A DNA stretch of 33,045 nt from positions 1-33,045 of the forward strand of contig JAJTXZ010000054.1 of the NCBI GenBank assembly GCA_021463195.1, in the 5' to 3' direction. The DNA is from Anaerolineae bacterium (GTDB taxonomy: Bacteria; Chloroflexota; Anaerolineae; UBA4142; SHND01). A model generated the notes under the pieces. It had not been told where the DNA came from, did not search any database, and saw only the letters and a list, made by a program, of their open reading frames with translations. Made by a program: the position numbers and the translations under genes. The stretch's first letter is position 1, and each line of letters begins with the position of its first letter. Shown in pieces: positions 1 to 33,045 of this stretch.

Positions 1-13
1 GGACATGTTTTGC

Positions 14-46
14 GAGAAATCTCAATGGGAAAGCGCGAGATTTCTC
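14..46. repeat. Inverted repeat at window start
   Basis: GAGAAATCTC (14-23) and GAGATTTCTC (37-46) form a perfect 10-bp stem with a 13-nt loop. A second small stem (CCCC/GGGG) follows near 57-75, then a GGTTCGAAATGACA-like stretch. This looks like an intergenic palindromic repeat. It has no U-tract, so it is not a clear terminator, and no gene was found in 1-132. Confidence 0.45.
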
Positions 47-132
47 ACAGAGTTCACCCCGAAGGATTGAGGGGTTCGAAATGACAAGCGAAAGTCCTAA
101 AAATAAAAAAACGCCAAGGAAGAATTTCGTTT

Positions 133-1320
133 ATGGATTATCTTGACCGCGCGCAAGCTATGCGCGCGCAACTGATTGCCACGCGCCGCGATTTGCATCA
201 GCACCCCGAGCTCTTTTTTCAAGAAATTCGCACCGCCAAAAAAATCACCGCGCAGCTTGACGAACTCGGCATCGAATACACGACGGGCGTCGCCAAAACC
301 GGCGTCGTCGCGCATTTGGGCGAAGGCGCGCCAGTGATTGCGCTGCGCGCCGATATGGACGCGCTGCCGATTCAGGAAATTAACGACGCGCCGTATAAAT
401 CGCAAACTGACGGCGTTATGCACGCGTGCGGACATGACGCGCATGTGACCTGCCTACTCGGCGCGGCGGCGCTGCTCGCGCAAGATTTCGCGGCGGGACA
501 TTTGCGCGGCACCGTGCGCTTTTTGTTTCAGCCCGCCGAAGAATGCGAAGACGCCGAAGGCAAATCGGGCGGTCAGCGTATGGTCGAAGAGGGCGCGCTC
601 GAAGGAGTGGACGCCGTGATTGGAATGCACGTAATCAGCACCCTGCCCGCGCAGCATGTATTTGTGCGCGAGGGCGCGTTTATGGCGGCGGTGGACAGCT
701 TTGACGCGGTTGTGCTTGGGCGCGGCGGACACGGCGCATATCCGCATGAAGCGCTCGATCCGATTTGGTTAGCCGCGCAAGTGATTAACGCCATTCACGG
801 CGTCGTCTCGCGACGCAAAGCGCCGGTGGAACCGGGGCTTATCACCGTCGGCGCGATTCACGCCGGCAAAGCGGGCAATGTGATTCCCGTCGAGGTCGCC
901 ATGACCGGCACCATTCGCTCGTTCAGCGCTGAAACGCGGCAGCTGCTCGTGCGCGAACTGGAAAATTGTTTTCGGCTCACGCAAGCATTCGGCGGCGATT
1001 ATAAACTGAAAATTCAGTACGGCTATCCTGTCACAGTGAACGACCCCGCGATGGCGCGTTTTATCCAACGCATGGCAAGCGATTTATTGGGCGCGGAAAG
1101 TACGCATGAAGCGCGCATCGAAACGGGCGCGGAAGATTTTTCGTTCATGGCGCAAGCCGCGCCCGGCGCGTTCTTTTATCTCGGCGCGAAAAAAGACGCC
1201 CTAGACCGACAGCATCACGCGCCCGATTTCGATATTGACGAAAACGTTTTGCCGACCGGCGCGGCGTTAATGGCAAATGCCGCGCGAGAATATCTGCAAG
1301 CGCACGCGCCGTCAGAATAA
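133..1320 (+). CDS. M20D family amidohydrolase (N-acyl-amino-acid/hippurate hydrolase type)
   Basis: This is a zinc-dependent amidohydrolase of peptidase family M20, subfamily D, which removes acyl groups from N-acyl amino acids or related conjugates in the cytoplasm. Visible motifs are the N-terminal DLHQHPEL, the metal/catalytic RADMDALP (about residues 72-79), HACGHDAH with the Cys and His ligands typical of M20D (about 97-104), the QPAEE catalytic glutamates (about 134-138), the dimerisation/lid motif [10 protein letters not shown] (about 196-205), and the C-terminal TGAEDFSF with the last metal-binding region. The length of 395 residues is normal. The ATG is preceded by AAGGAAGA about 10 nt upstream. 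It runs in the same direction as the HD gene 84 nt downstream. The exact substrate cannot be told from sequence. Confidence 0.93.
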
Positions 1321-1359
1321 ACGCGTCCGCTGAAGAAATTTTCATCCCGCGAGACCCAT

Positions 1360-1389
1360 TTGCAATCAAGGTTTTGCGCGACGTAAACT
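1360..1389 (+). promoter_or_regulatory. Possible promoter of the HD-domain gene
   Basis: TTGCAA (1360-1365) and TAAACT (1384-1389) are separated by 18 bp and end 15 nt before the ATG. The call rests on box matches only. The same TAAACT box with an 18-bp spacer occurs at 31112-31141. Confidence 0.35.
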
Positions 1390-1404
1390 AACCGAGTAAA
1401 AAAA

Positions 1405-1992
1405 ATGAATCCTAATTCTCGCGACGATATTTGGAATTTGGTGCGCGAATATACGCCCTCCGAACAATTACGCAAACACATGCTCGCCGTCGAAGCCGCA
1501 ATGAAATTTTATGCGCGTAAATACGGCGCGGACGAAAATTTCTGGGGCAATGTCGGACTCGTCCACGATTTCGATTATGAAAAATATCCCGAACGGCATC
1601 CCTTTCACGGACTGGAAGTGTTGACCGCGTACGGTTTTCCTGAAGAATTTTTGTACGCCATTCGCGCGCACGCCGATTACAGCGACCCCGCAGCGTTAGA
1701 AGAAAAATATCGCGAACCTGCGCCGCGCACGCGTTTGATTGACAAAGTTCTGTACGCCTGCGACGAATTGACCGGTCTCGTCATCGCCGTCGCGTATGTG
1801 CGTCCGTCAAAAAAATTGGCGGACGTGGATTTACACTCTATTCAGAAAAAGTGGAAGGACAAGGCCTTCGCCCGCGGCGCGAAACGCGAAGACATCGAGC
1901 GCGGCGCGCAAGAGCTCGGCATTCCCTTGGACGAACACATTCAAAATGTTTTGATGGCGCTGCAAGAAACGCACGAACAATACGGCTTGTGA
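1405..1992 (+). CDS. HD-domain hydrolase
   Basis: This is a 195-residue single-domain protein of the HD metal-dependent phosphohydrolase superfamily. The HD pair is His54-Asp55 in LVHDFDYEKYPERHPFHG. Further candidate ligands are His25 near the N-terminus, His65/His68, the RAHADYSD segment (about 87-94) and the late Asp in ACDELTG. It matches the short stand-alone HDIG-type proteins common in anaerobes, whose substrate is usually unassigned. The Shine-Dalgarno is weak (GAG followed by an A-run). It is closed by a strong terminator at 1994-2021. Whether it shares a transcript with the M20 gene is unclear, because a possible promoter lies between them. Confidence 0.85.
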   Translation: MNPNSRDDIWNLVREYTPSEQLRKHMLAVEAAMKFYARKYGADENFWGNVGLVHDFDYEKYPERHPFHGLEVLTAYGFPEEFLYAIRAHADYSDPAALEEKYREPAPRTRLIDKVLYACDELTGLVIAVAYVRPSKKLADVDLHSIQKKWKDKAFARGAKREDIERGAQELGIPLDEHIQNVLMALQETHEQYGL

Positions 1993-1993
1993 C

Positions 1994-2021
1994 AAAAAGC
2001 GGACGCATGCGTCCGCTTTTT
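1994..2021. terminator. Bidirectional rho-independent terminator
   Basis: This is a perfect 28-nt palindrome with A5 on the left and T5 on the right around the stem GCGGACGCATGCGTCCGC. It lies between the stop codons of the convergent HD gene (+, 1992) and the membrane protein gene (-, 2024), and can serve both strands. Confidence 0.9.
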
Positions 2022-2023
2022 GT

Positions 2024-4018
2024 TTACGCGTGATATCCGCTCCATACGCGCGCCAGCCATAACCACAACGTTTGCGCGAACGCGAGCGCGCCCAAACCAA
2101 CGCCGACATAACGCCAGCGCGGGCCCCGTTCGCTCAACCATTGCAGCGCCAACGCGCCGCTCAACGCCAACGCGGGCGCCGCCCACAACGTATAGCGCGT
2201 CGAAAACGCCGCGCCCAGCGTCAGCAGCGCAAACAAAACACCGACCCCCAGCCACGCGCCCCATGCCGCCCGCGCGCGCGCGTCAAAGCGTTTCCACGCC
2301 AGCGGCGCGCTGCCTAAACCGAGTAATAGCAAAACCCAGCCCAGCTGCTCGCACGTGTAACGCGCCACATCCGCCGCGCGCGCGAGCGAAATTCCGCCGC
2401 GACTTGCCGCGCGCCCCGCGCCAAAATCGGAAATGTATCTTTGTGTTTGCGCGACGAGCGCAGCGTCAAAAGTCGCGTAATACAAACTCCAACTCAACAG
2501 CAAGCCGATGCCAAACAGCGCGCCGAGCGCAAGCATCTCGCGCCGCGCGTTTTCCTCGCGCGCCAGTAAACGCAAGAAAAACGCGAGCGGCAAAAACGCG
2601 AGCAGTGAAAGAAACACGCCGAGATGCCCGACCGACGCGAGAAAAAAGAAAGATAGCGCGAGCAAAAAATTGCGTGGGCGCGCCAGCGATTGGGTCAACA
2701 GCAGCGCAAAAAAAATCGTCGCCGCGTTCTGCGCGAAAATATTTGTGTGATTGCCCCACGAGTAGATCCAGAATGAGACGGGATTGAAAGCAAAGAGGAA
2801 CGCGGCGCAAAGCGCGTAGCGCCCAGCGTGCATGGCAAAGCGCGTAGCGCGACCAAGGACACGCGCGGCAAAATAGATGGCGAAAATCGCGACGGCGTCG
2901 GCGAGCGCGGCAAAGAGAATCAAGAGCGACGAATAGTCATCGAAAAAAACTGTCAGCGGCGCGAGCGCGACGTACAGCGCGGGCGGATACGGCACCACGC
3001 GCCGCGCCGCGTCAGGTAATTCCGATGTAAAAAATAAATTCCCTTGCGTGACAAATTCCAAACGATGCGCGTGAAATAATAAATCGGACGAACGAAATTG
3101 GGGATACCACGCGCCACCCCATTTCAAACCGATACTCACGAGCGCGATGGCGGACAAGAGCATACGCGCGCGCGCGTTGAGCGGCAGCGCGCAAGAACGC
3201 GCGAGGCGCGGCAGCAGCCAGCGCAGCGCCGCGCCAAGAAACGCCAGCGCGAGGGCCAGCGCGAGAAATGACGCAGTGTAATTGCCAATCCACATGCGCG
3301 CGAACGCTACGCTCGCCGCAATGACGCCAATCCCAAACGCAATCAATATATTCGCCGCGCGTTTCGGCGCGCCAATTCCTCGCATCGTCGCGTACAACAA
3401 CGCGCATGCCGCCGACCAGCTCGCCAGCGGCGCCCACGGCGGCGCGAGCGGCGGTGTCCCTAAATCAATCCAATAATCTTGCGTGCCTAAAAAGTGATCG
3501 CTGCGCGCGGGCGTCAATTCTAACCAATCGGCGGTGACGCCTAGACGCCGCGTATCGGCGCTGCCCTCGATTTCGCGCTGCGGCACAAACGTATCCGCGC
3601 GCAGCGTCAGACTATTGTTGCCCGACCATATATCAGCGGCGACATCGCCCGGCAGCGTATATTCCGCCCAGCCATCGGCGACAATGAACGCGCCCACCGC
3701 CGCGCCATTCATCTCGATTAACATGCGCGCCGCGCCGCGCGGGCGATAACCGTTCAAACGCATCGTCAGCATCCACGGCGCCGCCAAATTTTGCGCGTCA
3801 AATTCCACCCGCGACCTGTCGCGCGTCCAACGATACGTTTGCGCGCCGTCATTTTCCGAATCAAAGAATCGCGTCACAAATGGCGCATCATAGGAATTTC
3901 CAAAATCCAATAAAATGCGCGAACGCATTTGATACGCCAACGTCAACGTCAGCGCCGCGCATAACGCGACGAAAAGGGTATCGCGCGCAAGCGCAAGATG
4001 GAAACGAAAGCGAGACAT
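2024..4018 (-). CDS. Polytopic membrane protein, probable glycosyltransferase-C type
   Basis: This is an integral membrane protein of 664 residues from the chosen ATG (4018, MSRFRFHL). One N-terminal hydrophobic segment (about 9-28) is followed by an extracytoplasmic region (about 30-165), then about ten hydrophobic helices to the C-terminus. The overall plan (short loops, an aromatic-rich loop ending in VPYPPALYVAL, long hydrophobic C-terminal half) resembles the large membrane glycosyltransferase or '6-pyruvoyl-tetrahydropterin synthase-related' membrane proteins. No catalytic signature was recognised with certainty. An upstream GTG (4075) would add 19 residues encoded by a repetitive CTCCAATCTC stretch and is disfavoured. 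It follows two glycan-type genes on the same strand, so a role in envelope polysaccharide or lipid-linked sugar assembly is inferred. Confidence 0.7.
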   Translation of the reverse strand: MSRFRFHLALARDTLFVALCAALTLTLAYQMRSRILLDFGNSYDAPFVTRFFDSENDGAQTYRWTRDRSRVEFDAQNLAAPWMLTMRLNGYRPRGAARMLIEMNGAAVGAFIVADGWAEYTLPGDVAADIWSGNNSLTLRADTFVPQREIEGSADTRRLGVTADWLELTPARSDHFLGTQDYWIDLGTPPLAPPWAPLASWSAACALLYATMRGIGAPKRAANILIAFGIGVIAASVAFARMWIGNYTASFLALALALAFLGAALRWLLPRLARSCALPLNARARMLLSAIALVSIGLKWGGAWYPQFRSSDLLFHAHRLEFVTQGNLFFTSELPDAARRVVPYPPALYVALAPLTVFFDDYSSLLILFAALADAVAIFAIYFAARVLGRATRFAMHAGRYALCAAFLFAFNPVSFWIYSWGNHTNIFAQNAATIFFALLLTQSLARPRNFLLALSFFFLASVGHLGVFLSLLAFLPLAFFLRLLAREENARREMLALGALFGIGLLLSWSLYYATFDAALVAQTQRYISDFGAGRAASRGGISLARAADVARYTCEQLGWVLLLLGLGSAPLAWKRFDARARAAWGAWLGVGVLFALLTLGAAFSTRYTLWAAPALALSGALALQWLSERGPRWRYVGVGLGALAFAQTLWLWLARVWSGYHA

Positions 4019-4100
4019 GTGAGAGAAGAGGAGAGATTGGAGATTGGAGATAGGATGATTTGCGATGTGCGGCACGCGATAAACGATTGATGAATTTTAT

Positions 4101-4193
4101 CTGGTGATTACCCAGAGTTCCAAACCCCAAGGGTTTTCGAAAACCCTTGGGGTTTGGAATTCCGCTACGTTTTCGAGAGGTGAGTAACCGCCA
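4101..4193 (+). mobile_element. Palindromic miniature element, family 1, copy A
   Basis: This 93-nt element is flanked by the 8-bp direct repeat AATTTTAT (4093-4100 and 4194-4201), read as a target-site duplication. It starts CTGGTGATTACCC and ends GAGTAACCGCCA, which are imperfect terminal inverted repeats. Its centre (4118-4159) is a perfect 42-nt palindrome with GGGTTTTCGAAAACCC in the middle. The right duplication touches the TGA stop (4201-4203) of the minus-strand membrane gene. It encodes no protein, so it would have to be moved by a transposase in trans. Confidence 0.8.
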
Positions 4194-4200
4194 AATTTTA

Positions 4201-5625
4201 TCACTTGCGCAGTTTGTCCAACAATAAAAACGGCGCGGTGAATTTGTCGAGCGTCATTTCTTGCAGCGTCGGCAGCGCGCTGATATGGCCAATGCCTTTG
4301 AGCCAAAGATTGTATTGCAGAATAAATAAATTATTCCACACAATGAACGCGACAAGAACGCTCAATACCGCGGTTTGCGTCAAGTACACGCGTCGCTTGA
4401 CGGAATGCGTCACCGCGTCAATCAACGCCGCCAAGCCCAGCGCGAAAAACGGCATGAGCGAAATAAAGCGCCGCGCGCCAAACGCCTCGCCGCCCCACCA
4501 ATCATTGACGATGCTATTGACGTACGATTCCGCCAGAAAAATCGCGATGGCTGCCACGCCGAGCAGCCGATGCTTGAGATACAACGGCGCGAAACCAAGC
4601 GTCGCCAAAAACAAAAGCGGCGACCACGCGAACAAGCCGCGTTTGGACGAAAACCACACGTTCAAGATTTCGGGGCGCAGCCATTGAAAAAAGCCCCCCC
4701 CCTGCGGCGCGGTCAACGGCGAACCGTACAAAATCTGCCAGGCGAACATTTGCGGCGCGAACGCGAGCGTCATGCCCGCGACAAATAAAACGCCCGTCGC
4801 TAGCGCCGCGCCCAGCCGCTTTGGCATCGGCGCGCGCGCGTCGTCCGCGAACTGCTTGCCCCATTCCAACAACGCGAGCAGCGCAATCAAAACATCTTGC
4901 CAGCGCACCAATGTCATCAAACCCGCGCTCAAGCCCCACACAAACCAACCCCATTTCGTTCTGCGAACGCGCCCGCGCCACCACAAATATACAAACAGCG
5001 CGCTCGCAAACAGCGAAAGCACATGCGACGCCGATGGCGAAACGCCCATGTAGTACACCACATTCGTCGCCAGCCAAACGCCAAGCAGCGCGACGAACGC
5101 GGCGAATTTGGAAAACAGACTCGCGGTCACGCGATAGATCAACACAATGCCGATGAATCCGTACGTGATGCTCAAGAACATAATGGGCGCTTGATACGCG
5201 AACGCGTACCCGTCGCCCGCGCGCCCCAAGACCAGCGCGACCCAATGCGTCAACACAAAGAGCGGCGCCCACAAGATCGCTGGACCCACTGAAAATAAAT
5301 TCGCGGGCATGCCGATAGGCGTTTTGCGCTCCAACATTTCTCGTTTCTTGATTGAATCTTCCGTGTTGAAACTCTGATAAATTTCATAATCGTTTTGAAA
5401 ATTCAAATCGCCGTCCAGCGTGGCGGAACGCAAATACACAAAATAATAAATTCCATCGCCCACAATCAACCGTCCGTACCGTTTCGGAATCAAAAAAATG
5501 GACGCGCCGTACACCAACAAAAAAATCGCAAAGAGCGCGACAAATAACGCCATCGGACGCTCAATTACAGCCGCCGCGCGCGCGCGCCAATTCCAAGGTT
5601 CACTTACGGTCGTTGTCGTTCGCAT
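4201..5625 (-). CDS. Membrane glycosyltransferase-like protein (GT39/ArnT-type fold)
   Basis: This 474-residue polytopic membrane protein has about ten hydrophobic helices, the first at about residues 27-47. The first extracytoplasmic loop carries VGDGIYYFVYLRSATLDGD, with acidic residues positioned like the catalytic Asp of GT-C enzymes such as protein mannosyltransferases and ArnT. Such enzymes transfer sugars from polyprenyl-phosphate donors on the outer face of the membrane. The start ATG lies 45 nt after the stop of the GT4 gene, so co-transcription is likely. The ribosome-binding site is poor. The acceptor is unknown. The gene ends exactly at palindromic element A. Confidence 0.72.
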   Translation of the reverse strand: MRTTTTVSEPWNWRARAAAVIERPMALFVALFAIFLLVYGASIFLIPKRYGRLIVGDGIYYFVYLRSATLDGDLNFQNDYEIYQSFNTEDSIKKREMLERKTPIGMPANLFSVGPAILWAPLFVLTHWVALVLGRAGDGYAFAYQAPIMFLSITYGFIGIVLIYRVTASLFSKFAAFVALLGVWLATNVVYYMGVSPSASHVLSLFASALFVYLWWRGRVRRTKWGWFVWGLSAGLMTLVRWQDVLIALLALLEWGKQFADDARAPMPKRLGAALATGVLFVAGMTLAFAPQMFAWQILYGSPLTAPQGGGFFQWLRPEILNVWFSSKRGLFAWSPLLFLATLGFAPLYLKHRLLGVAAIAIFLAESYVNSIVNDWWGGEAFGARRFISLMPFFALGLAALIDAVTHSVKRRVYLTQTAVLSVLVAFIVWNNLFILQYNLWLKGIGHISALPTLQEMTLDKFTAPFLLLDKLRK

Positions 5626-5670
5626 CTCAAACTATATCGCGCGCCAAATCTGTTGCCGCATGACATCCCT

Positions 5671-6852
5671 TTAAAGCGAATCAGCCGAACGCCACAGCGC
5701 GCCCAAAAAATCTTGCGCGCCGCGCGTCCACGCGTACATTTCCGCCGCGCGCCGCTTGCCCGCGGCGCCCATCTGTTGGCGGCGCGCCGCGTCGCGCCAT
5801 AACAAAAAGGCGGCATCCGCCAGCGCGCGCGGCGTCGCGTCCACCAAAAAGCCCGACACGGCGTTCTCGATAATTTCGCGCGGTCCGCCCTCATTTACCG
5901 CAATCACCGGCAAACCCGCCGCGCTCGCCTCCAAAACGCTCAAACCGAACGATTCATTTTTGCCCGTGTGCGCGTATACATCGCTCGCCGCGTAATACGC
6001 GGGCAGCTGTTCATCCGCCACAAAGCCGGTAAACCGCGTCGCCTCGGCGATGCGCAATTCTTCCGCCAGCGCGCGCAGCGCGTCATTTTCGGGCCCCGCG
6101 CCGACGACCAGCGCGACCACATTGGGCGCGCGCGTTTTTAATTCCGCGACCGCGCGCAAAAATAAATCAAGCCGTTTGCGCGGATGCAAAAAATTCACCG
6201 TGAGCAAAACAAATTTTTCATCCAGCGCGTACTGCGCGCGCGCGGCGCGAATTTGTTCCGCCGACGCGGGCGCCAAATCCGCGCCGTGCGTAATGACCGT
6301 CGCGGCGCGTCCATATGCCGCGCGCAAACGCGTCGCGCCAAAATGACTGTTCGCCAAAAGCGTATCCGCGCGGCGCGTCATGGCGCGGTCCAACATTTTG
6401 TACAAGCTAAAAAACGGCCGCGCGACGCGTCCGCTCAAGCCCATCCGCTGCGTCACCTGCGCCGCGTCGTCATAAATAAACCGCGGCGGTTCGTAACAAA
6501 AATATAATTTTTGAACGCGCGCGCGGCGGCGCGAAAACCATGCGAGCGCGGGCAAACTCGGCGGGCCAAAAAACACGACCGCGCGCGCGTCGGCGCCGAT
6601 GAATTTTAGCAAGCGCAGCGAATGGAGATATTCGAATGGCGCGTTGAGATAATGATTTTTGAAAACTTGGAGGCGGTCGCCGGTTTGCCAGAGTCGCACC
6701 GTTGGCGCCAGCGCGGGCGCGCAGCAAGCATCGAAATAATGCGTTACAAGGGTGACGGGCGCGCCGGTGAGGACAATCGCGCTGGCAAGGCGGAGGATGA
6801 GCCGTTCGGCGCCAGAGAGTTTACGCAGGCGCGGATAAACAAAATAAATCAT
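5671..6852 (-). CDS. GT4 family glycosyltransferase (GT-B fold)
   Basis: This is a cytoplasmic or membrane-associated glycosyltransferase of 393 residues that uses nucleotide-sugar donors. The N-terminal acceptor half begins MIYFVYPRLRKLSGAER. The C-terminal half has the GT4 hallmarks: HPRKRLDLFL (donor site, about 227-236), VGAGPEND, FTGFVADEQLPAYYAASDV, and the E-x7-E motif in ESFGLSVLEASAAG (about 316-329) followed by GLPVIAVNEGGPREII. It is the first gene of the minus-strand set that continues with two membrane proteins. The leader from the TATAAT box at 6873-6878 is only about 14 nt and lacks a Shine-Dalgarno. The sugar and the final polymer are unknown. Confidence 0.88.
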   Translation of the reverse strand: MIYFVYPRLRKLSGAERLILRLASAIVLTGAPVTLVTHYFDACCAPALAPTVRLWQTGDRLQVFKNHYLNAPFEYLHSLRLLKFIGADARAVVFFGPPSLPALAWFSRRRARVQKLYFCYEPPRFIYDDAAQVTQRMGLSGRVARPFFSLYKMLDRAMTRRADTLLANSHFGATRLRAAYGRAATVITHGADLAPASAEQIRAARAQYALDEKFVLLTVNFLHPRKRLDLFLRAVAELKTRAPNVVALVVGAGPENDALRALAEELRIAEATRFTGFVADEQLPAYYAASDVYAHTGKNESFGLSVLEASAAGLPVIAVNEGGPREIIENAVSGFLVDATPRALADAAFLLWRDAARRQQMGAAGKRRAAEMYAWTRGAQDFLGALWRSADSL

Positions 6853-6872
6853 TGCGGTGACGGGCGCGCGTC

Positions 6873-6878
6873 ATTATA
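6873..6878 (-). promoter_or_regulatory. -10 box (TGC-TATAAT) of the glycosyltransferase genes
   Basis: On the minus strand TATGCTATAAT is an extended -10 (TGN-TATAAT) ending 20 nt before the ATG at 6852. No convincing -35 was found 16-18 bp upstream, which fits an extended -10 promoter. Confidence 0.6.
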
Positions 6879-6901
6879 GCATACGCGCGCCGCGCCGCCA
6901 T

Positions 6902-7591
6902 TCATCGCGCTTCAAACATATATCCTTCTTCACGAATCGTATGAATCCAATGTGACTGAAAAGCGCGGTCATGCAATTTATTGCGCAGCGCCGCAATTTT
7001 TACTTTGACCGCGCGAACATCTCGAAATTCGGGAATATCCCAGCACGCGCTCAAAAGGTCGCTGTACGGGACCACGCGTCCTTCATGCTCAACCAAACAT
7101 TGAAACAATTTCCATTCGATCGGCGTAAGATGCACCGGACGCTCTTGCAAAGTCAACATCCGCTTGGAAAAATCCACCGTCAGCCCTTGACCAAATTGAC
7201 GAACTTTCGGTATTTTCCAAGTCGTAGCTCCACGCAGCCGAGAGCGGATATGCGCTAGAATCACCTCGGGCGAAGTTGATTTGACGAGATAGTCAGCGGC
7301 GCCCTTGTCCAGACCGCGCACCCGATACGTATCTTGCGTATCGCCGGTCAACAGCACGATCGGAATATCGGTAACCATTCGCAGCGCGTCAAGCGCTTGA
7401 AAACCATCCATCTCGGGCATTCTGATATCCAGTAACACCAAATCGGGATGTTCCGCGTATGCCGCGCGCAATCCCTCCTTGCCATTAAACGCCGAAATTA
7501 CCGTATACCCAGATTCTTCCAAAAGCACGCGCAGAACTTGGACCATGCGCACATCATCATCAACCACCAAAATTTTTGGTTTGCTACTCAT
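6902..7591 (-). CDS. OmpR/PhoB-type response regulator
   Basis: This 229-residue two-domain regulator has a receiver domain (about 5-120) with the acidic pair Asp11-Asp12, phospho-acceptor Asp55 in LLDIRMPEMDG, the conserved LLTGD Thr and the Lys in YLVKST. The C-terminal winged-helix DNA-binding domain (about 130-228) contains LTPIEWKLFQCLVEHEG and the RDVRAVKVKIAALRNKL recognition region, ending IHTIREEGYMF. The start ATG (7591) is chosen because AAGGAGG sits 4 nt upstream. A longer reading would begin inside that ribosome-binding site. It follows the giant histidine kinase by 47 nt on the same strand, so it is the probable cognate partner and is translated from the same mRNA. Confidence 0.93.
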   Translation of the reverse strand: MSSKPKILVVDDDVRMVQVLRVLLEESGYTVISAFNGKEGLRAAYAEHPDLVLLDIRMPEMDGFQALDALRMVTDIPIVLLTGDTQDTYRVRGLDKGAADYLVKSTSPEVILAHIRSRLRGATTWKIPKVRQFGQGLTVDFSKRMLTLQERPVHLTPIEWKLFQCLVEHEGRVVPYSDLLSACWDIPEFRDVRAVKVKIAALRNKLHDRAFQSHWIHTIREEGYMFEAR

Positions 7592-7638
7592 CGCGCCTCC
7601 TTGAATTTTCAAAGTTGTTTTCCAAACATCGAACCGCG

Positions 7639-10600
7639 CTATTTTGGCAGTGGCGGCAAAGATTTGGGCTGACGGCGCAGCGTTACGTAAAAAGTTGTGC
7701 CGCGCTTGGCTGCGCTGACAAAGGTAATATCACCTCCCATCTCGCGCAATTTCACGCGCGCCAACCACAACCCGAGACCTCTGCCCGGCGTTTGAGTGGT
7801 CCCGCGCTGCCCGCGTTCAAACAAATATGGTTTGACGTGTTCGGGAATCGGCGCGCCTTTGTTGTTAATTTTCAACGTCAATATCTCGGCGGTCGGACAT
7901 TCCGCCACAATCGAAATCCACGATTGCGGCGGCGAATATTTGAACGCGTTATCCAATACATTATCCAAAACAATACGTAAACGTTCGGGATCCGCCAACA
8001 CCGCGTCAAACTCGCCGCGCACCCGAAAGCGATGCCGTGGCTGACGCACGCGCATGACCGCGACTTTATCGTCCACCACCTCGCGCAAATTGACCGATTG
8101 TTCTTGCGACGATTCGCGGATCCGTTCCAATTCAATCGCGGTAAAGCGCACTTGGAAATCTTGCAAATCTTGGAGTGTATCCGCCAGCACATGTGTATAT
8201 TGTTGGCGCGTTTTATCCTCCATGTCGCCTTGCAGCAGCCGTTGTGTGCTGATAACCATCGCGCTCAATTTAGTGTTCAACTGATGCGCGATTTCGTTGA
8301 TAAAATCAAGCTTGCGCCATTCCGGTTCTTGTTCGCGCGTACGGTCCCAAAAAGCGCAGACCGCGCCGCGCACAGTTTGCGCCGAATCTTGGAGCGGCGT
8401 CGCCACCGCGCGCATGGTAATGTCCCGCCCATCCGCGCACGTAAAATATCGCGTCGCCAAACCAAAGCACGCCTGCCGGTCAGTCATCGCTTCCAAAATC
8501 AAAGTGTCATCGCGTCGCGCCGCGCCCACGCGCGGGCCGTCAACGTCCCATCGTTTGCCAAGCATTACCGCAGCCGAATACCCTGTGATTTTTTCGGCGG
8601 CGCGATTCCACGAACGAATGACGCCATTCACGTCGGTCGTCAAGATTCCGCTAAACGCGCTATCCACCGTCGCCTGCAGTTCTTGCGTGGCTTGCGACAC
8701 CCGTTCTTTTTCGCCAAGATTCGCGAGCGCCAGCGCCAAAATATTGGCAATCGTTTGCGTATGATGTATTTCGAGACGCGTCCAAAAATGCAGCTCTGAA
8801 TGAAACAATGTCAACACGCCGATCGCCTGATTCGCCACCGCCATTGGCATAATGAGACCCGCTTGAAAACCTTCCGCTAAATGTCGTTCGCGCCAATGCG
8901 CGGACACGTTATACGCTTGCGCGAGGTCAGGAAGCTCGACCGGTTGACGTTCTTGCAAGATGCGCTGCAGCCGTGCATCAATCGGAATCGAATGCGCGCG
9001 CGCGGTGAGATTGCGATACCCGGAACTCGCGCCGCTCGTTAATGCGCCGTCGTGAATCAAGCGCACGCTGGCGGCTTGAACACCGAGCATATCGCAAATG
9101 CGGCGCGTCGCTTCGCTTTTCAACGTCATGCTGTCTTGCACAGAATTGCAAAATAGCGCGAATTCGGTCAGCTTGGCGGAAAGCGCGAGCTGTTGACGCT
9201 GCTGCGCCAGCAGCTGCGCGTTGGCAAACGCCATCGCCAACTGATTCGCCGCCGCCTGCGCGAGCCGCTTTTCGGCATCCGAAAAAACGTGTTCGCGTTC
9301 AAACAAAATATTGAGCAGCCCGACCGGCCCGCTGGCAATCAACATCGGCGCGGCAAGCATCGCGCGCGCGCCATAAAAATCAAGCCGCACCTGACCTTCG
9401 GCGGAAATTTCAGCCGACGTATGTTGGTCCAACACCAGCGGCGTTTTAACGTCAAAAATGCGCTGAATCAGCGGTCCGAGTCGCGCCGCGCGTCCATAAC
9501 TTTTGCCATTCAGCACGCGCATTGGCTTTAGCGCATTTCCTTCCAACAATGACAAACCAATCGTATCGCCATCCAACAAGCCGCGCAGCGCATGCAGCGC
9601 CAACTCTTCCAACGCGCCTTCGGCTAAATTCATCGTCGCCAGCTCTTGCAATTCGGTCAGCAGCTCTAATTCGCGCACGCGCGCTTCGCGTTCATTTAAC
9701 GTCAGCGTCAAATCCACCATGCTCGCGATTTGCTGCGCGAATGTTTCAAGCAGTTGAATTTCCGAGTCGCGCCACACGCGCGGGATTTTTTGGCCGACGT
9801 ATAAAATACCCAACGGTTTATTCCGACTCACTAACGCGACGCCAATATCCGCGCGCAAACCGTACAGTTTGAGAATCGCGCGATGGTTGGGATCTCGCCC
9901 TTCCGCGTCTCGATCATTCACCACGATGCGCTGTCTATGTTCCAAAACGAGCCGATGATACGGCAATAACGCATAACAGTCGCCATTGCGCGGATGATTC
10001 GATTCGGTAATCACGCGCAGATTGTCGCCCTCCAACAAATGAAAACCGGTGTAATCCGCGCTCAGCACTTGTTTTAATTCCACCGCAATAAAAGGCAGCG
10101 CATCCGGCAGCGAACGTCCCGTCGCAATCAAATGCGCGCTGCGCGCCAACGCGCGCAAAGCATGCACCTGTTCCTGCGATTGGCGAAATAGGCGCGCATT
10201 CTCTAACGCGACCGCGATTTGTTGCGCAAAAGTTTCCGCCAGTCGAATTTCGTCATCCGTCCACGCGCGCGGCGTCCGCTGCGATAAATAGAGAAGGCCA
10301 ATCGCCTGTGAGCCAATCACCATTGGCGCGCCAATATCGGCGCTAAAATCATAGCGCGCCAAAATTTCGCGCTGCGCCGCGGGCAAATTCTCATTCAAGC
10401 GATCGCGCACGATCAACGTATCCAACTCGCGCAAAATCCGCTGTTGATGCGGCATAATCGGCGTTTCTCTGGGCGCGCCCGTTTTACTCGACTCGGCAAC
10501 CAAAACCAACATCTCGCGTTCGAGCAGATAAAAACTGGCATAATCCACCCGAAACACCGCCACCAATTCATCCGCGACGGAATGCAGCGCGTCTTCTGGT

Positions 10601-12639
10601 TCCAGCACCGCCCCGATAATGCGCGCGGCATTTTCCAACGCGCGTTGAATTCGCAGCTGTTTGATGCTCTCGTCCAGCAAATATTTGTTTTCCAACGCGT
10701 GCGCAATCAGTTGCGCGGCGCGGCGAACAAATTCAATCTGGTCGAGATGCCACGCATACGCTTGCGCTTGATTGACAAATAAAATTCCCAACTCATGCTC
10801 ATGCGCGAACAAGCGCATCGCAATCGAAGCGCGCAAATTGAGCCGCCGCAAAATCTCGCGCTGCTGCGCGTCCACCTCAGCCAACTCGCAATCAGCCACC
10901 ACAAGCGGACCATCCGATTCAAAAACGCGGCGCTCGTATACCGAAATCGGCAGCTGTCGGAATATTTCGCGCGTATCCGTCGCCGTCACCGCTTCAAAAT
11001 AATTCTCGCGCAATAGCTGAATAACGACATAATCCACTTGCAACGTGGCTTTGATATCGCGCGCGACCACCGGCAGCGCTTTTTCCGCGCGCGGCGCGTA
11101 TTGAATGCGGCTCCCAATTTGCGCCAGCGCCTTGGCGTATCTTTCGCTGCGCGCATGTTGCTCCAGCAAACGATAATGATGCAGCGCCAAACCCAACTGC
11201 ATCGAGATATTCCCCGCTAACTGCTCGGCGCGCGTCTCAAAATACGCGGGTTGGCGCGAACCCAAAAGCGCCGCGCCGAGTATTTGCGAACCAAACAGCA
11301 GCGGAATCGCCATAAAGGATTGATAGCCGAACGTCCGCGCCACATGCAGATTATGCGGCGGCTTGGCGTCAATATCCGCCGTCGTCAAGACACGCTGCGC
11401 CGCAATCAAACTTTCGATTATGTTCGCGCCGCGCGCGGATGCCGCGTCGCTTGACGCGACGGCGGAAGAGTACGACAAATCGGTCAAATATTCGAGCAGC
11501 TCTGATTCAACGCCGCGATGCGCTACCAGTTCAAACTTGCGCGCGTCTTGATCGAGCAAGCCCAACGCCAGCGCATCCGCCTCGATCAAACGCGCAATCA
11601 GCTCTAACGCCTCATGCAATGCCACGCGCGCATTGGATGATTTGCTCAAACGGGTCGCCAGTTCGTACAATATTTCTAATTCACGCGTCCGCTGTTCCAG
11701 TTCACGCTGCGCCGTTACGTACTTGGTGACATTGCGCGCGCTGCCCTGAACGCCCAAGAAATTTCCGCGCGCATCGCGCCGCACACGCGCGCTGACACTC
11801 AGCGTCATTACGCGATCGCCGCTCATCACAGGCAAGAGAAAAACCGTCACCTGCTCTTCCGTCAACAACTGTTCCAAAAAGGAATTGTGCAGCGCCGAGT
11901 CGCGCGGCGGCAAGAGCGGCAGATTCGGCAGCGGCTGGCGCAGATTTTGTCCAATAATGCTTGACTCGTCCAACCCAATCCAATCCAACGCCGCTTGATT
12001 CACATACACTAGATTCAAAGCCGCGTCGGTTTCCCAAAACGCGTCGAGACCATTTTCCACAAACGCGTCATAGCGCCGCGCGACGCGTGTGAATGTTTCT
12101 TGCAACCGCGCGCGCCGCAGCTCGGCGCCAAGCAGCGCGCCCATCTGCGTCAAAATATTTTGCGCGCGCGCGCGCTGCGCCTGCCATTGTTCGCGCATTT
12201 CGGGAGACAAAGCGCCGACCAACGTCAAGACACCCAACGCGTAACCGTCCGACACCAACGGCGCGAAAACGGGCGCGCCATAACGAAAGCGTTGAACAAA
12301 CTCCGCCAATCGCTCCAGCACGCGCTCTATCTGCGCGCCGCTTTCAGGCGAATCCAGCGTTGCAATCCAATCCGACGGCGCTTTAAATGTTTCGAGGTCT
12401 GCGCGCCACGTCGGCGGCGCGTCGCGCATTGCCAAAATCGTGATGTGCGGCGTCGCGCGCGAAAATTCCAACACAAAGGCAAAACGGTACGACAATACTT
12501 TCGCCAGCTGGTCAAAGCAGTTTTCAAACCACTGCGCCAACGGACGCGGCGCGGCGACTTGCGCCGCCCATTCACGCCAGAGCGTCATTTCAATCGCCGC
12601 AACATCGTTTTCGGAAGTGGACAAATATTCGGGGATCAT
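7639..12639 (-). CDS. Giant multi-GAF/PAS sensor histidine kinase
   Basis: This 1666-residue protein has no clear transmembrane segment and is probably a soluble sensor. Approximate order: GAF-like (25-185), PAS (190-315), six further GAF domains (325-490, 500-665, 670-830, 835-1000, 1010-1165, 1170-1325), PAS (1330-1445), dimerisation/phospho-acceptor region with IAHQLNTKL (about 1455), and a HATPase domain with N-box LDNVLDNAFKYS and GRGLGLWLA. GAF domains 3 to 5 share repeated phrases (DY near the start, REIL-type helix, LGIL or IGLL strand), suggesting internal duplication. The H-box has Gln after the His where Glu or Asp is usual. The next gene on the transcript is the OmpR-type regulator. 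AAGG precedes the ATG. The signal is unknown; GAF domains of this kind bind small molecules, haem or bilins. Confidence 0.92.
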   Translation of the reverse strand: MIPEYLSTSENDVAAIEMTLWREWAAQVAAPRPLAQWFENCFDQLAKVLSYRFAFVLEFSRATPHITILAMRDAPPTWRADLETFKAPSDWIATLDSPESGAQIERVLERLAEFVQRFRYGAPVFAPLVSDGYALGVLTLVGALSPEMREQWQAQRARAQNILTQMGALLGAELRRARLQETFTRVARRYDAFVENGLDAFWETDAALNLVYVNQAALDWIGLDESSIIGQNLRQPLPNLPLLPPRDSALHNSFLEQLLTEEQVTVFLLPVMSGDRVMTLSVSARVRRDARGNFLGVQGSARNVTKYVTAQRELEQRTRELEILYELATRLSKSSNARVALHEALELIARLIEADALALGLLDQDARKFELVAHRGVESELLEYLTDLSYSSAVASSDAASARGANIIESLIAAQRVLTTADIDAKPPHNLHVARTFGYQSFMAIPLLFGSQILGAALLGSRQPAYFETRAEQLAGNISMQLGLALHHYRLLEQHARSERYAKALAQIGSRIQYAPRAEKALPVVARDIKATLQVDYVVIQLLRENYFEAVTATDTREIFRQLPISVYERRVFESDGPLVVADCELAEVDAQQREILRRLNLRASIAMRLFAHEHELGILFVNQAQAYAWHLDQIEFVRRAAQLIAHALENKYLLDESIKQLRIQRALENAARIIGAVLEPEDALHSVADELVAVFRVDYASFYLLEREMLVLVAESSKTGAPRETPIMPHQQRILRELDTLIVRDRLNENLPAAQREILARYDFSADIGAPMVIGSQAIGLLYLSQRTPRAWTDDEIRLAETFAQQIAVALENARLFRQSQEQVHALRALARSAHLIATGRSLPDALPFIAVELKQVLSADYTGFHLLEGDNLRVITESNHPRNGDCYALLPYHRLVLEHRQRIVVNDRDAEGRDPNHRAILKLYGLRADIGVALVSRNKPLGILYVGQKIPRVWRDSEIQLLETFAQQIASMVDLTLTLNEREARVRELELLTELQELATMNLAEGALEELALHALRGLLDGDTIGLSLLEGNALKPMRVLNGKSYGRAARLGPLIQRIFDVKTPLVLDQHTSAEISAEGQVRLDFYGARAMLAAPMLIASGPVGLLNILFEREHVFSDAEKRLAQAAANQLAMAFANAQLLAQQRQQLALSAKLTEFALFCNSVQDSMTLKSEATRRICDMLGVQAASVRLIHDGALTSGASSGYRNLTARAHSIPIDARLQRILQERQPVELPDLAQAYNVSAHWRERHLAEGFQAGLIMPMAVANQAIGVLTLFHSELHFWTRLEIHHTQTIANILALALANLGEKERVSQATQELQATVDSAFSGILTTDVNGVIRSWNRAAEKITGYSAAVMLGKRWDVDGPRVGAARRDDTLILEAMTDRQACFGLATRYFTCADGRDITMRAVATPLQDSAQTVRGAVCAFWDRTREQEPEWRKLDFINEIAHQLNTKLSAMVISTQRLLQGDMEDKTRQQYTHVLADTLQDLQDFQVRFTAIELERIRESSQEQSVNLREVVDDKVAVMRVRQPRHRFRVRGEFDAVLADPERLRIVLDNVLDNAFKYSPPQSWISIVAECPTAEILTLKINNKGAPIPEHVKPYLFERGQRGTTQTPGRGLGLWLARVKLREMGGDITFVSAAKRGTTFYVTLRRQPKSLPPLPK

Positions 12640-12679
12640 ACGCCTTGTTTTGACCGATTAGCGTTCAAACAATCAAATT

Positions 12680-12703
12680 GCCAAGTTGCGAACTTGGCTT
12701 TTT
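12680..12703 (+). terminator. Isolated terminator-like hairpin
   Basis: GCCAAGTT-GCG-AACTTGGC followed by TTTTT reads as a rho-independent terminator on the plus strand. No plus-strand gene lies upstream; the neighbour is the 5' end of the kinase on the other strand. It may stop antisense transcription into holB or be a leftover from a lost gene. Confidence 0.5.
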
Positions 12704-12742
12704 CGCGTGGCAGCGTATCGGACAAACTACAAAAGTTTTTTG

Positions 12743-12781
12743 AGGATTACCCACATCTCGAAAACGTAGCGGATTTCCAGA
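12743..12781 (-). mobile_element. Truncated copy C of palindromic element family 1
   Basis: GATTACCCACATCTCGAAAA followed by CGTAGCGGATTTCCAGA matches the reverse complement of the right half of copy B (about 25088-25156), with one difference in this stretch. The central palindrome and the other end are missing, and no target duplication is visible. It is one of the few recognisable items in the 12640-12954 gap, together with the hairpin at 12680 and the holB -10 box. Confidence 0.7.
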
Positions 12782-12941
12782 TGGAGGTAAGCGGCAGAGC
12801 CCTATAGTTTATTTTCAAAAACGCGCGCGCGCAGCGAGGCAAAATTATGGTAATTGGCTTTATTATAAACGTCTCTGGCTATCAAAACAAGAGGAATTTG
12901 AAAAAATTTTATTCGCGCCGCGTCCGCGCGGCAACTTGTGA

Positions 12942-12947
12942 TAGAAT
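12942..12947 (+). promoter_or_regulatory. -10 box of holB, possibly leaderless
   Basis: TAGAAT ends 7 nt before the ATG at 12955, so transcription would start at or next to the A of the ATG. No Shine-Dalgarno is present. No -35 box was found at normal spacing. Confidence 0.45.
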
Positions 12948-12954
12948 CGTCAAG

Positions 12955-14052
12955 ATGGACGATTTGAATGAGCGCTGGGATGTCATCGGGCATACTTGGG
13001 CGGTTCAAGCGCTCGAGCATGCGATTCAGACTGGGCGCAACGCGCACGCCTTTCTCATCACGGGCCCACACGGCGTCGGCAAAACGACGCTCGCGCGCGC
13101 GCTGGCAAAACGCTTGTTGTGTTTGAATAATGACGCGCCCGTTTCGCAAACCGCGTTATTTGGCGCCGCCGCCCCGATTGAACCGCCCTGCAATGAATGC
13201 CGCGCGTGTATAAAAACGGTCAAAGGCGTCAATCCCGATATTATGCTGTTGGAGGGCGTTCCCTCGCGCGATTTTTATATCAAATTTGGCTCGACCGCGC
13301 CGCCACGCGCCAATGACCGCGAAAAACGCGCGGTCTTGGTGGGACAAATACGCGAGCTGGAAAAATGGCTGTCCACCGCGCCGTACGAATCGAAATTCAA
13401 AATCGGCATTGTGCGCCGCTTTGAAGACGCGAACGAAGAAGCGCAGAACGCGTTTTTGAAAACGCTGGAAGAACCGCCGCCGTACGCGGTCTTGATTCTC
13501 ACCGCGCCGGATGCGAGCTTGTTGCTGCCGACGATTGTCTCGCGTTGTCAGCCGTTGGCGTTGCGTCCGCTCGCCGCCGCTACGGTCGCGCGCGCGCTCG
13601 TCGAAAAATGGAAGGCATCGGAAACCGACGCGCAAACGCTCGCGCGCATTTCCGGCGGACGTTTAGGTTGGGCGGCGCGCGCGTTGAGCCATCCGCAGTT
13701 ACTCGAGACGCGCCGCGACGCGTTGGACGCGCTCAACACGCTCACGCGCGAAGGACGCGCCGAGCGCATTACGCGCGCGGAAAAATTCGCCAAAACGCCC
13801 GCCGAGCTGCCGCAATTATTCGAAAACTGGCAATCGTGGTGGCGCGATGTCTTGTTATTGTCGCAGCGCGCCGACGCGCGCGTGACGAATGTGGATTATG
13901 CCGCGCAGTTGGAACAACTTGCCGCGACGTTATCGTTGGATGAAATTCAGCGCGCGCTCGATGCCACGCGCCGCGCGACGCGTCAGTTGGAGCAGAATGC
14001 TAACGCGCGGCTCGTGACCGAAGTTTTGATGTTGAGTCTGCCGCGCGGTTAA
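12955..14052 (+). CDS. holB: DNA polymerase III delta' subunit
   Basis: This is a clamp-loader subunit of 365 residues, an AAA+ protein that helps load the beta clamp onto primed DNA. It shows Walker A GPHGVGKTT (37-45), a zinc module made of the Cys in LLCLNN plus CNECRAC, the degenerate Walker B region ending NAFLKTLEEPP, and the SRC sensor in TIVSRCQPL. A C-terminal collar domain follows. The ATG at 12955 is preferred over an upstream in-frame ATG (12847), because the extra residues are low-complexity and unlike the family, and because a -10 box lies just before 12955. It is divergent from the giant kinase. Its last bases lie only 17 nt from the operator of the downstream hemerythrin gene. 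Confidence 0.92.
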   Translation: MDDLNERWDVIGHTWAVQALEHAIQTGRNAHAFLITGPHGVGKTTLARALAKRLLCLNNDAPVSQTALFGAAAPIEPPCNECRACIKTVKGVNPDIMLLEGVPSRDFYIKFGSTAPPRANDREKRAVLVGQIRELEKWLSTAPYESKFKIGIVRRFEDANEEAQNAFLKTLEEPPPYAVLILTAPDASLLLPTIVSRCQPLALRPLAAATVARALVEKWKASETDAQTLARISGGRLGWAARALSHPQLLETRRDALDALNTLTREGRAERITRAEKFAKTPAELPQLFENWQSWWRDVLLLSQRADARVTNVDYAAQLEQLAATLSLDEIQRALDATRRATRQLEQNANARLVTEVLMLSLPRG

Positions 14053-14068
14053 ACGCGCCAAAATTCGC

Positions 14069-14113
14069 AATTTGCATTCGCGCAAAGACAGAACCGCGCT
14101 TTTTCGATAGAAT
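14069..14113 (+). promoter_or_regulatory. Crp/Fnr-type operator and -10 of the first hemerythrin gene
   Basis: The dyad AATTTGC-ATTCGC-GCAAAGA (14069-14088) is followed after exactly 19 bp by TAGAAT (14108-14113). The dyad centre is 29.5 bp before the first base of the -10, about -41.5 from the expected start of transcription. The same dyad and identical spacing occur at 16011-16055 (minus) and 16887-16931 (plus). Confidence 0.72.
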
Positions 14114-14179
14114 GGTCGAGTCGCGTATAGAAAATTGACGCTTGGTTGGATTGCGTCACAGAAATCCGAGTAACCACGT

Positions 14180-14626
14180 ATGTCCGAGTCCCTTACCGAA
14201 CCCACGACTGAATTAACGATCGTTTCCATTTTGCTCGTCGAACATCGTATATTGCGCGAAATCATGCACGCGATGAGCGATTGGCTTGGCGCGGGGATTT
14301 CGATTGCGGCGATGCAAGAGCGCGCGCGCGTCATCGCGGCCGCGCTTGACGCGCATGCGCTGCGCGAAGAACAAGAATTATTCAATACGCTCTCGGCGCG
14401 GTCGCCCGGCGCGCGCCATCTGGTTGACATGATGGAGTTGGTGCATCAAGAAGTGCGCGACCTTTTTGAAGAGCTCGAAACGGCGGCAGAACCGGTCAGC
14501 CGGATGTGGACAATTCTGGAAATGACTGAAGCGCATTTTGTGCGCGAAGAACAAGAGGTGTTTCCATTGGCGGAGCATCTGCTTTCGCCGCAAGAACTCG
14601 CGCGCGCAGAACCGACCTTTGCATAA
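14180..14626 (+). CDS. Hemerythrin-like HHE domain protein
   Basis: This 148-residue four-helix protein has the diiron ligand pattern of hemerythrin HHE domains: His in VEHRIL (about 22), H-x3-E in DAHALREEQELF (about 64-72), His in LVHQEV (about 96), and H-x3-E in EAHFVREEQEVFP (about 123-134). Such proteins bind O2 or NO at a non-haem diiron centre and act in sensing, storage or detoxification. The start has a weak Shine-Dalgarno (GAG). The promoter carries the dyad proposed as the target of the Crp/Fnr regulator encoded at 16140. Another hemerythrin lies in the same island. Confidence 0.88.
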   Translation: MSESLTEPTTELTIVSILLVEHRILREIMHAMSDWLGAGISIAAMQERARVIAAALDAHALREEQELFNTLSARSPGARHLVDMMELVHQEVRDLFEELETAAEPVSRMWTILEMTEAHFVREEQEVFPLAEHLLSPQELARAEPTFA

Positions 14627-14667
14627 ATTCGCGCGTCGGACCAGCGCGGGGCTAATCCATTGCGCGT

Positions 14668-14775
14668 TATGCCGACTCACCCGCAAGACATTCTATGCAA
14701 GTCTTTTGGCAAAAAAGATAGTTTGCTTGCGCGATTTTGCGTTCGATTGAGCCAAATGACTTGTGAGACGGCATA
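14668..14775 (+). other. Nested inverted-repeat element (structured leader candidate)
   Basis: The outer arms TATGCCGACTCAC (14668-14680) and GTGAGACGGCATA (14763-14775) pair over 13 bp with one mismatch. The inner arms AAGTCTTTTGGC (14699-14710) and GCCAAATGACTT (14751-14762) pair over 12 bp with one mismatch, and the right-hand arms are contiguous. The 18-nt bulge between the left arms contains CGCAAG, which could alternatively pair with CTTGCG (14726-14731). The element ends 27 nt before the cupin ATG, leaving its AAAGGAG ribosome-binding site free. It could be a structured mRNA leader or an old miniature element. No target duplication was found. Confidence 0.55.
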
Positions 14776-14802
14776 GGCGTCATTCAAAAGGAGTCAAAGC
14801 GA

Positions 14803-15171
14803 ATGGCAATTTTTATTGAATCGTACAAACAATCCGCGGCGTTTCGTTCGGAAAAATTCAATCCGATTATGTTGGCGCTGAATGAGCGCGCCAAAGTGAT
14901 TGAGGCGTGCTTTGAACCCGGCCAATTTATTCCGGTGCATCAACCGGGCGTTGACTTGACGCTGGTCGTTATGGAAGGCGAAGGCGCGCTCGTCGCCGAC
15001 GGACAAGAGCATCGCATCACGCCGGGCGCGGTGGCGTTTATTCCCGCGGGCGAATCGCGCGGACTCAAAGCCGACACGCGCCTGATTGTGCTGCATGTCG
15101 TCACGCCGCCGCCCAGCGACGCCGACCACACACAAGTTATGGCGGGCCTTGCCAAAGGAGCATGGAAATGA
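14803..15171 (+). CDS. Cupin-domain protein
   Basis: This 122-residue single cupin barrel has the first motif around PGQFIPVHQPGVDLTLVVMEGEGALVADG, with a single clear metal-type His and few others. The second motif is ITPGAVAFIPAGESRGLKA, which lacks the usual second-motif His. Metal binding may therefore be partial. A strong AAAGGAG precedes the ATG. Its TGA overlaps the ATG of the DUF488 gene (ATGA), so the two are translationally coupled. No enzymatic role can be assigned. It lies within the hemerythrin/Crp island, downstream of a strongly structured segment. Confidence 0.8.
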   Translation: MAIFIESYKQSAAFRSEKFNPIMLALNERAKVIEACFEPGQFIPVHQPGVDLTLVVMEGEGALVADGQEHRITPGAVAFIPAGESRGLKADTRLIVLHVVTPPPSDADHTQVMAGLAKGAWK

Positions 15172-15521
15172 TTCAGATTAAACGCGTGTACGAAGCGCCG
15201 GCACGCGGCGACGGCGCCCGCTTTTTGGTCGAACGGTTGTGGCCGCGCGGATTAAAAAAAGAAGAGCTTGACGCGCGCGCGTGGTTAAAAGAGGTCGCGC
15301 CTAGCGCCGAACTGCGCCAATGGTTCGCGCACGACCCGAGCAAGTGGAGCGTTTTCAAGCGCAAATATTTTTCTGAATTGGACAAGAACGCGGCGAGTTG
15401 GGCGCCGCTGCTGCAAGCCGCGCGGCGCGGCAATGTGACTTTGCTGTACAGCGCGCGCGACACTGAACACAATAACGCCATCGCGCTCAAAACTTATCTC
15501 GACAAGAAATTAGTCGCTTAA
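15168..15521 (+). CDS. DUF488 family protein (YeaO-like)
   Basis: This 117-residue protein has the DUF488 signature: VYEAPARGDGARFLVERLWPRGL near the N-terminus, WLKEVAPSAELRQWFAHDP in the middle (split by a KWSVFKRKY helix), and VTLLYSARDTEHNNAIALK at the C-terminus. The family is widespread in bacteria and biochemically undefined. The ATG at 15168 is chosen because it overlaps the cupin stop as ATGA and is 9 nt after GGAG. An ATG 6 nt earlier is possible but too close to the ribosome-binding site. It is followed by a strong terminator. Confidence 0.88.
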   Translation: MIQIKRVYEAPARGDGARFLVERLWPRGLKKEELDARAWLKEVAPSAELRQWFAHDPSKWSVFKRKYFSELDKNAASWAPLLQAARRGNVTLLYSARDTEHNNAIALKTYLDKKLVA

Positions 15522-15550
15522 CGTTTGCGCGGTCGCGTCAAAAAAAAAGA

Positions 15551-15598
15551 GCGTGCTTTCGCGCGAGTTTGTTCGCGCAAAAGCACGCCGCTTTTTTT
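15551..15598. terminator. Rho-independent terminator between DUF488 and ferredoxin genes
   Basis: The stem GCGTGCTTTCGCGCGA pairs imperfectly with TTCGCGCAAAAGCACGC (15551-15588), with T7 on the right (15592-15598) and an A-run on the left. It sits between two convergent stop codons (15521 and 15616) and can work for both strands. Confidence 0.85.
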
Positions 15599-15615
15599 GT
15601 AGAGTGCGGCGCCGC

Positions 15616-15924
15616 CTATTCCTTCATGCCACGCGTATTCCACTTTGCCAGATATTCATCGGGAGAAAGTTTGTACGCATCCGCATTCATCTCGATGTAC
15701 TGATGCCACTGATCAGGCACATCTTCAAGGGGAAAGATTGCGCTAACCGGACATTCAGGCACACACGCGCCGCAATCAATACAAGTATCGGGGTCAATGT
15801 ACAACTGCGGTGAATTGGCAAAATCGCTCTCATCCTGACGCGGATGAATACAATCTACCGGACATACATTCACGCACGCGGTATCTTTGACGCCAATACA
15901 GGGTTCAGCGATAACATACGCCAT
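15616..15924 (-). CDS. 7Fe-type ferredoxin ([3Fe-4S][4Fe-4S])
   Basis: This 102-residue electron carrier has the cysteine spacing C9-x7-C17-x3-C21-P and C48-x2-C51-x2-C54-x3-C58-P, with an extra C25. That is the Azotobacter-type 7Fe pattern: C9, C17 and C58 would hold the 3Fe cluster, and C21, C48, C51 and C54 the 4Fe cluster. The C-terminal extension (WHQYIEMNADAY) is also typical. AAAGGAG lies 8 nt before the ATG. Its promoter carries the same dyad and the same spacing as two plus-strand genes of the island, which suggests control by the neighbouring Crp/Fnr protein. The redox partner is not encoded here, although the Rieske/DUF2231 protein is a possible neighbour in function. Confidence 0.93.
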   Translation of the reverse strand: MAYVIAEPCIGVKDTACVNVCPVDCIHPRQDESDFANSPQLYIDPDTCIDCGACVPECPVSAIFPLEDVPDQWHQYIEMNADAYKLSPDEYLAKWNTRGMKE

Positions 15925-16010
15925 ACGACTTGCTCCTTTGCGAACAGCGCGGCTGACTGGTCAGATCGCTCCGCCCGCCACTAGAAAATTCGCTTCCCCC
16001 TTTTGCAAAA

Positions 16011-16055
16011 AGTATACGCCGCGCGCTCAAATGTGTCTTTGCTGTATCGCAAAGA
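16011..16055 (-). promoter_or_regulatory. Crp/Fnr-type operator and -10 of the ferredoxin gene
   Basis: The perfect dyad TCTTTGC-TGTATC-GCAAAGA (16036-16055) is followed on the minus strand after 19 bp by TATACT (16016-16011). The site lies in the divergent region between ferredoxin and the Crp/Fnr gene. Its centre is also about 94 bp upstream of the expected crp-family transcript start, so autoregulation from the same site is possible. Confidence 0.75.
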
Positions 16056-16127
16056 TGCGCGCGGTGGACGCTGCACGCTTATCAAAAAAAAGGTTTGGAC
16101 GCGACTCGGCGCTTTGCGATTTTCATG

Positions 16128-16133
16128 TAAAAT
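16128..16133 (+). promoter_or_regulatory. -10 box of the Crp/Fnr gene, possibly leaderless
   Basis: TAAAAT ends 6 nt before the ATG at 16140. The transcript would begin at or within a base or two of the start codon. AAGGAC lies in the 6-nt gap but is too close to the ATG to act as a normal ribosome-binding site. Confidence 0.45.
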
Positions 16134-16139
16134 AAGGAC

Positions 16140-16877
16140 ATGTCTGATGCGCCGACCGATTTAATCGCGACACGTCTCGCGCGGATTCCGCTTTTTCATG
16201 ACTTGACGTCCGCCCATTTAAAGTTGATTGCCCAAGTCGCGCAGCGTCGTCACGTCGCGCGCGACGCTTTCTTTTTTCAACAAGGCGATACTGCCGTCGC
16301 GCTGCATGTGCTTGACAGCGGACAGGTGCGCATGACACAGCTAACGTCGGAAGGCGAACAAGTTATTTTGCGTTTTATTCGTCCGGGCGACATCTTTGGC
16401 GGCGCTTCCGCGTTTGGCGTCAAGACGTATCCCGCCAGCGCCGAAGCCACCGAAGACAGCGCAGCGTTGTATTGGAATGCCGCGACGATGCGCGATTTAT
16501 TTATACGAATTCCGCAACTCGCTTTGAATGCGCTGGAACACACCGCTGAAACGATTGTGCAACTGCAAGACCGCGTGCGCGAATTGCAGACGGAACGCGT
16601 TGAACGACGCGTCGCGCGCGCGCTGCTGCGCTTGGCGCGTCAAACCGGCAAGCGCATCGAGAATGGCGTATTGATTGACATGCCGCTTTCGCGCCAAGAC
16701 CTCGCCGAAATGACGGGCACCAATCTCTATTCCGTAAGCCGCATTTTGAGCGCGTGGGAAAAACAAAAATTTATCGAGACCGGACGCGAGCGCATTGTCC
16801 TCTGCGTGCCGCATCAACTGGTGATTATCGCCGAAGACTTGCCGCCGCCGCAAGATTCGCCCAAGCATTCTGATTGA
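16140..16877 (+). CDS. Crp/Fnr family transcriptional regulator
   Basis: This 245-residue dimeric regulator has an N-terminal cyclic-nucleotide-type beta-barrel (about 12-125, with FFFQQGDTAVALHVLDSGQVRM and RFIRPGDIFGG as two split motifs), a long dimerisation helix (about 128-160), and a C-terminal helix-turn-helix with LSRQDLAEMTGTNLYSVSRIL (start at residue 183). It has one cysteine only (C222), so it cannot hold an Fnr-type 4Fe-4S cluster. It lacks an obvious cAMP phosphate-binding Arg-Ser motif. Haem/NO sensing as in Dnr proteins or another ligand is possible but unproven. The recognition helix has Leu196-Tyr197 where CRP has Arg-Glu, while Arg201 is kept. Its likely targets are the three dyads at 14069, 16036 and 16887. 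Confidence 0.92.
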   Translation: MSDAPTDLIATRLARIPLFHDLTSAHLKLIAQVAQRRHVARDAFFFQQGDTAVALHVLDSGQVRMTQLTSEGEQVILRFIRPGDIFGGASAFGVKTYPASAEATEDSAALYWNAATMRDLFIRIPQLALNALEHTAETIVQLQDRVRELQTERVERRVARALLRLARQTGKRIENGVLIDMPLSRQDLAEMTGTNLYSVSRILSAWEKQKFIETGRERIVLCVPHQLVIIAEDLPPPQDSPKHSD

Positions 16878-16886
16878 GCGCGCCGC

Positions 16887-16931
16887 TCTTTGCTAAAACG
16901 CAAGGACAGACGCGAATTCTGCCTCTATACT
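16887..16931 (+). promoter_or_regulatory. Crp/Fnr-type operator and promoter of the DUF1858 operon
   Basis: The dyad TCTTTGC-TAAAAC-GCAAGGA (16887-16906) is followed after 19 bp by TATACT (16926-16931). A -35-like AGGACA (16903-16908, 17 bp from the -10) overlaps the dyad, as in class II activated promoters. The leader is only about 10 nt. Confidence 0.75.
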
Positions 16932-16947
16932 GACGACGAGTACACTA

Positions 16948-17199
16948 ATGTTATTAGATACCAACTCGCTGTTGAACCTGTCTATCGCGGAATTGCATGC
17001 GCGCCAACCGGAAACGATTGCGGTCTTTATGCAGCATCGGATGGCGTGCGTAGGTTGCAGCGTTGCCGCGTTCGAAGCGGTCTCGGAAGCTGTCGCGATT
17101 TACGGCCTTGACCCCGAACAATTCGCGGACGAGTTGGTCCAAGCCATTCAGAACCGCGCGGAGAACGAGTCAGCCGCGCCCAAGGAGCAATCACAATGA
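16948..17199 (+). CDS. DUF1858 domain protein with CxxC motif
   Basis: This 83-residue protein is close to the DUF1858 family and to the N-terminal part of ScdA/RIC-type di-iron repair proteins. The key feature is the Cys34-x2-Cys37 pair in HRMACVGCSVAAFEAV, preceded by a short helix that starts with the family's typical aliphatic stretch. In other genomes this domain is found beside hemerythrins, hybrid-cluster proteins and nitrite/NO enzymes, and it is thought to be redox active. It is the first gene of a four-gene operon. Its TGA overlaps the ATG of the hemerythrin-DUF2249 gene. Confidence 0.87.
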   Translation: MLLDTNSLLNLSIAELHARQPETIAVFMQHRMACVGCSVAAFEAVSEAVAIYGLDPEQFADELVQAIQNRAENESAAPKEQSQ

Positions 17200-17900
17200 G
17201 TCAAGTGACGCAAGCATTTCGAGACCATCATAGCGAGTTGGCAAAGCAGTTGTCAGATTATGCGGCGAGCTTTATGCAGGACAAGTCTACCGCCGACCCG
17301 CAAGCTTTTGCCGCGTTTCTAAAAAACGACCTCGTATCGCACGCCGCGGGCGAAGAGGCGGAGCTTTATCCGATTGTGGATGAGCTCGTGCGCGCGCATG
17401 GCAAACCGACTGACACGATGCGCGTGGACCATAAATATATCGAGAGTTATGTCGCGCAAATCGAAGCGACCGCGCGCGAATTCGCGGGCGCCGCGCCGGA
17501 CAAACAAAACGCGCTGCGCGCAAAACTTGGAAAATTGGGCTTGGAATTGGACGCGCTTTTCAAGGTGCATCTCGCCAAAGAAGAAGAGGTGTACTTGCCG
17601 CTGTTTGAACAATATGTATCGGCCGAGGCGCAGCAGCGCGTCTTGGATGCGATGCACGAAAATCATGGAGGAGCAACTATGCAACAGATTGACGTACGTG
17701 TGATTCCGCCGGTGCAGCGCCATGCGCTTATTTTCAAAACCTTTGAAGCATTGGGTTCGGGCGAAAAGTTTGAATTGGTGAACGACCACGACCCCAAGCC
17801 GCTCTATTATCAATTTTCAGCCGAGCGCGCAGGCGAGTTTACGTGGGACTATCAAGAGCAGGGCCCGCAGGTGTGGCGCGTTTACATCGGCAAACCGTAA
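17196..17900 (+). CDS. Hemerythrin-DUF2249 fusion protein
   Basis: This is a 234-residue two-domain protein. The hemerythrin part (about 1-155) shows His in RDHHSELAK (about 11-12), H-x3-E in SHAAGEEAELYP (about 49-60), VDHKYIE (about 78) and H-x4-E in KVHLAKEEEVYLP. The DUF2249 part (about 164-234) starts IDVRVIPPVQRHALIFKTF and ends WRVYIGKP, with the HDPKPLYYQF signature. DUF2249 resembles SirA/TusA folds and is often linked to denitrification or NO genes. The ATG overlaps the previous stop (ATGA) and has AAGGAG upstream. An in-frame ribosome-binding site and ATG at the domain junction may also give free DUF2249. Confidence 0.9.
   Translation: MSQVTQAFRDHHSELAKQLSDYAASFMQDKSTADPQAFAAFLKNDLVSHAAGEEAELYPIVDELVRAHGKPTDTMRVDHKYIESYVAQIEATAREFAGAAPDKQNALRAKLGKLGLELDALFKVHLAKEEEVYLPLFEQYVSAEAQQRVLDAMHENHGGATMQQIDVRVIPPVQRHALIFKTFEALGSGEKFELVNDHDPKPLYYQFSAERAGEFTWDYQEQGPQVWRVYIGKP
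17667..17681 (+). promoter_or_regulatory. Internal in-frame ribosome-binding site and start codon
   Basis: GGAGGAG (17667-17673), a 5-nt spacer and ATG (17679-17681) lie exactly at the junction of the hemerythrin and DUF2249 domains, in the same frame. Initiation here would make a 73-residue DUF2249 protein (17679-17900). The motif is as strong as the true gene starts nearby. Confidence 0.6.
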
Positions 17901-17921
17901 TCCCGTATCAAGGAGGTCATT

Positions 17922-18287
17922 GTGAAAGCAGCGCCACTTTTAGAGCAACTTGTCTTTGACAAAACTAGGCCCAACGCGGCAGCATTGTATGTGGACAAGG
18001 AAGGGCGCGCGATAGTTTGGACGCTTGAACCACATCAAAGCATTCATGACCATCGCATACCCGAATCGCCGTTCTATGTCGTTATCCTGCAAGGATACGG
18101 TTGGTTCAGCGGCGCCGACAGCAAGGAAGAACAGTACGGGCCAAACACGTTGCTGGTGTTTGAGACGGATGAACTGCATCACGTTCGCGCTGGCGACGAG
18201 CGGCTGGTGTTTGTCGGATTCTTGCGCGGCGCGCCGGGAAATGTTTCAGACAAAGTTGGAGGAGAAATTGGGCGGGGCGAAGTATAG
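17922..18287 (+). CDS. Cupin-domain protein
   Basis: This 121-residue single-domain cupin has the first motif HDHRIPESPFYVVILQGYG (about 42-60), with the H-x-H and Glu metal ligands, and a second motif with FETDELHHVRAGDERLVFVG supplying the last His. It probably holds one metal ion. GTG is the start, supported by AAGGAGG 6 nt upstream. It is the third gene of the operon, 21 nt after the hemerythrin fusion. No reaction can be assigned. The stop codon lies inside a stable hairpin. Confidence 0.83.
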   Translation: MKAAPLLEQLVFDKTRPNAAALYVDKEGRAIVWTLEPHQSIHDHRIPESPFYVVILQGYGWFSGADSKEEQYGPNTLLVFETDELHHVRAGDERLVFVGFLRGAPGNVSDKVGGEIGRGEV

Positions 18288-18294
18288 CCCCGCC
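18271..18294 (+). other. Hairpin spanning a cupin stop codon
   Basis: GGCGGGGC and GCCCCGCC form a perfect 8-bp G+C stem with an 8-nt loop, and the TAG stop lies at the 3' side of the loop. There is no U-tract, so it is not an intrinsic terminator. It could protect the upstream mRNA or lower expression of the next gene. Confidence 0.5.
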
Positions 18295-18323
18295 GCTAAT
18301 TTCAGCAGGGAGAGATTGAACGC

Positions 18324-18710
18324 ATGAGTTCTCGCGCGCAAGTGATTCATACGACCGCCGCGGCGCGGTACGACGAACTGCCCTTGACGAATGTGCCGCT
18401 CTTTGAACACGAAGATTTTTCCGGCTGCCTGCTCGGTTTTCTGCCCGGTCAAATTCTGCCGCGTCATTCGCACGCGCACGAACATGAAGTGTTTGACGTG
18501 CTGGAAGGCGCGGGCACCATTTGGCTGGATGGCAAAGCGGTGCCTGCGTCAGCGGGCAGCGTGATTTTTGTGCCTGCGGGCGTCGAACATGGCTTTGAAA
18601 ATACAGGCAATGAGCGCTGGCTAATTCGCGCGACGATTCATCAGCGTGTCTATGCTCGCCGCGCGCTGCAGCGCGCATTCGAAAAAAGATTCCGCGGCGC
18701 GCCGCGCTAA
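18324..18710 (+). CDS. Cupin-domain protein
   Basis: This 128-residue cupin has a full first motif HSHAHEHEVFDVLEGAG (about 52-68), with three His and a Glu available for metal, and a second motif SVIFVPAGVEHGFENTG (about 79-95), with the last His. A polar, Arg-rich C-terminal helix follows. It resembles short metal cupins found with stress regulators. GGGAGAG precedes the ATG. It is the last gene of the operon, followed by a terminator. Confidence 0.85.
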   Translation: MSSRAQVIHTTAAARYDELPLTNVPLFEHEDFSGCLLGFLPGQILPRHSHAHEHEVFDVLEGAGTIWLDGKAVPASAGSVIFVPAGVEHGFENTGNERWLIRATIHQRVYARRALQRAFEKRFRGAPR

Positions 18711-18774
18711 CGCAGACGCTATTTTTTTAGCGCGCGCCATCCGCCGCGACGCAATCTAAATTGACGTATAACGA

Positions 18775-18825
18775 CATAGCGCTTGAGAGACGTTTATTTG
18801 ACGTTTCCAAAGCGCTATGCTTTTT
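18775..18825 (+). terminator. Rho-independent terminator after the cupin operon
   Basis: CATAGCGCTT (18775-18784) pairs with AAGCGCTATG (18810-18819), with one terminal mismatch region and a 25-nt loop. The stem is followed by CTTTTTG. It sits between the convergent cupin and Rieske/DUF2231 genes. Confidence 0.7.
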
Positions 18826-18851
18826 GCGCTGACTGACGACCTGCGCGTCGG

Positions 18852-19763
18852 TCAATGCGGCGGAACGATTTGCGCGACGCGACTGGCGCGGACCCAAATT
18901 TTTCCGTCTTTGACATCCGTCTCATAGAGCGGCAGCGGCGCGGTGGAGGGGCCTCTTTTTACGCTGCCATCTTCTAGCGAAAAGCGCGAATAGTGCCATG
19001 GGCACTCGATAAGAGTATCGTGGATAGCGCCTTGTTCAAGCGGCGCGCCATAATGCGAACACACCGCGCCAATCGCATAGACCTGCTGCCCGCGGCGCAC
19101 GAGCAAAACGGGTTGACCCTTTACGTTGAAACGCTGCGGTTTATTTTCCGCCAATTCCTCAAATCCGACGACGGGCGTAAACTCTTTGGGCCCGCTGCGA
19201 TACGCGTTGCGATTAATCATGACGCCGAGCCGAAAGACCAGCGTGCCACCCAGATAGGCGCCCACCGACATAATTAAATAGCCAAGCAACGCCGGAATAA
19301 AATTCGTCATGCTCACTTGCCATTGGGCGCTATAAAGCAAAAACCACGCGATGGTAAAACAGAGCGTGCCGATAATATTCACGGTCGCGTGAACGAATCC
19401 AATTATGAGTTCGGTTGGGTCTACGTCCATCCAATCCATAAAACCCGTGGCGATTGCGGCGAGCGCGGCGAGAATGCCCAAACCCATCGCGAGCGCGATG
19501 GCAAAACCGAGCTGCGTCACGCCAAACAAGAGCGCGACGATGTACAACAAAAGCGTGACCGTCCACGCGCCAACGGGAACATCTGTGAGCAGCGGATGGA
19601 GCGGATGCTCCAACCACGCGCCGCTGGCAAAATTCTTGAGCGGGCGCAGAGGTCCTTCAAGAAAAATCGCGTTGAGCGCGCGCTGCAAACCTTTGGCGAA
19701 AGCGCGAATCACTCCAACGCGTGTAATCGCGGCATCGAGCGCTTCGCTAAAATCTCGGTCCAT
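18852..19763 (-). CDS. DUF2231 membrane protein fused to a Rieske [2Fe-2S] domain
   Basis: This 303-residue protein has an N-terminal DUF2231 part with four hydrophobic helices (about 50-180), including the HPLHPLLTDVPVGAW signature and a second His in FVHATVN. A soluble Rieske domain follows (about 200-303) with the ligands CSHYGAPL and CPWHYSRF. DUF2231 proteins are thought to bind haem or pass electrons in the membrane, so the fusion suggests an electron-transfer unit. The start ATG (19763) has AAGGAG 8 nt upstream. A TTG further out was rejected. It faces the cupin operon and probably belongs to the same redox island, but no dyad of the island type was found upstream. Confidence 0.9.
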   Translation of the reverse strand: MDRDFSEALDAAITRVGVIRAFAKGLQRALNAIFLEGPLRPLKNFASGAWLEHPLHPLLTDVPVGAWTVTLLLYIVALLFGVTQLGFAIALAMGLGILAALAAIATGFMDWMDVDPTELIIGFVHATVNIIGTLCFTIAWFLLYSAQWQVSMTNFIPALLGYLIMSVGAYLGGTLVFRLGVMINRNAYRSGPKEFTPVVGFEELAENKPQRFNVKGQPVLLVRRGQQVYAIGAVCSHYGAPLEQGAIHDTLIECPWHYSRFSLEDGSVKRGPSTAPLPLYETDVKDGKIWVRASRVAQIVPPH

Positions 19764-19960
19764 AATTTCGACTCCTTTCCAATTCAATCAATCCTCTGTC
19801 AACCTAAAATCATCAAAAAATCACGCGGTCAATCCGCGTCGCGCCGCGCGAACTTTTATAACAGTTAGTGAACATAAACGCGCTCGTCATACCAAGTTGA
19901 GCGTTGTTTGAATTGAAAAAAAATAAATCGCGCGCGCGGCGATTCACCCTATTCAATTCG

Positions 19961-19969
19961 TGCTACAAT
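19961..19969 (+). promoter_or_regulatory. Extended -10 promoter of hsp20
   Basis: TGC-TACAAT is an extended -10 box, 51 nt before the ATG. The -35 region (GATTCA at 19941) is a weak match. No inverted heat-shock operator (CIRCE or HAIR type) was recognised. Confidence 0.55.
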
Positions 19970-20020
19970 AATGCGGTCATTCAAAAAATAAATCAAGTGA
20001 TTACGCGCAGGAGTAAACGT

Positions 20021-20401
20021 ATGGATAAATTAAACAAGATTCCGGTGAACCTGTCCGACGCCGGCGATGATTTGGTTTTACATGCGGCGATGCCGGGCGC
20101 TGAACCCGAAAATATTTTGGTCACCTTTACCGCCAAAGCTATCGTGTTGGATTCAACCGCGCGCGGCACGCTCGCCCGCGACAAAAAAATATTGCGCCAA
20201 GAATGGGGCATTGGCAAATATCACCGTATGCTCCGCCTGCCGTGCACGGTGGACACCATGCGCGTCAATGTAACGTATGATAACGGCGTGTTGACTGTGA
20301 GTATGCCAAAGGGCATTGAAATGACGCCGCGCGAAATTCGCGTGAAAAAGCTAAAGGGCCCGCGCGGTCAGACGCGCGGACACAGCGGGCGCGCCGGATA
20401 A
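20021..20401 (+). CDS. Hsp20/alpha-crystallin family small heat-shock protein
   Basis: This 126-residue small chaperone prevents aggregation of unfolded proteins. The alpha-crystallin domain runs from about residue 14 (DLVLHAAMPGAEPENI) to the conserved NGVLTVSMPK signature (about 88-97). A short basic tail follows, and the usual C-terminal I-x-I motif appears as IEMTPREIRVKKL without a strict IXI. The N-terminal arm is short. The ATG at 20021 has AGGAG 7 nt upstream; longer upstream readings have no such signal and would cross the promoter. It is followed by a terminator. Confidence 0.87.
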   Translation: MDKLNKIPVNLSDAGDDLVLHAAMPGAEPENILVTFTAKAIVLDSTARGTLARDKKILRQEWGIGKYHRMLRLPCTVDTMRVNVTYDNGVLTVSMPKGIEMTPREIRVKKLKGPRGQTRGHSGRAG

Positions 20402-20500
20402 ACCGTTCAAATAGACAACGTGACAGATTTTTGAAATGAATTTCCGAGCGTCCAATGTCAGCTGTGTTTTGGAACGGTTCGAGCGACGCGTCAAACAAAA

Positions 20501-20532
20501 ACGAGAGCCGCAAACTTGGCTCTCGTTTTTTT
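20501..20532 (+). terminator. Rho-independent terminator downstream of hsp20
   Basis: ACGAGAGCC pairs with GGCTCTCGT around an 8-nt loop, followed by seven T. A further A-run precedes it, so it may work weakly on the other strand as well. Confidence 0.85.
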
Positions 20533-20586
20533 ATTTCATTTTTGAAATTCGGCGCGGCGATAGCGACGCGACGCGAATTATTCCAC

Positions 20587-20667
20587 TCATGTTACACGTT
20601 GGCACGCCAAATTTGAAATTTGGCGTACGTTTGCGCGCTATCTTATAGGACAGGCGCGTAACGTGGA
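20587..20667 (+). mobile_element. Palindromic miniature element, family 2, copy 1
   Basis: This 81-nt element aligns without gaps to copy 2 (22183-22263). Shared parts are the ATGTTA start, the GCAAATTTGAAATTTGC-type core (here GCCAAATTTGAAATTTGGC), TGCGCGCT and the end GCGTAACGTG. TTATTCCAC (20578-20586) and TTATTTCAT (20668-20676) flank it as an imperfect 9-bp duplication. The right one contains the TAA stop of the PHP gene (20668-20670, minus strand). Confidence 0.78.
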
Positions 20668-21510
20668 TTATTTCATTTGCGCTTTTGCTTGTTTCAATTT
20701 CTCGACCGCCGCAAGCGGCACATTCACTTCGCCTAATGCGCTCATGTGACCCATGCGATGCAGACCATGAAAATCGCTGCCGCCCGTGGCAATCAAACCA
20801 TATTGTTTAGCCAGATCAACTAATTCCCGCCGCTGCGGTTCAGCATATTGCGCGTAATAACATTCCAAGCCGACGAGTCCAATCTCGACCAATTCGGGAA
20901 CAATACGCTGCGCGTCGTACGGATGCGCGAGGACGGGGACGGCGCCGACCGCGCGAATCATTTCCACCGCTTGCCGCGGCGACGCGCTTTCGTATGCCAC
21001 ATACGCTGGTTTGTCACTGGCGAGATATAGGTCGAACGCTTCTTGCACCGTCGCCACATGGCCCGCCTCTACCAACGCGCGCGCGACGTGCGGTCGTCCG
21101 ATGGCAGCGTCACCCGCGATTGCCGCCACCTTGTCAAATTCAACCGCAACGCCGAGCGCGTCAAGTTTGGCGAGAATTTTTTGCGCGCGCCCCAAGCGAC
21201 CCTCGCGAAATTTATCCGCCAACGCAATCGTCGCGGCGTCGGTATAATCCACCAGATAGGCGAGAACATGAATCTCGCGTTTTTCCCAATCGGTTGAAAA
21301 TTCGACCGCGGGGACGATTTCAATATCGTCATGCTGACGCGCGGCGGCGACCGCGCGCTCCAAGCCCGCAATCGTATCATGGTCGGCGATGCCGAGATAG
21401 GCAACGTCGCGCGCGCGCGCGATTTGAACCAGTTCTTCGGGGGAATGCTCGCCGTCGGACGCGTTAGTATGCGCGTGCAAATCAATGCGCGAATTTGTTT
21501 TGGGCACCAT
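20668..21510 (-). CDS. PHP domain phosphoesterase (TrpH/YciV-like)
   Basis: This 280-residue metal-dependent phosphatase of the PHP family resembles 3',5'-nucleoside bisphosphate phosphatases and RNase AM. The metal ligands are visible as DLHAHTNASDGEHSP (about 11-25), GIADHDTI (about 40-47), PAVEFST (about 65-71), VLAHPYD (about 194-200) and GGSDFHG (about 244-250). GGAG sits close to the ATG. It lies 91 nt downstream of spoVS on the same strand, at the end of the recA-recX-rny-spoVS series, which fits a role in RNA-derived nucleotide turnover. Its stop codon lies in the duplicated target of a palindromic element. Confidence 0.88.
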   Translation of the reverse strand: MVPKTNSRIDLHAHTNASDGEHSPEELVQIARARDVAYLGIADHDTIAGLERAVAAARQHDDIEIVPAVEFSTDWEKREIHVLAYLVDYTDAATIALADKFREGRLGRAQKILAKLDALGVAVEFDKVAAIAGDAAIGRPHVARALVEAGHVATVQEAFDLYLASDKPAYVAYESASPRQAVEMIRAVGAVPVLAHPYDAQRIVPELVEIGLVGLECYYAQYAEPQRRELVDLAKQYGLIATGGSDFHGLHRMGHMSALGEVNVPLAAVEKLKQAKAQMK

Positions 21511-21562
21511 AACTCCAAAGCAGGGAATAAGCGCGCGACAGTGTCCTAAACAAGCGCAAGCT

Positions 21563-21594
21563 CGTCGGGGCTACAGTCGCGCGCAGCCCCGACG
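21563..21594 (-). other. Hairpin between spoVS and the PHP gene
   Basis: CGTCGGGGCT and AGCCCCGACG form a perfect 10-bp stem with a 12-nt loop, just downstream of the spoVS stop. No U-tract follows on the minus strand, so it is a possible mRNA-processing or stabilising structure rather than an intrinsic terminator. Confidence 0.5.
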
Positions 21595-21601
21595 GTTAAC
21601 T

Positions 21602-21934
21602 TTAGACGGCTTCAATCGTCGCCGTTTCGACATGATGCCCATTGCTGTGCGGCACCGGCGGCGCGTCGCTCAACGCGCGCGATTCGATATACAAACGGAC
21701 CGCAGTGCGCTCTTCGCCGTTAATATCCACTTCGGCAAAGGTTGGCACGACGGCAAGATCGAGTTGATCTTGTTGCAGGTAGCTGCGCGCGATGGCGATT
21801 GCTTTGATGGCTTGATTCACCGCGCCCGCGCCGATCGCTTGCACTTCGGCTTTGCGATATTCGCGGATGACGCCTGCAATCGCGCCGGCGACAGCGGTTG
21901 AACGTGACTTGGCAGAAACTTTGATAGTATCCAT
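21602..21934 (-). CDS. spoVS: Stage V sporulation protein S (Alba-like SpoVS family)
   Basis: This 110-residue protein has the SpoVS signature KVSAKSRSTAVAGAIAGVIRE near its start, then VQAIGAGAVNQAIKAIAIAR and the closing strand VDINGEERTAVRLYIESR. The SpoVS fold is related to Alba and probably binds nucleic acid. It occurs in many bacteria that do not sporulate. The C-terminal tail of about 20 residues beyond the usual end is weakly conserved. GGGAG lies 11 nt before the ATG. Its position after rny copies the gene order of Bacillus. Confidence 0.92.
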   Translation of the reverse strand: MDTIKVSAKSRSTAVAGAIAGVIREYRKAEVQAIGAGAVNQAIKAIAIARSYLQQDQLDLAVVPTFAEVDINGEERTAVRLYIESRALSDAPPVPHSNGHHVETATIEAV

Positions 21935-22182
21935 GTGATATGTGACTCCCTACAACAAATCCATCCCAAACCACGCGGAACAAATGACACAAAGCATAAA
22001 GAGCGCTTGCGACATGCGTCTAACGCACGCCGTTGGGATAGTGTTGTTACGCCGATGAAATACCGCGACCAAATCAGACGCGCCGCATCGGATTTGACTT
22101 TGTGTCACGGAACGCGCGAGTATCTTACAGCGCTATGCTTATTGTGGCATAAATAATGTATTAGATTTTGCCTTTTATTAAC

Positions 22183-22263
22183 TGATGTTATGCAGCCGTA
22201 CGGCAAATTTGAAATTTGCCGTACGGCTGCGCGCTCTTTTTTAGCGAATGTGCGTAACGTGAG
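22183..22263 (+). mobile_element. Palindromic miniature element, family 2, copy 2
   Basis: This 81-nt element is flanked by the perfect 8-bp direct repeat TTATTAAC (22175-22182 and 22264-22271). Its core is a near-40-nt palindrome, GCAGCCGTACGGCAAATTTG and its complement, centred on GCAAATTTGAAATTTGC. It lies 15 nt beyond the rny stop codon, with one duplication in between. It occupies the 345-nt gap between rny and spoVS. The rest of that gap (21935-22174) shows no gene or clear promoter. Confidence 0.82.
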
Positions 22264-22278
22264 TTATTAACGCGCTCT

Positions 22279-23820
22279 TTATTTGGCGTATTCCACCGCG
22301 CGTTGTTCGCGAATCACCGTCACTTTGATTTGGCCGGGATACTCCAAGTTCTCTTCGATTTTGCGCGCGATCATTTTGCTCAGATTGATGGCGCTCAAAT
22401 CATCAATCTGTTCCGGTTTGACAATGATGCGCAATTCGCGCCCCGCCTGAATCGCAAAAGACTGCTGCACGCCTGTCATTGCGTTCGCCATACTTTCCAA
22501 AGCTTCGACGCGTTTTAAATATTGTTCCAACGATTCGCGCCGCGCGCCGGGACGCGCGCCCGAAACCGCATCTGCCGCCGTCACCAGCACCGCTTCCACT
22601 GATTTCGGTTCCACTTCGCCGTGATGCGAGGCAATCATGTTGCACACATTTTCCGGCACGCCGTACTTGCGCGCGTATTCCGCGCCGATAATGGCGTGCG
22701 CGCCGCCGACTTCGTGCGTCACCGCTTTGCCAATGTCGTGCAGCAGCGCGCCCATTTTCGCGCCCTTGATATCGGCTTTGAGCTCCGCCGCAATCATGCC
22801 CGCGAGATGCGACGTTTCGACGACATGCGCCAAAACATTTTGGCCGTACGAAGTGCGAAACTTGAGCGCGCCGAGCATTTTAACCAATTCAGGATGCAGA
22901 CTGGCGACGCCCGTTTCCAAGATTGCCGCTTCGCCCGCGTCCACGATGCTCTTGTTGACTTCTTCTTCGGCACTCTCGATAATCTTTTCGATGCGTCCGG
23001 GATGAATGCGTCCGTCGCTAATCAATTTTTGCAGCGCGACGCGCGCCACTTCACGCCGAATCGGATTGTGCGACGAGATAATGACCGCTTCGGGCGTATC
23101 GTCCACCACCAAATCCACGCCGGTCAACATTTCAATCGAACGAATATTGCGCCCCTGCTTGCCGATGATGCGCCCCTTCATTTCATCATTCGGCAGCGGC
23201 ACGAGCGAGACCGTGCTTTCGATCACTTGGTCGGATGAAATGCGTTCAATCGCCGTCGTGATAATTTCACGCGCGCGGCGCTCGCCCTCTTCGCGCGCGT
23301 TCATTTCGACTTCACGAATAATGCGCGCGGCATCCTGCCGCGTATCTTTTTCAACTTGCTGCAAAAGCAGTTGTTTCGCTTCGTCCACGCTCATGGCGGC
23401 GACGCGTTGAATTTCCAGCGCCTTTTTATTTTCAAGTTCGTCCATCCGCGCTTTGGCGCGGTCCATTTCTTTTTCACGATGTTCGAGTTTGCGATTGCGA
23501 TTCTCGATTTGCTCCAGCCGTTTGTCTGTGGCTTCGCGGCGCTGTCGCAGTTGGTCTTCTTCCCGCGACAGTTCTGCGCGTTTGCGCTTGTTATCCGCTT
23601 CTTGTTCATTACGAATCACTAACGCCTGGTCTTTGGCTTTTAAAATAATATCTTTGGCCTGCGCGTCCGCTTCGACCAGTTTTTTGTCAAGCTCTGCGCG
23701 CTGGGCTTCCAACGCGACCTTTTTTGCCGTAAAGACACGTGACTGGAGGAAATAACCCGCCGCAAACGCCAAGCCGCCCACGACAAAAAGTTCGATGATG
23801 GCGACGATAATGGTTTCCAT
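22279..23820 (-). CDS. rny: Ribonuclease Y
   Basis: This is a membrane-anchored endoribonuclease that starts decay of many mRNAs. It is 513 residues from the ATG at 23820, which has GGAGG 5 nt upstream; a longer reading was rejected. The order is: N-terminal transmembrane helix (about 2-24, IIVAIIELFVVGGLAFAAGY), a long charged coiled coil (about 30-190), a KH RNA-binding domain with GRIIGKQGRNIRSIE (about 210-224), and the HD domain with LLHDIGKAVTHE carrying the catalytic His-Asp. Length and order are normal for the family. It follows recX by 65 nt and is probably on the same transcript. Confidence 0.96.
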   Translation of the reverse strand: METIIVAIIELFVVGGLAFAAGYFLQSRVFTAKKVALEAQRAELDKKLVEADAQAKDIILKAKDQALVIRNEQEADNKRKRAELSREEDQLRQRREATDKRLEQIENRNRKLEHREKEMDRAKARMDELENKKALEIQRVAAMSVDEAKQLLLQQVEKDTRQDAARIIREVEMNAREEGERRAREIITTAIERISSDQVIESTVSLVPLPNDEMKGRIIGKQGRNIRSIEMLTGVDLVVDDTPEAVIISSHNPIRREVARVALQKLISDGRIHPGRIEKIIESAEEEVNKSIVDAGEAAILETGVASLHPELVKMLGALKFRTSYGQNVLAHVVETSHLAGMIAAELKADIKGAKMGALLHDIGKAVTHEVGGAHAIIGAEYARKYGVPENVCNMIASHHGEVEPKSVEAVLVTAADAVSGARPGARRESLEQYLKRVEALESMANAMTGVQQSFAIQAGRELRIIVKPEQIDDLSAINLSKMIARKIEENLEYPGQIKVTVIREQRAVEYAK

Positions 23821-23885
23821 AAATCCTCCATTTTCGCATAGCGCGTCTGACTGGCGCATCGTAATGCGCGTTTTGCGATATGCGC

Positions 23886-24623
23886 CTACTCCCAATCTGA
23901 TTTCAAACTTGCCGAGTTTTCATTCACCTCTTGCCACAAACGCGTTACCGTTTCGCGTGTGACGCTGTAATCAAAACCGCGGCGCGCGAGCATGCCGCTC
24001 AATTTTTCACGAAAGGCGCGCGCGTCCAAATCTTTCCAACGCAGCGCTTTAGGCCGCGCCGCGCGATAAGCGCTGTCGCGCTCGTCAATTTTTTTCACCG
24101 CGCGCGCAATATCGTCCGCCGCCACGCCCTTTTGGCGCAGCTCGTACTGCAAGGCGCGTTTGCTGCGCGGTTTAAAACCCTCACGGTTCTCCACCCAATA
24201 CTTTGCGAAATCCTTGTCGTCCACCAGTTGCGCATCGCCCAGTCGGGCAATGACTTGAGTGATGATTTCTTCCGTATAGTTCTTTTTGCGTAACCGCATC
24301 CGCAATTCTTGCTCACTGCGCGGCCGAATTTCAAGAAACCGCAGCGCGGCTTCGCGCGCCTGCTCCAACGCTTCCGCGTGCGCCAACCGTTCCAAATCGG
24401 CGCGCGCGAGGTCTTGCCCGACGCGCACGCCCGCCGCCGCATAGACCGAAAGCCCCAACGCGAAATGGTCGTCAATGTACAGATTCAAGCGATTCGGTCG
24501 CTTGACCTGCGGTTCGATAGCGGTCACTTGGCCCGGCGCGAGATTTTGCGAGGGCGCGCGCGCGGCGGAACTGGGTTTGCCTTGCGCTCGCCGTCCCCAT
24601 TTAGTTTTGCCTTTGGTCTTCAT
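23886..24623 (-). CDS. recX: Regulatory protein RecX
   Basis: This 245-residue modulator binds RecA filaments and limits their activity. The N-terminus is a low-complexity basic stretch (about 1-45), then RLNLYIDDHFALGLSVY begins the RecX core, with three-helix repeats such as ALRFLEIRPRSEQELRMRL, DDKDFAKYWVENRE and RSKRALQYELRQKGV. The ATG (24623) is preferred; a GTG six codons upstream is possible, and neither has a strong ribosome-binding site. It is normally next to recA. Here an RHS remnant, a palindromic element and two terminators separate them by about 0.9 kb, so it may have lost direct co-expression with recA. Confidence 0.9.
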   Translation of the reverse strand: MKTKGKTKWGRRAQGKPSSAARAPSQNLAPGQVTAIEPQVKRPNRLNLYIDDHFALGLSVYAAAGVRVGQDLARADLERLAHAEALEQAREAALRFLEIRPRSEQELRMRLRKKNYTEEIITQVIARLGDAQLVDDKDFAKYWVENREGFKPRSKRALQYELRQKGVAADDIARAVKKIDERDSAYRAARPKALRWKDLDARAFREKLSGMLARRGFDYSVTRETVTRLWQEVNENSASLKSDWE

Positions 24624-24645
24624 CTCGTTTCTTGCCGCCACAAAT

Positions 24646-24691
24646 AAAAAAAATCGCGGTGAGTCGGCGCGTCATACGCGCCGCGTCTCAC
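24646..24691 (-). terminator. Terminator-like hairpin upstream of recX
   Basis: GTGAG/CTCAC and CGGCGCG/CGCGCCG (24659-24691) form a two-part stem. On the minus strand it is followed after 5 nt by eight T (24653-24646). It would stop transcripts coming from the recA side before recX. The offset U-tract makes it less certain. Confidence 0.5.
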
Positions 24692-25059
24692 AGCGACTAG
24701 GCAGGGCCGCTCGCGCCGAACGCAAGCGGCAGGTCATATCATTTGTTTCGCCAAAAAACAAGCAACGTCAAGGAATGCGCCGCGACGGCGCTGTCGCAAT
24801 CGCGTGACAGCCCATCACATTTCCGACGAAACACGAAAATTCACAAAACGGACAGCGCGTTCGGCGGCGAAGTATCGTTAGGCATATAAGACATCAATTT
24901 CATTTCACACATCTCGCCGTGCAAACACCATTCGATTTAATCTGGATATGACATACTTGCAATCGCTGTGGAAGCGTATTCCCTTTGGGGGAAATACAAT
25001 CACGCGCCTGAAACCGCGCGCGTGTTCAAGGTGTTTGCATTATACCACGAACTCGACGC
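24692..25059. other. Stretch without a recognisable gene
   Basis: No gene was recognised here. A coding-looking stretch on the plus strand (24941-25066, opening after a TAA at 24938, without a start codon) ends at palindromic element B and shows no family similarity. The remainder is short of structure and looks like decayed DNA between recX and recA. Confidence 0.5.
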
Positions 25060-25066
25060 GAACCGT

Positions 25067-25161
25067 CCTGGTGATTGCCCGGATTTCCAGACCCTATGGG
25101 TTTTCGAAAACCTTTAGGGTCTGGAAATCCGCTGCGTTTTCGAGATGTGGGTAATCACCAG
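25067..25161 (+). mobile_element. Palindromic miniature element, family 1, copy B
   Basis: This 95-nt element has near-perfect 13-14 bp terminal inverted repeats (CCTGGTGATTGCCC at the left, GGGTAATCACCAG(G) at the right) and a 50-nt imperfect hairpin (25081-25130) around GGTTTTCGAAAACC. GAACCGT occurs at both ends (25060-25066 and 25162-25168) as a 7-bp target duplication. It shares the segment TTTTCGAGA with copy A and the ATCTCGAAAACG stretch with copy C. Confidence 0.85.
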
Positions 25162-25162
25162 G

Positions 25163-25437
25163 AACCGTCTGCGGACGGCAACGTTCAAGTCACGCTTGTT
25201 TGGGGCGGCAACACCTACGCCGCAACCTACACGTGGGAACCCGGTTCGCATCGGCTGACAAGTGTCACACGCACAGAGAATGGGAATGTAACTTGGAGCG
25301 GCACATTCGAATACGACCCTCTGAACCGCATCCGCAAATTCTGTTGGAACGGGAACAACTGTCAACGTTTTAATTATGTGGGTGACAGCGATTGGCTTGT
25401 CCATGCCAGCACATACAACATTGTGCCACAGGATTAA
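25163..25437 (+). pseudogene. RHS/YD-repeat protein fragment
   Basis: This is an open frame of about 90 codons with RHS/YD-repeat features (VTLVWGGNTYAATYTWEPGSHRL, split around TSVTRTENGNVTW, then FEYDPLNRIRKF and FNYVGDSDWLVHA), ending in TAA at 25435-25437. It has no start codon or ribosome-binding site and is cut on the left by palindromic element B. RHS proteins are large secreted or toxin-related proteins, so this is a small relic. It has few of the GCGC words that crowd recA and recX on either side, suggesting foreign origin. Confidence 0.7.
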
Positions 25438-25464
25438 ATGGCGGCGACAAAAAGATAGCGCAAT

Positions 25465-25501
25465 AAAAAAGCGACCCGCACGCCTTGCGTGAACGAGTCG
25501 C
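25465..25501 (-). terminator. Rho-independent terminator of recA
   Basis: On the minus strand GCGAC-TCGTT-CACGC-AAG-GCGTG-CGG-GTCGC forms a two-part stem followed directly by TTTTTT (25470-25465). It lies 29 nt after the recA stop. Confidence 0.8.
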
Positions 25502-25529
25502 CAACTTTTTCTGACCTTGCCGTCGCGCT

Positions 25530-26627
25530 TTATTCTTCGTCTTCTTCTTCTTCGTCCTCTTCTTCATCCTCTTCATCCAAATCGGGTTCGTCCTGCATGT
25601 GTTGCGGCAGCGGCGCAGCCGATTCCGCGCCGTCCAGACCCGCTTTGGCGCGAATCGCTTTTTCGAGTTCTTGCATCACGCCTGGATTCTCGCGCAAAAA
25701 GGTGCGTGAATTTTCGCGACCCTGCGCTAAACGCTGTCCATTGTACGAATAGAACGCGCCGCGCTTTTCGATGATGCCGTATTCGACGCCCGTGTCCAGC
25801 ATATCGCCTTCGCGTGAAATGCCTTCGTTGTGCAAAATATCAAATTCCGCTTTGGTGAAAGGCGGCGCGACTTTGTTTTTCTTGACGCGCACGCGCACGC
25901 GCGTGCCAATCACTTCGTCGCCGCTTTTGATTTGGTCGGTCGGACGCACGTCCATCCGCACCGACGCGTAAAATTTCAGCGCCATGCCGCCCGTCGTCGT
26001 TTCGGGATTGCCGAACATAATGCCGATTTTTTGACGCAGTTGATTGGTAAACATGACGGCGGTGTTGGATTTTTTAATCGCGCCGGTCAACTTGCGAAGC
26101 GCTTGCGACATGAGGCGCGCGTGCAAGCCCATGTGCGAATCGCCCATCTCGCCTTCGATTTCGGCGCGCGGCACGAGCGCGGCGACCGAATCAATCACCA
26201 CAATATCCACCGCGCCGGAGCGCACCAACGCTTCGGCGATTTCCAGCGCCTGCTCGCCAGTGTCGGGCTGCGAAATCAAAAGGTCCTCGATATTGACGCC
26301 GCATTTCGCGGCGTACGCCGCGTCAAAGGCGTGTTCCACGTCAATGAATGCGGCAGTGCCGCCGTTCTTTTGCGCGTTGGCGATGACGTGTTGGCAGATA
26401 GTCGTTTTACCCGACGCTTCGGGACCGTAGATTTCAGTGATGCGCCCTTTGGGGACGCCGCCGATGCCGAGCGCGAGATCGAGCGAAACTGCGCCGGTCG
26501 AGATGGCTTCGATTTTACCGTGAGGATGTTCGCCGAGGCGCATAATCGCGCCTTCGCCGTACCGTTTTTTGAGGGAAGCCAAAGTCGAATCAAGCGCTTT
26601 AGCTTTGCCGTCCGATGCTGCTGCCAT
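25530..26627 (-). CDS. recA: Recombinase A
   Basis: This is the DNA strand-exchange protein and SOS co-protease, 365 residues. Walker [10 protein letters not shown] (about 69-77), the Walker B strand [12 protein letters not shown] (about 143-154), loop L1 region [23 protein letters not shown] (start about 157) and loop L2 with [21 protein letters not shown] (start about 196) are all present. The C-terminus is an unusually long acidic run of Glu and Asp (about 350-365), encoded by a TTC/TCC-type repeat on the plus strand. Such a tail tunes access to DNA. AAAGGAG lies 7 nt before the ATG. The promoter with a LexA-like box is about 200 nt upstream. Confidence 0.98.
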
Positions 26628-26836
26628 TTGAAATGCTCCTTTTGCCCGCGTCCGTCCAGTTTAATTCTGCGCTTATGGCATTGCACGCAGTTCAGTTGTT
26701 AGGGGCGTTGGGCGAATAGATTACAGTGCAACCATGCGCGCAATCATTTTAAATTCGCCGCGCCGCGCCAGAGACGGGACCGAAAAATATGTCACGCGCT
26801 CGAACGCGCGTTAACGTTTTCGCAAACGTTGAACCG

Positions 26837-26865
26837 ATTATACTAGAACAAATGTGCGGCGTCAA
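26837..26865 (-). promoter_or_regulatory. recA promoter with LexA-like SOS box
   Basis: On the minus strand TTGACG (26865-26860), a 17-bp spacer and TATAAT (26842-26837) form a near-consensus promoter. Inside the spacer and overlapping it, plus-strand AGAACAAATGTGCG (26845-26858) matches 12 of 14 positions of the Gram-positive SOS box CGAACRNRYGTTCG. LexA bound there would block RNA polymerase. The expected leader is about 200 nt. AACGTTTTCGCAAACGTT (26813-26830), an inverted repeat, lies at the expected transcript start. The rest of the gap (26640-26800) shows nothing clear. Confidence 0.75.
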
Positions 26866-26897
26866 GCTTTACAGTCGAGGCGACACGGTATCAAGTC

Positions 26898-26928
26898 ACA
26901 GACGCGAAATCGGGGATTGCGCCTCTGT
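26898..26928 (-). other. Hairpin downstream of the REC-GAF kinase
   Basis: ACAGACGCG and CGCCTCTGT pair over 9 bp with one mismatch and a 13-nt loop, just past the kinase stop codon. No U-tract follows, so a terminator role is uncertain. Confidence 0.3.
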
Positions 26929-26939
26929 CGCGCGCGCGG

Positions 26940-29297
26940 TTAGCGCAGCGGCAATTCTACGCGCACCTTCGTCCCCTTGCCTTCCGCCGTTTCGATTTCA
27001 AACGTCCCCCCCGCGCGTTCGGCGCGCTCGCGCATCTGCAAAATGCCGACGCTGCCGCGACCGCGCGCGGCGTCGAGCGCCTTGATCATATCAAAGCCCA
27101 CGCCATCATCGCGCACCTCGAGCTGCGCAGCGGCGGCGCGAAATTCCAAATCAACCCACACATTCGCGGCGCGCGCATGTTTACGCACGTTATTGAGCGC
27201 TTCTTGCGTGAGACGATATAGCGCCGATTGCAATTTCGGCGCCAACCACGCCGCATCGCCGCGCACTTGCAAATGAATTCGCAAATCATTCGCCGCGCCC
27301 AAGTCCGTCACAAATTTTTCCAACGCCGGCACAAAGCCCATCGTTTCGATTTCCACCGGACGCAGCGCGAAAATCGTTTGTCGCACTTCGCGCACATCGC
27401 GGCGCAAAGTTTGATTCAACTGTTCCAGCTCTTTGGACCAATCAATCGGTTTGCCCATCTGCTGCGCGGTCTGCAAAGTTTGCACGCGCATCAGCATAAA
27501 ATTGATGTCCTGCGCCAAACCGTCGTGGATTTCGCGCGCGATGCGCGCGCGCTCTTCGCTAATCACTTTTTCTTCCGACCACGCGTACAATTGCGCGTTA
27601 CGCACAATCAACGCGGCAGAGCTCGAGAGGACCGAGAGCAAATTCAAATGGCGCGGTCCAAACATGCCCGGATCGCGATGCGTTAGCGCCAACGCGCCTT
27701 CGACGCGCGTGCCGACCGTGAGCGGCGCCGCCATGACTGAACCGATGCCGTGTTCCATTTCGTCGGGCAGCGAATGCAAGAGCGCGTGATTCGCCGCGAT
27801 TGCCTCTTGAGCGAAACGCGCGGGCGCGCCGCTGCCCAACTCAATCCATACATTCGGCGCGCCATCGCTCTGTTTAATATAAATCGCGCCATTCTGCGCG
27901 CCGCACGCTTCCGCGATTTGGCGCAGCAAGCGTTCCAACACCAGCTGCAAATTCGATTCGCCGCGCAGCGTCATGTCAATTTCGCGAAAGGCGATCGCTT
28001 CGCGCGCGCGCAGCCGATGCGATTCAATCACCGCCGCCGCTGTATGCGCGACCATTCGCAAAACGCCCAAACGGTCCGGGCGTAAAATTTTGCCGGGCGC
28101 CATATATATTTCCAGCAGGCCAAATTTGCGGTCGCCGCGTAAAATCGGCTGCCAGTACACATCGCGTTCCGGCGCGCGGCCCTCGGCGGCATCTGCCGGC
28201 GAAACGAACGCGGGCGGTCTCAAACGGCGTTCCTGGTCCGGCGCAAAGCCGTCGGCTTTGAACAGCGTCAACTGATTGGACAAATCTTCCACAAGCCACA
28301 ACGCCGCGCTTTTTGCGCCCGATAATTTGAGCGCCGCTTCCAGCGTAATGGTCGCCGCGTCGTCCAGATCGAATGCGCCCGCGAGCCGTTGACTCGTTTC
28401 GCTCATGTTGCGCATGACATCAATCAAGCGCGCTTGGTCAATCGCCACCGCCGCTTGGCCCGCCAATACGGTCGCCAATTCCAAATCCGCTTGGGTAAAA
28501 GGCGCGATGCCGCGCAAACGCGACAAATTCAACACGCCAATCACTTCGCCGCGCACGCGCAAAGGCAATGACAACGCGGAACCCAATTCCGGTTTTTCCA
28601 ACGACGCGCGCACCTGCGAATCGAGCGGAATGTCGTCGGCGATGATGACCGCTTCGCCGCGTTCTGCCACCATGCCCGCGATGCTTTTGCCGACGCGGCG
28701 CCGCTGCGTTTCCACAAAATCCGGCGACAAGCCATCCGCCGCCGCGACAGTCAATTCCGCGTGGTCATCGTCCAACAACATCAATGACGCGATTTCGGCG
28801 CGCGTTTCTTGGCGCACGGTGGTGACGACTTGATTGAGCGTTTGGCTCAATTCGGTCGCGCCCATGAACGAACGCGAGAGTTCGTACAATGGCACGAGCG
28901 CGCGCAAGCGCGCGTTGTCGCGGCGCAGCGCTTCTTGTTCCAGCGCGGCGGTGACTGCCGCAACAAGTTGTTCGGCGGGAAAGGGTTTGACCAAAAAACC
29001 GGAAAAGCCGGCGCGCAGCGCGTCCATCGAAACTTGCCAGCTGCTATAACCGGTCATGGCGATGCCGGCAATCTCGGGCGCGATTTCACGCAGCTGCGTG
29101 AAAAATTGAATGCCGTTTTCGTCAGCGAGATAAATGTCCACCAGCGCCACTTCAAACGTTTGCTGACGCGCGAGCGCGAGCGCTTGGGACGCCGAGACGA
29201 CACCTTGCGCAGCATAGCCCGCGTTGATAAGCGTTTGCGTAGTTTCGTCACACAGCGCTTGATTGTCGTCAAGAATCAGGATGTGTTCGTTGGGCAT
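26940..29297 (-). CDS. Receiver-GAF-histidine kinase (NarL-system type)
   Basis: This 785-residue hybrid has no membrane segment. An N-terminal receiver domain (1-120) has Asp10-Asp11, phospho-acceptor Asp54 in LVDIYLADENG and Lys in LVKPFP. It is followed by GAF domains (about 140-290, about 305-440 and about 450-590), then a HisKA_3 dimerisation region with EERARIAREIHDGLAQDIN (start about 597) and a HATPase domain with LTQEALNNVRKHA, RDDGVGFD and GSVGILQMRERA. HisKA_3 kinases normally phosphorylate LuxR/NarL-type regulators, but none is encoded nearby. A receiver at the N-terminus suggests that another kinase feeds it. The promoter at 29324-29352 gives a short leader. Confidence 0.93.
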   Translation of the reverse strand: MPNEHILILDDNQALCDETTQTLINAGYAAQGVVSASQALALARQQTFEVALVDIYLADENGIQFFTQLREIAPEIAGIAMTGYSSWQVSMDALRAGFSGFLVKPFPAEQLVAAVTAALEQEALRRDNARLRALVPLYELSRSFMGATELSQTLNQVVTTVRQETRAEIASLMLLDDDHAELTVAAADGLSPDFVETQRRRVGKSIAGMVAERGEAVIIADDIPLDSQVRASLEKPELGSALSLPLRVRGEVIGVLNLSRLRGIAPFTQADLELATVLAGQAAVAIDQARLIDVMRNMSETSQRLAGAFDLDDAATITLEAALKLSGAKSAALWLVEDLSNQLTLFKADGFAPDQERRLRPPAFVSPADAAEGRAPERDVYWQPILRGDRKFGLLEIYMAPGKILRPDRLGVLRMVAHTAAAVIESHRLRAREAIAFREIDMTLRGESNLQLVLERLLRQIAEACGAQNGAIYIKQSDGAPNVWIELGSGAPARFAQEAIAANHALLHSLPDEMEHGIGSVMAAPLTVGTRVEGALALTHRDPGMFGPRHLNLLSVLSSSAALIVRNAQLYAWSEEKVISEERARIAREIHDGLAQDINFMLMRVQTLQTAQQMGKPIDWSKELEQLNQTLRRDVREVRQTIFALRPVEIETMGFVPALEKFVTDLGAANDLRIHLQVRGDAAWLAPKLQSALYRLTQEALNNVRKHARAANVWVDLEFRAAAAQLEVRDDGVGFDMIKALDAARGRGSVGILQMRERAERAGGTFEIETAEGKGTKVRVELPLR

Positions 29298-29323
29298 GAT
29301 AACTCGTAGAGGTGATTTGATAC

Positions 29324-29352
29324 AGTATATTCGCGTTGAAACAGTTTGACAA
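29324..29352 (-). promoter_or_regulatory. Promoter of the REC-GAF kinase
   Basis: On the minus strand TTGTCA (29352-29347), a 17-bp spacer and TATACT (29329-29324) give a good sigma-70 type promoter 26 nt before the ATG. Confidence 0.72.
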
Positions 29353-29380
29353 GCGAATTTTTTTTTATTCTCGAAACGCG

Positions 29381-29466
29381 GGCGAATTTAATTCGCGCCA
29401 ACAAAAACATAAAACGTCCCTGCGGACGTTCGCGTTTGTGCAACTCGCCTCGAAGGCGAGTTGCAC
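29381..29466. repeat. Cluster of three palindromes in a divergent intergenic region
   Basis: Three inverted repeats lie in a row: GCGAATT-TA-ATTCGC (29382-29396), AACGTCC-CTGC-GGACGTT (29413-29430) and GTGCAACTCGCCT-CGA-AGGCGAGTTGCAC (29438-29466, perfect). None has a U-tract. The segment sits between the promoters of the kinase and pepA. It could be a third type of palindromic repeat or a joint control region. Confidence 0.6.
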
Positions 29467-29505
29467 CCGATGCGATAACTGTGTCGCGTTAAAAAAAAGT
29501 TGCGG

Positions 29506-29511
29506 TATAAT
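29506..29511 (+). promoter_or_regulatory. -10 box of pepA
   Basis: A perfect TATAAT lies 36 nt before the pepA ATG. No good -35 hexamer was seen at 16-18 bp. Confidence 0.55.
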
Positions 29512-29547
29512 AGAAATGTTGTGATTGAAAAAACGCATGGAGGCGTT

Positions 29548-31059
29548 ATGGAAATTAAAGTAGAGGTCGGCACGCTCGCGCAATGGCGCGGCGATGGGAT
29601 TGTTGTATCAGTTTGGAAAGAGCAACCTTTGGACTCTGACGCCGCGCAAATCAATGCGGCGCTGGATGGCGAACTGGAACGCGCGCGCGCGATCGCGCCC
29701 TTGGCTTTTCCGACATTAGGCAAATTGCCTGCGGCGCGCCTCGCGCTGATTGATTTGGGCGAACGCGCGAATTTTGATTTGGATGGCGCGCGCCGCGCGG
29801 CGGCAGAGGGCGTCAAAGCGCTGCGCAAGTTGGGCGCTAAACAGGTCGCATTGACGGTGGCGCGCGCGGATTTGGCTTGGGCGGACGCGGCGCAAGCCGC
29901 GGCGGAAGGAATTACGCTGGGCTTGTTTCGTTTTCATAAATATTATACGGCGGCGGCGGACGCGACGCAGCAGGGCGCGTTGCATCAGGAAATTGAAACG
30001 GTGACGCTTTTGGTTGAGGATGCCGCGACATTGGACGCGACGCGCGCGGCGGTGGAACGCGGACGAATCATCGGCGACGCGAAAAATTTCGCGCGCGCGT
30101 TGGCGAACGAACCGGGCAATCAGTTGACGCCGCTATTATTGGCGGAACAGGCGCGCGCGATGAGCGAAAAATACGGTTTGGAATTTTATGTCATTGACCG
30201 CGCCAAGGCGCAAGAACTCGGCATGGGCGCGTTTCTCGCGGTCGGGCAAGGGTCGGCGAATCCACCCGCGCTGATTGTGATGCGTTATTGGGGCGACGCG
30301 ACGCGCAAGGACAAGGCGCTCGGTCTCGTCGGCAAGGGCATCACGTTTGACAGCGGCGGCATTTCGCTCAAACCTTCCGAACATATGGAGGATATGAAAG
30401 GCGACATGTCGGGCGGCGCGGCGGTGATTGGCGCGATGCAAGCGCTCGCGCAGTTGAAACCCAAAGTGAATGTGACGGGCATCGTCGCGGCGGCGGAGAA
30501 TATGCCCAGCGGCGCGGCGTTTCGTCCGGGCGACATTTTGCGCGCGTTGAACGGCAAGACGATTGAAATCAATAACACGGACGCGGAAGGGCGGCTCGTT
30601 CTCGCCGACGCGGTGACGTACGCCAGTCGCGATTTGAAATTGAATCCAATCTTGGACGCGGCGACTTTGACGGGCGCGATTGTGGTGGCGCTCGGTGGAC
30701 AGCGGGCGGGCTTGTTCTCGAACGACGACGCGCTGGCGGAGACGCTGCATGAAATTGGCGAAGCGACGGGCGAGAAAAATTGGCAGATGCCGATGGACCG
30801 CGATTATTTTTTCGCGCTGAGCAGCGATTGGGCGGATTTGAAAAATACCGGCGGGCGACCCGGCGGCGCTATCACCGCCGCGTGGTTTATTCGTGAATTT
30901 GTCGCCGAAGGCACCCAGTGGGCGCATTTGGATATTGCGGGCGCGGCTGGCACGGGCAATGGCAAAGAGCAGGGGTACACCAATAAATGGGGCAATGGCG
31001 CGCCAACGCGCACGTTCGTCGAGTTCGCGCTGCGGACGGCGAACGAAAATGCCAAATGA
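29548..31059 (+). CDS. pepA: Leucyl aminopeptidase (M17 family)
   Basis: This cytosolic two-metal aminopeptidase of 503 residues forms hexamers in the family and trims N-terminal residues from peptides. The C-terminal catalytic domain shows the M17 hallmarks: KGITFDSGGISLKP with metal-binding Lys and Asp, DMKGDMSGGAA with another Asp, and NTDAEGRLVLADA with Asp, Glu and the catalytic Arg. The N-terminal macrodomain-like part (about 1-160) is divergent, as usual. The ATG at 29548 has GGAGG 4 nt upstream. A TTG 16 codons earlier overlaps the TATAAT box and was rejected. In some bacteria PepA also binds DNA, but nothing here indicates that. Confidence 0.95.
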   Translation: MEIKVEVGTLAQWRGDGIVVSVWKEQPLDSDAAQINAALDGELERARAIAPLAFPTLGKLPAARLALIDLGERANFDLDGARRAAAEGVKALRKLGAKQVALTVARADLAWADAAQAAAEGITLGLFRFHKYYTAAADATQQGALHQEIETVTLLVEDAATLDATRAAVERGRIIGDAKNFARALANEPGNQLTPLLLAEQARAMSEKYGLEFYVIDRAKAQELGMGAFLAVGQGSANPPALIVMRYWGDATRKDKALGLVGKGITFDSGGISLKPSEHMEDMKGDMSGGAAVIGAMQALAQLKPKVNVTGIVAAAENMPSGAAFRPGDILRALNGKTIEINNTDAEGRLVLADAVTYASRDLKLNPILDAATLTGAIVVALGGQRAGLFSNDDALAETLHEIGEATGEKNWQMPMDRDYFFALSSDWADLKNTGGRPGGAITAAWFIREFVAEGTQWAHLDIAGAAGTGNGKEQGYTNKWGNGAPTRTFVEFALRTANENAK

Positions 31060-31066
31060 ATAGCGT

Positions 31067-31099
31067 AAAAAAAATCGTCGCATGCGACGATTTTTTTTT
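31067..31099 (+). terminator. Rho-independent terminator of pepA
   Basis: This is a perfect 32-nt palindrome: A8, TCGTCGCATGCGACGA, T8-9. It can also act on the opposite strand. Confidence 0.9.
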
Positions 31100-31111
31100 A
31101 CCACAAACCTA

Positions 31112-31141
31112 TTGACAACGCGAGATTTTTTCCGTTAAACT
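31112..31141 (+). promoter_or_regulatory. Promoter of the secreted protein gene
   Basis: TTGACA (31112-31117) and TAAACT (31136-31141) are separated by 18 bp, or TTAAAC by 17 bp. They lie 79 nt before the ATG. Confidence 0.65.
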
Positions 31142-31220
31142 ACGCGCAGTTTTTTGTTATCCACACAGCGTTGCTGCGCCCCCAAAAGCAGCATACGACA
31201 TTCCTTTCGAGGAGGGCATC

Positions 31221-32870
31221 ATGGACACGGTAAAACGCTTTGCGGTTTTGGCTTTGGCGGTGGGATTGATGTTTTTGGTCGCGGGGAATACGGCGTATGC
31301 CGCGACGTGCACATGGAATGGCAGCGTTGATTCCAATTGGAATACGGCAGGCAATTGGACGGGCTGTACCGGAGGCGGAACACCCGCCGCCGCCGACAAT
31401 GTGCTCCTCGATAATTCTGTGGTGTCCGGAAACTATACAGTCAATCTTCCGACAGGGGATGTAACGATTGCTATCAATAACTTGACCATTACCCCCGGCA
31501 GTGGCAATACGATAACGGTGATACTGCCCAGCGGCAATACGGCTAACCCGGGTTTTAATGTTGGGGATAATACCACTGCGACAGACGATATTATTCTGAA
31601 TAATGGCGCTATCCTCCAAAATTCTTCTGGCGCGAGTTCTTCGGGGAATGGCATTCAAGTCAATGGCACCGGAAATGGCACGGCGCGCATCAACAATGGC
31701 GGGAAATATATTCACAACACACCTCGCTCTACAGATGGAATTGTTCCGCGATTATCCACAGCGTCAGGAACTGAAACCGGTATCTTTGAGTATGATTCAC
31801 CAGGCACCGGCTCTGTACCTATCAGCGCATCGAACAGAAACTATGGCAGTCTCACGCTGACCCGAACGGCAGGGGCGGCAACCTATACAGCGTCGGGGAG
31901 CAATCCTTTGACGGTTCGAGGAAATCTCACTATCAATACCGGAATTACATTCAACAGCGCAATGACTGGGGCATTGAACTTGGCTGGAAATTGGGTGAGC
32001 GATGGCGTCTACTCGACGACTTCACAAACTGTCGTCTTTAACGGCAGCGGCGCCCAAAATCTAACCGCCAGCTCCGCGATCGCATTCTACAACTTGACCA
32101 TCAATAGCGGCGTCACGCTCGTCGAAACCGTAAGCGCGGATAATGTGACCGTCAGCGCTACACTGACCAACAACGGCACAATTCGCAAATCACAGGCCGT
32201 AAACGGCACGGGAACCAAGACCTTTGGGCTGGCGGGGGCGCACAACGGAGCAAATCTTGCCATCAATGTCACGACGCAAGGCACACTCTCGAACTTGCAG
32301 GTAGATCGTATTGACAGCGATCACCCCAACAGTAACGGCGCAAATCAACAGACCGGGCGCTATTGGACGATTACCCCGACAAACAGCGGCTATACCGCAG
32401 ACCTCACCTTGCCGCGCAGCAATGCGGGCGCGCCTTCAGTCTGTAGATATTACAGCGGGACCAGTTGGTGGTGCGCCATAGACGGCAGTGATTCCAATAG
32501 TGTCACCCGCAATAATATCTCTGAATTCTCTGATTGGGCGGTCGGCAATGACGCGCCCACCTCAATCATTCTCGCCGCTTTCAAAGCCAAACTCACGCCC
32601 AAAAACAAAGTCCGCCTAAAATGGCAAACGGCAAACGAATCGGAACTTGTCGGATTTAATTTGTATCGTCGCGCCGGCAAAAACAAGCCGTGGGTCAAAC
32701 TCAATGCCGAACAAATTGACGCTGCCCACATCGGGCAGCCCGAAGGCGGGACTTATCAATGGACTGATAAAACAGCCAAGGCGGGCAAGATTTATCGTTA
32801 TCAATTAGAAATCTTGAAAGGCGGCGGCGCTTCGCTCTGGAGCGAAATCATCAAAGTTACCGTCCCATGA
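31221..32870 (+). CDS. Secreted beta-repeat protein with C-terminal Fn3-like domain
   Basis: This 549-residue exported protein has a clear signal peptide (basic MDTVKRF, hydrophobic core, cleavage expected after AYA at about residue 27). The mature part opens with TWNGSVDSNWNTAGNWTG, a motif seen at the start of many beta-helix surface proteins, then Gly/Asn/Thr-rich short strands (LTINTGI, FYNLTINSGVTL, LTNNGTI) as in autotransporter-like beta-helices (about 30-440). The last 95 residues (about 450-549) form an Fn3-like module with VRLKWQTANESELVGFNLYRR and YRYQLEIL. No sortase or PEP-CTERM anchor is visible. GAGGAGG precedes the ATG. Few GCGCG words occur, unlike the neighbours. The function is unknown; a surface or extracellular role is inferred. 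Confidence 0.85.
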   Translation: MDTVKRFAVLALAVGLMFLVAGNTAYAATCTWNGSVDSNWNTAGNWTGCTGGGTPAAADNVLLDNSVVSGNYTVNLPTGDVTIAINNLTITPGSGNTITVILPSGNTANPGFNVGDNTTATDDIILNNGAILQNSSGASSSGNGIQVNGTGNGTARINNGGKYIHNTPRSTDGIVPRLSTASGTETGIFEYDSPGTGSVPISASNRNYGSLTLTRTAGAATYTASGSNPLTVRGNLTINTGITFNSAMTGALNLAGNWVSDGVYSTTSQTVVFNGSGAQNLTASSAIAFYNLTINSGVTLVETVSADNVTVSATLTNNGTIRKSQAVNGTGTKTFGLAGAHNGANLAINVTTQGTLSNLQVDRIDSDHPNSNGANQQTGRYWTITPTNSGYTADLTLPRSNAGAPSVCRYYSGTSWWCAIDGSDSNSVTRNNISEFSDWAVGNDAPTSIILAAFKAKLTPKNKVRLKWQTANESELVGFNLYRRAGKNKPWVKLNAEQIDAAHIGQPEGGTYQWTDKTAKAGKIYRYQLEILKGGGASLWSEIIKVTVP

Positions 32871-32878
32871 ACAAAACC

Positions 32879-32915
32879 AAGCCCCTGCCGCGTTCGCGTC
32901 GGCAGGGGCTTTTTT
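32879..32915 (+). terminator. Rho-independent terminator of the secreted protein gene
   Basis: AAGCCCCTGCCG (32879-32890) pairs perfectly with CGGCAGGGGCTT (32900-32911) around a 9-nt loop and continues into a run of T. Confidence 0.9.
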
Positions 32916-32983
32916 GTTGTCATGGGCGCATTTTACTTTCGAGGCGAGCTAGTGCATCTTTAACGGACTTGTTGTGTGTCAAG

Positions 32984-33045
32984 ACCTTTGGGGTTTTCGA
33001 CGCGGGTGCGCCAAACCAAGCAAATTGCCCAGAAACCCCAAAGGT
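32984..33045. repeat. Partial copies of palindromic element family 1 at the window end (copy D)
   Basis: ACCTTTGGGGTTT (32984-32996) and AAACCCCAAAGGT (33033-33045) form a 13-bp inverted repeat. The left piece continues as TTTTCGACGCGGGT, like the right half of copy B. The right piece starts ATTGCCCAGAAACCCC, like the left half of copy A. This suggests two adjacent partial copies, the second cut off by the window edge. Confidence 0.55.

Follow-up and report, generated by a model that had tools for sequence, protein, structure and literature searches.

A non-autonomous transposon (MITE) family in Anaerolineae: shared ends with a likely helper transposase and block changes in its hairpin arms

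Introduction

What is the short palindromic sequence lying between rny and spoVS in an uncultured Anaerolineae, what moved it there, and how did the arms of its hairpin come to pair perfectly? The window, that is the whole stretch of DNA analysed (33,045 nucleotides), belongs to genome G000, a MAG available as a 4.72-Mb draft (98% complete, 143 contigs). An earlier note on this DNA had described an 81-bp mobile element bordered by a perfect 8-bp duplication, and had taken paired changes in both arms as a sign that the hairpin itself is selected. From the analysis reported here, it is highly probable that the element is a MITE moved in trans by an IS4/IS701-type transposase, its perfect arms most likely reflecting template-switch copying rather than selection acting site by site.

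Boundaries and organization of the element

The element lies downstream of rny, 8 bp from its stop codon, and upstream of spoVS; both genes are on the minus strand. The placement between these two genes, already proposed, is borne out by Pfam matches to RNase_Y_N/KH/HD and SpoVS. The octanucleotide TTATTAAC is indeed found exactly at both 22175-22182 and 22264-22271, with 81 bp in between. However, the alignment of copies sets the ends otherwise, so that the boundary is a perfect 7-bp duplication, TTATTAA, and the element, starting with C, measures 82 bp (22182-22263). The last base of the left octanucleotide, C, already belongs to the inverted repeat, of which it is the first base, and its counterpart at 22271 agrees by chance; the 8-bp reading was thus rejected. 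The equal length of the two copies in the window holds, both having 82 bp. The features are as follows.

20578-20585, no strand: left target duplication of copy 1, TTATTCCA
20586-20667, plus strand: copy 1, the other 82-bp MITE of this family in the window, located at the 3' end of a PHP-domain gene (copy alignment)
20668-20675, no strand: right target duplication of copy 1, TTATTTCA (8-bp duplication, 7/8 match to the left one)
22175-22181, no strand: left target-site duplication of copy 2, TTATTAA (exact repeat and copy alignment)
22182-22263, plus strand: copy 2, the 82-bp MITE, aligned with 48 other near-full-length copies of the same genome
22182-22193, plus strand: left terminal inverted repeat CTGATGTTATGC (family consensus CTSAYGTTACGC; pattern search and copy alignment)
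22192-22230, plus strand: hairpin 1, a perfect 19-bp palindrome around AAATTTGAAATTT (pairing and covariation analysis, fold)
22232-22246, plus strand: hairpin 2, CGCT...AGCG with a T-rich loop (pair counts, 59-bp variant)
22252-22263, minus strand: right terminal inverted repeat CTCACGTTACGC, in minus-strand reading (pattern search)
22264-22270, no strand: right target-site duplication of copy 2, TTATTAA (exact repeat and copy alignment)

The element is short, non-coding, without a gene of its own, and present in many copies. Its terminal inverted repeats, CTGATGTTACGC/CTCACGTTACGC, are imperfect (CTGATGTTATGC/CTCACGTTACGC in aligned form). As single-stranded DNA it folds with an energy of -26.6 kcal/mol (z -7.5), and a covariance-model search of the window brought no Rfam family to threshold. 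Hairpin 2 is dispensable, since a 59-bp variant without it (G000:C93:30413) keeps a TTATTAA duplication.

Two further observations concern other parts of the window. At copy 1 (20668-20675), the pre-insertion frame of the PHP-domain gene, read with a crude gene caller, runs about 52 bp further, and the insertion may have supplied this gene with a new TAA stop. Besides, repeats at 4101-4193, 25068-25160 and about 12730-12781 (minus strand), called family 1, form a different MITE. With other ends (CTGGTGATTACCC) and 8-bp duplications (AATTTTAT and GAACCGTC), family 1 was probably moved by another transposase.

Copies in the host genome and target sites

About 40 near-full copies were found in the host genome by BLAST, and more with a covariance model; 49 near-full-length copies were extracted. 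Exact matches to CTSAYGTTACGC number 51, against zero for a reversed-pattern control. Perfect duplications of 7 bp flank 21 of the 49 copies, while 3 copies have 6-bp and 1 has 8-bp duplications. When right flanks were shuffled among copies 5000 times, the mean number of perfect 7-bp duplications was 0.97 and the maximum 6. This excess over shuffled flanks confirms a mobile element with target-site duplication. As a comparison set, 49 pairs of terminal inverted repeats were chosen blind to their flanks, 48 from congeners and one from a lake MAG; 29 of them have perfect 7-bp duplications (0.87 on shuffling, maximum 7).

The site preference at which the earlier note had hinted is real. The collected host copies give the motif T (27/29), T (16/29), A (25/29), N, T (24/29), A (22/29), A (27/29), or TTA-N-TAA, and the congener and lake MAG pairs show the same motif. 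A 5-bp duplication around an 84-bp element (ACT...AGT) was also considered. In CTGGTCA, TTATTGG and TTAAAGT, unusual substitutions of the first T or of the last A are duplicated on both sides. Because these rare bases are duplicated, the length is fixed at 7 bp and the 5-bp reading is excluded. The duplication length is thus constant at 7 bp, with a few cases of 6 or 8 bp.

Genomic context

The spacer downstream of rny is found without the element in four congeners, in three of which the start of spoVS is also seen. The insertion is therefore specific to the host lineage. Gene calls came from a crude codon-based caller, for which the window (84% coding) served as training set, and are approximate. 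By these calls the element favours spacers between genes, where 46 of the 49 empty sites fall (p 3e-33 against 16%).

It may be asked whether the element acts on its neighbours rny and spoVS, either by terminating transcription on one strand or as a regulatory RNA. On the plus strand, the hairpin followed by a T-run is the best-scoring terminator-like site between 20500 and 22400, and the gene pairs flanking the copies are convergent in 10 cases and divergent in 2 (p 0.04). This surplus of convergent pairs could also come from selection against insertions that disrupt promoters. However, rny and spoVS are both transcribed from the strand opposite to the terminator-like one, copies beside co-directional genes show no strand preference (11 versus 15, p 0.56), and the four congeners do without the element at this spacer. 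Owing to the opposite strand and the absence of orientation bias, the terminator role was rejected, and we hold a function of this type to be very improbable. Separately, a stretch of the spoVS leader (21935-22100; L206, L208, L209, L210) is partly kept across congeners, with CAACAC..CCC / TTGGG(T/A)TG. This leader is possibly structured, a quick fold predicting a short stem with little energy.

Ends shared with autonomous insertion sequences

In congeners, the same terminal inverted repeat and 7-bp duplication delimit MITEs of 97-491 bp whose interiors are unrelated. The same ends bound a 1.1-1.2-kb insertion sequence in one congener and in the lake MAG. In the congener, G004 (Anaerolineae bacterium isolate SJ719), contigs break inside a 1.18-kb element having one 356-aa ORF, with ends ACTCACCTTACGCA / ACTCACGTTACGCA and terminal inverted repeats CTCACCTTACGCA/CTCACGTTACGCA. 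One insertion is split over two contigs, whose left and right halves have TTACTTA in common. The encoded transposase scores 343.6 bits with NF049921 (IS701_2, cut-off 250), also matches DDE_5 and DDE_Tnp_1, and carries the full Y-2-R-3-E-6-K motif (YQKRWNVEPYHKSLK), read from its sequence. In the lake metagenome bin CAIXPS010000570, a transposase 61% identical to that of G004 sits between ends identical at 14 of 14 positions (CTCACGTTACGCAG), with the target-site duplication TTACTTG. Ends and duplication length are common to the MITE and to these two autonomous insertion sequences; the shared sequence is limited to the 12-14 bp of the ends.

A helper encoded in the host assembly was rejected, searches of G000 with PF01609, with the IS701_2 model and with the G004 protein all being without a match to a transposase of the G004 clade. 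We infer that the helper was lost from the host or is missing from the draft assembly. The likely helper transposase is encoded by a related species. In the proposed mechanism, an IS4/IS701-type DDE transposase would recognize the 12-14-bp end CTSAYGTTACGCA, move the MITE in trans and produce a duplication of 7 bp (occasionally 6 or 8 bp) in TTA-N-TAA targets; the window copy would have been moved in this way by an enzyme of the G004 type. Plasmid records gave no match to the insertion sequence. A literature search with the end sequence returned only two incidental string matches, and no publication on MITEs in Anaerolineae was found.

The same ends also carry two other palindromic cargoes, ATCCTGTTAATCCTGTC and TGTCATTTCGA (L107, L106, L048; L108, L114, L132), hence the interiors behave as exchangeable modules. 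Moreover, L049 (G000:C67:86194-86367) and L185 are composites of MITE halves and other palindromes, a family-1-like one in the case of L185.

Another conceivable origin is that of the REP/REPIN repeats, which are moved by a RAYT (Y1 tyrosine transposase). A GTAG tetranucleotide is seen in the arm of many copies, and Y1_Tnp genes occur in the host as well as in all five congeners. Nevertheless, the core palindrome and the terminal inverted repeat are absent from all eight Y1_Tnp loci examined, for which reason this origin was rejected, and the copies have perfect 7-bp duplications and inverted repeats at both ends. Target duplications together with terminal inverted repeats at both ends are hallmarks of DDE transposases. 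Movement by a RAYT is accordingly scarcely credible.

Origin of the paired changes in the hairpin

The exchange of GCC/GGC for GGC/GCC around AAATTTGAAATTT, noticed between the two copies of the window, is real (pair 22/38). Selection on base pairing, in RNA or DNA, would make such changes classical compensatory substitutions, and several observations go in this direction. Of the pairs between the 11-bp outer arms, 69% are Watson-Crick; reshuffling the arms among copies lowers this share to 60%, so that covariation is above chance (z 7.6). Hairpin 2 also covaries (z 2.8), 11 pairs show double changes, and the central AAATTT core is paired in 96% of cells. On the other side, covariation is absent from the stem formed by the terminal inverted repeats (z -0.4, host copies), and the variant lacking hairpin 2 still transposed. 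RNAalifold applied to the full element predicts only 15 pairs with little covariation energy. Arms diverging without compensation in other copies, which the earlier note had named as speaking against a selected hairpin, are largely what is observed: in 39 of the 49 copies at least 2 pairs of the 11-bp arms depart from Watson-Crick pairing, with positions 15, 16 and 20 affected repeatedly.

The way in which mismatches disappear is more informative. Among 45 distinct arm haplotypes, pairs 15/45 and 16/44 are both unpaired in 31 and both paired in 12, the two intermediates being represented once each; the two pairs thus share their state in 43 of 45 (Fisher 5.7e-9). Five different combinations of bases lead to the paired state, and either arm may be the one repaired. 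Furthermore, 6 of the 10 copies with the best pairing have one arm that also occurs, unchanged, in imperfect copies, facing another that is its complement or nearly so. The right arm is the repaired one in L009, L013, L046 and L047, the left arm in L018 and in the window copy. In the latter, the right arm is that of the imperfect copies L011 and L012, whereas the left arm, AGCCGTACGGC, differs from theirs, AGTGGTAGGGC, at three positions, all now complementary. The arms of the imperfect core read AGTGGTAGGGC / GCCGTACGGCT. The left arm of hairpin 1 in the window copy thus appears to have been corrected to match the right one.

Since neighbouring mismatches are either lost jointly or kept jointly, and since most repaired copies preserve one arm and carry its complement as the other, template switching fits the paired changes better than selection on each pair, as far as sequence comparison can tell. 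In this reading the imperfect hairpin is inherited, whereas the perfect arms of the window copy most likely come from arm-to-arm copying during a template switch in replication. Template switching is able to mimic compensatory selection (PMC8794818). The excess of pairing over chance is real, yet the mismatched majority of copies, the block changes with almost no single-site intermediates and the reuse of arms speak against the proposal that paired changes reveal a selected hairpin. Selection on arm pairing is not needed to explain the covariation, and we regard it as unlikely to be what maintains the hairpin, although it may have acted together with template switching.

The core palindrome outside the element

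G000 holds 65 core palindromes, some of which lack terminal inverted repeats. The cores without these repeats often lie directly 5' of a ribosome-binding site and ATG and follow another conserved hairpin (TTGCCCAT..CATTGGCT..AGCCAATGaaaATGGGC); one such two-hairpin unit precedes the gene at G002:C26:24014. With a model of this other hairpin alone, 16 matches are obtained in G000, 13 in G001, 7 in G002, 39 in G005, 4 in G003 and 0 in G004; neither the hairpin nor the two-hairpin unit corresponds to an Rfam family. Cores of the two-hairpin units carry the same asymmetric mismatch as the MITE, GTAGGGC/GCCGTAC (G005, G003) or GTAGGAC/GTCGTAC (G005), and the ACATTT flank is common to both. On account of this mismatch and flank, the two cores are probably homologous. 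It may tentatively be imagined, though we lean against it, that a cis-regulatory leader hairpin, belonging to a two-hairpin unit near start codons, was captured as the MITE core. If so, the transposase end-pair spreads regulatory RNA modules, or else the leader units are relics of such elements.

The two-hairpin units lie outside the window (L211:270-390, L218:283-400, L222:283-400, L223:285-405, L230:298-500, L247 and L232, in G000, G001, G002 and G005), with 0-39 per genome across the genus and tandem arrays of roughly 90 bp in G005 and G001. Several hold AGGAG...ATG followed by a 9-codon frame (e.g. MSRWLTRSQ*), which may merely reflect the stem sequence.

Comparison with known systems

The family resembles the MITEs derived from bacterial insertion sequences (PMC10969869), such as Coxiella QMITE2 with its 7-9-bp duplications, in being short and without coding capacity, in its terminal inverted repeats, target duplication and stem-loop fold, in its AT-rich intergenic insertion and in having ends shared with an insertion sequence. 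It differs from them in that only the 12-14-bp inverted repeat is common with the insertion sequence, and in that the inside consists of interchangeable palindromic modules rather than of an internally deleted insertion sequence. It is well supported that this is an undescribed family of a known kind.

The partner insertion sequence shows the 7-8-bp duplications, AT-rich targets, 5'-CT ends and complete YREK of the IS4 subgroup ISPepr1 (PMC2266710). It is shorter, about 1.13-1.18 kb versus 1.5-1.6 kb, and the ISPepr1 end consensus YT-AA-YTT fits only partly. The best curated model for its transposase is IS701_2 (NF049921), by which NCBIfam names it IS701 family, above cut-off; the IS4_4 model gives 94 bits, below its cut-off. 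By definition, IS701 members make duplications of exactly 4 bp and mostly lack the YREK tyrosine (PMC2266710), whereas the partner makes 7-bp duplications and has a full YREK. In duplication length, CT ends and YREK, the partner fits ISPepr1 better than IS701 as originally defined.

As for the arms, quasipalindrome correction and template-switch mutations (PMC8794818, PMC7202029) likewise remove several arm mismatches together by copying one arm onto the other. The present case differs in extending across dispersed copies of one transposon family and in being deduced by comparing them.

Conclusions

An undescribed MITE family of Anaerolineae thus gains a likely helper transposase, an exact duplication length and a target motif. 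Covariation in mobile hairpins can come from template switching, and five independent block repairs make the equation of covariation with selection testable. Finally, the core shared with two-hairpin units, which often precede start codons, suggests that palindromic modules are exchanged between transposons and regulatory regions.
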